A DNA stretch of 64,000 nucleotides from an uncultured Coriobacteriaceae bacterium. Lineage in GTDB: Bacteria > Actinomycetota > Coriobacteriia > Coriobacteriales > Atopobiaceae. Where the stretch lies: assembly GCA_902795065.1 (NCBI GenBank), contig CADBJR010000001.1, forward strand, positions 1 through 64,000, written 5' to 3'. Positions 1 to 64,000 of this stretch are shown one piece after another (position 1 is the stretch's first letter; each line of letters starts with the position of its first letter). Under the pieces are notes generated by a model. It did no database searches. It worked only from the letters and a program-made list of their open reading frames with translations, and was not told the DNA's origin. A program made the position numbers and the translations under genes.

Positions 1-300
1 TACCTCTACGACGTGTACCAGCCCGCCGTCCTGCGCTCGCTCAAGCGCATCATCGAGGAGGGCAACAAGGCAGGCATCATGGTCGGCATGTGCGGCGAGG
101 CGGCGGCCGACCCGCTGATGATCCCCGTGCTGATCTCCTTCGGCCTCAAGGAGTTCTCCGTCTCCGCACCGTCCATCCTGCGCACGCGCCACATCATGAG
201 CCTCTGGACCAAGGCCGAGGCCGATGCGCTTACCGCAAGGATCATGATGCTCAAGACCTCCGCAGAGGTCAAGACCGCGCTCCAGGCTGCCGCAAAGTAG
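1..300 (+). CDS. ptsI: Phosphoenolpyruvate-protein phosphotransferase (PTS enzyme I), C-terminal part
   Basis: Only the last 99 residues are present; the gene begins left of the window. Enzyme I takes phosphate from PEP and passes it to HPr at the head of the sugar PTS, in the cytoplasm. The fragment contains the conserved PEP-binding segment GIMVGMCGEAAADP (about residues 25-38 of the fragment), in which the cysteine is the active-site acid/base of the family, followed by the typical C-terminal sequence with the FSVSAPSIL motif of the TIM-barrel end. It stops at TAG and is followed by a good intrinsic terminator, so it is the last gene of its operon (ptsHI or similar). Identification is firm because the GMCGE motif is diagnostic; the rest of the protein is not visible. 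Confidence 0.95.
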   Translation, partial: YLYDVYQPAVLRSLKRIIEEGNKAGIMVGMCGEAAADPLMIPVLISFGLKEFSVSAPSILRTRHIMSLWTKAEADALTARIMMLKTSAEVKTALQAAAK

Positions 301-322
301 CCTCCCGGTTCATCGCGATGAG

Positions 323-350
323 AACGGGGCGTCTTCGGACGCCCCGTTTC
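323..350 (+). terminator. Intrinsic terminator of ptsI
   Basis: An 11-bp GC-rich stem (positions 323-333 pairing with 338-348) with a TTCG tetraloop follows the ptsI stop codon by about 22 nt and runs into a short T-rich tail. It separates ptsI from the oppositely oriented kinase gene. Confidence 0.85.
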
Positions 351-358
351 GTTCTCCA

Positions 359-382
359 GAAAGGGGATACTCCCCAAAATGG
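359..382. repeat. Partial copy of the palindromic repeat found at 37412-37506
   Basis: This 24-nt segment contains the core GGGGATACTCCCC followed by AAAATGG and matches one arm of the inverted repeat at 37412-37506 in 18 of 24 positions. It lies in the convergent gap between ptsI and the kinase gene. The match suggests a dispersed palindromic element; a search of the whole genome would be needed to count copies. Confidence 0.5.
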
Positions 383-391
383 ATAGGCAAG

Positions 392-1318
392 TTAACAGAA
401 CACATCCAGAGCTGCAAGGAGCAGGTCGACCACGAACCTGCATCCTTCGACCTTCTCGCCATCTGCCTGGCAGGGAATCGACGCGTCCTCGTACTCGATC
501 TCGATATGGCGAGCCCGCTTGAACGTGATGGCGCTCGAGCGTGCATGTTTGCCGAATCGCGCAAGACCGAAAAGGGCGAGCAGGATGGGAATGGGCGGAT
601 TCTTCACGTTGAAGCAGATGTCGAACATGCCGTCCGCGGGATCGGCTGCGGGGCAGATCCTGAAGCCGCCGCCATAGGTCGGTCCGTTTTGGATGGCGAA
701 GATGAGCGAGCGGATATGCTGCACGGGACCATCGTCAAGCGAGAACGCGCAGGCGAAGCCCTTGGAACCCGAGACCATATACTTGATGCCCGAGGTGACG
801 TAGAGCTGCTCGCCCTTCTCCCTGGTACCGGCGGCGCGCTTGTCCGTGGTATCGAGGGCGATGGCGGCATCGATGCCGAACGAGAGCGTCTCGAGGAAGA
901 ACTCGTCGTTGACGCAACCGACATCGATGGTGCGGCGCGAGCTGGCAGCAAGGCGGGAGAGCGAGGCCTCGGCGTTGTTGAAGGGGACGCCGAGCGTCCG
1001 GGCTATGTCGTTGCCCGAGCCGAACGGGACGATGGCAAGGGCGGGGCGCGTGGCACGGTCGATCTTCATGAGGCCGTTGGCGACCTCGTGGATGATACCG
1101 TCGCCTCCGATGGCGACCACGGTGTCGAAGCCGGCTGCGTCTGCGGCGCGCACTGTGGCGTCGCCCGCTGCTGTGGTCATGTAGAACTCGCAGGATTCCG
1201 CGAGCGAGACGTGGGTTGCTAAGAAGCTCTTCGTGTAATCGATCGCTGCGACCGAGAGTCCGCTGCGTGCCTTGGGGTTCGCGATGACGAGCGTACGTCC
1301 GAGCAGGGTGGCTGCCAT
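392..1318 (-). CDS. Diacylglycerol/lipid kinase family protein (YegS/DgkB/LCB5 type)
   Basis: A 308-aa soluble lipid kinase that would phosphorylate diacylglycerol or a related membrane lipid at the inner face of the membrane. The DAGK catalytic domain is clear: IANPKARSG at about residues 12-20, the nucleotide-binding loop GGDGIIHEVANGL at 71-83 (the family consensus is GGDGT, here Ile replaces Thr) and PFGSGNDIA at 98-106. The C-terminal half is the usual beta-rich substrate domain with IPCQADGE near the end. The ATG start has a GGAAGGA-type ribosome binding site. It stands alone, convergent with ptsI and divergent from the amidohydrolase. Substrate is not determined; multidrug-resistance-like and phosphatidylglycerol-recycling members share the same fold. 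Confidence 0.9.
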   Translation of the reverse strand: MAATLLGRTLVIANPKARSGLSVAAIDYTKSFLATHVSLAESCEFYMTTAAGDATVRAADAAGFDTVVAIGGDGIIHEVANGLMKIDRATRPALAIVPFGSGNDIARTLGVPFNNAEASLSRLAASSRRTIDVGCVNDEFFLETLSFGIDAAIALDTTDKRAAGTREKGEQLYVTSGIKYMVSGSKGFACAFSLDDGPVQHIRSLIFAIQNGPTYGGGFRICPAADPADGMFDICFNVKNPPIPILLALFGLARFGKHARSSAITFKRARHIEIEYEDASIPCQADGEKVEGCRFVVDLLLAALDVFC

Positions 1319-1698
1319 ACTGCATCCTTCCGTCGCTTCCTGCTCTCATTGTAGAACCTTGCATGCTATGCAGCCCGCAGATAACCACAAGCTGCTATTG
1401 GATGCTGCAATCTCTTGGCGGATGGTTGGTCACGACTCCCTGCCTGAATGTGGCCAACGTTTGCAAGGTAGGTTCAGTTCTGGTCATTCAGCTGTTCTTG
1501 TGCTGATCGAAGTCGGCAAAAAGGGACAAAAATCGGCAGATTCTGTCCGTTTCTGCCGACCTCGGTCGGCCAGATGCCGACAAACAAACCTCCGTCTGCG
1601 TTTCAATGCCCTTCATGTAGGGCAAAGCCCCGTGACGTTTGTAAGATGGAGACGGGATCGTTCAAACGGCTGTGCTTCTCGACGGAACGGGGTTTCCC
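1319..1698. other. 380-bp divergent intergenic region
   Basis: No convincing gene is seen on either strand. It separates the leftward kinase gene from the rightward amidohydrolase gene, so it should carry both promoters. It holds the TCGGCA site array at 1513-1580 and a short hairpin at 1607-1624 (TGCCCT pairing with AGGGCA, 6-nt loop) without a T tract. Confidence 0.6.
1512..1581. promoter_or_regulatory. Array of four TCGGCA sites at 20-21 bp spacing; 49-bp imperfect palindrome
   Basis: TCGGCA occurs at 1513 and 1533 on the plus strand and as its complement TGCCGA at 1554 and 1575, that is four copies at steps of 20, 21 and 21 bp (two helical turns), two in each orientation. Positions 1512-1560 also form an imperfect palindrome centred on 1536: the outer arms GTCGGCA/TGCCGAC and inner arms GGACA/TGTCC are placed exactly symmetrically. 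Either an operator array for a dimeric repressor/activator or a dispersed palindromic repeat would explain it. Confidence 0.5.
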
Positions 1699-3105
1699 AT
1701 GGATCTGCTCCTGAAGAACGCAGTCATCGTGACGGTGAATCCCCAGCGGGAGATTTTCTACCACGGGGCGATGGCCGTCAATCGCGGCAGGATTGCTGCC
1801 GTAGGACCCGAAGACGTCGTTCTCAAGGCATATCCAACCGCAGATACCGTGATGGACCTTGACGGCAAGGTCATCTTCCCGGGTTTCATCAACACGCACA
1901 ACCACCTCTTCCAGACGCTGCTCAAGGGCCTCGGAGACGACATGGTCCTCAGCGACTGGCTCTCCACCATGACGTTCCCTGCCGCCCAATACCTCGAACC
2001 CGAGGACACCTACTACGCCGCCATGCTCGGCTGCATGGAGGGCATCAGCAGCGGCATGACCACACAGCTCGACTACATGTACCCGCACCCGCGCGAGGGC
2101 CTCGACGACGGCATCTTGAGAGCGTTCAAAGAGCTGAAGATCCGCGGCATATTCGGCAGGGGCTGTATGAACACCGGAGAGCAGTTCGGCGTCTGTCCCG
2201 CCATCATGCAGGATATGAAGGCCATCGAGGCCGACCTCGTCCGCCTTTTCGACACCTACCACAACACGGAGAACGGCAGGATCCAGATCTGGGCGGCCCC
2301 TGCGGCGCTCTGGTCCAACGATGAGGAGAACCTCAGGATGCTCTGGGATGTGGTGAACAGCTACGGCTCAGGGCTGACCGTCCATGTGTCCGAGACTCCC
2401 TTCGACCGCGCGTCCACGGCCAAGCTCCACGGCGCGGAGGGAACCGATTGCCTGGAGAAGCTCGGCATCCTGGGGCCGAACGTCCTGATGGTCCACTGCG
2501 TGCACCTCAACCACGGGGACATCCTCCGCGCCGCACGCTACGACCTCAAGGTGAGCCACAACCCCGTGAGCAACATGTACCTTTCGTCCGGCATCGCGCC
2601 CATCCCCGAGATGCTCGCAGCTGGCGTCACCGTCGGCCTCGGTGTCGACGGTGCGGCGAGCAACAACGGGCAGGACATGATCGAGCTCATGAAGACGACG
2701 GCGCTCCTCCAGAAGGTGGGCACGCTCGACCCCACCTCCATCACGGCCGAGAAGGTGCTCGAGATGGCGACGATCGACGGCGCGCGGGCGATCGGCCTCG
2801 AGGGCGAGATCGGATCGTTGGAGGCGGGCAAGAAGGCGGATTTCGTCATCTTCAACCCGTACCGCAACCCCAAGGCCGTCCCGATGCACAACCCCGTCTC
2901 CACGCTGGTCTACAGCTCCACGATGGAGAACATCGAGAGCGTTGCCGTAGACGGCGAGTTCGTGCTGCTCGACGGTGCGTTCACGATGATCGACGACGAG
3001 CAGGGGATCCTCCGCGACGCCCAACGGACGGCCGAAGACCTCTGCGTGCGCGGGGGTATCACCAACCGTTTGGAAGGCCACACATGGCGCAATCCCGCGC
3101 CCTAA
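1699..3105 (+). CDS. Amidohydrolase family protein (ATZ/TRZ, 8-oxoguanine deaminase-like)
   Basis: A 468-aa cytoplasmic metal-dependent hydrolase of the amidohydrolase superfamily that deaminates or hydrolyses a ring or amidine compound. Seen: the N-terminal beta-sandwich start LLLKNAVIVTVN, the first metal motif in PGFINTHNHLFQTLLKGL (about residues 60-77), the second-half ligands in TVHVSE and MVHCVHLNHGDI, the late segment SHNPVSNMYLSSGIAP, and the catalytic Asp context GLGVDGAASNNGQDM. Members of this branch act on 8-oxoguanine, S-adenosylhomocysteine/methylthioadenosine or triazines; the exact substrate cannot be read. An in-frame start lies nine codons upstream, but the ATG at 1699 begins the conserved region. 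The next gene is a CoA transferase on the same strand, 59 bp downstream, suggesting co-transcription. Confidence 0.85.
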   Translation: MDLLLKNAVIVTVNPQREIFYHGAMAVNRGRIAAVGPEDVVLKAYPTADTVMDLDGKVIFPGFINTHNHLFQTLLKGLGDDMVLSDWLSTMTFPAAQYLEPEDTYYAAMLGCMEGISSGMTTQLDYMYPHPREGLDDGILRAFKELKIRGIFGRGCMNTGEQFGVCPAIMQDMKAIEADLVRLFDTYHNTENGRIQIWAAPAALWSNDEENLRMLWDVVNSYGSGLTVHVSETPFDRASTAKLHGAEGTDCLEKLGILGPNVLMVHCVHLNHGDILRAARYDLKVSHNPVSNMYLSSGIAPIPEMLAAGVTVGLGVDGAASNNGQDMIELMKTTALLQKVGTLDPTSITAEKVLEMATIDGARAIGLEGEIGSLEAGKKADFVIFNPYRNPKAVPMHNPVSTLVYSSTMENIESVAVDGEFVLLDGAFTMIDDEQGILRDAQRTAEDLCVRGGITNRLEGHTWRNPAP

Positions 3106-3164
3106 GGGGTACCATGCATGTCGAGGCATGACGCGTGCGCCAACGAGCGGGGGAGGATTCCACG

Positions 3165-4502
3165 ATGATCGACTGCTACGACGAATACCGCAAGAAGCTC
3201 CGCACTCCCGAGGAAGCCGTCAAGGTCGTGAAGAGCGGCGATTGGGTCGACTACATCGCAAACGTCTGCTTTCCCACGCTGCTCGACCGAGCGCTCGCCA
3301 AACGGAAGGACGAGCTCTTCGATGTGAAGTTCCGCGGAAGCTTGAGCTTCGGCCCCATCGAGGTTGCGGAGGCCGATCCGACTCGGGAGCACTTCTGCTA
3401 CAACAGCTGGCATTTCTCCGCATACGAGCGGAACCTCTCCGACCGCGGGCTCTGCAGCTTCATCCCCATGCTCTTCAGCCGCAACGGCGAGTACTACAAG
3501 CATTTCCTGGATGTTAACGTCGCCATGATGGCCGTCACCCCGATGGATCGGCACGGATACTTCAACCTCTCCTGTGCGACCGGCGTGGCCAAGGCCATCC
3601 TCGACAAGGCGGACGTGGTCATCGTGGAGATCAACGAGCATCTTCCCAGGATCTGCGGCGGATTCGACCAGGTCATCCATATCGATGAGGTGGATTACGT
3701 GGTGGAAGGGGAGCACCCCGAGCTTCCCCAGTTCCCCATCCTGGAGGCAAGGCCCGAAGAGATCGTGATGGCGGGTCTGATCTTGGAACAGGTGCGCGAC
3801 GGTTCCTCGCTCCAGCTCGGCATCGGCAGCCTTCCCAACGTGATCGGCGCCCGCTTGGCGGAATCAGACCTCAAGGATCTCGGCATGCACACCGAGCTCT
3901 GCGGTGATGCCTACTACCAGCTCTACAAGGCCGGCAAGCTCACGAACAAGGCGCTCAACCTCCATCGTGGACAGGGCATGACCGGCATGGTCTTCGGCAC
4001 GAAGGAGCTGTACGAATGGGTCGACGAGAACCCTTCCGTGATCATCGCGCCCCTCACCTATGTGAACGATGTGCGCGTTATCGGCAGCATCGACAACGTT
4101 GTCTCGATTAACAACTGCGTAGAGATCGACCTCTACGGGCAGATCAGCTCCGAGAGCCGCAGCACCCGTCAGATCTCCGGTACGGGCGGCCAGCTCGACT
4201 TCCTCGAGGGCGCCGCACTCTCGAGGGGCGGCAAGGGCTTCATCTGCATGACCTCCACCTATACCAGCCGCGACGGCGTCATGCACTCCCGCATCAAGCC
4301 CTCGCTCGAGGGGGATATCGCTACAGCGCCTCGCACGCAGGCCTACTTCATGGTCACCGAATACGGCTGCGTCAACCTGGTCGGTCGCAGCACGTGGGAG
4401 CGCGCCGAGATGCTCATCTCGCTGGCCCATCCTGACTTCAGAGATGGGCTGGTCAAGGCGGCGGAAGCCCAAGGAATCTGGAGGCGGTCCAACAAGCTGT
4501 AG
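3165..4502 (+). CDS. Acetyl-CoA hydrolase/transferase family protein (4-hydroxybutyrate/butyryl-CoA:acetate CoA-transferase type)
   Basis: A 445-aa cytoplasmic class I CoA transferase that would move CoA between acetyl-CoA and a short acyl or hydroxyacyl acid. The two alpha/beta halves are visible; the second holds GIGSLPNVIGARL (about 209-221) and LGMHTELCGDAYY, whose Glu at about residue 234 sits where butyryl- and 4-hydroxybutyrate CoA-transferases have the Glu that forms the acyl-CoA adduct. The late motif GTGGQLDFLEGAALSRGGKG is typical of the family. The ATG at 3165 is preceded by GGGGGAGG; an upstream in-frame GTG is less likely. The neighbouring amidohydrolase suggests a short degradation route ending in an acyl-CoA, but the acyl group is not known. 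Confidence 0.88.
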   Translation: MIDCYDEYRKKLRTPEEAVKVVKSGDWVDYIANVCFPTLLDRALAKRKDELFDVKFRGSLSFGPIEVAEADPTREHFCYNSWHFSAYERNLSDRGLCSFIPMLFSRNGEYYKHFLDVNVAMMAVTPMDRHGYFNLSCATGVAKAILDKADVVIVEINEHLPRICGGFDQVIHIDEVDYVVEGEHPELPQFPILEARPEEIVMAGLILEQVRDGSSLQLGIGSLPNVIGARLAESDLKDLGMHTELCGDAYYQLYKAGKLTNKALNLHRGQGMTGMVFGTKELYEWVDENPSVIIAPLTYVNDVRVIGSIDNVVSINNCVEIDLYGQISSESRSTRQISGTGGQLDFLEGAALSRGGKGFICMTSTYTSRDGVMHSRIKPSLEGDIATAPRTQAYFMVTEYGCVNLVGRSTWERAEMLISLAHPDFRDGLVKAAEAQGIWRRSNKL

Positions 4503-4510
4503 GAACCGTT

Positions 4511-5548
4511 TTAGAACGGCTTCAGATCCATGTCCTCCGTGCAGCTGGCGAAGAACTCGGAGAGCAGGTCGATGCAATCCTGGATATCCTTCAGCGAGCC
4601 GACCTCGCAGGGGTTGTGCATGTAGCGCAGGGGGATCGACACCAGGGCGAAGGGGACTCCGATGCCGGTCAGGTGCATGGTGTCGCCATCGGTGCCCGTG
4701 CGCCCGTTCGCCGCCTCGGTCTGGACCGCCATGCCGAGCTTCGATGCGCAGTCGCGAAGGATCGCGTTGAGCTTCTTGTGGATGGACGGGTTGTTGCAGA
4801 TCACGGGACCCTTGCCGACAGCGATGTCGCCGGTCAGAGCGTTGCTGATGCCGCAGTTGTCGGAGGTGTAGGTCACGTCGACGGCGATCGCGATGTTCGG
4901 CTTCACGCGTGATGCGGTGAAGAACGCGCCGTTGCCGGTCGTTTCCTCGCCAGTGGTCGTAACGGAGTAGCAGCCGACCGTCGCGCCCTTACGACGCGCC
5001 TCGGCAAGCGCCTCCATCACGATGAAGGCGCCGATCCTGTCGTCCAGCGCCCGTCCGGTGATGCAGTCGTTCAACAGCTCGCGGACGTCGGTGTCGAACG
5101 AGACCGTGTCGCCGAGCTCGACATGGGCAAGTGCGTCTTCGCGGTCCTTCGCGCCGATGTCGATCCGCAGGTCTGATGCCTTCAGCTCGCTGTTCTTGGC
5201 GATCTCTCGCGAATTGGCCACCGCGCCGTAGATGGTGCCGTCCTTCGTGTAGATGCGCACCTTATGGCCGGGATAGGTCGTGGTGTAGATGCCGCCGAGA
5301 TTCGTCACCATCAGGTATCCGTCGCTGTCGACCGCGGTGACCATGAGGCCGATCTCATCCGCATGACCAGCGAGGAGGACCTTGAACGGCGACGAGGGGT
5401 TGAGTGCGGCCGTGACGTTTCCAAGCTCGTCGACCATCACCTGGTCTGCCTTGTCCTGCATGTGGTCGTAGATCTTCTTCTCGATTGCGGCCTCGTTCCC
5501 GGAAACGGAACCGGTGGACAGAAGGTCGTAGAGGAATTCCCTGTTCAT
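4511..5548 (-). CDS. M42 family glutamyl/leucyl aminopeptidase (FrvX/YsgA-like)
   Basis: A 345-aa cytoplasmic di-metal aminopeptidase forming the TET-type oligomers typical of M42. Metal and catalytic residues are all visible: GHADEIGLM (61-69), RALDDRIGAF (166-175), TTGEETTGNGA with the catalytic Glu pair at 201-202, AVDVTYTSD around Asp224, and the C-terminal LRYMHNPCE histidine. Members are often mis-labelled endoglucanase. The start chosen (ATG at 5548) has GGGAG upstream and matches the family N-terminus NREFLYDLLSTGSVSGNE; a 50-residue upstream extension looks non-homologous. It converges on the CoA transferase with only 8 bp between the two stop codons. Confidence 0.93.
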   Translation of the reverse strand: MNREFLYDLLSTGSVSGNEAAIEKKIYDHMQDKADQVMVDELGNVTAALNPSSPFKVLLAGHADEIGLMVTAVDSDGYLMVTNLGGIYTTTYPGHKVRIYTKDGTIYGAVANSREIAKNSELKASDLRIDIGAKDREDALAHVELGDTVSFDTDVRELLNDCITGRALDDRIGAFIVMEALAEARRKGATVGCYSVTTTGEETTGNGAFFTASRVKPNIAIAVDVTYTSDNCGISNALTGDIAVGKGPVICNNPSIHKKLNAILRDCASKLGMAVQTEAANGRTGTDGDTMHLTGIGVPFALVSIPLRYMHNPCEVGSLKDIQDCIDLLSEFFASCTEDMDLKPF

Positions 5549-5741
5549 CGCGCATCTCCCGCCTTTGGGCCTGGGTTGGGGACGGTTCCCCGAACCATGA
5601 TTCTGCAAGCTCCATTCTATCCAACTCGGGTTCTCTCGACTATCGGTTGCGCCGCTTATCGTATGCTTGGGACGGCGCGCGTTCTGAAGCGGTATCAACG
5701 GATGTGGTTATCCAGGATGCTTTAGGAGGAGGACGATTTCG

Positions 5742-5978
5742 ATGGCGGGTCTCGACATTGCTGGGGGCATCGAACTATCCGATGAGATGCTCGAGGGTGT
5801 TGCTGGGGGAGTCCTGTCCGAAGACGAGAAGGCAGCCTTCAGCGCCGCGCTCGCCGCATGGAAGGGCAGCGGATTCACCCTCGAGCAGGCCCTCCACGCG
5901 TACAGGCGCGGCAACAGGATGGCGGGAGACCCTGCGGACTATGTCGACTATGCCAACTCGGTCTGGGAATCGCTCTAG
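5742..5978 (+). CDS. Small protein with double-glycine-leader-like N-terminus
   Basis: A 78-aa protein with a very strong ribosome binding site (AGGAGGAGG, 9 nt before ATG). Its N-terminus contains IELSDEMLEGVAGG (residues 10-23), which closely resembles the Nif11/lanthipeptide-type leader consensus LSDEELEAVAGG that is cleaved after GG. The remaining 55 residues are acidic, helix-prone, contain no cysteine and end in YVDYANSVWESL. No modification enzyme, peptidase-containing ABC transporter or immunity gene of a RiPP cluster is adjacent. It may be an orphan secreted-peptide precursor or a small regulatory protein that merely shares the motif. It sits just upstream of the large propeller sensor on the same strand. 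Confidence 0.7.
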   Translation: MAGLDIAGGIELSDEMLEGVAGGVLSEDEKAAFSAALAAWKGSGFTLEQALHAYRRGNRMAGDPADYVDYANSVWESL

Positions 5979-6083
5979 GACATAACCTGCATCCATCTCG
6001 CGGACGGCAGTCCCTGCACCGACCGCAGCTTCCACGTGCAGGCGTGCACGGAATCGATGCGTGCATCTGCTAAAGTTCCTCAT

Positions 6084-9000
6084 ATGAATGCGATGAAACC
6101 ATACAATCCGGCGAATCGTCTGCACGGCGCACATGCGATCTTCCTTCTGCTTGCGTGCCTTGCGTCCGCGATCCTGCTTCTTGCCCGCCCGACGGCTGCC
6201 GTTGCGGCGGATGGCACGCATATGACCGTCGACCCGATCGAACAGGGCGATCGGTGCTCCGCGGTCGTCTACGACAACTCCAACGGACTTCCCGCTTCGG
6301 AGGCCAACGACATCGTCCAGACGAGCGATGGGTTCATTTGGATCGGATGCTACAGCGGGCTTATCCGCTACGACGGCAATACCTTCGAGCACATGGGCCA
6401 CTCTATCGGTGTCGATAGCGTCAACTGCCTTCTCGCGGATAGCAAGGACCGTCTGTGGATCGGTTCGAACGACAGCGGCCTTACGATGATCGACCACGAA
6501 ACGATCCATCATTGGGACGAGGAGGATGGGCTTGGGTCTCCGAAGGTCGAGGCACTCGCCGAGGGTAGCGACGGCACCATCTACGTGGGGACGGCGGACG
6601 GCCTCTCGATGGTTTCCGCAGACCTCACGATTTCATCCCCTGCCGACCTCCGTGTCTCCACCGCATATGTCGACGATATCGTCCAGGCCCCCGACGGTCT
6701 CATCTACTGCCTGACCAACGAGGATGACTACTTCACCATGCGCCGTGGCGTGCTGATGAAGTACGTCGACCACGAGAAGAGCGCGATCTCGGGCATCACC
6801 TGCATCTTCCCGGATCCCGATGTCCTCGGAAGCTTCTACGTCGGAACGGAAGGTTCGGATCTGTATTACGTCAGCCAGGCTGACAACCCCGAATCCATCG
6901 AGACGATCGATATCTCGCCGCTGTTCAACGTCATGGAGATCGAGCAGGCGGGTGGAAGGATCTGGATCTGCGCAAGGAACGGCATCGGCGTGCTCGACGA
7001 TGACGGGTTCCATTGTCTTGATGACCTGCCCTTGAACAGTTCTGTCGACAACATGATGGAGGACTACGAGGGCAACCTGTGGTTCACCTCCTCCCGCCAG
7101 GGTGTCATGAAGATCGTTCCCAACCAGTTCACCGATGTCTTCACGAAGTACGACATCCCCGAAACCCCGGTGAACTCGACCCTTATGCATGGGGGCAGGC
7201 TGTTCGTCGCAACCGATTCGGGGATGATCGTCATTTCGGCAGACGGTCCCGTCTCCTCGCTCCCGCTGTCCTCCGCCACGACTGCCTCGGGTGAGGACTT
7301 GGGCACAACCGACCTGCTCGAACTCACGAGCGGCGCCCGCATCCGTTCCATCCTTACCGATAGCGAGGGCAGGATCTGGATCTCCATGTGGCGAAGCATC
7401 GGCCTGCTCCGATACGACGGCGACAAGGTCGTCGCCTTCACGGAGAGCGACGGGCTTCCCTCCAATCACATACGTGCTGCCAGCGAGGCGCCTGATGGGA
7501 GGATCCTGGTTGCCTGCACAGGAGGCGCCGCTGTGATCGAGGGCGATCGCGTTGTGGCAACCTATGGAAAGGAAGATGGGATCGACAACCTTGAGACCCT
7601 TTCCGTATGCGCCGCTCCGAACGGCGATTATCTCCTCGGTTCGAATGGAGGCGGCATCTACGTCATCAACGATGACGGGATCCGAACGCTCGGAAAGAAG
7701 GACGGTCTGACCTCCGGCGTCGTCATGCGCATCAAGTACGACCCGTCCAACGATGTGTACTGGCTCGTCACCTCCAATTCGATCGAGTTCATGACTCCTG
7801 ACTACCAAGCGACTCCGGTCGGCAGCTTCCCCTTCTCGAACAACTTCGACCTCTACGAGAACAGCAATGGCGAGATGTGGGTGCTCAACAGCTACGGAAT
7901 CTATGTCGCGCCGACCGAGCAGCTGCTTGCGAACGGCGATATCGAGGTGACCCGCTACGGATTGGCAAACGGCATGCCCTCGACGCCGACCAGCAATGCC
8001 TACAGCTTCCTGACCCCCGAGGGCGACCTCTACATCTCCTGCAGTTCAGGCGTGGCGAAGGTCAACATCGATGCGAACTTCTGGAAAAGCGCCGACCTCA
8101 AGATGGCTGTTCCGTACATCGAGGGCGACGGCGAGCTCTATTACCCCGATGACCGAGGGGCTTTCACGATCCCGTCATCCGTGCGCAGGCTGACCATCCA
8201 CCCCTACGTCTTCAACTACTCGCTCTCCGATCCGCAGCTCACCTACCAGCTTGAGGGCTTCGACGACGTTCCGATTCCCATTCTTCGCAGCGAAATGGCT
8301 CCGTTGGTCTACACGAACCTCCGGGGCGGATCCTACCATTTCGTGTTGACGTTGGGCGGGCAGCGGGGCAGCGCCCTGAGGATCATATCCGTCTCCATCA
8401 CCAAGGAGAAGGCGCTGTTCGAACAGGTCTGGTTCTATCTCCTGCTCCTGGCATTGACCGCGCTGATCGTCCTCTCGGCGGTCCGCCATTACGTGCGCAG
8501 CAAGATGCGTGCCCTGGAGAAGAAGCACCGTGAGGAGGCGGAACGCGAGCGCATCGGCAACGAGCTGCGCATGGCGACCGAGATCCAGGGGAGCATGCTG
8601 CCGCACGACTTCCCACCGTTCCCCGATCGCAAGGAGTTCGACGTCTATGCGGTCATGGATCCCGCCCTTGAGGTCGGAGGCGACTTCTACGACTTCTTCC
8701 TGATCGACGACGACCATCTGTGCATCATGGTTGCCGATGTGAGCGGCAAGGGCATCCCCGCGGCGCTCTTCATGATGATCTCCAAGGTCATCCTCGAGAG
8801 CTTCGCAACTCTCGGCAGCTCAGCTGGCGAGATCCTCACAAAGGCAAACGAAGCCATCTGCTCCAACAATCAGGCGGATATGTTCGTCACGGTTTGGCTG
8901 GGTATCCTCGAGATCTCGTCCGGGCGTCTCGTCGCTGCGAATGCAGGTCATGAGTACCCGGTGCTCAGGAGGGGCGGCGGTCCCTATGAGCTGATCAAGG

Positions 9001-9302
9001 ACCGGCACGGCCTGGTAATCGGCGGCATGGATGGTGTGCGGTACAAGGAATACGACCTGCAGCTCAAGCCGGGAGACCGCGTGTTCGTCTACACCGACGG
9101 CGTTCCCGAGGCCATGGATGCCGACGGCAAGATGTTCGGGACCACCCGGATGGTCGAGTCCCTGAACGCCGACCCCGATGTCTCCCTGCAGGAGCTTCTC
9201 GACAACGTGCGCAAGGGCGTGGACGGGTTCGTCAAGGATGCGGTCCAGTTCGACGACCTCACGATGCTCTGCCTGGAGTACGAGGGCCCCGACGCTTTGT
9301 GA
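6084..9302 (+). CDS. Sensor protein: two-component-type beta-propeller, Y_Y_Y domain, one TM, PP2C-type (SpoIIE/RsbU) phosphatase
   Basis: A membrane-anchored serine phosphatase of about 1072 aa with a large outside sensor. Order: signal peptide/anchor (FLLLACLASAILLLA then AAVAADG, residues about 25-50), a propeller built of repeats such as SDGFIWIGCYSGLIRYDG, SKDRLWIGSNDSGL, SEGRIWISMW and YEGNLWFTSS (to about 700), a Y_Y_Y-like beta-sandwich (LTYQLEGFDD, TNLRGGSYHF), a transmembrane helix near 784-803, a short coiled linker, and a PP2C domain (about 830-1070) with VGGDFYDFF, VADVSGKGIPAALF and VQFDDLTML metal-ligand motifs. In related sensors the output is a histidine kinase; here it is RsbU-like, so the likely targets are anti-sigma antagonist proteins, none of which is in this window. 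The start is uncertain (ATG 6084 or 6093, no clear ribosome binding site). Confidence 0.85.
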   Translation: MNAMKPYNPANRLHGAHAIFLLLACLASAILLLARPTAAVAADGTHMTVDPIEQGDRCSAVVYDNSNGLPASEANDIVQTSDGFIWIGCYSGLIRYDGNTFEHMGHSIGVDSVNCLLADSKDRLWIGSNDSGLTMIDHETIHHWDEEDGLGSPKVEALAEGSDGTIYVGTADGLSMVSADLTISSPADLRVSTAYVDDIVQAPDGLIYCLTNEDDYFTMRRGVLMKYVDHEKSAISGITCIFPDPDVLGSFYVGTEGSDLYYVSQADNPESIETIDISPLFNVMEIEQAGGRIWICARNGIGVLDDDGFHCLDDLPLNSSVDNMMEDYEGNLWFTSSRQGVMKIVPNQFTDVFTKYDIPETPVNSTLMHGGRLFVATDSGMIVISADGPVSSLPLSSATTASGEDLGTTDLLELTSGARIRSILTDSEGRIWISMWRSIGLLRYDGDKVVAFTESDGLPSNHIRAASEAPDGRILVACTGGAAVIEGDRVVATYGKEDGIDNLETLSVCAAPNGDYLLGSNGGGIYVINDDGIRTLGKKDGLTSGVVMRIKYDPSNDVYWLVTSNSIEFMTPDYQATPVGSFPFSNNFDLYENSNGEMWVLNSYGIYVAPTEQLLANGDIEVTRYGLANGMPSTPTSNAYSFLTPEGDLYISCSSGVAKVNIDANFWKSADLKMAVPYIEGDGELYYPDDRGAFTIPSSVRRLTIHPYVFNYSLSDPQLTYQLEGFDDVPIPILRSEMAPLVYTNLRGGSYHFVLTLGGQRGSALRIISVSITKEKALFEQVWFYLLLLALTALIVLSAVRHYVRSKMRALEKKHREEAERERIGNELRMATEIQGSMLPHDFPPFPDRKEFDVYAVMDPALEVGGDFYDFFLIDDDHLCIMVADVSGKGIPAALFMMISKVILESFATLGSSAGEILTKANEAICSNNQADMFVTVWLGILEISSGRLVAANAGHEYPVLRRGGGPYELIKDRHGLVIGGMDGVRYKEYDLQLKPGDRVFVYTDGVPEAMDADGKMFGTTRMVESLNADPDVSLQELLDNVRKGVDGFVKDAVQFDDLTMLCLEYEGPDAL

Positions 9303-9344
9303 TCGTCCAGGTTCTTGAGGATCGGGTTTGCTTCGAGGGGCCCG

Positions 9345-9992
9345 TTACTTGATGTGGACAGATCTGGCCATGCCGAGCTGGTCTTCGAGCAGCAGGTTGT
9401 CCTCGGACCCATCGGTGAAGAAGATATCGACGTAATGGCCATCGACCGTGCCGCTGTAGCTGCCGTACCAGAAGAACGACCCGTCCGAAGCGGTTCTTCG
9501 GCAGCGGTATCCGTAGAGCATCACGCCGTCGATGGTGATGGGGTCGAGCGCCTCGACATCGCCCATGTCGTCGTTCTCTTCAGGAAGCGAGCCATCCGAG
9601 TAGTCGGGAACCCAATCGTAGGCGGGCTCGTCATAGACCATCACGTAGAAGCCCCTGCGGCCGATCGACGAATCCTCGTACTGGACGGTGAGGTTGTACC
9701 CGCTGCCTTTCTCGGACTCGATGTGCCTGTTCTCGCTGACATCGGTGTTGACGATCCATCCGCCTGCAAGACCGATGGTCAGGTAATCGTTCTCGTGGAA
9801 GGCGACGCCCTCCATCGGATCATCCGCTTTGGGGGCATCTTGGTCGTCGGGAGAGTTGGAATCTGCCTGCTCCTCCTGGGGCGCAGGGTCATCTTCGGGC
9901 GTCGTCGAGCTGTCTTTGCAGCTTGGGAGCGAGAGAGCCAGTGCGAGCGCGAGGATGCCGGCGCCAAGGAACGGGCGGATGCGTTTTGCCAT
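9345..9992 (-). CDS. Putative lipoprotein
   Basis: A 215-aa exported protein of unknown function. The N-terminus is a lipoprotein signal peptide: KR-rich start, hydrophobic ILALALALSL and lipobox LPSC with the modified Cys at residue 25. It is followed by an acidic, low-complexity Asp/Glu/Pro/Gln stretch (about 27-60), a common spacer from membrane to globular domain. The rest (about 60-215) looks like a compact beta-rich domain with many aromatic residues; it is not recognised. RBS GGTAGGAAG precedes the ATG. It converges with the sensor phosphatase gene. Confidence 0.8.
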   Translation of the reverse strand: MAKRIRPFLGAGILALALALSLPSCKDSSTTPEDDPAPQEEQADSNSPDDQDAPKADDPMEGVAFHENDYLTIGLAGGWIVNTDVSENRHIESEKGSGYNLTVQYEDSSIGRRGFYVMVYDEPAYDWVPDYSDGSLPEENDDMGDVEALDPITIDGVMLYGYRCRRTASDGSFFWYGSYSGTVDGHYVDIFFTDGSEDNLLLEDQLGMARSVHIK

Positions 9993-10027
9993 CGGTTGCT
10001 TCCTACCTTCGATTTCCGGGTATCCTG

Positions 10028-10243
10028 CTAGCCCTCGACCAGCTCGACGATGAGCTCGTTCGAACCGTCTTCGAGCGAGTTATGCTCGTCGAGATGGAAG
10101 TGTTCGCCCGGCTTCTCCATTGAAAGCGCGAGCAGGTGGTTCGCCAACGAGACCAGCCCCTGGCGGTTCGCCGAGATGAGCGTTGCGCCATCTTCCTGCA
10201 CGGAAACGTGGATTTCGAACCCCGATTCCCACGTGAACTCCAT
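10028..10243 (-). CDS. Imm32-like small protein
   Basis: A 71-aa cytoplasmic protein that resembles the Imm32 family: a short beta-strand start, then SANRQGLVSLANHLLALS, and the HFHLDEHNSLEDGSNELIVE segment that matches the family pattern of histidines/aspartates followed by a final strand. Imm32 proteins are predicted immunity proteins of polymorphic toxin systems, but no toxin gene is adjacent and many family members are solitary. GGAGGT lies upstream of the ATG. It is 35 bp downstream of nothing on the same strand except the lipoprotein gene, with which it may be co-transcribed. Confidence 0.65.
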   Translation of the reverse strand: MEFTWESGFEIHVSVQEDGATLISANRQGLVSLANHLLALSMEKPGEHFHLDEHNSLEDGSNELIVELVEG

Positions 10244-10341
10244 GATGACCTCCGCTCATTTCGTTGCGTGCTCGCGTATCCGTATTGTACGCTGCGGTAT
10301 GCTGTTGGTGAAAGCTTCTTGCTGCGTAGGGATGGGATGCG

Positions 10342-10623
10342 ATGTTCGAGCGAATCTTCGATTGGGTCGGCGACCTGCTCGTCGATTTCTTATTCGGTGC
10401 GTTGTACAAGGTGCTCTATGCCAGCACCTTGCCGAAGGCTGCCCGCTATACCCTTGCCGCGCTCGTCATTGCAGTATATGCCGCCATCGAGATCTTCCTC
10501 ATCTACGAGGCGGTCAGCTTCAGCCGAACCGGCGAAACGTACCTCATGTGGCTCTGCATCATCGCCGTCCCGCTGTTCGCGGCGCTGATCATCGCGGGGT
10601 TCCTCCACCAAAAACGTCGCTAG
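10342..10623 (+). CDS. Small two-helix membrane protein
   Basis: A 93-aa hypothetical inner-membrane protein. Hydrophobic segments are seen at about residues 37-57 (TLAALVIAVYAAIEIFLIYE) and 68-88 (YLMWLCIIAVPLFAALIIAG), after an amphipathic N-terminal stretch, and it ends in basic HQKRR. The gene is 9 bp upstream of the alpha/beta hydrolase and probably shares its transcript. No family is recognised. Confidence 0.7.
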   Translation: MFERIFDWVGDLLVDFLFGALYKVLYASTLPKAARYTLAALVIAVYAAIEIFLIYEAVSFSRTGETYLMWLCIIAVPLFAALIIAGFLHQKRR

Positions 10624-10632
10624 GGGAGGACC

Positions 10633-11436
10633 ATGGCACTGCTTGACGTCGAGGAACGCGACCTGACCATTGCGGGTTCTCCGATGCCCTATGCCGCGTT
10701 CGGCCGCGGCGAGCGCACGCTCGTCATGATCCCGGGTCTGAGCCTCCGCTCGGTGCGCGGGGCCGGACTGCCCCTCGCGCTCCAGTACCGTCTTTTCACG
10801 CGTGATTTCCGCGTCTACGTCCTCGACAAGCGCGACGATCTTCCGGAGCCCTGCACCATCTCCGCGCTCGCCGAGGATGTTGCCGAGGCCATGCACCTGC
10901 TCGGAATCGGCCATGCTGACATCGTCGGCATCTCGCAGGGCGGTATGATCGCCCAACACCTCGCCCTCGACCATCCGGAGCTCGTGGACAAGCTCGTGCT
11001 CGGTGTCACGCTGAGCAGGACCAACGATGCTGTCCGCGAAGCCGTCGATTTCTGGACCGACGCTGCAGAACATGGCGATTGGAACGCCATCGTCCAAGAC
11101 ATGATGGGCCGGATGTATTCCGAACGCTATGCGAAGCGCTACGGATGGCTCTTCCCGCTGCTGCTCAAGACCGTGAAGCTGTCGGATCCGGCGCGTTTCG
11201 CGACACTCGCCCGTTCATGCCTGACCTGCGAATCATATGGCAGGTTGGACCATATCGCCTGTCCGACGCTCGTGCTCGGGGCTTCCGAGGACAGGATCGT
11301 CACCGCCGAGGCATCGAGGGAGATCGCCGAGCGCATCGGTTGCCCGCTTCATATCTACGAGGGGTTCGGCCATTCCGCGTACGAGGAGGCGCCGGACTTC
11401 AATAGGCGGATATACGACTTCCTCATGCAGCTTTGA
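10633..11436 (+). CDS. Alpha/beta-fold hydrolase
   Basis: A 267-aa cytoplasmic serine hydrolase. The oxyanion region VMIPGLSLRS (about 33-42), the nucleophile elbow GISQGG (around residue 100), the late acid in LVLGASEDRIV and the C-terminal histidine in YEGFGHSAYEE form the usual Ser-Asp-His triad. The lid region (residues 130-200) is helical. Substrate is unknown; the family covers esterases, haloperoxidase-like and C-C hydrolases. RBS GGGGAGG sits before the ATG; translation is probably coupled to the preceding membrane protein. Confidence 0.85.
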   Translation: MALLDVEERDLTIAGSPMPYAAFGRGERTLVMIPGLSLRSVRGAGLPLALQYRLFTRDFRVYVLDKRDDLPEPCTISALAEDVAEAMHLLGIGHADIVGISQGGMIAQHLALDHPELVDKLVLGVTLSRTNDAVREAVDFWTDAAEHGDWNAIVQDMMGRMYSERYAKRYGWLFPLLLKTVKLSDPARFATLARSCLTCESYGRLDHIACPTLVLGASEDRIVTAEASREIAERIGCPLHIYEGFGHSAYEEAPDFNRRIYDFLMQL

Positions 11437-11478
11437 CCGCATCGCGGGGTGCCGTCCGATTGCTGCTAGACTCGAAGC

Positions 11479-12048
11479 ATGGTCGAGATTCCATTCATAA
11501 CGGGAGAGGTGCTGTTCACGGCTGTGTGGTTCGCCGTGCGCATCATCATCTGCATCGCCCGCCGATCGGTCGACTGGAGGCACGAGGCGCGCCTCCTGCT
11601 CATGTACATCAACGTTGCGGTCATCATCCGCTTCACGTTCTTCCCGTTCTCCTTGGTGGACGGCCACGTGCAGCCGCTCGTGTTCGAGCCTGCTGCAATC
11701 TTTCCGCCCAGGGTGAATCTCATCCCGCTCGACCACCTCTTCTGGTTCGAGACCACGAAAGACCTGCTGACCAACATCATCGGGAACGTTGCCCTGTTCA
11801 TTCCAACGGGAATCATCATCCCGATCATCTGGAAGTGGCTCGACCGTTGGTGGAAGGCCATCCCGACGGGCATGCTCATCTCGCTCATCATCGAGTTGGC
11901 GCAGCTTCCGTTCGCTTCCCGTGCGACCGATATCGACGATCTGATCCTCAATTCGCTCGGTGTCATCATCGGCTACATCATCTATGCGGCAGCGCGTGCT
12001 GTACGGAGGAGAGACGAGCCCTCACGCGGACGCCATCTGCGCCCGTAG
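11479..12048 (+). CDS. VanZ-like family membrane protein
   Basis: A 189-aa polytopic membrane protein of the VanZ family, whose founding member gives low-level teicoplanin resistance by an unknown mechanism; most homologues have no known role. Typical features: a first helix EVLFTAVWFAVRIIICIA, the conserved loop NLIPLDHLFWF, then NIIGNVALFIPTGIIIP, IIELAQL and the signature DIDDLILNSLGVIIGYII. It ends in a basic tail. The tRNA-flank repeat begins 3 bp after the stop codon. Confidence 0.85.
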   Translation: MVEIPFITGEVLFTAVWFAVRIIICIARRSVDWRHEARLLLMYINVAVIIRFTFFPFSLVDGHVQPLVFEPAAIFPPRVNLIPLDHLFWFETTKDLLTNIIGNVALFIPTGIIIPIIWKWLDRWWKAIPTGMLISLIIELAQLPFASRATDIDDLILNSLGVIIGYIIYAAARAVRRRDEPSRGRHLRP

Positions 12049-12051
12049 GAG

Positions 12052-12120
12052 ATTCGCATGCTATGGAAAACGGCGCCTGGAGGCGCCGTTCGGATTGCTC
12101 TGGAGCGGGTGACGGGAATC
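12052..12120. repeat. 69-bp direct repeat, copy 1 (tRNA-Gly 3' end and terminator duplicate)
   Basis: Identical over 69 bp to 12220-12288. On the minus strand it contains the last part of a tRNA-Gly (T-arm start, acceptor strand and CCA) followed by a copy of its terminator hairpin. The match ends inside the T arm, so this copy is a truncated tRNA 3' fragment rather than a functional gene. Confidence 0.85.
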
Positions 12121-12166
12121 CGCGTCTCCGCTGCGCGGATCCGCACGGCCTCGCTTCGCTCGGTCC

Positions 12167-12189
12167 GCGAGGCTCCACCGGAGCCTCGC
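12167..12189. repeat. Perfect 10-bp hairpin between the two tRNA-flank repeats
   Basis: GCGAGGCTCC at 12167-12176 pairs with GGAGCCTCGC at 12180-12189 around a 3-nt loop. Downstream, at 12200-12212, a plus-strand GGGTTCGATTCCC T-arm-like sequence appears, so the spacer between the repeats holds tRNA-like pieces in the opposite orientation. Confidence 0.6.
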
Positions 12190-12219
12190 GCCCTCAACAG
12201 GGTTCGATTCCCATCACCC

Positions 12220-12288
12220 ATTCGCATGCTATGGAAAACGGCGCCTGGAGGCGCCGTTCGGATTGCTCTGGAGCGGGTGACGGGAATC
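12220..12288. repeat. 69-bp direct repeat, copy 2 (genuine tRNA-Gly 3' end)
   Basis: Copy of 12052-12120. This copy joins a complete tRNA-Gly. Spacing between the repeat starts is 168 bp. Confidence 0.85.
12233..12258 (-). terminator. Terminator of the tRNA-Pro/tRNA-Gly operon
   Basis: A 9-bp stem AACGGCGCC/GGCGCCGTT (12237-12245 with 12250-12258) with a 4-nt loop, followed on the minus strand by TTTTCC. It lies 11 nt past the CCA of tRNA-Gly. A duplicate is in the first 69-bp repeat at 12065-12090. Confidence 0.8.
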
Positions 12289-12342
12289 GAACCCGCGTGG
12301 TCAGCTTGGAAGGCTGAAGTTCTACCATTGAACTACACCCGC
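12269..12342 (-). tRNA. tRNA-Gly (anticodon TCC)
   Basis: Read on the minus strand: acceptor GCGGGTG paired with CACCCGC, D arm with TTCAATGGTAGAA, anticodon stem-loop TTCAGCCTTCCAAGCTGA giving anticodon TCC, T arm CGCGGGTTCGATTCCCG, discriminator T and an encoded CCA. It lies just downstream of tRNA-Pro and is ended by the hairpin at 12233-12258. Confidence 0.95.
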
Positions 12343-12345
12343 ATA

Positions 12346-12422
12346 TGGTCGGGGTGACTGGATTCGAACCAGCGACCCTCTGCTCCCAAAGCAGATGCGC
12401 TACCAAACTGCGCCACACCCCG
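12346..12422 (-). tRNA. tRNA-Pro (anticodon TGG)
   Basis: Read on the minus strand: acceptor CGGGGTG with CACCCCG, D arm GCGCAGTTTGGTAGCGC, anticodon stem-loop TCTGCTTTGGGAGCAGA giving TGG, T arm with GGTTCGAATCC, discriminator A and encoded CCA. First gene of a two-tRNA operon with tRNA-Gly 3 nt downstream. Confidence 0.95.
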
Positions 12423-12433
12423 GTCGCCCGATT

Positions 12434-12463
12434 AGTATAGGCGAGAACGAACGCTTCGTGCAA
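12434..12463 (-). promoter_or_regulatory. Promoter of the tRNA-Pro/tRNA-Gly operon
   Basis: On the minus strand TTGCAC is followed after 18 nt by TATACT, and the tRNA-Pro 5' end lies 11 nt after the -10 box, a normal distance for a stable-RNA promoter. Confidence 0.75.
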
Positions 12464-12493
12464 GCGCGTCGTGCGCATGTGTCGAATAAATTA

Positions 12494-12530
12494 CGCTCGA
12501 ACGAAGAGAACGTTACACACCCTTCGAGCG
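12494..12530. promoter_or_regulatory. Inverted repeat upstream of gdhA
   Basis: CGCTCGAA (12494-12501) and TTCGAGCG (12523-12530) form an 8-bp inverted repeat with a 21-nt spacer in the gap between the tRNA promoter and gdhA. It may be an operator; no clear gdhA -35/-10 pair could be assigned. Confidence 0.35.
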
Positions 12531-12606
12531 TGCCGGTGGAATTGTCCGGCTTCACTATCCTATGAAACTGGAAGCTCGTAAACATGTACGAAGTTTGGAG
12601 GATACA

Positions 12607-13962
12607 ATGACGTATTCTGAGCGTGTTCTCGCTGACCTCAAGGAGCGTTATCCCGAGCAGCCCCAGTTCATCCAGGCTGCGACCGAGGTTCTCGAGACCA
12701 TCCAACCCGCACTTGACGCCCATCCCGAGTTCGAGGAGGCCGCCCTGCTCGAGCGCCTCGTCGAGCCCGAGCGCGTGATCATCTTCCGTGTGCCGTGGAT
12801 CGACGATGGGGGCAAGGTCCAGGTCAACCGCGGCTATCGCGTGCAGTTCAACTCCGCCATCGGCCCCTACAAGGGCGGTCTGCGCTTCAACCCCACGGTC
12901 ACCCTGGGCATGCTTAAGTTCCTGGGCTTCGAGCAGATCTTCAAGAACTCCCTCACCACGCTTCCCATGGGCGGCGGCAAGGGCGGCTCCGACTTCGACC
13001 CCAAGGGCAAGTCCAACAACGAGATCATGCGCTTCTGCCAGTCCTTCGTGACCGAGCTCTTCCGCCACATCGGCGAGGACACCGACGTTCCCGCCGGTGA
13101 CCTGGGCGTCGGCGGCCGCGAGGTGGCTTACATGTTCGGCCAGTACAAGCGCCTCACCAACACCTTCACCGGCGTCCTCACCGGCAAGGGCCTCACCTTC
13201 GGCGGTTCGCTCGCCCGCACCGAGGCCACCGGCTTCGGCCTGGTCTACTACGTCGACGAGTACCTCAAGTGCCATGACGATTCCTTCGAGGGCAAGGTCA
13301 CCGTCGTCCACGGCTCCGGCAACGTCGCCATCTACGCCATCAAGAAGGCCGAGCAGCTCGGCGCCAAGGTCGTCGCCTGCTCCGACACCAAGGGCTGGGT
13401 CTACGACGCCGAGGGTCTCGACGTCGCCGCTCTGGAGACCATCTACAACCGCAAGCGCTCCGGCAACGACAAGGGCGTCAGCCTCGCCATGTACACCGAG
13501 TTCCGTCCGAATGCCGAGTACCACGCGGAAGATGGCCGTGGCGTCTGGGGCGTCCCCTGCGACATCGCGCTTCCGTGCGCCCGCGAGAACACGCTGCTCC
13601 TCGAGGATGCCGAGAAGCTCGTCGCCGGCGGCTGCAAGATCGTGGGCGAGGGCGCCAACATGCCCACCACGCTCGATGCCACCAAGTACCTGCAGGACAA
13701 TGGCGTCGCGTTCTTCCCGGGCAAGGCTGCCAACGCCGGCGGCGTCGCCACTTCCGGCCTCGAGATGAGCCAGAATGCCGGTCATATCTCCTGGACCTTC
13801 GAGGAGGTCGATTCCAAGCTCGAGTCCATCATGCGCGGCATCTACCACGCATGCGATGACGCTGCCAAGGAGTTCGGCATGGAGGGCAACTACGTCGCGG
13901 GCGCCAACATCGCGGGCTTCCTCAAGGTCGCCAACGCCATGATGGCCCAGGGCGTCGTGTAA
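12607..13962 (+). CDS. gdhA: NADP-specific glutamate dehydrogenase
   Basis: A 451-aa hexameric-type enzyme that makes glutamate from 2-oxoglutarate and ammonia in the cytoplasm. Conserved segments: substrate loop YKGGLRFNPTV (about 93-103), MGGGKGGSDFDPKGKS with the catalytic Lys (around 120-135), PAGDLGVGGREVAYMFGQY, the Rossmann-fold HGSGNVAIYAIKKAEQLGA, and the C-terminal GKAANAGGVATSGLEMSQN. Length and motifs match the bacterial ~450-aa NADP type. ATG at 12607 has GGAGG 6 nt upstream. A monocistronic unit: terminator follows at 13993. Codon use is strongly biased (ggc, ctc, aag), consistent with high expression. Confidence 0.97.
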   Translation: MTYSERVLADLKERYPEQPQFIQAATEVLETIQPALDAHPEFEEAALLERLVEPERVIIFRVPWIDDGGKVQVNRGYRVQFNSAIGPYKGGLRFNPTVTLGMLKFLGFEQIFKNSLTTLPMGGGKGGSDFDPKGKSNNEIMRFCQSFVTELFRHIGEDTDVPAGDLGVGGREVAYMFGQYKRLTNTFTGVLTGKGLTFGGSLARTEATGFGLVYYVDEYLKCHDDSFEGKVTVVHGSGNVAIYAIKKAEQLGAKVVACSDTKGWVYDAEGLDVAALETIYNRKRSGNDKGVSLAMYTEFRPNAEYHAEDGRGVWGVPCDIALPCARENTLLLEDAEKLVAGGCKIVGEGANMPTTLDATKYLQDNGVAFFPGKAANAGGVATSGLEMSQNAGHISWTFEEVDSKLESIMRGIYHACDDAAKEFGMEGNYVAGANIAGFLKVANAMMAQGVV

Positions 13963-13992
13963 CAGCTGCTTGACGCTTTATTTATCCACTTA

Positions 13993-14025
13993 AGGGCCTC
14001 GGGCATCGTCCGAGGCCCTTTGCTT
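13993..14025 (+). terminator. Terminator of gdhA
   Basis: AGGGCCTCGG (13993-14002) pairs with CCGAGGCCCT (14010-14019) around a 7-nt loop, followed by TTTGCTTT. Confidence 0.85.
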
Positions 14026-14073
14026 TCCCGCATGCGATATGCTGCGGGTAGCTCCCGTTGAGAGAGGAGGGTC

Positions 14074-15162
14074 ATGGACGAGATGATTGACCGATGCATC
14101 CTCATCGACGACCGCCGTATCGAGCTGTGGTGGTCGCGCCAGATGCGGGGCGCTGACGACGTGCGGAGCTTCTCTGTCATGCTTGATGATCGAGAGCTCG
14201 CGTTGGTCAACTGGGTGCCCGGCATGCCCTGGAGCCACGGCACGCTCTATCAGAAGGAGCGCATCCGCACCACCATCAGCCTCTCCGAGCCTGTCGATGC
14301 GGCCCGTGCGGCTGACCTGCGCGTCCACGTGACGGGAGACGTTTGCGACCTGTGGGGGAGAAGCGCCTCGGGCATCGTCGCGGTGCCGGTCTACGAGCCG
14401 TACTATACGCAGTTCCTCTCCTCACGGGACGGCATCGTGGTCAAGGCCTCGTCGGAGGTGCAGCCGCTTGCGCTCGAGATCGTCCGCGACATCGTCGACA
14501 TCATGCTCGAGCGCCTTCCCGAGGTGGCCGAGCATCTCCGCTCGATAGGTGCGGAGTGCATGGTATTCGCCTTGGGGCTCGACGCCTACGACGTGCCCGA
14601 GCATCGCATGGGCTACCTGCTCTCGCAGCGCGACGTTCCCGGACTGGGAGGAGACCACGACAACCCGTTCGCAAGCGTTGCCGAGGCCAACGTCATCCGC
14701 CTGCTCTCCGGTCGCTACACGACGCGCTATCACAACGAGCTGGTCTTCGTCCACGAGTTCGCCCATTCGATCCACCAGGCAGGCATGGATTATCTCGTTG
14801 ATCGGACCTTCGCCGACCGTGTGCGGTGGACGTACCGCAACGCCGTCGAGCATGGTCTCTGGCCCAGCACCTACGGCATCCTCGACTTCTCGGAGTACTT
14901 CGCAACGCTTTCGAGCATCTGGTTCAACGCGCAGGCAGAGGGCATCAACGGCGAGTGGGACGGCATCAGGGGTCCGGTCAATATGCGCGATGAGCTGCGC
15001 GGATACGATCCCGAGGGCTATGCGTTCATGGCCGACATCTATCCCGAGAAGCTGCTTCCCTTCCCGTGGGACACCAACCGCGATGCCTACCATCTGGGCG
15101 AGGAGCGCGAGCCCCTCGACTTCGACCCGAGGTTCAGCTACGGGGGAGTTCGCGAGCGCTGA
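14074..15162 (+). CDS. Putative zinc metallopeptidase (HExxH, gluzincin-like), unassigned family
   Basis: A 362-aa protein of unknown role. The main clue is VFVHEFAHSIHQAG with HEFAH at residues 227-231, a zinc-binding HExxH motif, followed about 43 residues later by DFSEYFATLSSIWF whose Glu274 could be the third ligand, as in gluzincins (EYFA context). The N-terminal half (1-200) is not recognised and has no signal peptide or membrane segment, so the protein is probably cytoplasmic. The C-terminal part is rich in aromatics and Asp. RBS GAGAGGAGGG precedes the ATG. It is flanked by gdhA and, convergently, the lactate/malate dehydrogenase gene. Confidence 0.6.
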   Translation: MDEMIDRCILIDDRRIELWWSRQMRGADDVRSFSVMLDDRELALVNWVPGMPWSHGTLYQKERIRTTISLSEPVDAARAADLRVHVTGDVCDLWGRSASGIVAVPVYEPYYTQFLSSRDGIVVKASSEVQPLALEIVRDIVDIMLERLPEVAEHLRSIGAECMVFALGLDAYDVPEHRMGYLLSQRDVPGLGGDHDNPFASVAEANVIRLLSGRYTTRYHNELVFVHEFAHSIHQAGMDYLVDRTFADRVRWTYRNAVEHGLWPSTYGILDFSEYFATLSSIWFNAQAEGINGEWDGIRGPVNMRDELRGYDPEGYAFMADIYPEKLLPFPWDTNRDAYHLGEEREPLDFDPRFSYGGVRER

Positions 15163-15179
15163 GCGCTACATGGCTCCCG

Positions 15180-16130
15180 CTATCTGATCTCGGAGAGGCT
15201 GCTGCGGATGATCTCGCACGAGTTGTGCAGCGCCTCGAGCTCATGGTCGTGGAGCTCGAGCTCGTAGATCTGCTCGATGCCCTCGCCGCCGACGAGGCAG
15301 GGGACGCCAACCGAGACATCATGCTCGCCGTACTCGCCGTCGAGATGCGCCGAAAGCGGGATGATGCGCTTCTCGTTATGCAGGATGGCGGCGACGATCG
15401 CGGCGACCGTTCCGCCGATGCCGAACTCCGTCGCGCCCTTGCCCTTGATGATGGCGGCTCCCGCCTTCCGCACGGTCTGGCCGATGACGTCGAAATCGAG
15501 CTTCTGCGCCTTTTGGGGGAACATGCGGGTGTATTCCTCGAGGGGGATGCCGCCGAAGTAGACATGGCTCGTGGGGATGAACGAAGAGTCCCCGTGCTCG
15601 CCCATGACCACGGCCTGCACCTGGTTGCGCTCGACGCCGATGAGGTTGCCGATGGCGCGGCGCAGGCGGAAGGTATCGAGCGCGGTTCCCGTTCCGAAGC
15701 AGTGGTTGCGGGGGAGGTTGAGCTCGTGGTAGAGGTACTCCGCGACCACGTCGGCAGGATTCGACACGGAGATGAGGATGCCGTGGAAGCCGCTTTCGCG
15801 CAGCGGGTCGACGATGGTCTTCAAAATCGCGAAGGTGCCCTGCAGCATATCGAGACGGCTCTCGCCGGGCTTGCGGTGCCTTCCCGCGGTCATGATGACG
15901 AACTGGGCGTCGGAGCAATCGGAATAGTCTCCCGTACGGACCTTGACATGGACGCTCAGCGCGCTCGACCAATCCTTGAGGTCCATCATCTCGGCGTAGG
16001 CGACGTCCTCGTCGACATCGAGCAGCACGATCTCATCGACGAGCTGGTTGAACATGAGCGAGAGGGCGGCATGGCTTCCCACACGACCGCATCCGATGAT
16101 GACGACCTTGCGCGAACCGAAACCCCTCAT
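15180..16130 (-). CDS. Lactate/malate dehydrogenase family protein
   Basis: A 316-aa NAD-dependent 2-hydroxyacid dehydrogenase. Seen: Rossmann loop VIIGCGRVGSHAA (10-22), coenzyme Asp in IVLLDVD (34-40), substrate loop AGRHRKPGESR (82-92), SNPADVV, and the catalytic His179 in MGEHGDSS. The residue that discriminates substrates in this family (LDH position 102) is Gln in lactate and Arg in malate dehydrogenases; here it is Arg86, while the following PGES is more LDH-like. Its specificity is therefore open (L-lactate, malate or another 2-oxoacid). The gene is alone, convergent with the metallopeptidase gene. Confidence 0.85.
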   Translation of the reverse strand: MRGFGSRKVVIIGCGRVGSHAALSLMFNQLVDEIVLLDVDEDVAYAEMMDLKDWSSALSVHVKVRTGDYSDCSDAQFVIMTAGRHRKPGESRLDMLQGTFAILKTIVDPLRESGFHGILISVSNPADVVAEYLYHELNLPRNHCFGTGTALDTFRLRRAIGNLIGVERNQVQAVVMGEHGDSSFIPTSHVYFGGIPLEEYTRMFPQKAQKLDFDVIGQTVRKAGAAIIKGKGATEFGIGGTVAAIVAAILHNEKRIIPLSAHLDGEYGEHDVSVGVPCLVGGEGIEQIYELELHDHELEALHNSCEIIRSSLSEIR

Positions 16131-16326
16131 GGAAGATGCTCCTTAGACGTACGGGTAGCCGACTGACGGTATCGTACCACGCGCCTCGATCCCGCAGGAT
16201 GATCCGACGGCGGGCGAGCCTCCCGCCGCGCTTGTGCGGCTATTATCGTAAATCGTGATAATTTGCCCACGTGCAGGGAAAACCGCAGGCATCTTTGCTA
16301 TCATTCATAAGCTGTGCGTTTCATCT

Positions 16327-16411
16327 GCGGGCGTGGTGGAATTGGTAGACACGCTGGATTTAGGTTCCAGTGGGCGTGCCCGTGAAGGTTCGAGTCCTTT
16401 CGCCCGCACCA
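16327..16411 (+). tRNA. tRNA-Leu (anticodon TAG)
   Basis: A class II tRNA: acceptor GCGGGCG with CGCCCGC, D arm containing GGTGGAATTGGTAGAC, anticodon stem-loop CTGGATTTAGGTTCCAG (anticodon TAG), a long variable arm GTGGGCGTGCCCGT, T arm GGTTCGAGTCC, discriminator A and encoded CCA. It lies 71 bp before trigger factor on the same strand. Confidence 0.95.
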
Positions 16412-16482
16412 GAGAGCCGCATGTACGCATTCGGTAAGGATGGCGAGTCGATCGCCTGGTTTTGAGACATATGGAGGACGCG

Positions 16483-17883
16483 TTGAACATCACCGTCAAA
16501 CCCCAGGAGCCCAAGGATGGCGTCCTGACCGCGGAGGTCACCGTTGCTGCCGCGGACGTAGATGCAGCTATTGCCAAGACCTATAAGGACATCGCCCATA
16601 AGTACCAGTTCCAGGGCTTCCGTCGCGGTCACGTCCCCCGTCCCATCATCGACGGCATCATCGGCAAGCAGGCCGTCCTCGGCCAGGCCACCAACGATGT
16701 CCTCAACGATATCGAGCCCATGATCCTCAACGAGCTCGATATCGTCCCCATCGGCCGCATCGAGTATCCCGCCGAGCCCGAGCTGCTCGCCGCCGGCACC
16801 GATTACGTGGTCGAGTGCCACATGGACGTCCGCCCGGACGCCGGCCTCACCTCCTATGACGCGCCCTCCATCACCATGCCTCCCGCCGAGGCGACCGATG
16901 CCGAGATCGACCTGCAGCTCGACCAGCTGCTCGCCTATCAGACCACCTATGAGGATGCCAAGCTCAAGCGCGGCGTCAAGGCTGGCGACATCGTCTCCGT
17001 CAACATCGAGAACGTCGAGAACGGCGAGCGCTTCGCGGGCCAGAACCGCATGATCAACCTCGACGGCGCTGCTCTTCCCGAGGCTATGTCCGCAGCTCTC
17101 ACCGGCATGAAGGCCGGCGAGTCCAAGGACGTCGAGTGGGCCGACGGCGACACCACCGTCAAGCTCACCGTCACCCTCAACTCCATCATGAAGGCCGTCA
17201 AGCCCGAGCTCGATGACGAGCTTGCCAAGAAGAGCTTCGGCTTCGACACCGTCTCCGAGCTCCGCGACGCCGTCAAGGGCGAGATCGAGGCCGACAAGGC
17301 CCGCACGCTGCCCGGCCTCAAGGAGGACCGTCTCGTCGAGGCTGTCGGCAAGCAGCTCGACCTCGAGGAGATTCCCGAGAACTACCAGAACCAGATCTTC
17401 CAGGAGCTCGCCAGCGAGTTCCTCAACACGCTGCAGCGCCAGGGCCTCACGCTCGACACCTACCTCGGTGCCCGCGGCATCGACATGGGCTCCTTCCTCG
17501 AGGACCTGTGCACGCAGGCCGCAGACCGCGCCCGCCAGTCGCTCGCCCTCGACGCGCTCGCCAAGCACCTCGGCCTGACCGTCGATGCCGACGAGGTCCG
17601 CGCCGAGTTCGAGAAGGCCAACGTGGGCGATGTCGACGCCGCCATCGCCGAGTGGACCGGCGACGGCCGCATCCCGGCCATCCGCGAGTCCATCAAGCGC
17701 ACCAAGGCCCTCGCGTGGCTCGTCGAGAACGCGATTGTGGAGACCGTCGACGAGGTCGCCGAGCGCCTCGCCGCCGAGAAGAAGCCTGCCAAGAAGAAGG
17801 CTGCTAAGAAGACCACCAAGAAGAAGGCCGAGGAGGCGCCTGCCGAGGCTCCTGCCGAGGTCGAGGAGGCTCCCGCCGAGTAG
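16483..17883 (+). CDS. tig: Trigger factor (ribosome-bound chaperone, peptidyl-prolyl isomerase)
   Basis: A 466-aa chaperone that binds nascent chains at the ribosome exit. N-terminal ribosome-binding domain with the signature GFRRGHVPRPII (the GFRxGxxP loop, about residues 40-53), an FKBP-type PPIase domain in the middle (KAGDIVSVNIE, then residues about 145-235) and the helical C-terminal domain. The TTG at 16483 is preferred: GGAGG lies 5 nt upstream and the protein then starts NITVKPQE like other trigger factors; an ATG at 16471 overlaps that ribosome binding site. The end is unusual: the last 40 residues are Lys/Ala then Ala/Pro/Glu rich (KKPAKKKAAKKTTKKK, then EEAPAEAPAE). It heads the tig-clpP-clpX cluster, a common bacterial order. 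Confidence 0.95.
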   Translation: MNITVKPQEPKDGVLTAEVTVAAADVDAAIAKTYKDIAHKYQFQGFRRGHVPRPIIDGIIGKQAVLGQATNDVLNDIEPMILNELDIVPIGRIEYPAEPELLAAGTDYVVECHMDVRPDAGLTSYDAPSITMPPAEATDAEIDLQLDQLLAYQTTYEDAKLKRGVKAGDIVSVNIENVENGERFAGQNRMINLDGAALPEAMSAALTGMKAGESKDVEWADGDTTVKLTVTLNSIMKAVKPELDDELAKKSFGFDTVSELRDAVKGEIEADKARTLPGLKEDRLVEAVGKQLDLEEIPENYQNQIFQELASEFLNTLQRQGLTLDTYLGARGIDMGSFLEDLCTQAADRARQSLALDALAKHLGLTVDADEVRAEFEKANVGDVDAAIAEWTGDGRIPAIRESIKRTKALAWLVENAIVETVDEVAERLAAEKKPAKKKAAKKTTKKKAEEAPAEAPAEVEEAPAE

Positions 17884-17914
17884 GCTGGGCGTCCCGCTCT
17901 GATCGTCCTGAGTG

Positions 17915-17943
17915 CCCCGGGTAAGATGTATCCTTGCCCGGGG
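17915..17943 (+). other. Hairpin between tig and clpP
   Basis: CCCCGGGTAA pairs with TTGCCCGGGG (10 bp with one G-U pair, 9-nt loop). No T tract follows, so it may act as a partial terminator, pausing site or transcript-stabilising hairpin rather than a full terminator. Confidence 0.5.
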
Positions 17944-17974
17944 TATCGATTAAGGGAGTAGAAGGAGGACCCGC

Positions 17975-18589
17975 ATGATCAACCCGACCAACATCCCGCT
18001 CATCCCGTACGTCATCGAGCAGACCCCGCGCGGCGAGCGCAGCTACGACATCTATTCCCGTCTTCTGAACGACCGCATCGTCTTCCTCGGGGAGCCGATC
18101 ACCCGCGAGAGCGCCAACCTCGTGATCGCCCAGCTCCTGCATCTTGAGAGCCAGGATCCCGACAAGGACATCTCGCTCTACATCGACTCGCCCGGCGGCG
18201 AGGTCTATGCGGGTCTCGGCATCCTCGACACGATGAACTTCATCAAGCCCGAGGTCTCGACCATCTGCGTGGGCATGGCCGCTTCCATGGCCGCGGTGCT
18301 GCTTGCCAGCGGCGCCAAGGGCAAGCGCCTGTGCCTGCCCAATTCGATGGTCCTCATCCACCAGCCGAGCTCCGGCGTCGAGGGCCAGCAGACCGACATC
18401 CAGATCGTCGCCGACGAGACCAAGTGGATCCGCCAGCGCCTCAACGAGATCCTCTCCGAGGCGACCGGCCAGCCTATCGAGAAGGTCAACGCCGACACCG
18501 AGCGCGACAACTACCTGCGTGCGAACGAGGCGCTCGAATACGGTCTCGTCGACCGCGTTATCACGTCCCGCACCGAGCAGGCCGAGTAG
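17975..18589 (+). CDS. clpP: ATP-dependent Clp protease proteolytic subunit
   Basis: A 204-aa serine protease that forms the tetradecameric chamber fed by ClpX or ClpC. Catalytic triad visible: Ser104 in [11 protein letters not shown], His129 in MVLIHQPS and Asp178 in DTERDNY; the handle [15 protein letters not shown] is typical. Strong ribosome binding site AGAAGGAGG precedes the ATG. Directly followed 17 bp later by clpX, so protease and unfoldase are co-expressed. No processed propeptide is evident. Confidence 0.97.
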
Positions 18590-18606
18590 TCTGGAGCACG
18601 CTGCCC

Positions 18607-19884
<1,278 letters not shown>

Positions 19885-19908
19885 TACGTCGCATAGGCTC
19901 CCAACGCA

Positions 19909-19941
19909 GAACCGCGGTACGTTCGCACGTGCCGCGGTTCT
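19909..19941 (+). terminator. Terminator of clpX
   Basis: GAACCGCGG pairs with CCGCGGTTC with a further ACGT/ACGT inner stem, followed by TTTTCT. Confidence 0.85.
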
Positions 19942-19979
19942 TTTCTAATTGCGCTTCATCGCCCGTATGATGGGGCATC

Positions 19980-21098
19980 CTATCTCAGACTGCCGCCCAT
20001 GCGCATGAAGGCGCCGATGGTATAGGTCCTGCGCGCGCTCCTCGGCGGGAACAGCGTGTCGAAGAGGGGCATGCCCACATGCAGCGCCAGCGCGGTCTTC
20101 GTGCGGCCAGCGATCTCGAGCGGCCTGGTGAGGGACTCCTCGAGTCGCGATCGGAGCGTTCCCAGATAGGGGCAGCGGCACGCATAGTCCCAGAAGTAGC
20201 CGGCAAGGTCGCACTGGGGGTAGAGCCATGGGCGGTCGTCGGGGCCGGCATAGTGCACGATGCGCGGATGCTTGCGCGCCTCCTCGTATTCGTCGCGGAA
20301 GTCCTGCGGTGCCTGGGCGACGATGGAGCTGCGGCGGATGCCGCACCAGTCGTACAGGTAGTTCCAGCTCATGTCGATGCGCACGTAGTCGCCGTCGGCG
20401 ACCTTGTTGAGCACGTCCTGGTCGAGCCAGCGCCATACGCGCTGCGTTGCCAGCCCGAGCAGCTCCTCGGGGGTGGTGCGTCGGCGGAACTCCTCGAGGT
20501 TCATCACGAGCACGCCTGCCTGGAAATAGCCGTGCGGATCGGTGAGGCCGAGGTCGTGGGCGAGATACGGGCCGACGCCCTGATCGTAGCCGTCGATCTG
20601 CCCGATCGTGTCGGCGTCGCGTGTCGCGGCGAGGAGCTTGCCCTCGACGTCGGTATCCCAGAGCTTCGCGATATCGTCGAGCACCACGAGGTCGGAATCG
20701 AGGTAGACGGCCTTCTTCACGCTCGGCAGCAGCGACGGCGCGAGCAGGCGGAAGTACGTCTCGAGGCGGAAATGACCGTAGTGGGGGAGCTTGCGGTTGC
20801 CGATCGCGGCCTCAACGTCGAGGAATCCGATGCCGATGTTGTCGCGGTTGCATTGATGCGACAGGGTGAGCATGCTCGAAGGCGAGATATCGCGCGTGAG
20901 TACCACGATGTCGTAGCGCCTGTCGGGCGACGTGTTCTCGACGAGCGATTCGAGGGCGACGGAGAGGTAGGGGACGAAGTTCTCGCTGCAGGCGAACACC
21001 GTCACCACATCGTCGAGGGTGAGCTGGAGGCCTTCCTCCGATCCGGCGAGCAGTACGTTGGGGATCCGGCCGTTCATGCTGGTATTGCTGTAGGGCAT
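19980..21098 (-). CDS. Family 8 glycosyltransferase
   Basis: A 372-aa GT-A-fold glycosyltransferase of the GT8 (general stress protein A/LPS galactosyl- or glucosyltransferase) type, acting in the cytoplasm on cell-surface polysaccharide or glycolipid. Motifs: VFACSENFVPYLSVALESL at the nucleotide-sugar end, the metal-binding DxD in AVYLDSDLVVLDDIAKLW (about 130-147), YFQAGVLVMNLEEF, WLDQDVLNK, and the late HYAGPDDRPW that corresponds to the HxxGxxKPW motif of GT8. The acceptor cannot be read. Shares strand with tatD-like and tcdA genes upstream. Confidence 0.9.
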   Translation of the reverse strand: MPYSNTSMNGRIPNVLLAGSEEGLQLTLDDVVTVFACSENFVPYLSVALESLVENTSPDRRYDIVVLTRDISPSSMLTLSHQCNRDNIGIGFLDVEAAIGNRKLPHYGHFRLETYFRLLAPSLLPSVKKAVYLDSDLVVLDDIAKLWDTDVEGKLLAATRDADTIGQIDGYDQGVGPYLAHDLGLTDPHGYFQAGVLVMNLEEFRRRTTPEELLGLATQRVWRWLDQDVLNKVADGDYVRIDMSWNYLYDWCGIRRSSIVAQAPQDFRDEYEEARKHPRIVHYAGPDDRPWLYPQCDLAGYFWDYACRCPYLGTLRSRLEESLTRPLEIAGRTKTALALHVGMPLFDTLFPPRSARRTYTIGAFMRMGGSLR

Positions 21099-21181
21099 AG
21101 CAGATGCTTCTTTCGGTTGTACCGGCGCATCGAGGCCGTCCTGTACTCTATACCCATAGGATGCGGAAGCGATTCAAGGCG

Positions 21182-21955
21182 TCACAAAGACAGCACATTG
21201 CGTGCGTTCAGGCTTGTCAGCTCGGCGATTCTGTCAGAATCGCAACCGAGCACGGCGCCAGCCGCCTCCTCTGCGTGCGAGATCGACTCCTGGATCGCGG
21301 CGAATCCGCGCTCGGCATCGCCCGGCCAGGGCATGTCGGTCTCGAGGAGCAGGCGGTTGCGCGGGACGAGCTTGATGTACTCGCGGCCCTTTCCCGTGCG
21401 GAGCGACCGCTCTCCCAACGAGAACCAGCAGCCCGCATGGATCGCATCCCAAAGAAGGACCGCCGAGTCGCTGAACCAATGGAGGATGCAGATGCACCTC
21501 TCCAGGCAGCCGGTGGCGCGGAGGATCTCGAGCACCGTCCGGGAGGCGCGCACCGAATGGACGGTCAGCACCTTGGGCATTCCGGGATCCGATGACTCCG
21601 CGGCTGCGGAGCAGATGCGTCTGAACGTCTCCTCCTGCAGCTCCCAGGTATCGCGGGAGGCATGCTTCTCCATGAAGTCGAGGCCGATCTCGCCGATATA
21701 GCGCTCGCCGGGGATGAGGGAGAGCAGCAGCGCGATATCTTCCTCCCCGCAGCGCCCGTCGAGCCACCAGGGATGGAGGCCTGCGGCCACGCGCACGTTG
21801 GAACAGTCGGAAAGCGCTTTTCGAGCCTCCAGATATCCCGCGGGCGTGGTCGTGGCGCACAGCAGCGCGGTTCGCGACTCCTCGGCTGCGCGCGCGGTTG
21901 CCACGGGGTCGTCGAATTGGTCGAGATGGATGTGCAGGTCGGCATGGGAGATCAT
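21182..21955 (-). CDS. TatD family metal-dependent hydrolase
   Basis: A 257-aa TIM-barrel hydrolase of the TatD group (3'-5' DNA exonuclease activity is known for some members). Visible ligands: N-terminal DLHIHLDQF (HxH), GEIGLDF with the Glu, TVHSVRA, ILHWFSD and the late ETDMPWP (Asp). The HxH comes in the form HIH and the start is somewhat short relative to canonical TatD (about 260 aa), so this is a divergent member. The ATG overlaps the stop of tcdA by 4 nt (translational coupling). Confidence 0.85.
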   Translation of the reverse strand: MISHADLHIHLDQFDDPVATARAAEESRTALLCATTTPAGYLEARKALSDCSNVRVAAGLHPWWLDGRCGEEDIALLLSLIPGERYIGEIGLDFMEKHASRDTWELQEETFRRICSAAAESSDPGMPKVLTVHSVRASRTVLEILRATGCLERCICILHWFSDSAVLLWDAIHAGCWFSLGERSLRTGKGREYIKLVPRNRLLLETDMPWPGDAERGFAAIQESISHAEEAAGAVLGCDSDRIAELTSLNARNVLSL

Positions 21956-22692
21956 GCGCCGAGCCCCACGATGTCGCGGATGACCTTGCTCGCCAGCATC
22001 TGGCCCATGATGGGCGGGAAATAGCTCATGGTGCCGAGGATCGACTCGCCTTCGAGCACGAAGCCCTTCTCGTCGATCTTATCGCGCTTGCCCTCCGCCT
22101 CGAGCGGCTGCTCGTCGCTCCAGAGCACGGTGAGGTTCTTGATTCCCCGCTTGCGGCACTCCTTGCGCATGACGCGTGCGATGGGGTCGATCTCCGTCTT
22201 CTCGATGCGAGAGAAGCGCAGGCGCGTGGGATTGAGCTTGTTGGCGCCACCCATGGCCGAGACGAGCGCGATGCCCTCATCCTGGCACCATGCTGCGATG
22301 GCAAGCTTCTGGGCGATCGTGTCGATGGCGTCGACGATGTAGTCGGGGCGGGGGAGCGCGCCCAGCTGCTCCGGGATGCAATCCTTATCGATGAAGGCCT
22401 GGATCGCGTCGATCCTGCAGTTCGGGTTGATGTCGGCTACCATGGCCGCCATGACCTCGGCCTTGGGCTTGCCGATCGTGCTGTGGAATGCCAGCGCCTG
22501 GCGGTTGATGTTGCTGGGAGCCACGACGTCGCGGTCCACCAGCACGAGATGGCCCACGCCGCCGCGTGCGAGCGCTTCGGCGCACGATGAGCCCACGCCG
22601 CCGAGGCCAAGCACCATGACGGTGGCGTTCTCGAGCTTGGCGAGGCCCTGCTCGCCCAGGATGAGCTTCAATCTGTCGGTCGCAGTTTCCAT
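21952..22692 (-). CDS. tcdA: tRNA threonylcarbamoyladenosine dehydratase (ThiF/E1-like)
   Basis: A 246-aa E1-like ATP-dependent enzyme. TcdA converts t6A37 in tRNA to the cyclic ct6A. Nucleotide-binding glycine loop VLGLGGVGSSCAEALARGGVG begins near residue 29, followed by LVDRDVVAPSNINRQ (adenylate-binding Asp/Arg), and the central segment VDAIDTIAQKLAI. The C-terminal part contains ESILGTMSYFPPIMGQMLAS, typical of the TcdA/YgdL subfamily. First ATG is used; the stop codon of the PucR gene lies 9 bp upstream, so it may be read through from that gene. Confidence 0.88.
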   Translation of the reverse strand: METATDRLKLILGEQGLAKLENATVMVLGLGGVGSSCAEALARGGVGHLVLVDRDVVAPSNINRQALAFHSTIGKPKAEVMAAMVADINPNCRIDAIQAFIDKDCIPEQLGALPRPDYIVDAIDTIAQKLAIAAWCQDEGIALVSAMGGANKLNPTRLRFSRIEKTEIDPIARVMRKECRKRGIKNLTVLWSDEQPLEAEGKRDKIDEKGFVLEGESILGTMSYFPPIMGQMLASKVIRDIVGLGA

Positions 22693-22701
22693 GGCACTAC
22701 T

Positions 22702-24258
22702 TTAGCGCTTCTCGGCCAAGGCGATGAGGCATGATGTAACAAGATACAACGTCTGCGATGTGCTCAGCTCGTCGAGTTTGACGCCCATGAGCTTCTCCAG
22801 CAGCTCGATGTGGTAGACGAGCGTGTTCCTATGCAGGAACAGCTCGCGTGCCGCCTTATGGGAGTTGCATCCGCGTAGGAGATAGACGTACAGTTCTCTT
22901 ACGAGCGCCTTGCCCCTGGCCGCATCTCCGTTGTAACCGTACGCACAGAGCCCATAGATTGTTTCGTCGCAGAAGATCCGCGGGTTCAACGCTCCTGCAA
23001 TTGCGGAGACGGGGGAGCCCTCGAGGACGTCTGGCAGCGGCTGTGGCCCCGCTCCCTGCTGATTGTCCAAGATGAAGAGGCATTGATCGTAGGCGATGCG
23101 TGCGTCTGCGATATCGGCGAATTGCTCGCTTGCGGCGCATGCGAGCCCCATCGATGTAGCGGAACTTACAACCTTCTCCAGCTCCTGCGAATAACCGCAC
23201 GGAAGCATCGAGATGATGCAGCCTTCGAACGAGAGCGTCATCGAATGCGCAGAGATGTTGGCAATGCGTTTCGTCATAGAGTTATCGGCGAGCGTACCGC
23301 TTTCGGACTCTGGCAAGCGGCAAGCGATGAGCCTGAAACCTTCCGCTTGGCGCCAGCCCAGAAGCGAGAGGTGATAGGCCACAACGCCTTTGTCAGCCTT
23401 GTTGCCGTTAAGGATGCTCCTCAGCAGAAACGAGGAATCGTCCCTTGACGGCCTGCTTCCGAGGCGCATCGACAGAGCCATCTGAAGCCGATCACAGACG
23501 AGATCGACGAGGGCAACCTGCCCTTCGGTGAAGGTCTCGTTCACATCGACGAGCCCGACAGATGCGATGGAGGTCCCATTCACGCGGATGATCCGCGAGA
23601 GATTCTCCCTGTCTGGATTTTTCGCAGGCCTCATGCGGAACGGCCAATCCTGGCGAGAGAGACGCATCAGTTCGGCGCGCTCTGAAGCGCTGTAGAACTC
23701 GATGGGTGCATATCGGTTGTGAAGCACCTCTTCCCAGATGGTCCCTTCGGAGTTGGGGCTCAGCTCTCCGACATATGATAGAAGTGCCTGCTTCGAGTCG
23801 AAGAGCGCTATGGGATTGTGGAGACGTTCCGATGCGATGGCGAGAACCGAATCGATTTCGTGCTGCGCTGCAATTGCCTCGAGCATCCGCGAATCCCAAT
23901 TAGAGATGCCCATGAATGCCTCGCCGAACGCACCGATGGCCGCATCGATGCTCTCGTCGGTTTCGATGACCGCGAGGTTCGGCACACCTGCAAGGACCTC
24001 GATATCCCTGCTCCCCATGTTGCAGACCAGCGCGAGATGCCTTGGAAGGACCTCCACCTGCGCAACCTCGGCGGGGGTCGCCACGTAGAGCACGTTATCT
24101 CTGGGTTCTGCCTCCATCCGCGAAAAGGTAGCGATGCCGCGCCGTCTCTCACAGGAGAGAACGTCCATGTTCAGGACAGCCAGCTCTTCCGCAAGGATAT
24201 GCAAGGAGATATGCATGGGCATCCAATCATCCAAAACGACGAATATTGGAGATAACAC
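22702..24258 (-). CDS. PucR family transcriptional regulator
   Basis: A 518-aa regulator. The C-terminal HTH_30 domain is clear: AARELFLHRNTLVYHIELLEKLMGVKL (about 465-490), as in PucR/CdaR proteins, preceded by a GGDEF-like regulatory domain that carries no catalytic motif. The N-terminal region resembles that of the second PucR at 33443 (both begin with an xxVVLDDxxP-like strand), which supports the GTG start at 24258 even though no clear ribosome binding site is seen. It is divergent from the first LigM/GcvT-like gene, 119 bp apart, and so is the likely regulator of that locus. Its effector is unknown. Confidence 0.88.
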   Translation of the reverse strand: MLSPIFVVLDDWMPMHISLHILAEELAVLNMDVLSCERRRGIATFSRMEAEPRDNVLYVATPAEVAQVEVLPRHLALVCNMGSRDIEVLAGVPNLAVIETDESIDAAIGAFGEAFMGISNWDSRMLEAIAAQHEIDSVLAIASERLHNPIALFDSKQALLSYVGELSPNSEGTIWEEVLHNRYAPIEFYSASERAELMRLSRQDWPFRMRPAKNPDRENLSRIIRVNGTSIASVGLVDVNETFTEGQVALVDLVCDRLQMALSMRLGSRPSRDDSSFLLRSILNGNKADKGVVAYHLSLLGWRQAEGFRLIACRLPESESGTLADNSMTKRIANISAHSMTLSFEGCIISMLPCGYSQELEKVVSSATSMGLACAASEQFADIADARIAYDQCLFILDNQQGAGPQPLPDVLEGSPVSAIAGALNPRIFCDETIYGLCAYGYNGDAARGKALVRELYVYLLRGCNSHKAARELFLHRNTLVYHIELLEKLMGVKLDELSTSQTLYLVTSCLIALAEKR

Positions 24259-24377
24259 TACACCAAAACGCCATAGGCTCCTCGCCTCTACCTCCTTACC
24301 ATCAGAACAAGAGGGTCAATCAAGTCGATTATCGGTTGGCTAAATCGCACAGATATGAACATGAAAGGATGATTGAG

Positions 24378-25817
24378 ATGTCGAACCAGCAGTTCATCGA
24401 TCCCGCAATCGCAGATGCAAATCTCCTCATGCAACCGGTCCCGGGAATCACCATCCCCTTCGAGTATGATGGCGTTCGCGATGAGTCGGCCATCTACCGC
24501 ACTTCCGCATGGATCGGCACCGTGCTCATGTCCTCTCCCGTCTACGATGTTTATGGCCCGCAGGCACTCGACTTCCTGCAGTCGATCTGTGTAAACGACT
24601 TCACCAACCTCAAGTTCACTGGGCTCCGCCATGCCGTCATCTGTAACGATAATGGCCAGATCCTCACCGATGGCATTGTCATCCGCATTGCCGAGGACCG
24701 CTACCGCACCTACTGGCTCAACCCGCCCATCCAGTGGCTGTGCGAGAACTCTGATCTCGATGTGCACGGCGAGGATATGAGCATGAAGGAGTACTTCATC
24801 CAGATCCAGGGCGAGAAATCGCTCGAGATCCTTGAGGATGCCTTCCAGGCCGATCTTCACGAAATAAAGTTCGCCAAGCATCGCATCCAAGATGTCGACG
24901 GCATGCAGGTGCGCGTCATCCGCATCGGCATGACGGGTAACCTCGCCTACGAGATCCACGGCCCCATGTGCGACTACGTCGAGATCTACAACCGCGTTTG
25001 GGAGAGCGGCAAGAAGTTCGGTGCCAAGAAACAGGGCCAGTATACTTACACGCTCTTCAACCACACCGAGTGCGGCTTCCCCAACATCAACATCCACTAT
25101 CCGCTGCCGTGGTTCGAGAGCTGGGATGGACTCACCGAGTGGTGCTATGCGAATCCCGCCCTTTCGAACAACAACATCAACAGGGCGTTACACGGCTCGG
25201 TCGGTGATGACCTCGAGAGCCGCTTCGTGACGCCGTACGACACCGGCATGGGCTTCCTTGTCAAGTTCAACCACGACTTCATCGGAAAAGCGGCTCTCGA
25301 GAAGATCGCCTCGGGCGAGACCCCGCGCCGTGACTGCTGCGTTCTCGAGTGGAACTCCGAGGATGTGGGCAAGGTGTTCGCCGCCATGCTCCAGCCCGGT
25401 TCCAACGTCGAGGACATCACCGATCCCTCCGATATCAGGTTCGTCTACAACCTCGCCAACGGCTGCTTCGAGTATATCGCCCAGAAGGTTCTGGACGAGG
25501 ACGGCAACCAGGTGGGCATCGCCACCGGCCGTATCATCTCCTACAACTACGGGCGCATGATCTCGTTGGCGTTTGTCGATCCGTCTGTCATCCAGGAGGG
25601 CCGTGAGCTGACGGTTCTCTGGGGTACCCCCGGAACCGATCAGATGGAGATCCGCGCCACCGTCGCCCGCCATCCCTACAACACCGATCTGGTGCGCAAC
25701 GAGGAGCTCGATGTTGCCGAGGTTCCCGTGCTCGGAGAGGGACGCATGGTCGAGGCGCAGGCTGCCGGCAAGGGCGATTGGAGCGGCTGGTACGAGTCGA
25801 CCAAGAGCCGCGTTTAG
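24378..25817 (+). CDS. LigM/DesA-like (GcvT family) folate-dependent demethylase-type protein, paralogue 1
   Basis: A 479-aa protein of the aminomethyltransferase (GcvT) fold, close to the LigM/DesA branch, enzymes that transfer a methyl group from an aryl methyl ether to tetrahydrofolate. Shared features with LigM as I recall it: VYGPQALDFLQSICVNDF, DGIVIRIAEDRY, FIQIQGEKSLEIL, RIGMTGNLAYEI, VKFNHDFIGKAALEKI (about 295-310) and the C-terminal ELTVLWGTPGT. Tyr224, in the QYTYTLFNHTECGFP segment, sits where LigM has its Tyr247. ATG at 24378 has AAAGGA 8 nt before it; an ATG nine nt upstream is possible. It is 38 bp from the next gene of the same family. Substrate not known. Confidence 0.75.
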   Translation: MSNQQFIDPAIADANLLMQPVPGITIPFEYDGVRDESAIYRTSAWIGTVLMSSPVYDVYGPQALDFLQSICVNDFTNLKFTGLRHAVICNDNGQILTDGIVIRIAEDRYRTYWLNPPIQWLCENSDLDVHGEDMSMKEYFIQIQGEKSLEILEDAFQADLHEIKFAKHRIQDVDGMQVRVIRIGMTGNLAYEIHGPMCDYVEIYNRVWESGKKFGAKKQGQYTYTLFNHTECGFPNINIHYPLPWFESWDGLTEWCYANPALSNNNINRALHGSVGDDLESRFVTPYDTGMGFLVKFNHDFIGKAALEKIASGETPRRDCCVLEWNSEDVGKVFAAMLQPGSNVEDITDPSDIRFVYNLANGCFEYIAQKVLDEDGNQVGIATGRIISYNYGRMISLAFVDPSVIQEGRELTVLWGTPGTDQMEIRATVARHPYNTDLVRNEELDVAEVPVLGEGRMVEAQAAGKGDWSGWYESTKSRV

Positions 25818-25855
25818 CCGATAACACAGCACACGTCTTATTTAGGGAGGTTGCA

Positions 25856-27184
25856 ATGAACGCAGAATCGGTCAATCAGGTCGGCTTCGGTGAGGTCACC
25901 GCAGAGGCCCAGGCCAACGACCTCGTCACCTATGTCCATAGGACCGGCGCCATCGCGGCATGGGACGGCGATGGCTGGTACAAGGAGGGCAGGAGCTGGT
26001 TCGAGACATGCTACATCCACACCGGCATCTCCGGTGCCCAGTTCGTGCTCTCGGGCCCCGATGCCCAGAGGCTGCTGTCCGATCTCGCCATCAACGACGT
26101 CTACACCTGGAAGATCGGGAAATGTAAGCACATCGTCATCTGCAATGAGGACGGCCTCATCCTCACCCACGCGCTCTATATGCGCGATGCCGAGGATGTA
26201 TTCCGCACCACGGCGGGTATCCCCGTACCGTTTTTCCAGAAGATCGAGGCGGGAGGCTACGATGTGAAGGTGGACGTATCGAACGTCTACATCCTGCAGT
26301 TCTCCGGCCCGACCTCCCTCACCGTTCTCGAGAGCCTTCTCAAGGTCAACCTTCACGACCTACCGTTCCTCGGAACGAGGATGCTCGAGGTGCCCGGCCT
26401 GGGCATCACCACGGAGCTCTGCCGTATCGGCATGACGGGCACGCTTGCCTACGAGCTCCGCGGACCCATCGAAGAGGGTCCCGCGGTCTACGCTGCCGCG
26501 CTCGAGACGGGCAGGCCGCACGGTCTGGTCCGCATGGGGTGGAGGACCTATCCCGTCAACCACACCTTCGGCGGGTTCCCGCAGATCACCTGCTCGTTCG
26601 ATACGGCGCTCTTCGAAGACAAGGCCTTCAGGGAGGAGTCACTCCTGCCCTACAAGCCCTCCGGCTCGGTGGAGCCCGATAACAGGCGGGCGCGCTATCG
26701 TACCCCGGGCGAGGTTGACTGGCTGTGGATGGCCAAGTTCAACCACGACTTCCCGGGAAGGGCTGCGCTCGAGGCGGAGAAGGCCGACCCCAAGAGGACG
26801 ATCATGAGTCTCGTGTGGGACGTTGACGACCTCGTCGACATCTACCGCTCCCTCTGGGAGGAGGGCGAGCCCTACAAGTATCTGGAGATTCCCGCTTCCG
26901 AGCTGCAGCCATCCGGCGGCCACCAGGACTACGTCCTCACCGAGGACGGCAAGGAGGTCGGCTATGCCTCTGCACCGCTTTACAGCTCCTGGTACCACCA
27001 GACCGTCTCCCAGTGCGCGATCGACATCGACCAGGCTTTCGACGGCAACAGGCTCGTCATCCGTTGGGGAGACTACGGCCATCGCATGAAGGACGTTCAT
27101 GTGACCGTCAGGAAGTTCCCGCTCATCGATGCTCCCGACAATCGGGACTACGACCTCTCGAAGGTTCCCCGCGGCGATATCTGA
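25856..27184 (+). CDS. LigM/DesA-like (GcvT family) folate-dependent demethylase-type protein, paralogue 2
   Basis: A 442-aa protein of the same GcvT/LigM family as its neighbour. Features: FVLSGPDAQRLLSDLAINDV, ILQFSGPTSLTVLESLL, RIGMTGTLAYEL, RMGWRTYPVNHTFGGFPQ with Tyr232 at the position of LigM Tyr247, and WMAKFNHDFPGRAALEAEK. Two adjacent, non-identical members suggest a hetero-oligomer or two substrate positions. RBS GGGAGG precedes the ATG by 6 nt. It is followed by a transporter gene on the same strand, so uptake and conversion are probably co-expressed under the divergent PucR. Confidence 0.75.
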   Translation: MNAESVNQVGFGEVTAEAQANDLVTYVHRTGAIAAWDGDGWYKEGRSWFETCYIHTGISGAQFVLSGPDAQRLLSDLAINDVYTWKIGKCKHIVICNEDGLILTHALYMRDAEDVFRTTAGIPVPFFQKIEAGGYDVKVDVSNVYILQFSGPTSLTVLESLLKVNLHDLPFLGTRMLEVPGLGITTELCRIGMTGTLAYELRGPIEEGPAVYAAALETGRPHGLVRMGWRTYPVNHTFGGFPQITCSFDTALFEDKAFREESLLPYKPSGSVEPDNRRARYRTPGEVDWLWMAKFNHDFPGRAALEAEKADPKRTIMSLVWDVDDLVDIYRSLWEEGEPYKYLEIPASELQPSGGHQDYVLTEDGKEVGYASAPLYSSWYHQTVSQCAIDIDQAFDGNRLVIRWGDYGHRMKDVHVTVRKFPLIDAPDNRDYDLSKVPRGDI

Positions 27185-27280
27185 TGCCCTAGGGGCGGGT
27201 GGGATCTTTCCCGCCCGCCTCATCCCAACCGACAAACCAGCAGCCCTATCAGACTCCTTTGGAAGAAAGGCAGTGCCGCC

Positions 27281-28468
27281 ATGCGCGACGAGACTTCATA
27301 TCCCCTTGCAGGGGCTTCCACGGCGCTTGCCGTGGCGTGTCTAGCCAACTTCATCCCAAACTTTGCCCAGTATCAGGCATCTCACTTCGGCTCCGTCATC
27401 ATGGAGCGCTTCGGGATCGAGCCGGGGCAGTTCTCCCTTCTGTTCTCCTCGCCGATGATCCCCGCGATCTTCCTTGCGCTTGTTGCGGGAATCCTCATCG
27501 ACAAGTTCGGCGCCAAGCAGGTGGTGGGCATCGGCATGGCGGTCACGACGCTCGGCTGCGCGATCCGCATCATGGCGGGAAGCTTCGAGGTGCTCCTCGT
27601 CGGCACGGCCCTCACGGGCTTCGCCGCGTGCTTCATCAACTCCGGTGCAGCCAAGATCCTCGCGGGCTACTACGGACCGGAGGGCGTGGGTTCGAAGATG
27701 GGCATCTTCATGGCCGCCTCGACCCTCGCGATGACCGTTGCGCTGGCCACGAGCGCCGCATTCGGCGACATCGCCCCCGCATTTACGGTATCGGCAATCA
27801 TCTCGTTGGTGGGTACCGTGCTCTGGTTCGTAGTCCTCAAGAACCCCGACGGGGAATCGTCCTCGCAGGCGGAGCACGGCCCTTCGATAGGGGACTGCCT
27901 GAAGGTTGTCCTGGCGTCGCGGAACACCTGGATGATTGCTTTGGCGCTCGCTTTCATCCTGGGAGGAAACGTGGTCATGGGCTCCTTCGCCCCCACCATC
28001 CTTGCCGAGAAGGGCATCGACGCCGCCATGGCCGGCATCATCACCTCGCTCTACACGCTCGGCAACCTGGCCGGATGCTTCACCGCCCCCGTCCTCGTGG
28101 GCGTGACGGGCGGACGGCAGAAGCCCGTCCTGCTGGCCTACGCCGTGCTTGCAGCGATCGGCGTGGCGTTTGCGTGGATGCCTGGGAACGCGGTCGTCGT
28201 AGCCATCTGCATGTTCCTTGCCGGTAACTTCGTCGGCGGCCTCATCCCTTTGTGCTTCTCGCTTCCAGTGCAGTTCGAGGAGGTTGGGCCTGTATATGCG
28301 GGAACGGCCGGTGGAATGCTCACCACCGTGCAGGTTCTCGGCGCCATCCTCCTTCCCAGCTATGTCTTCGCGGCGATTGCGGGAACCAATCTGTCGATGA
28401 TGTTCTTGCTCGGCGGTGCAAGCCTGCTTGTGGCGGGGGTGTTCCTGGCTCTTGCCAAGATCAGGTAG
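27281..28468 (+). CDS. MFS transporter
   Basis: A 395-aa polytopic membrane protein with about 12 predicted helices, of the CynX/oxalate-formate-antiporter-like part of the major facilitator superfamily. The intracellular loop after helix 2, AGILIDKFGAKQVVGIG, is the classical MFS signature (GxLxDRxGxR-like). The charged stretch LKNPDGESSSQAEHGPSIGD separates the two six-helix halves. It is the last gene of the LigM-like operon and probably imports the substrate; direction and substrate are inferred only from context. GAAAGG lies 11 nt before ATG. Confidence 0.85.
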   Translation: MRDETSYPLAGASTALAVACLANFIPNFAQYQASHFGSVIMERFGIEPGQFSLLFSSPMIPAIFLALVAGILIDKFGAKQVVGIGMAVTTLGCAIRIMAGSFEVLLVGTALTGFAACFINSGAAKILAGYYGPEGVGSKMGIFMAASTLAMTVALATSAAFGDIAPAFTVSAIISLVGTVLWFVVLKNPDGESSSQAEHGPSIGDCLKVVLASRNTWMIALALAFILGGNVVMGSFAPTILAEKGIDAAMAGIITSLYTLGNLAGCFTAPVLVGVTGGRQKPVLLAYAVLAAIGVAFAWMPGNAVVVAICMFLAGNFVGGLIPLCFSLPVQFEEVGPVYAGTAGGMLTTVQVLGAILLPSYVFAAIAGTNLSMMFLLGGASLLVAGVFLALAKIR

Positions 28469-28505
28469 CGGGAACCGCAGAACTCAGAGATGCTTTCAAT
28501 CCGTG

Positions 28506-28533
28506 GAGCGCCGGTGCAATCCGGCGCTCTTTG
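28506..28533 (+). terminator. Terminator after the MFS transporter
   Basis: GAGCGCCGG (28506-28514) pairs with CCGGCGCTC (28521-28529) around a 6-nt loop, followed by TTTG. It closes the first catabolic operon. Confidence 0.7.
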
Positions 28534-28568
28534 CCAATCGACAGGTTGTGTGCGTCGGCGTCCGCACC

Positions 28569-29519
28569 TCATTCCGTGCCGTTGATGGCCATGTTCTCGA
28601 ATCGTGCGGCGATGAACTGGTCGGTATAGTTCTCGTCCACCCACTCCTCGAAGCTGTTTTGGGGCTCGATGCCCGCGTCTCGTGCGGCCATGCGGCCGAA
28701 GCAGGCGACCGTCATGAAGATATCCGCCGCCAGGTAGAGCGCGAGCAGCCACACGAATGTCACCTGGCGCACCGTGGTGGGGTTTCCAATGTGGTAGAGA
28801 AGCTCCGGCATGATCGCCTTGGACCACACCAGTCCAAGCCCTCCCCAGAAGAAGAGGAAGGGCCATGCGACCCATTTGGTGATGGCGCCGGGAACACCGG
28901 TGTAATCCCACGAAACCGCTCCGAGGAACGTCTCCATGCCCCAGCCGGTGATCTGCTCGAGCAATCCGCCCACGATCATGCCCACGACGAAGATCTGCCA
29001 GGCCTTGGCGCCGCGCTCACGCAGCTTCCAGCAGACAATCGTGAGCAGGACGGCCCCGAACCCGTAGATGGGGGAATACGGACCCCACACGAGGCCTACG
29101 CGGCTCTGCGTGAGACCCTCGGTGATGAACATCCAGATCTCCTCGATGATGAGGCCGAGCACGCTGGCCACGAGGAAGATCACCACGATCTGGAACCACC
29201 CGAGCTTGATGTAATCGAGGTACTCGCGACGCGCCTTATAGGATGCCTTCCTGAGCGCGCGCCGCTGCTCGGCCGTGAGCCGTGGAGCCTCCCCTGCGAT
29301 CTCCTTGCCGAGGTGCTTGAGCGAGCGCTGCTCATCGAGCGCCTGCACATAGAGGCGGATGTCCTCCGCGTACTCCTCCTCGATAAGACCGCTGCTGTTC
29401 TCGGCAAGCTCGTGAACCGTCTTCCCGCGTCCGAGCCATGCCATGAACTCGCGCACGGCGCTGATAATAAGCCTGATGATCCCGAAGATGATGAAGAGCG
29501 AGAGCAGAGCGAGAAGCAT
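28569..29519 (-). CDS. CmpB-like (putative ABC-transporter type IV) membrane protein
   Basis: A 316-aa integral membrane protein of the CmpB family (function unknown). An N-terminal helix (LLALLSLFIIFGIIRLIISA), a cytoplasmic segment of about 90 residues that is charged and helix-rich, then several membrane helices with the signature VASVLGLIIEEIWMFITEG, GLVWGPYSPIYGFGAVL and GGLLEQITGWGMETF. These conserved glycine/proline/tyrosine motifs identify the family. It is not evidently linked to an ABC ATPase here and stands alone, divergent from valS. Confidence 0.8.
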   Translation of the reverse strand: MLLALLSLFIIFGIIRLIISAVREFMAWLGRGKTVHELAENSSGLIEEEYAEDIRLYVQALDEQRSLKHLGKEIAGEAPRLTAEQRRALRKASYKARREYLDYIKLGWFQIVVIFLVASVLGLIIEEIWMFITEGLTQSRVGLVWGPYSPIYGFGAVLLTIVCWKLRERGAKAWQIFVVGMIVGGLLEQITGWGMETFLGAVSWDYTGVPGAITKWVAWPFLFFWGGLGLVWSKAIMPELLYHIGNPTTVRQVTFVWLLALYLAADIFMTVACFGRMAARDAGIEPQNSFEEWVDENYTDQFIAARFENMAINGTE

Positions 29520-29625
29520 GCCGTTACCTTACCTTTTTCGTGAGACTTCGCGCCCATAACTGTAGCATCCCGATTGGGTGGTATCCTTATCAAGTTGCAT
29601 ATTTCACTGACGCAAGGAGCATAGC

Positions 29626-32304
<2,679 letters not shown>

Positions 32305-32330
32305 CGTCTTGCTAACGAACCGAAGTGAAG

Positions 32331-32362
32331 AAGGCCCGCTCAGACGAGCGGGCCTTCGCTAT
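32331..32362. terminator. Terminator between valS and the MarR gene
   Basis: AAGGCCCGCT (32331-32340) pairs with AGCGGGCCTT (32347-32356) around a 6-nt loop. Both genes point towards it; a T-rich run on the minus side (TTCTTC) suggests use in both directions. Confidence 0.75.
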
Positions 32363-32382
32363 CTATGTGATCGAATCTAAGC

Positions 32383-32859
32383 TCATTCGATAGTGATGCT
32401 GTACTTCTCCTCGAAGTACTCGATCGTCTTGTGCAGGATGCGGATGAAGGCATCTGCATCATCTCCGAGCTTATCGAGGAACGAACCGAAGCTCTTGATG
32501 GCATCTTCGCGCTGCTTCTGCACGAAATCTCGTCCTTGGTCGGAAATCCTGATATTGACCTTGCGCTTATCCTCGGTGTCCTTGGTGCGGACCACGAGGC
32601 CGCGGTTCTCGAGATCGCTCACGATCTGGGTGATGCGGGGACGGGTGAGAGAGACCCGATCGGCGATCTCGACCGCCGTGACATCTTCAGTGCGAGAATC
32701 GAGGTAGATGAGAACGCAGTTCTCGCCCTGTGAGAGCTCGCGTACCGGCTGGGTGGCAACGAGCACCGCCTTTTCGGTGAGAATTACGGTGTCAAGCACC
32801 TGGCTCTGCATCTCCTCTTGAGATGCATCAGAATGATCGAAGTTGCAGTTCATGGTCAT
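32383..32859 (-). CDS. MarR family transcriptional regulator
   Basis: A 158-aa winged-helix regulator. The core is VTAVEIADRVSLTRPRITQIVSDLENRGLVVRTKDTEDKRKVNIRI, the MarR DNA-binding domain with the recognition helix (RPRITQIVSDLENRG) and the wing (DTEDKRKVNI), flanked by dimerisation helices. ATG at 32859 is chosen because GGAG lies 6 nt upstream; an in-frame TTG 12 nt earlier has no site. The upstream 80 bp is unusually AT-rich, as is common for promoters of such regulators. It is not next to a clear target gene, so its regulon is unknown. Confidence 0.9.
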   Translation of the reverse strand: MTMNCNFDHSDASQEEMQSQVLDTVILTEKAVLVATQPVRELSQGENCVLIYLDSRTEDVTAVEIADRVSLTRPRITQIVSDLENRGLVVRTKDTEDKRKVNIRISDQGRDFVQKQREDAIKSFGSFLDKLGDDADAFIRILHKTIEYFEEKYSITIE

Positions 32860-32869
32860 AATCGACTCC

Positions 32870-33137
32870 AATAATTATGATTTGATAAAAGAACTAATAT
32901 AACAATTTAAATAGAACGAAGAATCAATTCAACCTAGAAACTCATGAAGATTGTTGAAGATTGATTTCGAATTGGTATCGGGAACTTTTGCCATGATGCC
33001 TTCCGGAAGATCGACCCGTCTGTTCTGAGGGGCCGGAGCAAGATTACCGCGACGTGTTGGGGGATGCCCGCAGCGTCTTTCATGGGCGATAGTATGTGCT
33101 GCACGGAACGTGCAAGGTAACGAACGAGGAGGACACC
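32870..33137. other. AT-rich divergent intergenic region with a palindrome at 33100-33114
   Basis: The first 90 bp after the MarR start are markedly AT-rich in an otherwise GC-rich sequence. At 33100-33114 TGCACG and CGTGCA form a perfect 6-bp inverted repeat with a 3-nt spacer, 23 bp before the small protein ATG, a possible operator. No further gene is seen. Confidence 0.4.
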
Positions 33138-33353
33138 ATGGGTTTTTCCGTTGACGACAAGTGCAAGAAGCTTGCCAAGGATCCGCGCGCTGCCGCAGTC
33201 GTGTCGAAGTATTCGCCTGGCTTCACCACCGACCCCCAGATGAAGATGGTTATGGGCCTCACCCTGCGCAAGCTTGCCAGCTTCCCGCAGGCCAAGGAGC
33301 TCGCCGACAACCTCGACGCCATCGACGCCGAGCTCAAGGCCATCGAGGAGTAG
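33138..33353 (+). CDS. Small helical protein of unknown function
   Basis: A 71-aa, probably all-helical cytoplasmic protein. RBS GAGGAGG lies just before ATG. It contains DPRAAAVVSKYSPGFTTDPQMKMVMGLTLRKLA, a pattern that resembles short helical tails appended to some sugar-catabolic enzymes (alternating Pro/Met/Gly and Leu), but here it is free-standing. A strong terminator follows, so it is a monocistronic gene. Function not known. Confidence 0.6.
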   Translation: MGFSVDDKCKKLAKDPRAAAVVSKYSPGFTTDPQMKMVMGLTLRKLASFPQAKELADNLDAIDAELKAIEE

Positions 33354-33385
33354 GTCCTCGTCGGTCTGAAATCGCGGCAATATGG

Positions 33386-33420
33386 CAGCGCCCCATCATA
33401 CGAGATGGGGCGCTGTTTCC
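33386..33420 (+). terminator. Terminator of the small protein gene
   Basis: CAGCGCCCCATC (33386-33397) pairs with GATGGGGCGCTG (33404-33415) around a 6-nt loop, followed by TTTCC. Confidence 0.8.
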
Positions 33421-33442
33421 GTTATAGGCCGAACTTGGGATG

Positions 33443-34972
33443 TCACTCCTGGCCGCGGAGCTCCATGGCTTTGAGGAGTATCCGCAGCCTCAGCTGGACA
33501 TCGGGAACGTCGAGATCGACGCCCAGCTCGCGGCGGATACGGGAGAGCCGTTCGAGCAGCGTCGAGCGATGCACGTAGAGGTCGGAGGCGGTCTTGGTGA
33601 CGTTCATGTTGTTGCCGAGGAAGCACCGGAGCGTTTCGATATAGCTCGTGGATGACTCGGCATCGTGCTCGATCAGGCTCACGAATCCCGACGGGCACAG
33701 CATCTTGAGGGGCAGCTCGCCCATCGAGCTCACGACCATGTCTTCGAGAATATGGTCCTGGAACGCATGGATGGGTTCGTCGGGTGCGAACAGCTGCCCG
33801 TTCTCGAGTGCGATGTTGGCTTCCAGATAGTACAGGCGCGCCTGAACCAGGTTCTCGACCGGGTCTGAGAGCCCCGCGCTCATCCCCATCGACCGTACGA
33901 ACGGCTCAAGTGCGGTGCGGATCGCCTGCGGGTAGGGAACGCTTTGATCGAGCTCATCGAGGTCGATGAAGACCACAACCGAATTGCGATGATGCTCGAA
34001 GGCGATGCTCTTGGGGAACGCGCTCTCCGCCATGTTGCGCACGTATCCGATGGGGAGGTTGGCAAGGCGGTTCGAGAGCTTGAGCCTCATGCAGACGAAG
34101 CGTCTGCGAGAAGCCGCTTTCTCGAACAGGCTCCTTCCCACGGAATCGAGGGGATAGCCCTCGACCAGGTCCTGCACGGCCCTGCGCATGGTGCCCTTGT
34201 CGTCCGCCTCGAGCGTGGCGAGCCGCCTCATCGCGCGCAGGATCATCGTTCCGAGCATCTTGAGCAGCGGGGCGTCGCTCGGCCTGTTCGCGCGTGTTGC
34301 ATACTGCAAAGTCAGGCATCCCGCGTACTCGCCGTCGAGGTAGAGGTTGTAGTTGAGCGTCGATGATCCGAGAAGCTCGATCATGAAGGGTTCCTGCTGC
34401 TCCATGGACAGATCGCGGGAGCCGATGTACTTGTCGAAGGAGTCGATCTCGAGGTTCTGCGTCCCCGGCATGCCGCTTCCCGCATACGACACGCTGAAGG
34501 AGCTGTGCGCCGAGGTTCCCACAACCTTGAAGTCCCTGTCGATGGCAAGCAGGTCGCGGTCGAGGATGCGCTCGCTTGCAGTGAGCATGCGTGGGATGCT
34601 CGCATCCTCCTCGATGATCGAGATCAGGTCATGCTCCCAGGAATCGTAGGCGTCGAAGATGCCTTGCACTGTATTGAAGAGCTGGTAGAAGTCGCATGAC
34701 CCGTCGATCTGGATGGTGCAGCAGCTGGATGCAAAGCGCTTGAGCCGTGGCGAAGACCCGATGCACAGGATGACGGCGCCCTTCTCCGCATAGGCGCGCT
34801 GGGGCAGACGCTCAGACCGTACGATTGTGAGGGTGCCCGCTTTGAAGGGCTTCTCAAGGCCCTCGTAGAGCTGCGGCCTCCCCAAGAGCAGCTGCTCCTC
34901 CTTCGGCCCCTCCATATGCGCATCGAACTGTGGCGGCAGGTTATCGAAGACGATATCCGCGTTGAGTTTCAT
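33443..34972 (-). CDS. PucR family transcriptional regulator (second copy)
   Basis: A 509-aa paralogue of the regulator at 22702. The C-terminal HTH_30 reads ASDLYVHRSTLLERLSRIRRELGVDLD (about 462-490). The N-terminus KLNADIVFDNLPPQF resembles the first copy. The central part (about 250-420) is the GGDEF-like domain without catalytic residues, and the rest is a cofactor/effector domain with a rather Cys-poor composition. GAGGAG precedes the ATG. It is divergent from the 409-aa protein gene, 186 bp apart, and is the probable regulator of the second catabolic locus. Confidence 0.88.
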   Translation of the reverse strand: MKLNADIVFDNLPPQFDAHMEGPKEEQLLLGRPQLYEGLEKPFKAGTLTIVRSERLPQRAYAEKGAVILCIGSSPRLKRFASSCCTIQIDGSCDFYQLFNTVQGIFDAYDSWEHDLISIIEEDASIPRMLTASERILDRDLLAIDRDFKVVGTSAHSSFSVSYAGSGMPGTQNLEIDSFDKYIGSRDLSMEQQEPFMIELLGSSTLNYNLYLDGEYAGCLTLQYATRANRPSDAPLLKMLGTMILRAMRRLATLEADDKGTMRRAVQDLVEGYPLDSVGRSLFEKAASRRRFVCMRLKLSNRLANLPIGYVRNMAESAFPKSIAFEHHRNSVVVFIDLDELDQSVPYPQAIRTALEPFVRSMGMSAGLSDPVENLVQARLYYLEANIALENGQLFAPDEPIHAFQDHILEDMVVSSMGELPLKMLCPSGFVSLIEHDAESSTSYIETLRCFLGNNMNVTKTASDLYVHRSTLLERLSRIRRELGVDLDVPDVQLRLRILLKAMELRGQE

Positions 34973-35029
34973 GGGAACGGCTCCTCTGCAAGCTGTGTAT
35001 CAATCATCTGAAAGCATCCTACTACACAC

Positions 35030-35046
35030 CCTGCAGATTGTAGGGT
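35030..35046. promoter_or_regulatory. Near-palindrome in the PucR/409-aa protein divergent promoter region
   Basis: CCCTGCA and TGTAGGG flank a 3-nt centre (one mismatch), positioned 57 bp from the regulator start and 113 bp from the target start. A possible binding site for the divergently transcribed PucR protein. Confidence 0.3.
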
Positions 35047-35158
35047 AGATGGTTGTCCTTTTCCATATCTGAGATGCTACGCACCCTGAGCGGCCTGTCG
35101 CACAATCGCACGTGTACGTTTCTGTCGATTCACATCAGCGAACGATAGGGGAGGGAAC

Positions 35159-36388
35159 ATGGCACTACTTGAGCACGTGGACACCCATCGCGGTGTCGAG
35201 ACGGCGTTCGGCAAGATCATCCCGGAGAAGGAGGCATACAGCTACTGCCTCAGGTCGATCGCGGCTTTCTCGGCCAACATCTTCCAGGTGATGCGCGTCC
35301 TGAACGATGACTGGGAGGATCGCACTCAGGCTATCACCGAGATCGCCAACATGATGAACTGCGCCGCCTGCGCGGGTGGCGAGGACGAGCTCTTCCAGTA
35401 CCTCGACCAGTTCTACACCGATTGGAACATCCCCGAGCTCGTGAAGCGCGCTGCGTGGATTGGAGCCATCTGGGGCGATTACGGTGACGAAGCCGAGGAT
35501 ATGGCCGGCCGCGTGATCCAGTTCACCGAGAACCGCGTGGAGAAGGAGCTCGACACCTGCCCGTGGGATATCGTGGGTTCCGAGATGTGCAACATGACCA
35601 CCGGCATGTTCACCGCAAACTTCGATATCGCTGCCGGCGGCGAGCACGGTGCCATCACCAACGACGTGCAGCTCAACATGTGCGAGGCCCGTGGCTGCGG
35701 TAACCCGCACTGCCGCGTGGTGGCCGAGCGCCTCGATGCGTTCAACCTCGAGCATCAGGGTTGGCTCGACCATCGTGGGGCAGCCCATGCACCTGTGCAC
35801 GACACGCCCGTCGAGCGCCGCGTAAAGCACGCTCAGGGTCTGCGCAACGGCCAGTACGTGCAGGCGTTCGGCGAGGAGAACTCGCTCGAGTGGCAGTACA
35901 ACTGGGTTGCCCAGATGGGCTGGGTCTGGTCCATCAGCTTCCCACTCATCGCTATCCGCGACATGGCTGACGATGACGATGAGTTCGAGCGCATCCTGAA
36001 GATCGTCTTCGCCACCGCCGGCAAGAACTCCTTCATCGACCCGTTCGCCCGCGAGGGGCTGCGCAACTGGCTCGACATCCCGCGCTCCATCGGCGACAAC
36101 GACCCGCGCGTTATGGGCGCCTACATCGGTGCGATGCTCGGCTGCCAGCTGGTTCCCTTCGAGTGGGAGGCCTTCGATGGCGAGGGCGTCGAGATCCGCG
36201 TGGACCAGGAGACCTTTACGGGCCGCTTCGAGATGGCCCCGCTCGACGAGATCACGCTGGGCTATGAGGCGCAGTGGAACGGCGCCTGCCACACGCTCGT
36301 CTCGCCAGAGTGGAGCGTCTGGATCGACGAGGACGACGACGATTTCATCATCAACGTGGGCCGCAAGATCGACAACCGCGCGCTCTAG
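35159..36388 (+). CDS. Unrecognised two-part protein with a cysteine cluster, linked to GcvT-like gene
   Basis: A 409-aa cytoplasmic protein that I cannot place. The first half (about 1-190) is helical with several Cys, ending in MCEARGCGNPHCRVVAERL, a Cys-x4-Cys-x4-Cys cluster (around residues 177-187) that could bind a metal or Fe-S cofactor; the context (acidic, with GG and H residues) recalls V4R or amino-thiazoline-carboxylate-hydrolase-like modules, but this is not established. The second half (about 220-409) is Trp/Asp-rich (WQYNWVAQMGWVWSI) and beta-like. GGGGAGGG precedes the ATG. It is 17 bp upstream of the GcvT-like gene and is likely a partner or accessory protein for it. Confidence 0.55.
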   Translation: MALLEHVDTHRGVETAFGKIIPEKEAYSYCLRSIAAFSANIFQVMRVLNDDWEDRTQAITEIANMMNCAACAGGEDELFQYLDQFYTDWNIPELVKRAAWIGAIWGDYGDEAEDMAGRVIQFTENRVEKELDTCPWDIVGSEMCNMTTGMFTANFDIAAGGEHGAITNDVQLNMCEARGCGNPHCRVVAERLDAFNLEHQGWLDHRGAAHAPVHDTPVERRVKHAQGLRNGQYVQAFGEENSLEWQYNWVAQMGWVWSISFPLIAIRDMADDDDEFERILKIVFATAGKNSFIDPFAREGLRNWLDIPRSIGDNDPRVMGAYIGAMLGCQLVPFEWEAFDGEGVEIRVDQETFTGRFEMAPLDEITLGYEAQWNGACHTLVSPEWSVWIDEDDDDFIINVGRKIDNRAL

Positions 36389-36405
36389 AGAAGGGAGTGA
36401 TAGGA

Positions 36406-37401
36406 ATGCTGTTCAAGGATGATGCTGTTGCACGCGCCGAGGCAAAGGCAGTGCGCGAGAACGCGGGCTGGTATCGCTGGACCCACGACCTGGTCACGGT
36501 TACCGGAGCCGACGCCGAGAAGTTCCTCGACTGGATGCTCGTGAACGCGATCGCCGGCACGCCCGAGGGCCGTGGCAAGTACACTACCATGCTCGACGAG
36601 CGGAGCACGATCATCGACGACCTCATGGCGTTCAACCGCGGCGGCGGCCTCTGGTGGCTCTCCACGCTCTATGGACCGCATGCCGTGCGCTGGTTCGATG
36701 CCCATAAGGGCGAGTACGACGTGGCATACGAGGACGTTACGCATGCGTGGGACATGTATGCCATCCAGGGTCCCAACTCCGGCAAGGTGATGGAGGCTCT
36801 GCTCGGCGAGCCCGTCGACGCGCTCAAGCGCTTCCAGATCATCGATGCTCATGTGGGCGAGACCGCCGTCGTCGTGGACCGCGGCGGATTCACGGGCGAG
36901 CTGGGCTACGAGCTGTACTGCTCGCGCGATGACTCCGCCGCTGTTGCAGAGGCCATTGCCGCCGCAGCAGCCACGTTCGACGCCCCGCGCCTCACCACGC
37001 TCGAGGTCTACGTGCGCTCGCTTCCCATGGAGAAGGGCCTGGCGCTCCGCCAGGACTACAAGGGCATCACGCCCTACGAGGCCAATCTGGGCTGGTCGGT
37101 GCGCCTGGACAAGGACTTCTTCGGCAAGGAGGCCCTCGAGGCCGCGCATGCCGAGGGCGAGAAGCGTGCCTTCGTGGGCGTGGAGATCGAGCGCGAGAGC
37201 TATGAGGACATCGCCCAGAAGGAGATTCTGCGCAAGCGCGGCGTGCCCCGCGGCTACGTCACCCAGATGATCTACGGCTACACCGTGGACAAGAACATCG
37301 GCTTCGCCGTGGTCGACGCCGCAAAGTGCCCGCTCGGTACCCGCGTGACCATCGGTCCCAACGACAGCCCGGCCATCATCGTGGAGCCCAAGTGGCTGTA
37401 G
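36406..37401 (+). CDS. GcvT-like (aminomethyltransferase family) protein
   Basis: A 331-aa GcvT-fold protein, shorter than the two LigM-like proteins. It has the full family C-terminus: LEVYVRSLPMEKGLALRQDY, TPYEANLGWSVRLDKDFFG and KEALEAAHAEG, plus VTVTGADAEKFLDWMLVN and GFTGELGYELYCSRDD in the N-terminal domain. In GcvT-type enzymes these segments bind folate and the substrate methylene/methyl group. Substrate unknown; a demethylase role is inferred from the family. ATG has GGGAGT-type spacing. It overlaps nothing but is followed by the inverted repeat element and three SDR genes. Confidence 0.75.
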   Translation: MLFKDDAVARAEAKAVRENAGWYRWTHDLVTVTGADAEKFLDWMLVNAIAGTPEGRGKYTTMLDERSTIIDDLMAFNRGGGLWWLSTLYGPHAVRWFDAHKGEYDVAYEDVTHAWDMYAIQGPNSGKVMEALLGEPVDALKRFQIIDAHVGETAVVVDRGGFTGELGYELYCSRDDSAAVAEAIAAAAATFDAPRLTTLEVYVRSLPMEKGLALRQDYKGITPYEANLGWSVRLDKDFFGKEALEAAHAEGEKRAFVGVEIERESYEDIAQKEILRKRGVPRGYVTQMIYGYTVDKNIGFAVVDAAKCPLGTRVTIGPNDSPAIIVEPKWL

Positions 37402-37411
37402 CGGTGCGCAT

Positions 37412-37506
37412 CTGTCCATTTGGGGGTACTCCCCGAAATGGTCGGATGAGCAAACGGGACTTGAATCCATGACTAACCATTTCGGGGAATACCCCCAAAT
37501 GGACAG
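37412..37506. repeat. 31-bp inverted repeat element between GcvT-like and SDR genes
   Basis: Arms 37412-37442 and 37476-37506 are complementary in 30 of 31 positions around a 33-nt centre. Each arm has an inner near-palindrome around TACTCCCC. The RNA would form a large hairpin in the middle of the operon. A related half-copy is at 359-382. Structure resembles a small non-autonomous or REP-like element; no transposase is near. Confidence 0.75.
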
Positions 37507-37520
37507 AAAGGTAAAACGCT

Positions 37521-38339
37521 ATGTCAACGAACAAAGATAGGGTCATCCTCGTCGTGGGCGGTGCCTGCGGCATGGGTGCTGAGACCGTATGCAGGCTCTA
37601 CCGCGAGGGCGCCAAGCTCGTGGTGCTCGATCTCAACGAGGAGGCGTGGGAGGAGCTCGTCGAGGACGAAGAGCTCACCGACGGCCCTGGAACCATCGAT
37701 TTCGTGGGCGGCGACGTGAACGATGCGAGCGTGCGCCAGGCTGCGATCGACATCGTCAAGGAGAAATACGGCACGCTCGACAGCCTGCTCTACATCGCCG
37801 GCGTGCTCGACCTCATGTGCCCCGCGCACAAGACCGACGACGAGCTCTACGACTACGTCATGGACGTCAACGTGAACAGCTGCTTCCGCATGTGCCGCGA
37901 CTGCCTGCCGCTGCTGTGGGACCACGAGGGGCTTCCCGCCAACATCGTCATCGTGGGCTCCGTGGGCGGCCAGGTGGGCTCCTCTGCAGGTGCGGCCTAC
38001 ATCACATCCAAGCACGCGGTGCTCGGCCTTGCGCGCAACCTCGCGCACACCTACCGCTTCCGGAACGTCCGCACCAACGTGGTGAACCCCGGCGCGTGCG
38101 TCACCGACATCCTCGCCAACGCCATGGAGAAGTGGCCCGACCGCGACGTCATGGACCTCGAGGGCAACGAGCTCTACAACGTGCGCGGCGCGGTGGCACT
38201 GGGCGTGGATTACGACGGCAAGAACATCACCGGTTGGCCCGAGGACATCGCCAACGCTATCCTCTACCTCATCTCCGACGAGGCGCACTACGTCAACGGT
38301 GCACAGCTCAACGTGGATGGCGGCTGGACCAGCTTCTAG
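37521..38339 (+). CDS. Short-chain dehydrogenase/reductase 1
   Basis: A 272-aa Rossmann-fold oxidoreductase. NAD(P)-binding motif VVGGACGMGAETV (about 11-23), Asp in LVVLDLNEEAW that suggests NAD preference, YIAGVLDL, the Ser in IVIVGSVGGQVG and the catalytic YITSK (Tyr and Lys of YxxxK), ending in ISDEAHYVNGAQLNVDGGW, all typical of classical SDRs. ATG has GAAAGG upstream. It is the first of three SDR genes in the operon with short gaps; substrate unknown. Related SDRs act on bile acids, steroids, aromatic alcohols and sugars. Confidence 0.85.
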   Translation: MSTNKDRVILVVGGACGMGAETVCRLYREGAKLVVLDLNEEAWEELVEDEELTDGPGTIDFVGGDVNDASVRQAAIDIVKEKYGTLDSLLYIAGVLDLMCPAHKTDDELYDYVMDVNVNSCFRMCRDCLPLLWDHEGLPANIVIVGSVGGQVGSSAGAAYITSKHAVLGLARNLAHTYRFRNVRTNVVNPGACVTDILANAMEKWPDRDVMDLEGNELYNVRGAVALGVDYDGKNITGWPEDIANAILYLISDEAHYVNGAQLNVDGGWTSF

Positions 38340-38364
38340 GCGAAGACGTTCAATTGACAGCGAT

Positions 38365-38399
38365 TCCCCGGGAGCGCGGAGCTTGCGTGCTCCCGGGGA
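38365..38399 (+). other. Hairpin between SDR 1 and SDR 2
   Basis: TCCCCGGGAGC (38365-38375) pairs with GCTCCCGGGGA (38389-38399), an 11-bp perfect stem with a 13-nt loop, no T tract. Located 23 nt before the SDR 2 start, it could be a partial attenuator or a stabiliser of the upstream mRNA segment. Confidence 0.55.
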
Positions 38400-38421
38400 T
38401 CTGCACATCACGGGGGCATCT

Positions 38422-39264
38422 ATGGAACTCAATGACCTGTTCGGATTCAAGGGCAAGAGCGTTGTGGTAACCGGCACGGGCTCGGGCATGGGCCACGCTG
38501 CTGCGGAATTGCTCGTCGACCTCGGCGCGCACGTGACCGCCACCACGCACCGTCGGCCGCTTGACCTTGCGGTCGAGACGACCGTCGCCTGCGACCTTTC
38601 CACCAAGGAGGGCTGCGATAAGCTCATCGTCGCGGCGCCCGAGCACATCGATGCGCTCTTCCTCTGCCACGGAACTGCAGACGAGTTCGGCGGCGGCAAT
38701 GCGCTCGAGGTACAGCTCACCAACTTCTGGAGCTTCAAGTACCTTGCCGAGAGCCTGCTGCCGCGCATCGTCGACTGGGGTTCGGTTACGTTCATCTCGT
38801 CAAATGGCGGCAAGTTTTGGCGCGATCACGTGAACGAGTGCCTCGAGCTTGCCGACCGCGAGAGCTGGGACGAGGCGCTCGCGTGGTACGAAGGCCATCC
38901 CGACCTCACGCATCTGGGGTACACCTTCTCCAAGGAGTGCCAGCACAGCTACGTGATGAGCCGTGCGCAAGACGATGCGTTCATCGAGCGCAAGGTTCGC
39001 ATCAACGCCATCGCGCCTGGCCTCACGAAGACTGGACTAACCGAGGCGTTTGAGCGCCAGATCGACGGCAATGCCGAGAACGGCCGAGCGGTAATCGAGA
39101 GCCTGTATCTGGATTCGTGGAACGGCCGCTATGCGACGCCCGAGGAGATGGGCTGGCCGATGGTGGCCATCGGATCGAAGCTCTTCAGCTACATGAGCGG
39201 CCAGATCGTCTACATCGACTACGGCTGTGCGAGCGAAGACGAGATGAACCTGTTGGTGGACTAG
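38422..39264 (+). CDS. Short-chain dehydrogenase/reductase 2 (HsdA/CalA-like, with long insertion)
   Basis: A 280-aa SDR. GTGSGMGHAAAELLVDLGA (about 18-36) is the NAD(P)-binding loop; CHGTADEF; the SSNGG loop at about 130; then a long insertion (about 135-170, WRDHVNECLELADRESWDEA) before GYTFSKE that holds the active Tyr and Lys. Such an insertion between strand 5 and the active site is seen in 3-alpha-hydroxysteroid dehydrogenase/carbonyl reductase and coniferyl-alcohol dehydrogenase. Spacing to SDR 3 is 14 bp. Substrate unknown. Confidence 0.8.
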   Translation: MELNDLFGFKGKSVVVTGTGSGMGHAAAELLVDLGAHVTATTHRRPLDLAVETTVACDLSTKEGCDKLIVAAPEHIDALFLCHGTADEFGGGNALEVQLTNFWSFKYLAESLLPRIVDWGSVTFISSNGGKFWRDHVNECLELADRESWDEALAWYEGHPDLTHLGYTFSKECQHSYVMSRAQDDAFIERKVRINAIAPGLTKTGLTEAFERQIDGNAENGRAVIESLYLDSWNGRYATPEEMGWPMVAIGSKLFSYMSGQIVYIDYGCASEDEMNLLVD

Positions 39265-39278
39265 GGGAGAGGATCATC

Positions 39279-40130
39279 ATGGACAAGAGGATTTGCGTGC
39301 TCACGGGCGGTTGCGGCGGCATGGGGCATGCCATCAGCCTGCGCTTGGGCAAGGACCATACGATGCTTCTGGCGGACATCTCCGCGGAGCGCTTGGATGC
39401 CGAGAAGTCCGCGCTTGCGAAGCTGGGCATCGAAGCTGAGGGGCTGGTCGTGGATGTGAGCGACTGCACGCAGGCGGACGCCCTTGCCGCGCGGGCGGAA
39501 GAGCTGGGGGTCGTCGACACGGTCATCCATACTGCGGGCCTCTCGCCCGCGGGCGCCCCAGCCGAGCAGATCATCGAGGTCAATGCCCTTGGTACCGTCA
39601 ATATGGTCGAGGCATTCTGCGGAAAGATCGCGGAGGGTGGTGTGATGATCGTGTTCGGCTCTTCTGCGGCATGGACGCTCGATCCGCCCGAGGACTGGTA
39701 CGAGGCTTATGGGCATTGGAACGAGCCCGACTTCTTTGATGTGCTGCTTTCCATCGTGGGCGAGAAGGAGGAGGATGCCGACGAGGACGACGAGTTCTTC
39801 CGTGCAGGCCAGGCATACGCCCTCACAAAGCGCTTCGTCTGCGAGTTCGCGCGCATGAATACGGTGCGTTTCGCCGAGCGCGGCGTTCGTATCCTGTCGT
39901 TCAGTCCGGGAAGCTATCTCACGCCCATGCACCAGCTCCTCATCGACAACCAGCCCGACATGGCCGAGGCCCAGATGGAGCTCACGCCGCTCGGAAGGTG
40001 GGGGAGGCCCGTGGAGGTTGCGGGATTCATCGAGTTCCTCTGCTCGCCGCTCGCGGGCTACGTGACCGGTGTGGATATCCTCGCCGACGGCGGCACCATC
40101 GCCATGCAGCGCGTGAAGCAGATCGGCTAG
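39279..40130 (+). CDS. Short-chain dehydrogenase/reductase 3 (HsdA/CalA-like)
   Basis: A 283-aa SDR. Glycine loop TGGCGGMGHAISLRLGK (about 9-25), Asp in LLADISAE, HTAGLSPAGAP, SSAAW then a long insertion (about 135-175, with a DADEDDEFF acidic run) before YALTKRF as active Tyr/Lys, and the end PLAGYVTGVDILADGG. Its C-terminus (RWGRPVEVAGFIEFLCSP) is close to HsdA-type 3-alpha-HSDH as known from Comamonas. GGGGAGAGG sits before the ATG. Last gene of the second locus; ending in a convergent gap with the GH32 gene. Confidence 0.8.
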   Translation: MDKRICVLTGGCGGMGHAISLRLGKDHTMLLADISAERLDAEKSALAKLGIEAEGLVVDVSDCTQADALAARAEELGVVDTVIHTAGLSPAGAPAEQIIEVNALGTVNMVEAFCGKIAEGGVMIVFGSSAAWTLDPPEDWYEAYGHWNEPDFFDVLLSIVGEKEEDADEDDEFFRAGQAYALTKRFVCEFARMNTVRFAERGVRILSFSPGSYLTPMHQLLIDNQPDMAEAQMELTPLGRWGRPVEVAGFIEFLCSPLAGYVTGVDILADGGTIAMQRVKQIG

Positions 40131-40286
40131 CCACAGCTGCTCGATGGGCTGTTGGCCGTCATGCGCCTTCCACGCGCAGAATCCTAGTTCGCGCTCTCGC
40201 GCGTCCACTCCAGCCTGCCTTGATCGACTATCACAGCTCCTTCTGATGTATGCAACGGCATGGCTGAATGATCCGAAAGCGAATAC

Positions 40287-40314
40287 GGCCCGGCAACCCT
40301 AAGGCTGCCGGGCC
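40287..40314. terminator. Hairpin between SDR 3 and GH32 (likely bidirectional terminator)
   Basis: GGCCCGGCA (40287-40295) pairs with TGCCGGGCC (40306-40314) around a 10-nt loop, in the convergent gap. The poly-T tail is poor in both directions, so confidence is moderate. Confidence 0.55.
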
Positions 40315-40339
40315 GAATCTGCGATGCTGCCAAATGCGC

Positions 40340-41899
40340 CTACGCGATGTTCTGGAACGTGAATCCGTGCTGGTTCCAGGCGTGATGCTCGCCCTTGAGC
40401 GTGGAGGTGACGGCGAGGTTCTTGATGTCGAGCGGGAACCAGCGGGTGGTCATGGTGGCCTCGCCGCCGTTCACGAAGATCTCCACCACCGAGGTGTCCA
40501 CCATGATGCGCAGGCTCTCGACCTTGCCCGCCGTGAGATTGGAGAGGAGCAGCCGGCGCACGCTGCGGTAGCGGCCCGCGTGGCTGTGGAAGACCAGCTC
40601 GGCGTCCATATCGTTGACCACGAATTCGAGGTCGCCGTTGAGCATGACATGGCCCTTGCCCTCGATGCCGTCGATCGTGATGTCGCCGATGCCGTTGAGG
40701 CGTGCTCCGATGGCGCCCTCCATGCTGAACTTGTCGTAGGTAGAGGAGCCCATGAATCCGGTTGCGCCGTGCGCTGCCTCGGTGGACCATGCGACCTCGT
40801 CCTCGCGCAGGCTGTCCATCTCCTCCACGGGCCACTGGCAGATCCTGCCAGCTTCGTTCATCGTGAGCTCGCGCGGCATGGTGAGGGTGTGGCCCCACTC
40901 GGGTGTGGTGGGCACGTCGTACTCGAACTCCATGTCGGCGACGCCCGCCCACGCGATGATGATCTTGCGGCCGCGTTCGTCCTCGAAGACCTGGTCGGCG
41001 TAGAAATCGAAGCCGAAGTCGAGCTCGACGAAGGTGTCATCGTCGATGCATGCGTAGGGATGGGTGCCCGCCTGCTTGTCGGGGTCCTGGGAGAGCAGGT
41101 CGATGACCTTTCCGTCGATGGGGAAGAATCCCGAGTTGTGGATGGTTTGGAAGCGGTACTGCCGCTTGGGCACGCCCTGCGGGCAGACGAACAGGAACTC
41201 CTTATCGCCGAACTTCGCAACGCTCGGGCACTCCCACATGTAGCCGAACGGGCCATCGCCGGTGTTGGTTGCCGAGCCCGCCATCTCCCACGCGATGCCA
41301 TCGTCGGAGGTGTAGAGCAGCGCGCATCCGTGGCTTTCCATGGTGCGGCAGCCAAGCAGCATCCACCATTTTCCGTCCTGGCGCCACACCTTGGGGTCGC
41401 GCACGTGGTTGGAGGCGTAGGCGGGGTACTGGTCGTTGCAGAGCACGGGGACCTTCTCACCGAGGAGCAGCCGTCCGGTGACGTATTCGTCGCTGGCATC
41501 CTTGGCGATGACGAGGGTCTCGTTGGCCTTGCGGCCCTTGAAGTCGTAGTCGAAGCCTGCGGCGCGCCCGCCAGGCTCAAGCTCGTTGCCGGTGTAGTAG
41601 AGCCACAGCTCGTCGCCGTTCACGATGCCCGATCCTGAATACGATCCGTTCTTGTCGGTCTGGACGCTTGGCATGATCGCGCCGCCGTGCCAGTACCAGG
41701 TGGTCATGTCGGGGCTCGACCAATGGCCCCAGCCGTGGCCCATATCCTTGGGCCAGCGGGGCTCATACTGGTGGAACACGTGGTAGACGCCCTTGTACTG
41801 GCAGAGGCCGTTGGGATCGGTGAGGTTGCCGTCTGGCATGTGCAGATGGTAGCGCAGGCGCCAGTTGTGGCTCGGGTCGAGCTTGTACAGCATGGTCAT
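40340..41899 (-). CDS. Glycoside hydrolase family 32 (fructan/sucrose hydrolase)
   Basis: A 519-aa intracellular GH32 enzyme that cleaves terminal beta-fructosides (sucrose, sucrose-6-phosphate, inulin or levan). Family motifs: NLTDPNG at residues 25-31 (nucleophile Asp28; Thr replaces the usual Asn before it), VRDPKVW (transition-state Asp168) and MWECPSV (acid/base Glu223), followed by the C-terminal beta-sandwich with SLRIMVDTSVVEIFVNGG. There is no signal peptide, so the substrate arrives by transport. No PTS or ABC sugar gene is adjacent; it stands in a convergent/tandem gap. GAGGAGG precedes the ATG. Confidence 0.9.
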   Translation of the reverse strand: MTMLYKLDPSHNWRLRYHLHMPDGNLTDPNGLCQYKGVYHVFHQYEPRWPKDMGHGWGHWSSPDMTTWYWHGGAIMPSVQTDKNGSYSGSGIVNGDELWLYYTGNELEPGGRAAGFDYDFKGRKANETLVIAKDASDEYVTGRLLLGEKVPVLCNDQYPAYASNHVRDPKVWRQDGKWWMLLGCRTMESHGCALLYTSDDGIAWEMAGSATNTGDGPFGYMWECPSVAKFGDKEFLFVCPQGVPKRQYRFQTIHNSGFFPIDGKVIDLLSQDPDKQAGTHPYACIDDDTFVELDFGFDFYADQVFEDERGRKIIIAWAGVADMEFEYDVPTTPEWGHTLTMPRELTMNEAGRICQWPVEEMDSLREDEVAWSTEAAHGATGFMGSSTYDKFSMEGAIGARLNGIGDITIDGIEGKGHVMLNGDLEFVVNDMDAELVFHSHAGRYRSVRRLLLSNLTAGKVESLRIMVDTSVVEIFVNGGEATMTTRWFPLDIKNLAVTSTLKGEHHAWNQHGFTFQNIA

Positions 41900-41940
41900 G
41901 GCGGGTCCTCCTCGGTTCGATCGATGACGCTTCCCTCGTG

Positions 41941-42477
41941 CTACAATGCTGCTCCCGCAGCCTCGGCCTCCGCATACGCAGCGGTCGCCGTGATGTCGTC
42001 GGTGGTTTCCATGTCCCAGTGGCCGATGGACCGCTCGAAGACCATATCGTCGAAGCAGACGGCCCAGCCTTCGATGGTCCCGACCGCCTTCTGAAGCTCA
42101 TGCATCCACTTCTCGGATGAACCGCCGGCGGTGCTGAGAAATAAGATTCGCTTTCCGTTGAGTTTGCCGTACGCAGCATACGTGCGGTCGAGGAACGTCT
42201 TGAGCTGCGCGGAGATGGAGAAGAAGTATACGGGAGAAGCGAACGCGATCACGTCCGCGCCCATGACCTTCTCGAGCATTGCGGGGAAATCGTCCTTCCA
42301 GATGCAGACGCCGGTGCGCATGCAGGTCTGGCAATCGATGCATCCGTGGATTTCCTTGCCGAACAGGTACTCGATGTCAACGTCATGCCCTGCCGATGCA
42401 GCCCCTTTAGCGAACTGCTTCACAAGCTGGTCGGTGTTGCCGTTCTTCTTTGCGCCGACGACGATGAGGACCTTCAC
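41941..42477 (-). CDS. NAD(P)H-dependent flavodoxin-like oxidoreductase
   Basis: A 178-aa flavoprotein of the NADPH-dependent FMN reductase type. N-terminal nucleotide/flavin loop VVGAKKNGNTDQLVKQF, the cysteine motif GCIDCQTCMRTGVCIWKDDF that distinguishes the iron-sulfur flavoprotein-like subgroup, and SPVYFFSISAQLKTFLDRTY. The four Cys near residues 46-58 might bind an Fe-S cluster. GTG start with AGGAGGCGA upstream. Physiological partner unknown. Confidence 0.85.
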   Translation of the reverse strand: MKVLIVVGAKKNGNTDQLVKQFAKGAASAGHDVDIEYLFGKEIHGCIDCQTCMRTGVCIWKDDFPAMLEKVMGADVIAFASPVYFFSISAQLKTFLDRTYAAYGKLNGKRILFLSTAGGSSEKWMHELQKAVGTIEGWAVCFDDMVFERSIGHWDMETTDDITATAAYAEAEAAGAAL

Positions 42478-42539
42478 AATCGCCTCCTATACGGGATTCC
42501 GTGTGGTGAGACGATTGTACCGCTAAGCTGCCTGGCAGC

Positions 42540-42965
42540 TCAGCGGTTGATGAAATAGAGGCCGCCCAGGCAGAGCGCCACGCCGATGAGCTTGCTCGCG
42601 TTGATGGGCTCCTTGAAGACCAGGTAGCCCACGATGATCAGGGCGATCGCGACGGCCGCTCCCTGTACGGTGGCTGCAGTGTTCACCTGCCAGCCGGCGC
42701 GGTACGCGAAGAGGAACCCCACTTCGAGACCGATCACCACGAAGCCCAGCGCGTACGACGCCCAGTTAAGATGCGAGAATTCTTTCAGGATGTTGCCGCC
42801 CTTGGAAAGGATGAAGTACATGCTCGTGGCGGCGATGGCGCCGACGACATAGGTCATCGCGACCGATGCGAGCGGATGCACGTCGACGGCGATGGACTTC
42901 GAGCAGACCTGGTACATCGTGTTGCAGGCGACGACGAGGGCGATGGGCCAGATGTAGTCGAGCAT
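42540..42965 (-). CDS. DMT/EamA-like small transporter
   Basis: A 141-aa membrane protein with four to five predicted helices, matching half of an EamA-type drug/metabolite transporter. Features: N-terminal IWPIALVVACNTMYQVCSKS, central YVVGAIAATSMYFILSKG, GFVVIGLEVGFLFAYRAG and the C-terminal helix pair LIIVGYLVFKEPINASKLIGVAL with the PIN motif. It probably forms a homodimer. CAGGAGGC precedes the ATG. Substrate unknown. Confidence 0.75.
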   Translation of the reverse strand: MLDYIWPIALVVACNTMYQVCSKSIAVDVHPLASVAMTYVVGAIAATSMYFILSKGGNILKEFSHLNWASYALGFVVIGLEVGFLFAYRAGWQVNTAATVQGAAVAIALIIVGYLVFKEPINASKLIGVALCLGGLYFINR

Positions 42966-43125
42966 GATGCCTCCTGATGATATGCAGCCGGTCCGATCTG
43001 GGCTGCTGTCGGAATCCGCTGGTCGCGAAGGATGCGACGAGAATTATAGACAATGGGGGGCGGACCGAGGCAGGGCGTGGCGGTATACTAACAGAAGCGT
43101 GACATTCGCTCGAAAGGTCGTCGGG

Positions 43126-44067
43126 ATGATCAGACTCTATCGCACGGAGAAACCGATGCTGGTGCCCGCAGATACCCTTGAGAAGGGCGTGTGGGCATGT
43201 CTGACCGCTCCCGTCAACGAGGAGCTGGCCTACGTCGCGGATACCCTCGACATCGATTTCGATGACCTGACCGCTGCGACCGACCCTGAGGAGAGGGCGC
43301 GTGTCCAGGTCGAGGACAACTATTCGCTCATCATCTTCGACGTTCCCATCACCGATACCCGCAACGATGTCGAGACCTTCGACACCATCCCGTTGGGCGT
43401 CATCCTCGCCGGTGGCTGCGTGGTCACGGTCTGCTCCGAGGAGGCTCCCGTACTGGGCATCCTCGCGCGCAGCGGCATGCGCGGCCTCGACACCACCAGG
43501 CCCATCAACTTCCTGTACCAGATCCTCTACCAGAACGCCCTCATGTACCAGCGCGACCTCTACGCGATCGACCGTCGCCGCATGGCCTTCGAGGAGAGGA
43601 TCGGCAAGCCCGCGAGCGAGGAGGATCTCATCGGCATGCACGAGCTCGAATCCACGCTCGTGTACCTCTCCACATCGTTGAGGGGCAACTCCAACGTGCT
43701 GCGCCGCGTGGACCGCTCGGTACGCATCCGCGGCACCGAGGACGACGAGGAGCTGCTCGACGACGCCATCATCGAGAACCAGCAGGCCATCGAGATGGCC
43801 ATGATTTACCACGACATCATCGACGGCACGCGCGAGCTCTTCTCGCAGGTCATGGAGTCGCGTCTGAACTTCGTGATGCAGCGGCTCACTTCCATCACGC
43901 TGATCCTCTCGATTCCCACGGTCATCGGCGGCCTCTACGGCATGAACGTCAACCTCGAGTACATGCCGCTCGCGCTCGGACCCCATGGCTTCGGCATCAT
44001 CTGCCTCATCTGCGTCATCATCTGCGCGACGCTCGCCGCATGGCTCTGGCACAGGAAGATGCTCTAG
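43126..44067 (+). CDS. corA: CorA family divalent cation transporter
   Basis: A 313-aa Mg2+/Co2+ channel-like transporter. Long N-terminal cytoplasmic domain (to about 250) with helical stalk, then two membrane helices at the C-terminus separated by the signature YGMNVNLEYMP (the GMN motif of the pore entrance) and ending in a basic tail. Length is typical. AAAGG lies upstream of the ATG. It is monocistronic; regulation not visible. Confidence 0.92.
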   Translation: MIRLYRTEKPMLVPADTLEKGVWACLTAPVNEELAYVADTLDIDFDDLTAATDPEERARVQVEDNYSLIIFDVPITDTRNDVETFDTIPLGVILAGGCVVTVCSEEAPVLGILARSGMRGLDTTRPINFLYQILYQNALMYQRDLYAIDRRRMAFEERIGKPASEEDLIGMHELESTLVYLSTSLRGNSNVLRRVDRSVRIRGTEDDEELLDDAIIENQQAIEMAMIYHDIIDGTRELFSQVMESRLNFVMQRLTSITLILSIPTVIGGLYGMNVNLEYMPLALGPHGFGIICLICVIICATLAAWLWHRKML

Positions 44068-44130
44068 CGTAAATCTCTTGATAATGGCTTAATAATTCGA
44101 TTGCTGTGAACGATTCCAAGGGAGGCCACC

Positions 44131-44532
44131 ATGCGCGCCAAGCTCGTCCATCGCAACACCCATGTCTACGACCTCGATGCAACGCTCGCGTTCTACGAGA
44201 AGGCCCTGGGCCTCAGGGAACGTCGCCGCAAGGGGCCTGAGGACGGATCCTGGCTCATCGTCTTCATCGGCAACGACGAGGCCGACTTCGAGCTCGAGCT
44301 CACGTGGAACCGCGGATACGAGGGCACGTATGACAACGGCAACGGCGACACCCACGTGTGCGTTCGCGTGGATGACTACGACGCCTTCCACGCCCTGCAC
44401 GAGGAGATGGGCTGCATCGTGAAGGAGAATCCGCGTATGGGCCTCTACTTCATCGCCGATCCGGATGGCTGCTGGGTCGAGATCATCCGCGGCCTCGATG
44501 AGATTCCTCTGGAAGCCGAGCGCACGAAGTAG
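44131..44532 (+). CDS. VOC family protein, glyoxalase I-like
   Basis: A 133-aa metalloenzyme-type protein with two beta-alpha-beta-beta-beta modules. HRNTHVYDLDATLAFYEKALGL at the N-terminus and GDTHVCVRVDDYDAF, then YFIADPDGCWVEIIRG, give the metal-ligand pattern (His, Glu, His, Glu) expected for lactoylglutathione lyase. In an organism of this group glutathione is normally absent, so a different thiol or a non-glyoxalase function is possible. GGGAGG precedes the ATG. Confidence 0.8.
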   Translation: MRAKLVHRNTHVYDLDATLAFYEKALGLRERRRKGPEDGSWLIVFIGNDEADFELELTWNRGYEGTYDNGNGDTHVCVRVDDYDAFHALHEEMGCIVKENPRMGLYFIADPDGCWVEIIRGLDEIPLEAERTK

Positions 44533-44575
44533 GGTATCGACGGATCATTTCGTCAGAAGGAAGCTTTCCCACCGC

Positions 44576-44600
44576 AAAAAGGCCCTCCGAGGAGGGCCTT
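44576..44600 (-). terminator. Terminator of rpmB
   Basis: AAGGCCCTCC (44579-44588) pairs with GGAGGGCCTT (44591-44600) with a 2-nt loop. On the minus strand the stem is followed by TTTTT (complement of the AAAAA before it), so it ends rpmB; it may also act on the plus side after the glyoxalase gene. Confidence 0.85.
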
Positions 44601-44625
44601 CAGCTTCCTGTTGGGGGAGAAGGAG

Positions 44626-44814
44626 CTAGGCGCGGACGAGGTCGCCCTTCTTGAGGCAGCGGGTGCACACGTTCATCTTCCGGGGACGACCGTCGACCAG
44701 CAGGGTGACGCGCTGGATGTTGGGACGGAACGAGCGGATGACGTGACGCTGGGAGTGGGAGACGGAACGACCGGCAACGGTGTGCTTACCGCAGATATCG
44801 CAGACCTTGGACAT
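44626..44814 (-). CDS. rpmB: Large ribosomal subunit protein bL28
   Basis: A 62-aa ribosomal protein. The zinc-type Cys pairs (Cys5, Cys8 and Cys50, Cys53) are present, with RSFRPNIQRVTL and KGDLVRA. GGAGG precedes the ATG. The gene has its own promoter at 44871-44898 and terminator at 44576. Confidence 0.95.
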   Translation of the reverse strand: MSKVCDICGKHTVAGRSVSHSQRHVIRSFRPNIQRVTLLVDGRPRKMNVCTRCLKKGDLVRA

Positions 44815-44870
44815 AACGTAGACCTCCAGTTACATGGTGCATGGACACCATACAAACGTACAGCTGTATG

Positions 44871-44898
44871 AATATAGCACAGTGCATCATCGATGCAA
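44871..44898 (-). promoter_or_regulatory. Promoter of rpmB
   Basis: On the minus strand TTGCAT is followed after 16 nt by TATATT; the start codon is about 57 nt downstream of the -10 box. Confidence 0.6.
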
Positions 44899-44994
44899 GG
44901 CAAAACCTCATAAAATACGAGCCTTCACATGGATGGAGCCGCTCCGATATGCCAAGATAGACCACGTCAAGCATCCACGGCTCGGAGAGGCGGC

Positions 44995-47073
44995 ATGAGC
45001 GTCCTCAGGTTCCTGAAGCACCATCTCGGCGCTTTCGCGCTCGTCTGCCTGCTGCTTGCCGTCCAGGCCGTCTCCGAGCTTGCCCTCCCGCAGATGATGA
45101 GCGACATCGTCGATGTCGGAATCGGGCAGCGGGGCATTCCCTCGGCGGTTTTCGCCCATGTCCGCGCACAGACGCTTTCGGACCTCGAATCCCATCTCGA
45201 TGCCGATGAAGTCGCCCTCGTCGAGTCGTTCTATGCGCCCGCCAATCCCAGCGGCGTGCGCACGTTCGAAGGCGATCCCGCTGCGAAGCGCGCCTCCTCG
45301 GAGCTCTCCCAAGTGCTTTCACGTGCGATTGCGCTCGAGACGGGTGCTGATGATGACGCCCTCGCGCCTCAGCGCTCCATCGCGTACGTGACCGCAGAGT
45401 ACGAGCAGCTAGGACTCGACCTCGAGGACATCCGACGCTCGTATCTCATATCCATGAGCGCGAGCATGCTCGCCTACTGCGCCGTCGCGCTTGCCGCTGC
45501 CGTGCTGCTCGGCTATGTCGCCGCACGCACGGGCGCCGTCATCGGCCGCGACACGCGCGAGGACATCTTCTCCAAGGTGATGCGCTTCTCGCCTGCGGAG
45601 GTGAACAGGTTCTCGCAGGCGTCGCTCATCACGCGCTGCACCAACGACGTCATGCAGGTGTCGATGTCGGTGATGATGCTCATGCGCATGGTGCTGCTCG
45701 CACCCATCATGGGCATCGTCGCCATCACCAAGGTCCTGGCGCAGCCCTCGGGCCTCGGCTTCATCATCATCGCCGCCGTGCTGATGCTGCTCGGGCTTCT
45801 CGTGGTCGCGTTCATCGTGGTGGTGCCCAAGTTCGAGCGCATGCAGGCGCTCATCGACCGTGTGAACCTCATGAGCCGCCAGATGCTCGAGGGCATCATG
45901 CCCGTCCGCGCATTCGGCAGGGAGACGTACGAGGAGGAGCGCTTCGACGGCGCTTCCACGGAGCTCAGGGACACGCAGCTCTTCACGGGGCACGCCATAG
46001 CGTTGATCATGCCCGTCATCCAGATCATCCTGAACGCCGCCACTGTGGCAATCGTCTGGTTCGGTGCAGACCTTGTCGGCTCTGGCGCCATGCAGGTGGG
46101 CGACGTCATGGCGTACAGCGCGTATGCCATGCAGATCGTCATGAGCTTCATGATGCTCGCCATGGTCGCCATCATGATGCCGCGCGCGAAGGTCGCCGCC
46201 GACCGCGTCATCGAGGTGCTCGAGTGCCCGCTCTCCATCGTCGATCCCGATGAACCGCAGTCTCCCGCACCGGAAGGCCCCCGCGGCAGCCTCGTCTTCG
46301 ACGATGTCTCGTTCCGCTATCCCGATGCCGATGCGGACGTTATCAGCCATGTGGACTTCACGCTCGACGCCGGGCAGGTGCTGGGAATCGTGGGGTCGAC
46401 CGGCTCGGGCAAGTCGACGCTCGTCCAGCTCATCCCGCGCCTGTACGATGTCACGGGCGGCGCCGTGCTCGTGGACGGCGTCGATGTGCGTTCGATGTCT
46501 TTGGCGGACCTCCGAAGCCGCATCGGGTTCGTTCCCCAGACTGCGCGCCTCTTCTCGGGTACCGTCGCAAGCAACGTCGCGTACGGCCGCGACGATCTGG
46601 GCGAGGCGGATATCGGGCATGCGCTCGAGATCGCGCAGGCCTCGGAGTTCGTCGATGCGCTCGAGGAGGGAATCGATTCGCCAACGGCCCAAGGCGGATC
46701 GAACTTCTCCGGCGGCCAGCGTCAGCGTCTCTCCATCGCGCGCGCCGTCGCCATCGACCCCGAGATCCTCGTCCTCGACGACTCCTTCTCGGCGCTCGAC
46801 TATGCGACCGACGCGCGTCTGCGCCGGGCGCTCTCCCACGAGATGGGCGGCACCGCGGTCGTCGTCGTCGCCCAGCGCGTCGCCACGGTCATGCATGCAG
46901 ACAAGATCCTCGTGCTCGACGGAGACGCCGTCGTGGGCTACGGCTCGCATGCCGAGCTGCTCTCGACCTGCGAGGAATACCGCGAGATCGCCACATCGCA
47001 GCTCACAGCTTCGGAGCTCGGGCTCGATGATGCGAAGCCCGCCTTCCGCGTGGTGGAAGGGGGCGATGCCTGA
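44995..47073 (+). CDS. ABC exporter subunit A (heterodimeric type, degenerate ATP site)
   Basis: A 692-aa half-transporter with an N-terminal membrane domain (six helices; an extra extracytoplasmic stretch of about 95 residues sits between helices 1 and 2, ATAYAQ-like region rich in Asp and Ala) and a C-terminal ATPase. ATPase motifs: Walker A GSTGSGKST (about 467-475), signature FSGGQRQRLSIA, Walker B ILVLDDSFSALD, where the catalytic Glu is replaced by Asp. This Asp is the mark of the degenerate site of heterodimeric exporters such as LmrCD and TM287/288. ATG chosen at 44995 because GGAGAGG precedes it. Its stop overlaps the next start (TGATG), so the two are coupled. Confidence 0.9.
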   Translation: MSVLRFLKHHLGAFALVCLLLAVQAVSELALPQMMSDIVDVGIGQRGIPSAVFAHVRAQTLSDLESHLDADEVALVESFYAPANPSGVRTFEGDPAAKRASSELSQVLSRAIALETGADDDALAPQRSIAYVTAEYEQLGLDLEDIRRSYLISMSASMLAYCAVALAAAVLLGYVAARTGAVIGRDTREDIFSKVMRFSPAEVNRFSQASLITRCTNDVMQVSMSVMMLMRMVLLAPIMGIVAITKVLAQPSGLGFIIIAAVLMLLGLLVVAFIVVVPKFERMQALIDRVNLMSRQMLEGIMPVRAFGRETYEEERFDGASTELRDTQLFTGHAIALIMPVIQIILNAATVAIVWFGADLVGSGAMQVGDVMAYSAYAMQIVMSFMMLAMVAIMMPRAKVAADRVIEVLECPLSIVDPDEPQSPAPEGPRGSLVFDDVSFRYPDADADVISHVDFTLDAGQVLGIVGSTGSGKSTLVQLIPRLYDVTGGAVLVDGVDVRSMSLADLRSRIGFVPQTARLFSGTVASNVAYGRDDLGEADIGHALEIAQASEFVDALEEGIDSPTAQGGSNFSGGQRQRLSIARAVAIDPEILVLDDSFSALDYATDARLRRALSHEMGGTAVVVVAQRVATVMHADKILVLDGDAVVGYGSHAELLSTCEEYREIATSQLTASELGLDDAKPAFRVVEGGDA

Positions 47074-48896
47074 TGCCGCCGCGTGGAGGAGGCCCGCGTT
47101 TCGCGCAGACCGTTGACAAGCCCAGGGACTCGAGAGGGACCTTCTTCAAGCTCCTCGCCTATGCAGGCGAGCATCGCCTTGCCATGGCGTTCGCCGTCAT
47201 CGCGAGCGTCGTCACGGTGATCATCTCCGTCGTCGGCCCCAAGATGGCGGGCGAGGCGACGACGGTGCTCTTCGAGGGCGCCTCCGCCAAGATCGCCGGT
47301 ACGGGCGACATCGATTTCGGCCGCATCCGCTCGATCCTGGTCACCCTCATGGCCATCTACCTCATCTCCGCGTCTGCGAGCCTCGTCCAATCGTGGGTGA
47401 TGGCCTCCGTGACCCAGAAGCTCTCATACCGCATGCGCAAGCAGGTTGCCGAGAAGATCTCGGTCATCGGGCTCTCGTACTTCTCGGAGGAGGGGAACTC
47501 CATCGGCGACGTGCTCTCGCGCATTACCAACGACGTCGACACCGTCGCGCAGTCGCTCAACCAGAGCATCACGCAGGTCATCGCCTCGATCGTGCAGATC
47601 ATCGGCATCCTCATCATGATGCTCACCATCTCCGTGCCGCTCACGCTCGTGGTGCTCGCGACCGTGCCGATCTCGCTTGTCATCGTCATGCGCATCGTCA
47701 AGGTCTCGCAGCGCTACTTCAAGCTCAGCGCGGACACGCTCGGCGCCGTCAACGGCATCATCGAGGAGGATTTCTCCGGCCAGCAGATCATCCAGGTCTT
47801 CAACCGTTCCGAGCAGGCGGTCGACGGCTTCTGCGTCAAGAACGACGAGCTCTACGACGTCTCGCTCAAGAGCCAGTTCCTCTCGGGGCTCATGATGCCG
47901 CTCATGGGTTTCGTGGGAAACCTCGGCTACGTCGCCGTGGTGGTCGTGGGCGGCGCGCTCGTGGCGGGCGGAGCGCTCGCGCTCGGCGATGTCCAGGCGT
48001 TCGTGGTCTACGTGCGCAACTTCACGGGACCCATTCGCCAGTTCGCCGGCATCTCCAACGCCATCCAGCAGATGCTCGCATCGGCGGAGCGCGTCTTCGA
48101 GTTCCTCGAGGCGGACCCCGAGCCCGACACCTCGATTCCTGGCGTCCAGCTCGACGACGAGGAAGGCTCCGTCAGGTTCGATCACGTCCGTTTCGGATAC
48201 GTGCCCGGCAAGACCGTTGTCCACGACTTCACGCTCGACGTCGCACCCGGCCAGCGCGTCGCCATCGTTGGACCGACCGGGGCGGGGAAGACCACCATGG
48301 TCAAGCTCCTCATGCGCTTCTACGACGTGGACGATGGCGCCATCTACGTGGGGGAGCACGACATCCGCACCCTCGAGCGCGCAGACCTCCGCAACAACTT
48401 TGCCATGGTGCTCCAGGAGACGTGGCTGTTCCAAGGGACCATCTCCGAGAACCTCCGCTTCGGTAAGCTCGACGCGACAGACGCCGAGGTCGTCACGGCG
48501 GCGAAGATGGCATACTGCGACCAGTTCGTGAAGACGCTGCCAGGCGGCTATGGCTTCGAGATCAATGAGACGGCCACCAACCTCTCCCAAGGCCAGCGGC
48601 AGCTCCTCACCATCGCCCGTGCGATCCTGGCCGACAAGCCCATCCTCATCCTCGACGAGGCGACATCGAACGTCGATACCCGTACCGAGGAGCTTATCCA
48701 GCGCGCCATGGACCGGCTCATGTACGGGTGCACGTCGTTCGTCATCGCACACAGGCTCTCCACCATCAGGAACGCAGACATCATCCTCGTCATGGATGGT
48801 GGCGATATCGTCGAAAAGGGCACCCACGAGGAGCTTCTCGCGAAAGACGGTCTCTACGCGCGCCTCTACAACGCCCAGTTCGAGAAGTCCTCGTAA
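47073..48896 (+). CDS. ABC exporter subunit B (heterodimeric type, consensus ATP site)
   Basis: A 607-aa half-transporter. Membrane domain with six helices (first at about 28-50) and ATPase with Walker A GPTGAGKTT (about 400-408), signature LSQGQRQLLTIARAI and Walker B ILILDEATSNVD with the full catalytic Glu. Together with the preceding subunit this gives one consensus and one degenerate site, so the pair is a functional dimer, probably exporting a drug or peptide. A poor -10-like TATACT lies before the next gene, so the operon likely ends here. Confidence 0.92.
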   Translation: MPPRGGGPRFAQTVDKPRDSRGTFFKLLAYAGEHRLAMAFAVIASVVTVIISVVGPKMAGEATTVLFEGASAKIAGTGDIDFGRIRSILVTLMAIYLISASASLVQSWVMASVTQKLSYRMRKQVAEKISVIGLSYFSEEGNSIGDVLSRITNDVDTVAQSLNQSITQVIASIVQIIGILIMMLTISVPLTLVVLATVPISLVIVMRIVKVSQRYFKLSADTLGAVNGIIEEDFSGQQIIQVFNRSEQAVDGFCVKNDELYDVSLKSQFLSGLMMPLMGFVGNLGYVAVVVVGGALVAGGALALGDVQAFVVYVRNFTGPIRQFAGISNAIQQMLASAERVFEFLEADPEPDTSIPGVQLDDEEGSVRFDHVRFGYVPGKTVVHDFTLDVAPGQRVAIVGPTGAGKTTMVKLLMRFYDVDDGAIYVGEHDIRTLERADLRNNFAMVLQETWLFQGTISENLRFGKLDATDAEVVTAAKMAYCDQFVKTLPGGYGFEINETATNLSQGQRQLLTIARAILADKPILILDEATSNVDTRTEELIQRAMDRLMYGCTSFVIAHRLSTIRNADIILVMDGGDIVEKGTHEELLAKDGLYARLYNAQFEKSS

Positions 48897-48985
48897 GCGT
48901 GTCCGCTGCCCTTCCGCCCATCTGCGCTATACTTTGATGGATTATGTAGCCTCGGATTACGTCCAGGGGTCGAGAGGAGAGCACT

Positions 48986-49330
48986 ATGGCAGAACCCATC
49001 CCCGGCACGCTCAAGGTCTCGAATGATGTCATCGCCGACCTCGTCGGCTATGCTGCGCTCGAATGCTACGGCGTCACCGGCATGGCAACCACCGACGAGC
49101 AGACCGGCATCGCACGCCTGCTTCCCGCGAACAAGCTGCGCAAGGGCATCGGCGTCTCCTCCGCGGACGGACACGTCATCGTGAGCCTGCACGTCATCGT
49201 CGAGCAGGGCGTCAACATGGCCTCCGTCGTGAACAACCTCGCGAGCTCCGTGAAGTTCCTGCTCAAGCAGATCGCAGAGCTCGACGATGTCGATGTCCAC
49301 GTGCATATCGAGGGTATGCGCGCTTCGTAA
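48986..49330 (+). CDS. Asp23/Gls24 family protein (YloU-like)
   Basis: A 114-aa small protein of the Asp23/Gls24 (DUF322) family; YloU in Bacillus is encoded next to the YloV/FakA-like gene as here. Core VSNDVIADLVGYAALECYGVTGM and GHVIVSLHVIVEQGVNMASVV are typical. Membrane-associated cell-envelope stress roles are known for Asp23 of Staphylococcus; function here is inferred only. It is 47 bp upstream of the FakA-like gene and likely co-transcribed. Confidence 0.88.
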   Translation: MAEPIPGTLKVSNDVIADLVGYAALECYGVTGMATTDEQTGIARLLPANKLRKGIGVSSADGHVIVSLHVIVEQGVNMASVVNNLASSVKFLLKQIAELDDVDVHVHIEGMRAS

Positions 49331-49377
49331 AGCCACGTCCGCGAGCGCGTGCGCTCGATGACCGAGAAGGATCAGCC

Positions 49378-51054
49378 ATGTCTGTTGCAAATGCCATCCG
49401 CACCTGCTTCCCCCTTGCCGCCAAGGTTGTCGCCGACCGCGCTGAGGAGATCAACAAGCTCAACGTCTTCCCCGTTCCCGACGGCGACACCGGCACCAAC
49501 ATGTCGCTCACGCTGGGCACCGTCGTCGCCGAGGTCGAGGCGCTTCCGGCCACTGCCACGATGAAGGACATCGCCAAGGCCATCACCCACGGATCCCTCA
49601 TGGGCGCCCGCGGCAACTCCGGCGTCATCACGAGCCAGATCCTGCGCGGCCTCGCGGAGGGCCTCTGCGATATGAAGGGCGAGGAAATCACCCCCGCCGA
49701 TATCGCCCATGCCTTCAAGCGCAGCCAGGAAGTTGCATTCCAGGCCGTCCGCAAGCCGGTCGAGGGAACGATCCTCACGGTCCTGCGCGACATGGCAACC
49801 AAGGCCGATTCGCTGCGCAAGTCGAAGAAGTCCGCGTTCGACGTGCTCGACGACCTCGTGGTCGAGGCCTATGAGTCGGTCGCTCGTACGCCCGACCTGC
49901 TCCCCGTGCTCAAGGAGAACGGCGTCGTCGACTCCGGCGCGTTCGGCTTCGCAACCTTCTTCGAGGCCTTTGTCAACGCCGTCGAGGGCAAGGCCGGAGA
50001 GCTCCGCGATTTCAACCCCACCGTCGATCCCATCTCCGCCGAGGATGCCAAGGCCCAGGTCGCCAGCGTCGTGGCGATCGAGCTCAATGATGACTGGGAG
50101 GGCTCCGAGTACCGCTACTGCACCGAGTTCCTCTTCCATGCTGCCGACGAGTCCTTCGACGTCGACGAGAACCTCCGCTACCTTGCGAGCCTCGGAGACT
50201 GCGAGCTGCTCGTGGGCGCGTTCCCCGACTTCAAGATCCACGTGCACACCAACCGTCCCGACTATGTGTTGCGCCACATGATCCACCGCGGCCAGATCTT
50301 CGAGGTCTTCATCCATAACATGGACCTCGAGGCCAAGGACCGCACGGCGAAGATCGCCGCCGACAAGGCGGCGGAGAAGGGTCCGCGCAAGCCGCTCGGC
50401 TTCGTTGCCGTCTCCGCCGGTTTCGGCGAGGAGGAGATCCTCAAGTCGCTCGGCGTCGACGTGTGCGTCTCGGGCGGCCAGACCATGAATCCGTCCACGG
50501 CGGACATCCTCGCCGCAATAGAGGAGACCAATGCCGACGAGGTCATCGTGCTGCCCAACAACGGCAACATCCGCATGGCCGCCGAGGCTGCCGCCAGCGC
50601 TTGCGACTCCTGCAGCGCCTTCGTCGTGCCCACCAAGTCCGTGCCCCAGGCGTTCTCCGCGCTCTTCGCTGTCGATGCCGAGGCTCCTGCCGCCGACAAC
50701 GTCGCCGCGATGACCGAGGCCCTCGCCGATGTGCGCGACGGCGAGGTCACCCATGCGGTGCGCGATTCGGCCGCAGCGGACGGCAGCCCCATCCACGCCG
50801 GCGACATCATGGGCATCCAGGGCGACGACATCCTCGTCGTCGGCTCCTCCGTCGAGCAGGTCACCCTCGATCTCATCGGCAAGATGCTTGACGAGGACGA
50901 GGGCGACACCCTCACGATCCTCGCGGGCGAGGACATGGGTGACGATGAGTTCGATGACCTCGTCGGGAAGATCGAGGATTCCTATCCCGACCTCGACATC
51001 GATCCCCTTCGCGGCGAGCAGCCCCTCTACCCGGTGATCTTCTCGATCGAATAG
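49378..51054 (+). CDS. FakA/YloV-like DAK-phosphatase domain protein
   Basis: A 558-aa protein of the fatty-acid kinase A/YloV family. N-terminal DhaL-type kinase domain with NVFPVPDGDTGTNMSLTLG (Asp35 and Asp37 are the metal-binding positions), SLMGARGNSGVITSQILRGL, and a C-terminal DAK1_2-like domain. FakA phosphorylates exogenous fatty acids held by FakB (DegV-type) proteins; no FakB is visible here, and the plsX/acpP genes lie downstream in the same region. Start ATG at 49378 follows AGAAGGA. Confidence 0.88.
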   Translation: MSVANAIRTCFPLAAKVVADRAEEINKLNVFPVPDGDTGTNMSLTLGTVVAEVEALPATATMKDIAKAITHGSLMGARGNSGVITSQILRGLAEGLCDMKGEEITPADIAHAFKRSQEVAFQAVRKPVEGTILTVLRDMATKADSLRKSKKSAFDVLDDLVVEAYESVARTPDLLPVLKENGVVDSGAFGFATFFEAFVNAVEGKAGELRDFNPTVDPISAEDAKAQVASVVAIELNDDWEGSEYRYCTEFLFHAADESFDVDENLRYLASLGDCELLVGAFPDFKIHVHTNRPDYVLRHMIHRGQIFEVFIHNMDLEAKDRTAKIAADKAAEKGPRKPLGFVAVSAGFGEEEILKSLGVDVCVSGGQTMNPSTADILAAIEETNADEVIVLPNNGNIRMAAEAAASACDSCSAFVVPTKSVPQAFSALFAVDAEAPAADNVAAMTEALADVRDGEVTHAVRDSAAADGSPIHAGDIMGIQGDDILVVGSSVEQVTLDLIGKMLDEDEGDTLTILAGEDMGDDEFDDLVGKIEDSYPDLDIDPLRGEQPLYPVIFSIE

Positions 51055-51066
51055 GGATCGGAGACC

Positions 51067-53226
51067 ATGGGTGGCGGCCTCAGCATCCCCGAAGCGGGCG
51101 ACCGCCTGAGCCGTACGTGCTCGTTCGAGGACAGCGTGCGGAGGCTCCGCTATGTTTCGGGGTCCCGCGGAGATGCCCTCGAGCGCTTGGGGATCCTGCG
51201 CGTCCGCGATCTCATGCTGCACGTTCCACGCCGCTACCTCGATTTCACGCATACCGTCAAGATCGGCCTCTGCGAGGTCGGCAGCACCGTGACGGTCGTT
51301 GGCACGGTCGACAAGGTGTCGCAGCGGCAGCCGCGGCCTCGTATGAACATCGTGACCGTCGACATCTATGACGATACGGGCGCGCTCACCGCGACCTTCT
51401 TCCGCCAGCCCTGGCTCTACCAGCAGCTCCATAAGGGCGATACGATCGCGCTTTCGGGTGAGGTGCTCTTCTACAAGGGCTTCCGCCAGATGAAGGCGCC
51501 GTTCATCGAGCAACTCGAAGGTTCCCAGGACGGCTCGGGATATGCGCGCATCCTGCCGGTGCACCCCGTGGGGGAGGGCATCACCGCCTCCTGGATGCGC
51601 CGCATCGTATCCGCCGCGATCGCTGATGCGGGTGATGCCTGCGATTTCCTGCCCGCCGACCTGGTAGCGCGCCATGGTTTCATGTCGCTCGGACGCGCCC
51701 TGCGCGAGATCCACTATCCCGCGACGCTCGACGGCGCACGGTCGGCACGCCGTCGTCTCGCCTACGACGAGCTGCTCTGCCTGCAGCTCGCCCTGCTCAC
51801 GCGCCAGCGCATCGACCTTGGAGACCGGGTTCCCAAACGGCACACCGTCGCGGGAATGCACGTTGAAGCCCTGCGGCGGGCGCTTCCCTTCTCGCTCACC
51901 GATGAGCAGGAAGCCGCGGCGATCGATATCCTCTCAGATATGGCGGCGCCGCGCGTCATGAACCGCCTGCTGCTCGGCGACGTGGGTACCGGCAAGACGG
52001 CCGTCGCCGCCGTCGCGCTCGCAGCTGTCGCCGACTCGGGCATGCAGGCCGCCGTCATGGCTCCCACATCGGTTCTCGCGCGCCAGTACGCCGAGAAGGT
52101 CGGCCCGCTGCTCGATGCGGCGGGCATCCGCTGGACGCTTATCACCGGCTCGACTCCGGCGCGCGAACGGGCGGATGCGGCCGAGCGCATTGCGGCCGGG
52201 GAGGTCGATGCGGTCTTCGGCACCACGGCGATCCTTTCCGACGACATCTCGTTCCGCGAGCTCTCGCTCGTCGTCATCGATGAGCAGCACCGCTTCGGCG
52301 TGAACCAGCGCGCCCTGCTGCGCAGCAAAGGAGCCGGCGCAGACCTCCTCGCGATGACCGCCACGCCCATCCCGCGCACGCTGGCGCTCTCGCTCTACGG
52401 CGATGTCGACGTCTCGCGCATCACGCGCAGGCCCGTCTCAGGCGCGGGCATCTCGACGAAGGTCCTGACGCCCGAGAACCTCGATGTCGCCTACGAGGCG
52501 ATTCGCGAAGCTGTTGCCCGAGGTCATCAGGCCTATGTCATCTGCCCGCTCATCGACGATTCCGACGATGGGTCCGAACTCGACGATGTTGTCGAGGGGG
52601 CCGTCACCCAGGAGAGCCTCCGCGCCGCCGTGGCAACGCGAGATGAGCTCGCCCGCTCCATCTTCCCGGATCTTTCCGTCGAGCTCCTGAACGGCCGCAT
52701 GAGCGCATCCGAGAAGGACGAGGTCATGATGCGCTTCAGGGCGGGGGAGGCCGATGTCCTCGTCTCGACGACCGTCGTCGAGGTGGGCGTTGACGTCCCC
52801 GACGCGACGGTCATGCTCGTCTTCAACGCCGATCGGTTCGGCCTCGCGACGCTGCACCAGCTCCGCGGCCGCGTGGGGCGCGGCAACCATCCCGGCACGG
52901 TCTTCCTCGCGAGTGCCGCACGCGAGGGCTCTACCGCGCGCACGCGCCTCTCGGCCCTTGAACGAACCTCGGATGGCTTCGAGCTCGCAGAGCTCGATCT
53001 CAAGCTGCGCCATGAGGGCGAGGTGCTCGGCTACCGCCAGAGCGGAGGCGTTTCGCTGCGCATCTCGGATCTCGCGACCGACCTCGACCTCGTCGAGGCG
53101 GCGCATGCGGATGCCCGTGCCATCGCAGGCGAGGATCCCGATCTCGGATCCGATACCCATCGTCCGCTCGCTGCCGAGGTGCGGAGCCGCTTCTCGGCGT
53201 ATTTCGACGAGGTCGTACGCTCATGA
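51067..53226 (+). CDS. recG: ATP-dependent DNA helicase RecG
   Basis: A 719-aa fork-remodelling and Holliday-junction helicase. The N-terminal wedge/OB domain (VTVVGTVDKVSQRQPRP, VDIYDDTGALTATFF), Walker A GDVGTGKTA (about 304-312), the DEQH box in VVIDEQHRFGVNQRALL, motif III MTATPIPRT and motif VI HQLRGRVGRG, and the C-terminal TRG segment ALERTSDGFELAELDLKLRHEGE. Its last ATGA overlaps the rsmD start. Confidence 0.96.
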   Translation: MGGGLSIPEAGDRLSRTCSFEDSVRRLRYVSGSRGDALERLGILRVRDLMLHVPRRYLDFTHTVKIGLCEVGSTVTVVGTVDKVSQRQPRPRMNIVTVDIYDDTGALTATFFRQPWLYQQLHKGDTIALSGEVLFYKGFRQMKAPFIEQLEGSQDGSGYARILPVHPVGEGITASWMRRIVSAAIADAGDACDFLPADLVARHGFMSLGRALREIHYPATLDGARSARRRLAYDELLCLQLALLTRQRIDLGDRVPKRHTVAGMHVEALRRALPFSLTDEQEAAAIDILSDMAAPRVMNRLLLGDVGTGKTAVAAVALAAVADSGMQAAVMAPTSVLARQYAEKVGPLLDAAGIRWTLITGSTPARERADAAERIAAGEVDAVFGTTAILSDDISFRELSLVVIDEQHRFGVNQRALLRSKGAGADLLAMTATPIPRTLALSLYGDVDVSRITRRPVSGAGISTKVLTPENLDVAYEAIREAVARGHQAYVICPLIDDSDDGSELDDVVEGAVTQESLRAAVATRDELARSIFPDLSVELLNGRMSASEKDEVMMRFRAGEADVLVSTTVVEVGVDVPDATVMLVFNADRFGLATLHQLRGRVGRGNHPGTVFLASAAREGSTARTRLSALERTSDGFELAELDLKLRHEGEVLGYRQSGGVSLRISDLATDLDLVEAAHADARAIAGEDPDLGSDTHRPLAAEVRSRFSAYFDEVVRS

Positions 53227-53807
53227 GAATCGTCGGAGGCATGTGGAAAGGCCGCTCGATCGACGCCCCGTCGTGTCGCGACACGCGTCCGACCACCGAC
53301 CGCACACGCGAATCGATCGCCTCGTCGGTGCTTTCGCTCTTCGACCTCTCGCTCGAGGGTCTGAGCGTGCTCGACGCGTTCGCGGGATCCGGCGCATTCG
53401 GCATCGAGATGCTCTCGCGCGGCGCCGCCTGCTGCACCTTCGTCGATGCCGGCAGGCAGGCCATCCGCACGGTCAAGGGCAACCTCGCCTCGCTCGGGGC
53501 GGCGCCCGCATCCTACCGCATCATCACCGGCGATATCTTCGCAGCCGTTGCCGGGCTCTCCTCGCAGGGTGCTCCGTTCGACCTCGTCTTCCTCGATCCG
53601 CCCTATGCGATGCCCGCCGCCGAGGTCGCTCGTCTCCTCGAGTCCCTCTCGGCTGCCGGCTGCGTTACCATGGACGGGATCGCGGTCTACGAGCGCGCTT
53701 CGGCGGCTCCCATGATCGTGACACCGTGCGCCACGCTCATCCGTTCCAAGAGGTTGGGCGAGACCGCTGTCGACTATTACCGGATTGGGGAGGACCATGG
53801 AGCTTGA
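53223..53807 (+). CDS. rsmD: 16S rRNA (guanine(966)-N(2))-methyltransferase
   Basis: A 194-aa SAM-dependent methyltransferase that modifies G966 in 16S rRNA. The start MRIVGGMWKG is followed by the variable loop, then LDAFAGSGAFGIEMLSRGA (SAM-binding) and the catalytic LDPPY motif (with VFLDPPYAM at about 121-129). The 4-nt overlap with recG and the 11-bp overlap with coaD indicate tight coupling; recG-rsmD-coaD is a common bacterial order. Confidence 0.92.
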   Translation: MRIVGGMWKGRSIDAPSCRDTRPTTDRTRESIASSVLSLFDLSLEGLSVLDAFAGSGAFGIEMLSRGAACCTFVDAGRQAIRTVKGNLASLGAAPASYRIITGDIFAAVAGLSSQGAPFDLVFLDPPYAMPAAEVARLLESLSAAGCVTMDGIAVYERASAAPMIVTPCATLIRSKRLGETAVDYYRIGEDHGA

Positions 53808-54312
53808 TCGCGTGAGCCACGTCTGCGTGCCCGGAACCTTCGACCCTGTGACCTACGGCCACCTCGATGTGATCAGGCGCAGCTGCCACCTCTTCGATCG
53901 CGTGACGGTCGCCGTGGCGGCTTCCTACAGCAAGAACGGCACCGGACGGGTCTTCTCGCTCGACGAGCGCGTCGCCATGATCCGCGAGGCCGTCGCGGAC
54001 GACCCCGATTGCTCGAATGTCGAGGTCATGGGCTTCGAGGGCCTTCTCGTCGACCTCTGCCACTCGATCGGCGCCGGCGCCGTGGTCAAGGGCCTGCGCG
54101 CGATGACCGACTTCGAGTACGAGCTGCAGCAGGCGGATCTCAACAACCTCATGGCACCCGACATCGAGTCGGTCTACGTCATGGGCAGCCGCGAGTACGG
54201 CTACATCTCCTCGTCGATCGTGCGAGAGCTCGCAGCCCTCGGCCGCGACGTTTCCTTCCTCGTTCCCCGATGCGTGGAGGAGCGCCTTGCTGCCCGGTTC
54301 GGTAGGGCATGA
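53797..54312 (+). CDS. coaD: Phosphopantetheine adenylyltransferase
   Basis: A 171-aa nucleotidyltransferase catalysing the penultimate step of CoA synthesis. The H/TxGH motif is TYGH at residues 19-22 in GTFDPVTYGHLD; later GLRAMTDFEYE and the ISSS motif in SREYGYISSSIVRELA. ATG at 53797 has GGGGAGGA before it. Confidence 0.95.
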   Translation: MELDRVSHVCVPGTFDPVTYGHLDVIRRSCHLFDRVTVAVAASYSKNGTGRVFSLDERVAMIREAVADDPDCSNVEVMGFEGLLVDLCHSIGAGAVVKGLRAMTDFEYELQQADLNNLMAPDIESVYVMGSREYGYISSSIVRELAALGRDVSFLVPRCVEERLAARFGRA

Positions 54313-54427
54313 GTTCGTTTCGCGAACGACCGTCTTGCACGCTGATAATCTGCTAACATTACAATGATTATGGCTATATGCCGTGCTTGGCGCGCTCTGT
54401 ATGAGCGCTGATCGAAAGGAGCCCTGG

Positions 54428-54925
54428 ATGCAGCCAGGCGAGGAGATCGAGAGCTTGGTCGACGAGCTCGAGCAGATGGTAAGCGAGGCCCGTTCGCCCC
54501 TCACCGGCGGAGGCCAGAAGAAGATAGTTGACGCGCAGGATGTCTATGAGATCCTCGACGAGATCCGCAGGGTCTTCCCCCAGGAGTTTTCCGATGCCCG
54601 CCGCATCATCAAGGAGGAGAGCGAGACCATCGCGCGCGCACAGCAGCAGGCCGATTCGATCATCGCCGATGCCCAGCAGCAGGCCATGATCCTCGCGGGC
54701 GATCAGGAGATCGTGCGCCTCGCCCAGCAGCAGGCGGATGCGATCCGCGACCAGGCCGCGCAGTACGAGCGCGATACGCGCTATAACGCCGAGGAGTACG
54801 CCGACACCGTGCTCGCGCATCTCGAGGACAACCTCAAGTCGCTCACGAGCTCCGTCTCGCGTGTGCGCCAGACCCTCGACGAGAACTCCGGCCCGCGCAA
54901 CACGTCCAACAACGTGCCCTGGTAG
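54428..54925 (+). CDS. Coiled-coil protein (ATP synthase b-/DivIVA-like)
   Basis: A 165-aa protein that is nearly all helical: a long Gln/Ala/Glu/Asp heptad region (IIKEESETIARAQQQADSII through QQQADAIRDQAAQYER). No enzyme motif is present. In related genomes it sits between coaD and the DUF177 gene. It may act in cell-division or membrane-associated scaffolding. ATG at 54428 has AAAGGAG 7 nt before it. Earlier in-frame ATGs lack a site. Confidence 0.7.
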   Translation: MQPGEEIESLVDELEQMVSEARSPLTGGGQKKIVDAQDVYEILDEIRRVFPQEFSDARRIIKEESETIARAQQQADSIIADAQQQAMILAGDQEIVRLAQQQADAIRDQAAQYERDTRYNAEEYADTVLAHLEDNLKSLTSSVSRVRQTLDENSGPRNTSNNVPW

Positions 54926-54934
54926 GTTTCCTAG

Positions 54935-55501
54935 GTGAAACCGTATCCATTCGCACTTGACGAGCGTCTCAAGGGGGCGGGGGATACCCTGCCCTTCTCG
55001 GGTCATGCCGATGAGGACTCCTACTGCCTGGGCGGGCACGATTTCGAGCTTCCCTCAGGAATCGACTTCGATCTCGTGCTGACCAACGCGGGCGAGGGCA
55101 TCCTGGTCACCGGTATGCTCCGCGCGCACGTCGTGGGCGTCTGCGACCGCTGCCTCGATCCCGCCGAGATGGACATCTCAGCCGAGGTCGATGAGTACTA
55201 CCTTTTCGAGGAGCCCGAGGATGCCGTGCAGGACGATGACGACGACCTCGAGTACGGCCTCGTCGGCGCTGACAACACGATCGACCTTTCCGAGGCGCTC
55301 CTTCCGGCGCTGCTCATGGAGACGCCGTTCGTGGTGCTGTGCCGCGAGGATTGCAAGGGCCTCTGCCCGGTCTGCGGCGAGAACCTCAACGAGCATGATT
55401 GCGGTCACGCCGCGCTCATCGCCGAGCGCCGCGCGGCTTCCAATCCCTTCGCGGTGCTCGCTTCGCTCGATCTTGGCGAAAGCGAGGATTCATCCTCATA
55501 A
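54935..55501 (+). CDS. DUF177/YceD family protein (23S rRNA accumulation factor-like)
   Basis: A 188-aa protein of the DUF177 family, required for normal 23S rRNA levels in E. coli and plants. It has the zinc-like Cys pairs CDRCL and CREDCKGLCPVCG, and an acidic middle (EEPEDAVQDDDDDLE). Directly followed by rpmF, as is usual for the family. The GTG start has a weak ribosome binding site. Likely co-transcribed with the coiled-coil gene 9 bp upstream. Confidence 0.85.
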   Translation: MKPYPFALDERLKGAGDTLPFSGHADEDSYCLGGHDFELPSGIDFDLVLTNAGEGILVTGMLRAHVVGVCDRCLDPAEMDISAEVDEYYLFEEPEDAVQDDDDDLEYGLVGADNTIDLSEALLPALLMETPFVVLCREDCKGLCPVCGENLNEHDCGHAALIAERRAASNPFAVLASLDLGESEDSSS

Positions 55502-55514
55502 TTCTCATGTTTTC

Positions 55515-55545
55515 TTGGGTATTTTCCAAGCAAGCGTGGTATAGT
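55515..55545 (+). promoter_or_regulatory. Possible rpmF promoter
   Basis: TTGGGT is followed after 19 nt by TATAGT in the 111-bp gap between DUF177 and rpmF. The spacer is long, so this is a weak call. Confidence 0.35.
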
Positions 55546-55612
55546 GTATCGGTCTGTGACGATTAGCAAGGCCGCCCGCATCGAGGGCGTGAGAGTCAAG
55601 AGAGGTTCTAAG

Positions 55613-55792
55613 ATGGCAGTACCTAAACAGAAGAAGGGCCGCGGCGCCACCCACACCCGCCGTTCGGCTAACAGCAAGCTCGCAGCTCCCAGCCGCTCCG
55701 TCTGCCCGCAGTGCGGCGCTCCCAAGCTCCCGCACCACGTGTGCCCCAACTGCGGCTACTACAAGGACCGCGAGGTCATCGTCACCGAGTAG
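55613..55792 (+). CDS. rpmF: Large ribosomal subunit protein bL32
   Basis: A 59-aa ribosomal protein. Starts AVPKQKKGRGATHTRR, with a zinc site from Cys31, Cys34, Cys44 and Cys47 (CPQC and CPNC). An upstream 23-residue extension in frame is not homologous. Followed by a good terminator. Confidence 0.96.
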   Translation: MAVPKQKKGRGATHTRRSANSKLAAPSRSVCPQCGAPKLPHHVCPNCGYYKDREVIVTE

Positions 55793-55815
55793 ACGCACGA
55801 CCATCGAGCTACGCC

Positions 55816-55840
55816 AACCGACCCTCCGGGGTCGGTTTTC
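55816..55840 (+). terminator. Terminator of rpmF
   Basis: CCGACCC (55818-55824) pairs with GGGTCGG (55829-55835) around a TCCG loop, followed by TTTT. Confidence 0.8.
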
Positions 55841-55871
55841 ATAAGGACACGCTGGAAACCGAGGAGGAACG

Positions 55872-56870
55872 ATGACCAAGATCTGCGTCGACGTGATGGG
55901 AAGCGATAGGGATCCCCGTGATCTTCTGGGAGGTCTGGATGCAGCGCTGACGGCCGATGCCGACCTCGAGCTGCTCGTCGTGGGCGATGAGGACATCGTC
56001 GTCCCGTTCGCAGAGGGCCGCGACCGCGTGGAGGCGCTCGTCTCGACGAGCGTGATCCATATGGACGAGCATCCTGCGAATGCCGTACGACGCAAGAAGT
56101 ACTCGAGCATCGTCATGGCAGCGAAGGCGGTTGCCGATGGCAAGGCAGACGGCCTGTTCTCCGCCGGATCGACGGGTGCCGTCCTCACCGCCGCCACCTT
56201 CGGCATCGGACGCATCAAGGGCATCAAGCGCCCCGCACTTTCGCTTCCGCTGCCCGGCCTCCGCGGCCACAAGACCGTCTTCCTCGACATGGGCGCCAAT
56301 GCCGACGTCAAGCCCGAGGCCCTCGTGCAGTTTGCGCAGATGGGCTCCGCGTACTCGCGCGTTGTTGTGGGCACCCACAACCCCACGGTCGCGCTCCTGT
56401 GCAACGGATCCGAGGACACCAAGGGCTCGGAGATTGCGTTGGCCTACCATGCGGCACTCGCAGCAGAACCCTCCATCAACTTCGTGGGCAACGCCGAGGG
56501 CACCGATATCCTCAACGGGTCGTACGACGTGATCGTCTCCGACGGATTCACCGCCAACGTCGCGCTCAAGACCCTCGAGGGCACCGCGAAATACATCGTC
56601 GCCAGGATCAAGGACGGTGTCGCATCATCCAAGCGCGCAGCCATCGGCGCCCTGTTCCTCAAGCCCCTGCTGAAGTCGCTCGGCGCGGATCTCTCGGGCG
56701 ACGAGTACGGAGGCGCCATCCTGCTCGGCCTCAAGGCTCCCGTCGTGAAGGGCCATGGCTCCACGAGTGCCGAGGCTTTCGAGAACGGCGTGCTCGCCTG
56801 CGCCGCCGCTGTCCGCGGCGGGCTGTGTGAAAAGATTGCCGACGCCTGCGTGCAGGCGCCGGAAGGGTAG
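55872..56870 (+). CDS. plsX: Phosphate acyltransferase PlsX
   Basis: A 332-aa enzyme that converts acyl-ACP to acyl-phosphate in phospholipid synthesis. Conserved start ICVDVMGSDRDP, ADGLFSAGSTGAVLTAATF, GHKTVFLDMGANADVKPE and GNAEGTDILNG, VSDGFTANVALK, and the C-terminal HGSTSAEAFENGV are typical. GGAGGA precedes the ATG. It is followed by acpP and rnc. Confidence 0.95.
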   Translation: MTKICVDVMGSDRDPRDLLGGLDAALTADADLELLVVGDEDIVVPFAEGRDRVEALVSTSVIHMDEHPANAVRRKKYSSIVMAAKAVADGKADGLFSAGSTGAVLTAATFGIGRIKGIKRPALSLPLPGLRGHKTVFLDMGANADVKPEALVQFAQMGSAYSRVVVGTHNPTVALLCNGSEDTKGSEIALAYHAALAAEPSINFVGNAEGTDILNGSYDVIVSDGFTANVALKTLEGTAKYIVARIKDGVASSKRAAIGALFLKPLLKSLGADLSGDEYGGAILLGLKAPVVKGHGSTSAEAFENGVLACAAAVRGGLCEKIADACVQAPEG

Positions 56871-56933
56871 AATGAACCAGAAGGGTTCCCGTATCTAGAA
56901 GCCCGGGCAATCGCCTGCGGCAAGGAGGTTGGC

Positions 56934-57173
56934 ATGGACCGCACCGCTATCCTCGAGCGCGTCATCGAGATCGTCCTCGAGACCCTCGATGTCGAAGACG
57001 GCATCGAGATCGATGAGGAGACGAGCTTCAAGAGCCTCGGCGCCGATTCGTTCGAGCTGCTCGAGCTCGTGACCACCATGGAGGACGAGTTCGACCTCAC
57101 CTTCGACGATGAGGCTCTCGAGGCCATCGCCACCGTGTGCGATGCCGTCGACGCCATCGAGGGCGCACAGTAA
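56934..57173 (+). CDS. acpP: Acyl carrier protein
   Basis: A 79-aa acidic carrier protein. The phosphopantetheine attachment serine is Ser39 in GADSFELLEL (usually DSLD/E, here DSFE). Helical, with EDEFDLTFDDE. Lies between plsX and rnc, a frequent order. AAGGAGG precedes the ATG. Confidence 0.93.
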   Translation: MDRTAILERVIEIVLETLDVEDGIEIDEETSFKSLGADSFELLELVTTMEDEFDLTFDDEALEAIATVCDAVDAIEGAQ

Positions 57174-57188
57174 GCAAGGAGCCTCCGC

Positions 57189-57956
57189 TTGAGCATGCAG
57201 GGCAGGCTGTCCCGGGTCGAGGCGATCTGCGGACACCATTTCGATGACCAGGATCTCGTGGCCGCGGCTGTGACGCATCCCTCGGCAGCCGAGGGCAAGG
57301 GCGTCGCGGCCTCATACGAGCGTCTCGAGTTCCTGGGCGACGCCATCCTGGGAGCCGTCGTCTCCAAGCACCTTTTCGAACGCTTCGACGGGATGAACGA
57401 GGGCGAGCTCACGCGGCTCAAGATATCGCTCATCTCCGGATCGACGCTCTCGCAGGTTTCCGAGGAGCTCGGGCTCGCGCCGCTCATCATCATGGGCGAA
57501 TCCGAGAAGGGCACCCATTCGCGCGGCATGCGCCATGCGCTCGAGGATGTCTACGAGGCCCTCGTCGCTGCTCTGTTCCTCGATGGCGGCGAGGAGGCAT
57601 GTGCCTCATTCATCGAGCGCACGCTGTTCGTCCACGTCGACCCGGAGCTCGCGGAACGCCCGCTCGACACTAAATCGAAGCTGCAGCAGTACACGCAGCA
57701 TACCCTCCATTGCGCTCCCGAATACCAGCTCATCGACCGTACGGGCCCGGCGCACTGTCCCGTCTTCGTCTCCGCCGTCTTCGTCAACGGCGAGAAGGTG
57801 GGAACGGGGGAGGGCCGTTCAAAGAAGGAATCCGAGTCCATCGCCGCAGAGCAGGCACTCATCTACTTCGGTTGCCTTCCCGCTCCCGACGGGGATGCCG
57901 ATGCGTCCGAATCCGACTTTGGCCAAGACGAGAAGGGCGCCGCACCGTGTATCTGA
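57189..57956 (+). CDS. rnc: Ribonuclease III
   Basis: A 255-aa double-strand RNA endonuclease for rRNA and mRNA processing. Signature ERLEFLGDAILGAVVS (Glu47, Asp51) and EDVYEALVAALFLDGG with the second acidic pair, then a dsRNA-binding domain (DTKSKLQQYTQHT through AEQALIYFG). The TTG at 57189 has AAGGAG 8 nt before it and is preferred over the ATG two codons later. Its end overlaps the start of smc. Confidence 0.93.
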   Translation: MSMQGRLSRVEAICGHHFDDQDLVAAAVTHPSAAEGKGVAASYERLEFLGDAILGAVVSKHLFERFDGMNEGELTRLKISLISGSTLSQVSEELGLAPLIIMGESEKGTHSRGMRHALEDVYEALVAALFLDGGEEACASFIERTLFVHVDPELAERPLDTKSKLQQYTQHTLHCAPEYQLIDRTGPAHCPVFVSAVFVNGEKVGTGEGRSKKESESIAAEQALIYFGCLPAPDGDADASESDFGQDEKGAAPCI

Positions 57957-60900
57957 AGTCGCTCACCCTGAAGGGGTTCAAATCCTTCGCCGATAAGACC
58001 GCCATGATCTTCGATCCCGGCCTGACCGTGGTCGTGGGCCCCAACGGCAGCGGCAAGTCCAACGTCGCCGACGCCATCCTGTGGGTCCTGGGCGAGCAGA
58101 GCGCCAAGCAGCTGCGCGGCCAGGCGATGGAGGACGTCATCTTCTCTGGCTCCTCGGCACGCAATGCCGTCGGCCTCGCCGAGGTCACCCTCGTCCTCGA
58201 CAACACCGATCACACGCTGCCCGTCGACTTCACCGAGGTCGCGATCACACGCCGCATGTACCGTTCGGGCGAGAGCGAGTACCTCATCAACAACGCTCCG
58301 TGCCGTCTGATGGACATCACCGACATCCTGCATGACACGGGCCTCGGCAAGGACACCCATTCGATCATCAGCCAGGGCAAGCTCGACTCGATCCTCTCGA
58401 GCAGGCCCGAGGAACGCCGCTCCCTCATCGAGGAGGCGGCGGATATCTCCAAGCATCGCCGCCGCAAGGTTCGCTCCGAGCGCAAGCTCGCATCGATGGA
58501 TGAGAACCTGGCGAAGGCCAAGGTCGTCGAGCGCGAGATCATGCGGCAGCTCAAGCCGCTCGAGCGCCAGGTCGACAAGGCCATGCGCTCGCGCGACCTC
58601 ACCAAGGAGCTCTCCGAGCTCACGACCATCCTCGCCGTCGACGACCTGCGCAGGCTCCAGGAGGGCTATGCGGCCCTCGCCGTCCGCGACCGCGAGGCGG
58701 AGGCGGCCGTCGAGCTCGCCCAGTACCGCGTCGACGAGAAGCGCCGCGAGCTCGACAAGCTCCAGTCCCTGCTCGAGCAGAAGGGCTTGTTCGTGGGCGA
58801 CCTCGGCGAGCAGCGCCGCCGCATGCAGGACCTGCTCGGCCGCATGGAATCCGATATGCGCCTTCTCGAGGAGAAGGGCAAGAACATGGTCTCCCGGCTG
58901 TCCGAGATGCGCATGCAGCTCTCGACCGCCGAGAAGCAGCGTGGCGATACCGCGGCCGAGCGCGAGCGCATCGTCCGCGAGCTCTCAGATGCGCGCGTGC
59001 GTCTCGCGGATCTCGACGGCAAGGTCGCCGTGCTCTCCGATGCTGCGCGTGATGCCCGCGATGCGCGCGAGAAGGCAAACTCCGAGGCCGGACGCCTCGG
59101 CTCCCTCGTGCGCGATGCGGAGGCACGGGCCGACCGCGAGACGCTCGCGTATGCGAAGCTCGAGGATCAGGTCGGCAACGCCGAGGTCGAGGATCGTATG
59201 TATGCCGGACGCCTCGCCCAGATCGAGGAGCTGCTCGGAACCTGCGCTGCAGCGCTCGATGCCCGCACTTCCGATAAGGAGCGCGCCGAGGGAAGCCTCG
59301 CGACCGCTCGGGAGAGCGCGCTCTCGCTCTCGGGCTCCATTCCCGCGCTCGAGGACGGCCTTGCCGCCGCGCGGAAGCGCGACGCCGAGGCCCGCGATAA
59401 GCTTTCCGCCTCAGAGGCGACGCTCGCCGCGCTGCGCTCGGTCGATGCCGAGGTGGAGGCCGCGAGCCCGCTTGCCGCGGCGCTTGCCGAGGGGGACCAT
59501 CGCGGCGATGTCGTGTGCCGTCTCGGCGACCTCATCCATATCGAATCCGCCCTCGAGCCGCTCGTTGAGCGCCTGCTCGGGTACGATCTCTCCGCCCTCG
59601 TGGTCCGCGACGGGAACGCCGCGCGCGAGCTGGCGGCATCCGCCTCATCGCTCGGAGATGTGACGGGAAGGGCTGCCATCGTATCCCTCTCCGAGCCCCT
59701 GAGAAGCCGTGTGGCAGACGGTATTCCCGGAGAGGCTCTCATCGATCGTATGCAGGTCGATGAGGACGCAACGGCGCTTATAGCCGCCCTTCTGGGCGAT
59801 GTCCGTCTCGTCGCCTCCATCGGCGACGCCCTCGCAGCACACGCTGCGTGGTCCGGGCTCACCTTCGTCGCGGCCGACGGCTCCTGCGTCCTTCCCGACG
59901 GTCGCTGCATTCTCGGCACGACGCTCGATGCGGGCAAGGGCCTGCTCGAGCGCAAGCGCCGCATCCGTGCTCTCGAGGATGGGATGGATGGTCTTAAGGA
60001 TGCAGCCGCTGCCTCCGCAGCGGAGCTCTCCGCCGCGCAGGCGCGCCTTGCGGACACCCAATCGAGCCTCGTCGCGGTACGCGGCGACATCGCATCGCTT
60101 TCCGGTGAGATCGCATCTATCACCTCCGAGATCGGCCGCCTTTCGAGCCAGCGTGACGCTGCGCTCTCCGAGAGGCACGAGGTCGTGGAGAGGCGCTCCG
60201 AGGCACGCTCCCGCGCCGAGGAGGCGCGCGGCCTCATCGCCGACCATCGTGCCGCCGCATCGGAAGCGCGCAAGCAGGCACAGGAGCTCTCGCGCGACCT
60301 CGAGGAGGCCCAAGCACGCCGACGCAGCTGCGTCGAGGACGAGGAGAAGGCGAATGCCCAGCTCTCCGACGTGCGGCTCCAGCGCGCGATGGTATCCGAG
60401 CGCACCTCGCACCTCGCCGAGCGCATCCGCCTTATGGATGCCCAGCTCTCCGAGCTCGCGCGCCGCATCGATGCCACGCGCCTCTCGTCGAGGTCGCTCG
60501 AGGTCGTGCGGCTCCGCGTCGACCCGCTCTACGATCGCTACCATGCCATCCACGAGCGCGCCCTCTCCTGGGCGACCCGTCTCAAGGACCGCGCATCGCT
60601 CGCCGAGGCCGACTCCGATTCGCTCAAGAAGACGATCGGCGACGCCCGTGCGCAGGTCGATGCCGCGACATCCGACCTCGACGCCGCCCGCACGGCATCG
60701 AACGACGTGAAGATCGACCTCGGCAGGCTCGAGGTGCAGGTCGAGAACGCCGTGCGCCGCATCACCGAGACGGGCGCCATCCTCGACGAGGCGCTCATGC
60801 TTCCCGCACCCGAGGACCGCGCCGCATGCGAGTCCCGCGCCGCCTCGCTCGAGCGCCAGATCGCCGAGATCGGCCCTGTGAACGAGGTCGCGATGGACGA

Positions 60901-61489
60901 GTACACCAAGCTCAAGGAACGCGCAGACTACATCGTCGAGCAGGTCGACGACCTCGAGCGCGCCCGCACCGCCCTCAAGAAGATCACCTCCGCGATCGAG
61001 CGCAAGATGCGCACCCAGTTCCTCATCGTGTTCGACAAGGTCAACGAGAACTTCTCCGAGATCTTCTCGACGCTGTTCCCCGGCGGCGAGGCGCATCTCG
61101 AGATGACCGATCCGGACCGTCTCGACGAGACGGGCATCGAAGTCGTCGCGCAGCCCAAGGGCAAGCGCCTCGCGAAGATGACGCTGCTCTCGGGCGGTGA
61201 GAAATCGCTCACCGCGCTTGCGCTGCTCTTCGCCGTCTACAAGGCGCGCACGACGCCCTTCTACGTGTTCGACGAGGTGGAGGCCGCACTCGACGATTCC
61301 AACCTCTCGAAGCTCCTCGGGGCGATTGACACGCTCAAGGAGACGACGCAGCTCATCGTCATCTCGCACCAGAGGCGCACGATGGAGCAGGCCGACGTCC
61401 TCTACGGCGTGTCCATGCAGGCAGATGGCGTGAGCCATGTGGTCTCCCAGCGCCTCGACCGTACGACCGGAAAGGTGGTTGATGCATAA
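57947..61489 (+). CDS. smc: Chromosome segregation protein SMC
   Basis: An 1180-aa ATPase of the condensin type. Head motifs: Walker A GPNGSGKSNVADAI (residues 31-44) and, after about 1000 residues, signature LSGGEKSLTALALLF and Walker B FYVFDEVEAALDD. Between them are two long coiled coils and a hinge at about 520-670 (GDHRGDVVCRLGDLIHIESALEP onwards). GTG start at 57947 with AGAAGGG before it; it overlaps rnc by 10 bp. Co-transcribed with ftsY and ffh. Confidence 0.95.
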   Translation: MYLKSLTLKGFKSFADKTAMIFDPGLTVVVGPNGSGKSNVADAILWVLGEQSAKQLRGQAMEDVIFSGSSARNAVGLAEVTLVLDNTDHTLPVDFTEVAITRRMYRSGESEYLINNAPCRLMDITDILHDTGLGKDTHSIISQGKLDSILSSRPEERRSLIEEAADISKHRRRKVRSERKLASMDENLAKAKVVEREIMRQLKPLERQVDKAMRSRDLTKELSELTTILAVDDLRRLQEGYAALAVRDREAEAAVELAQYRVDEKRRELDKLQSLLEQKGLFVGDLGEQRRRMQDLLGRMESDMRLLEEKGKNMVSRLSEMRMQLSTAEKQRGDTAAERERIVRELSDARVRLADLDGKVAVLSDAARDARDAREKANSEAGRLGSLVRDAEARADRETLAYAKLEDQVGNAEVEDRMYAGRLAQIEELLGTCAAALDARTSDKERAEGSLATARESALSLSGSIPALEDGLAAARKRDAEARDKLSASEATLAALRSVDAEVEAASPLAAALAEGDHRGDVVCRLGDLIHIESALEPLVERLLGYDLSALVVRDGNAARELAASASSLGDVTGRAAIVSLSEPLRSRVADGIPGEALIDRMQVDEDATALIAALLGDVRLVASIGDALAAHAAWSGLTFVAADGSCVLPDGRCILGTTLDAGKGLLERKRRIRALEDGMDGLKDAAAASAAELSAAQARLADTQSSLVAVRGDIASLSGEIASITSEIGRLSSQRDAALSERHEVVERRSEARSRAEEARGLIADHRAAASEARKQAQELSRDLEEAQARRRSCVEDEEKANAQLSDVRLQRAMVSERTSHLAERIRLMDAQLSELARRIDATRLSSRSLEVVRLRVDPLYDRYHAIHERALSWATRLKDRASLAEADSDSLKKTIGDARAQVDAATSDLDAARTASNDVKIDLGRLEVQVENAVRRITETGAILDEALMLPAPEDRAACESRAASLERQIAEIGPVNEVAMDEYTKLKERADYIVEQVDDLERARTALKKITSAIERKMRTQFLIVFDKVNENFSEIFSTLFPGGEAHLEMTDPDRLDETGIEVVAQPKGKRLAKMTLLSGGEKSLTALALLFAVYKARTTPFYVFDEVEAALDDSNLSKLLGAIDTLKETTQLIVISHQRRTMEQADVLYGVSMQADGVSHVVSQRLDRTTGKVVDA

Positions 61490-62390
61490 GATGGGCTTCT
61501 TCGACACCCTTCGGGCCGGTCTCGCCCGATCCCGCGAGGCCATCAACGAGATCTTCTACATGGGCGGCGAGGTCGACGAGGACTTCTGGGTCGACCTCGA
61601 GGACACCCTCGTCATGGGCGATATGGGCGCCGAGGTCGCAGCGTCCGTGACCGACGATCTGCGCGAGCAGGCCGCACGTGAGAACCTCACCCGCGCACCG
61701 CAGCTCAAGGAGGCGCTCGCCAAGCGCCTCGCAGCCGTCTTCACGCCCTGCGCGCGCGACCCGTTCGAGGACATGCCGTCCTGCGTGCTGTTCGTGGGCA
61801 TCAACGGCGCCGGCAAGACGACGACGGTGGGCAAGCTCGCCGGACGCGCGCACAAGCAGGGCAAGAACGTCCTCATCGGCGGTGCGGACACGTTCCGTGC
61901 CGCAGCCATCGAGCAGCTCGATATCTGGGCCGAACGCGCCGGCATCGAGATGATCACGCGCGAGCGCGGCTCCGATCCCGCGAGCGTGTGCTACGAGGTC
62001 CTCGAGGAGGCAGAGAAGCGCGGCAGCGAGCTCGTGCTCATCGACACCGCGGGACGCCTCCACACGAGCCCCGAGCTCATGCGCGAGCTCGCCAAGGTCG
62101 TGGGCGTCGCCCGCAGGCGCGCCACCATGCCCGTCACGGTCGTGCTCGTCATCGATGCGACGACCGGGCAGAACGGCCTCAACCAGGCCCGCGAGTTCAA
62201 CGATGCGCTCGACGTCGACGGCCTCATCATCACGAAGCTCGACGGTACCGCCAAGGGCGGTATCGCGCTCGCCATCTCCAACCAGCTGAAGCTCCCCATC
62301 TACCGCATCGGGGTGGGCGAGAGGATCGACGATCTGCAGACGTTCGATGCGCTCGAGTTCTGCCGCGCGCTTGTCGGCGAAGGGATGTAA
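61482..62390 (+). CDS. ftsY: Signal recognition particle receptor FtsY
   Basis: A 302-aa SRP GTPase receptor without a long acidic N-domain. G-motifs: [16 protein letters not shown] (G1), [21 protein letters not shown] (G3), [10 protein letters not shown] (G4) and [13 protein letters not shown]. The start is taken as ATG 61482, which follows AAAGGTGG and overlaps the smc stop; ATG 61491 is possible. It pairs with ffh directly downstream. Confidence 0.92.
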
Positions 62391-62393
62391 GCC

Positions 62394-63782
62394 ATGGCCG
62401 TGTTCCAGTCGCTCTCAGACCGTCTCCAGGACACCTTCGCCCAGCTCAAGGGCAAGGGCCGTCTCACCGAGGACGATATCAACGCTGCGATGCGCCAGAT
62501 CCGCATGGCGCTGCTCGAGGCCGACGTCAACTATCGCGTCGTCAAGCGCTTCGTCGCCGACTGCAAGGAGAAGTGCCTGACCTCCGAGGTCATGGATTCC
62601 CTCACGCCTGCGCAGAACGTCGTCAAGATCGTCCTCGACGAGCTCACGGAGCTCCTCGGCTCGACCGAGAGCAAGATGACGCTCGCGCAGAACCGCACTC
62701 CCAACGTGATCATGCTCGTCGGCCTGCAGGGTTCGGGCAAGACCACGGCCGCCGCGAAGCTCGCGTACCTGCTCAAGGGACAGGGACGAAACCCGCTGCT
62801 CGCCGCCTGCGACGTCCACCGTCCTGCCGCAGCCGACCAGCTCGCCACCCTCGGCGATGAGATCGGCGTGCCCGTCTACCGCGGCGACGGCAGGGATGCC
62901 GTCAGGATCGCGCGCGAGTCCATCCAGAATGCCGTCGACCGCCTCTGCGACATCGTGATCGTCGATACAGCCGGCCGTCTCCAGATCGATGAGGAGATGA
63001 TGGCCGAGGCTGTCGACATCAAGAACGCTGTCAAGCCCGACCAGATCCTCATGGTCGTCGACGCCATGGGCGGCCAGGACATCGTGAATGTGGTCACCAC
63101 GTTCGCCGAGCGCGTTGATTTCGACGGCGTCATCATGTCCAAGCTCGACGGCGATGCCCGCGGTGGCGGCGCGCTGTCGGTCCGCGAGGTCACGGGCAAG
63201 CCCATCAAGTTCGTCTCGATGGGGGAGAAGCCCGATTCGCTCGAGGTCTTCCACCCCGACCGCATGGCCAAGCGCATCCTCGGCATGGGCGATGTCATCG
63301 GTATCATCGAGCAGGCGCAGAAGATCGCCGACCAGGAGAGCATCGAGGCTGCCGAGCGCATGCTGCGTTCCGGCTTCACGATGGACGACCTGCTCGCCCA
63401 GATGCAGCAGATCCGCAAGATGGGCGGCCTCGGCAAGCTCCTCGCCATGATCCCCGGTGCGGAGCGCGCCCTTGCCCAGCAGGGCGGCAACGTCGACGAG
63501 GAGCAGATGGTCCGCATCGAGGCCATGATCCGTTCCATGACCAAGGAGGAGCGCCTCAAGCCCAAGATCATCAACGGCCAGCGTCGCAAGCGCATCGCCG
63601 CGGGATCCGGCCATACCGTTCAGGAGGTCAACCAGCTCATCAAGCAGTGGAGCGACATGAACAAGATGATGGGCAAGATGCGCGGCATCGCAGATGGCGG
63701 TTCCAAGAAGGGCATGCGCCAGATGCAGTCGATGATGCGCAACATGGCCGGCAACCAGCGGGGCGGACGCCGCGGCTGGTAA
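62394..63782 (+). CDS. ffh: Signal recognition particle protein Ffh
   Basis: A 462-aa SRP54 GTPase. N-terminal helical bundle, G domain with GLQGSGKTTAAAKLA, DTAGRLQIDEEMM and SKLDGDARGGGAL, and the methionine-rich M domain (from about 330) with many Met (MMGKMRGIADGG, MRQMQSMMRNMAGN) for signal peptides and 4.5S RNA. It begins 3 bp after the ftsY stop. End of the operon: bidirectional terminator at 63813. Confidence 0.95.
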   Translation: MAVFQSLSDRLQDTFAQLKGKGRLTEDDINAAMRQIRMALLEADVNYRVVKRFVADCKEKCLTSEVMDSLTPAQNVVKIVLDELTELLGSTESKMTLAQNRTPNVIMLVGLQGSGKTTAAAKLAYLLKGQGRNPLLAACDVHRPAAADQLATLGDEIGVPVYRGDGRDAVRIARESIQNAVDRLCDIVIVDTAGRLQIDEEMMAEAVDIKNAVKPDQILMVVDAMGGQDIVNVVTTFAERVDFDGVIMSKLDGDARGGGALSVREVTGKPIKFVSMGEKPDSLEVFHPDRMAKRILGMGDVIGIIEQAQKIADQESIEAAERMLRSGFTMDDLLAQMQQIRKMGGLGKLLAMIPGAERALAQQGGNVDEEQMVRIEAMIRSMTKEERLKPKIINGQRRKRIAAGSGHTVQEVNQLIKQWSDMNKMMGKMRGIADGGSKKGMRQMQSMMRNMAGNQRGGRRGW

Positions 63783-63812
63783 CAGTTCCTTTTCCATAGG
63801 CTTGATACGAAA

Positions 63813-63841
63813 ACCCTCCGACCCGAACGGTCGGAGGGTTG
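63813..63841. terminator. Bidirectional terminator between ffh and the L,D-transpeptidase gene
   Basis: AACCCTCCGACC (63813-63824) pairs with GGTCGGAGGGTT (63830-63841) around a 5-nt loop. A T tract is formed on the minus strand (TTTT); on the plus side GATTCTT follows. Confidence 0.8.
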
Positions 63842-63864
63842 ATTCTTAGGATCTGACGCCCATC

Positions 63865-64000
63865 TTATTCGTGGATGACAACGGCGTCACCGAGTTCCGT
63901 AAGGTCGAAGAGCTGGCGTGCGGGCTCGTAGTCCATATTGATGCAGCCATGGCTGCCGTAATAGGTGTAGATGTAGGTGCCGTAGTCGTCCTTGCCGAAC
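63865..64000 (-). CDS. L,D-transpeptidase (YkuD family), C-terminal part
   Basis: Only the last 45 codons are present; the start lies beyond the right edge. The minus-strand peptide reads, in part, YIYTYYGSHGCINMDYEPAR, which contains the YkuD catalytic motif SHGC(I/V)N(M/L) with its active-site Cys, followed by LFDLTELGDAVVIHE and a TAA stop. These enzymes cross-link peptidoglycan by 3-3 links or attach proteins to it. It is convergent with ffh. Confidence 0.9.
   Translation of the reverse strand, partial: FGKDDYGTYIYTYYGSHGCINMDYEPARQLFDLTELGDAVVIHE

Follow-up and report, generated by a model that had tools for sequence, protein, structure and literature searches.

Why should the end of an intact tRNA-Gly gene be repeated shortly behind the gene, with tRNA-like pieces in between? 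Positions 12052-12288 of the window, by which we mean the whole 64,000-nucleotide stretch of DNA analysed here, raise this question. tRNA 3' ends are favoured entry points for mobile DNA into bacterial chromosomes, and a sequence-only reading of the locus had proposed an att-like scar of a lost element or, alternatively, a local rearrangement.

The duplicated tRNA-Gly tail in the window

The 69-bp duplication described in that reading was confirmed, 12052-12120 being identical to 12220-12288 at 69/69 positions with a start-to-start distance of 168 bp, and the 99-bp gap between the copies contains no integrase or cargo. The right copy indeed carries the genuine tRNA-Gly 3' end, as both ARAGORN and Rfam return a single intact minus-strand tRNA-Gly (tcc) at 12269-12342, which is adjoined by a tRNA-Pro. 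The left copy consists of 20 nt of tRNA tail (12101-12120, a direct copy of 12269-12288) and 49 bp of trailer and terminator, and a reading frame at 11479-12048, which we take to be VanZ-like, stops 3 bp short of it. The spacer hairpin exists as well, although the 10 bp ascribed to it fall short of the 11 perfect pairs, closed by a GGT loop, found at 12166-12190. Likewise, the T-arm-like piece on the plus strand is longer than claimed: 12200-12219 is 95% complementary to 12275-12294 (1 mismatch in 20) and represents the T-arm and acceptor strand of the tRNA in reverse.

Read on the minus strand, i.e., in tRNA sense, the locus runs from tRNA-Gly(UCC) through a terminator, the reversed T-arm (12219-12200) and a 79-nt hairpin core (12199-12121) to a second tail and terminator (Table 1). 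In sequence terms, GGGTTC|GATTCCCGTCACCCGCTCCA is followed by a 49-bp trailer with a terminator hairpin, GGGTGATGGGAATCGAACCC, the 79-nt core, GATTCCCGTCACCCGCTCCA again and the identical 49 bp, where GGGTGATGGGAATCGAACCC is a backward copy of the 3' part of the tRNA and the second tail copy starts inside the T-loop and ends with CCA. The predicted fold of 12052-12219 (plus strand) was more stable than 200/200 dinucleotide shuffles (z -3.8). A decayed second tRNA gene was rejected, since ARAGORN and Rfam were blank in the spacer and the tail copy lacks a 5' half. At even odds, we read the locus as tRNA-Gly followed by one complete tRNA-specific mini-element unit and then by the stub of a second, T2 being probably what is left of this eroded further unit.

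Table 1. Parts of the unit behind tRNA-Gly in the window, in the order met in tRNA sense
Feature	Position	Strand	Basis
tRNA-Gly, anticodon UCC, intact; its end is copied by the unit	12269..12342	-	ARAGORN, Rfam
T1, first copy of trailer and terminator; inverted repeat 12237-12258, then T-run	12220..12268	-	Sequence
antiT, reversed copy of T-arm and acceptor 3' strand; 5' strand of P1	12200..12219	-	95% complementary to 12275-12294
P2 hairpin, loop and 3' strand, CCC-TGTTGA-GGG	12191..12199	-	GNRA loop in 83/93 units compared
P3 hairpin, 11 perfect base pairs, GGT loop	12166..12190	-	Fold, alignment
P4 hairpin, GACCGAGCGAAGCGAGGCC	12147..12165	-	
P5 hairpin and internal loop, GTGCGGATCCGCGCAGCGGAGACGCG	12121..12146	-	
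Second tRNA tail copy, GATTCCC...CCA, from T-loop; nt 1-7 form P1 with antiT	12101..12120	-	
T2, second copy of trailer and terminator	12052..12100	-	

A repeat family with ends matched to the host tRNA

A search with the region matched 60/60 relatives, mostly through tRNAs, and among the matches listed those to the spacer lay elsewhere than behind tRNA-Gly. The first five spacer matches opened (L039-L043) were found about 50 bp behind tRNA-Ser, tRNA-Arg (two genomes), tRNA-Ser and tRNA-Leu. We defined a unit as the tRNA tail from T-loop to CCA, the terminator, the reversed T-arm and the hairpin core. While blastn with the spacer matched 17/140 genomes of the family, a covariance model derived from 17 units matched 53/140 under strict filters (30/101 of the better genomes and 13/35 genera), with up to 17 matches per genome. 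A phylum sample gave matches in 4/198 genomes at E <= 1e-4, the own genome among them; the latter has three, at tRNA-Gly (window), tRNA-Ser-CGA and tRNA-Lys-TTT, among 45 tRNA matches. An exact core pattern was present in 18 stretches of named records, labelled Coriobacteriaceae, Atopobiaceae or Coriobacteriales, and 12/18 bear RUG isolate names, presumably those of rumen assemblies. No published description of such repeats was found among the titles and abstract starts returned by keyword searches of open-licence papers. The window duplication is one member of an apparently undescribed family of short, hairpin-rich repeats behind many tRNA genes of gut and rumen bacteria.

For comparison of units, 87 loci, all with matches, were picked from the best matches listed, and their 111 matches yielded 107 distinct units; the genomes are mostly drafts and often metagenome bins, where arrays can be collapsed or misjoined. 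Units occurred singly or in tandem arrays behind host tRNAs of 21 anticodon types. An intact same-strand tRNA lay within 120 bp upstream of 76/107 units, 70/76 of which start 48-63 bp past it, and several of the remaining units come after another array unit or after a partial tRNA beside an island. The length from antiT, a feature general across the family, to the tail was 90-100 nt in the 17 units first aligned, with a few outliers later.

Both ends of the units follow the tRNA at which they reside. The tail copy equalled the upstream tail at 20/20 positions in 81/107 units and at 18/20 or more in 92/107, always in the same orientation, which was the sole orientation searched. In 27 control loci, retrieved for their tRNA-Gly, one of 63 tRNA genes had a tail copy nearby (up to 300 bp away) that matched at 17 or more of 20 positions, and this one belongs to G045, a genome with a unit at tRNA-Val as well; hence, the tail duplication is not due to chance. 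Beyond the tail, identity of the terminator copies ranged from about 0.4 to 1.0. The reversed T-arm matched its own tRNA at 11-12 of 12 positions in 72/73 units (44 and 28), and among 12 kinds of T-arm none fitted better than the own one in 70/73 (mean 11.58 versus 9.89 for other T-arms), as exemplified by Leu-CAA, where GAACC becomes GAACT. Where loci with the same anticodon differ in their tails, the match was also specific to the locus, with a mean of 19.81/20 at the own locus (n=73) versus 17.78 across loci (116 comparisons, eight of them 20/20). The unit ends copy the host tRNA sequence in both orientations.

Cores at different tRNAs, on the other hand, are homologous to one another, and their helices show strong compensatory changes. 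In a MAFFT alignment of 17 units, 24/35 pairs changed on both sides, giving a covariation score of 0.334 compared to 0.112 for shuffled and at most 0.075 for slid alignments. The predicted unit fold is branched with five helices, the pairing of P5 having been drawn by hand.

Tandem arrays, e.g., the two or three units that follow tRNA-Phe and tRNA-Glu, have identical tails and different terminators, and the final unit is often a stub of variable length. Unit presence differs between relatives, so that the possibility of a duplication fixed in all of them, raised by the sequence-only reading, did not hold. Among genomes of the same genus, a unit at tRNA-Gly is absent from G001, G003 and G004, and G002 has the reversed T-arm only, while at tRNA-Ser-UGA there is one unit plus a stub in G001, a stub only in G003 and G002, and neither in the own genome. 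G001 and G003 thus form a plus/minus allele pair at tRNA-Ser, one unit apart through either gain or loss. On one contig of G153, the cores at tRNA-Val and tRNA-Glu are 97.6% identical while their flanking 18-nt spacers share 50%, and this pair, the one clear case, is the strongest individual indication that units move from one tRNA to another. Within two genera, mean core identity was 0.748 for the same tRNA in other genomes (96 pairs) and 0.703 for different tRNAs in one genome (249 pairs), indicating that such movement is infrequent on this time scale.

Several loci contain further sequences of interest. In G003, dozens of dispersed matches were found to two other repeats of about 85 and 130 bp (L042 about 2150-2250 and 2280-2420), the first matching on both strands; they apparently constitute a separate repeat family. 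G104:C2 (about 134978-147425; L151, L128) has a stretch of approximately 12.4 kb from tRNA-Glu to a tail copy farther on, both followed by the same flank, encoding HipA-like, ATPase (DUF4143-like) and ImmA/IrrE-like genes (named by eye) and containing two units. In G106:C40 (L130 9691-12011), a single AlbA/Schlafen-like gene (by eye) is flanked by two tRNA-Arg 3' halves, both of which have a unit behind them, and the arrangement resembles a small island without integrase. In G155 (L152 4546-5871), a tyrosine-recombinase-like gene (by eye) adjoins a tRNA-Phe 3' half with a unit downstream. Altered tRNA-Glu tails (GGGTTCGACT.CTTCGCGG..GGGGGCACCA) were seen upstream of units in L134 (about 740), L128 (about 2450) and L143 (about 540), and these tails from three genomes are perhaps att sites of one island family. 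We treated the island-like stretches as ordinary islands at the same tRNAs. Gene cassettes were rejected as the rule, since 92/107 units have an upstream tail within 140 bp and a gene cannot fit.

A pattern that asked for a reversed T-arm, 75-104 nt of any sequence and a tail start, and was thus blind to the core, matched 20/396 phylum genomes. Ten of the 20 loci opened, including that of the own genome, had a tRNA and a tail copy of at least 18/20; the other ten were mostly ordinary tRNA genes on the opposite strand, with L206 ambiguous. Seven of the ten positive loci (L209-L212, L214-L216) belong to f10, a family of the same order, and have a different core with the same kind of ends, in a two-unit array in the case of G361 (L211). 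A crude loop finder placed c(GNA)g loops in 8/26 listed f10 hairpins and in none of L215 or L216. In another family of the phylum, L218 (G215) has a tRNA-Gln followed by a reversed T-arm at +22, an unrelated G-rich core, a tail copy of 18/20 and a second reversed T-arm farther out, making it a possible distant relative.

Mobile DNA, structured RNA or rearrangement

The att-like scar proposed for the locus holds in part. The tail copy begins in the T-loop, which the excerpted text of PMC3146451 describes as an integration sub-site in tRNA and tmRNA genes, and the unit is absent at tRNA-Gly in G001, G003 and G004. However, a homologous core with tRNA-specific ends recurs at many tRNA genes in 53/140 genomes, which led us to abandon a single lost large element, such as one prophage or ICE, as the main reading and indicates that the short spacer is itself the element. 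We give a probability of about 0.5 to the unit being site-specific and non-autonomous, either a mini-element or a recombination site, which makes use of the tRNA T-loop, copies its target on both sides and forms arrays.

On this reading, the core would work as a mobile or recombination module, non-autonomous and in the form of folded DNA, either single-stranded or extruded. P1, in which the reversed T-arm pairs with the tail copy that follows, would be recognised together with the stable small hairpins, and exchange would take place in the T-loop of the tRNA gene (GGTTC|GANTCCC). Integration would duplicate the tail plus terminator, so that the tRNA remains intact, and would leave the reversed T-arm behind. 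Arrays would then grow or shrink by further rounds or by recombination between the direct repeats of about 65-85 bp, while the distal end decays. Action as DNA, involvement of a site-specific recombinase and the direction of movement are what we infer from these patterns. We know of no transposase that copies target sequence in both orientations, and the insertion step is therefore hypothetical. A more elaborate version, to which we hold only tentatively, would be a non-integron DNA recombination system anchored at tRNA genes, where folded single strands enter the T-loop, the reversed T-arm acts as guide and the core is re-aimed by two-sided target copying; if so, the second core class of f10 and the tRNA-Gln case would make this tRNA-anchored system widespread.

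The structure of the core bears on whether DNA or RNA is the acting form. GNA triloops are exceptionally stable in DNA, and with a crude loop finder P5 had a c(GNA)g loop in 61/89 units and a triloop in 74/89, while triloops were found in P3 of 62/89. Pairing cells in a model-fitted alignment of the 107 units comprised 3480 Watson-Crick, 49 G-T (1.4%), 15 C-A and 72 other combinations, compared to 6.6% G-T in 126 distinct tRNA sequences from the loci examined, for which ARAGORN's own pairing was used so that the two figures are not like-for-like. Rare G-T pairs and the prevalence of GNA triloops in one hairpin favour folded DNA. In contrast, the GNRA preference in P2 (83/93 units, the TGTTGA of the window being an exception) is RNA-like and counts against a pure DNA reading. 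A structured non-coding RNA, made by tRNA read-through or from its own promoter, could pair through its reversed T-arm with the T-arm or a tRNA fragment and possibly serve as a splint in tRNA quality control, repair or tail exchange. The strong covariation, the GNRA loop, the 11-12/12 nt of complementarity to the host T-arm in 72/73 units and the retention of acceptor strand and CCA in the tail copy agree with such an RNA, as does a terminator-like signal between tRNA and unit in only 40/73 loci (crude test). We nevertheless consider it unlikely, since G-T pairs are scarce for an RNA, triloops dominate P3 and P5, it falls in no Rfam family, and array growth and stub decay resemble DNA rearrangement.

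Two further explanations seem improbable to us. Replication slippage or template switching at hairpins, combined with gene conversion and independent of any dedicated enzyme, would suit direct repeats that are 65-85 bp long and lie as close as about 168 bp, which should expand and contract, as well as the stubs of variable length and the unit/stub allele pair. It does not account for the spread of a homologous core to many tRNAs with matching reversed T-arms or for the core boundaries in G153, and slippage on its own would leave both the shared core and the reversed T-arm unexplained. The units could also be cis-mobilisable scars of tRNA-targeting integrative elements, the tail copy being the att site left after island loss, as may be compared to the Dehalococcoides ssrA islands, whose excerpted description (PMC3146451) likewise has a tail copy of about 20 bp starting in the T-loop. 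The few island-like stretches seen at the same tRNAs (tRNA-Glu in G104, tRNA-Arg in G106 and tRNA-Phe in G155) are in line with this, whereas random scars should vary in size and content and not share one homologous core of near-constant length, with tRNA-matched reversed T-arms, across 21 anticodon types.

Profile searches covered two enzyme families, integron integrase and Y1 transposase, and a driver was found in neither. No integron integrase scored above the TIGR02249 cut-off in 140 family genomes; weaker matches below it occurred in 138/140, so that these searches speak neither for nor against tyrosine recombinases as a whole. Y1_Tnp matched in 95/140 genomes, with no match in the draft genomes G012, G023 and G064, which hold 14, 8 and 9 units. 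A RAYT/Y1 transposase or an integron integrase as driver is thus unsupported by genome profile matches. At the gathering score, Rfam returned only tRNA in the window and seven unit loci; blastn with the window unit gave no match in records of either phages (50,697) or plasmids (72,556), and 0 contigs of a viral collection carried either of two exact patterns.

The family points to some unexplained mechanism by which DNA is moved or rearranged at tRNA genes. If the mini-element reading is true, a gene-free, array-building repeat with spare tRNA tails kept intact and a reversed target sequence matched to the tRNA would represent a novel type of mobile element or recombination site, whose copying of the target at its ends poses a definite question of mechanism. 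A unit acting as RNA would instead be a new regulator linked to tRNAs. In either form the unit accounts for tRNA tail duplications such as that of the window.

Comparison with known systems

REP/RAYT palindromic repeats are short dispersed hairpin repeats, whereas the units are tied to tRNAs, have target copies on both sides and occur in three unit-rich genomes without a Y1 match. Guide-containing mobile elements, such as group I introns and bridge-RNA elements, carry, next to a folded core, a sequence that complements both flanks of the insertion point. The units differ from these in having no known ribozyme core or transposase, in a length of only about 95 nt and in the duplication of the tail.

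Integron cassettes and their attC sites, as far as the excerpted text of PMC2727003 describes them, also form arrays beside an anchor and conserve fold more than sequence. Unlike them, the units are gene-free, come without an integron integrase above the cut-off and have a closing stem set by the neighbouring tRNA. In place of the R and L boxes, extrahelical bases, unpaired central spacer and single long stem of attC in that text (PMC2727003), they show a branched fold with five helices, and the signs that would suggest attC-like recombination of a folded single strand are two and indirect, namely few G-T pairs and GNA loops.

Elements integrated at tRNA T-loops share with the units a direct 3'-end copy from the T-loop, seen in the window and at 18/20 or better in 92/107 units, but have an integrase or cargo between the copies, which the units lack. 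According to the excerpted text of PMC3146451, the Dehalococcoides ssrA islands resemble the units in T-loop exchange, a direct 3'-end copy of about 20 bp, tandem accretion and integrase-less members, yet they carry genes and share one target gene. The units, in comparison, repeat at about 168 bp, are gene-free, combine a reversed T-arm with a conserved hairpin core and reside at many tRNAs with matched ends. In conclusion, the units lack at least one defining feature of each of integron attC sites, integrative elements at tRNA T-loops, REP/RAYT repeats, Rfam RNAs and phage or plasmid elements and, as judged from a limited literature and database search, apparently make up a new family.
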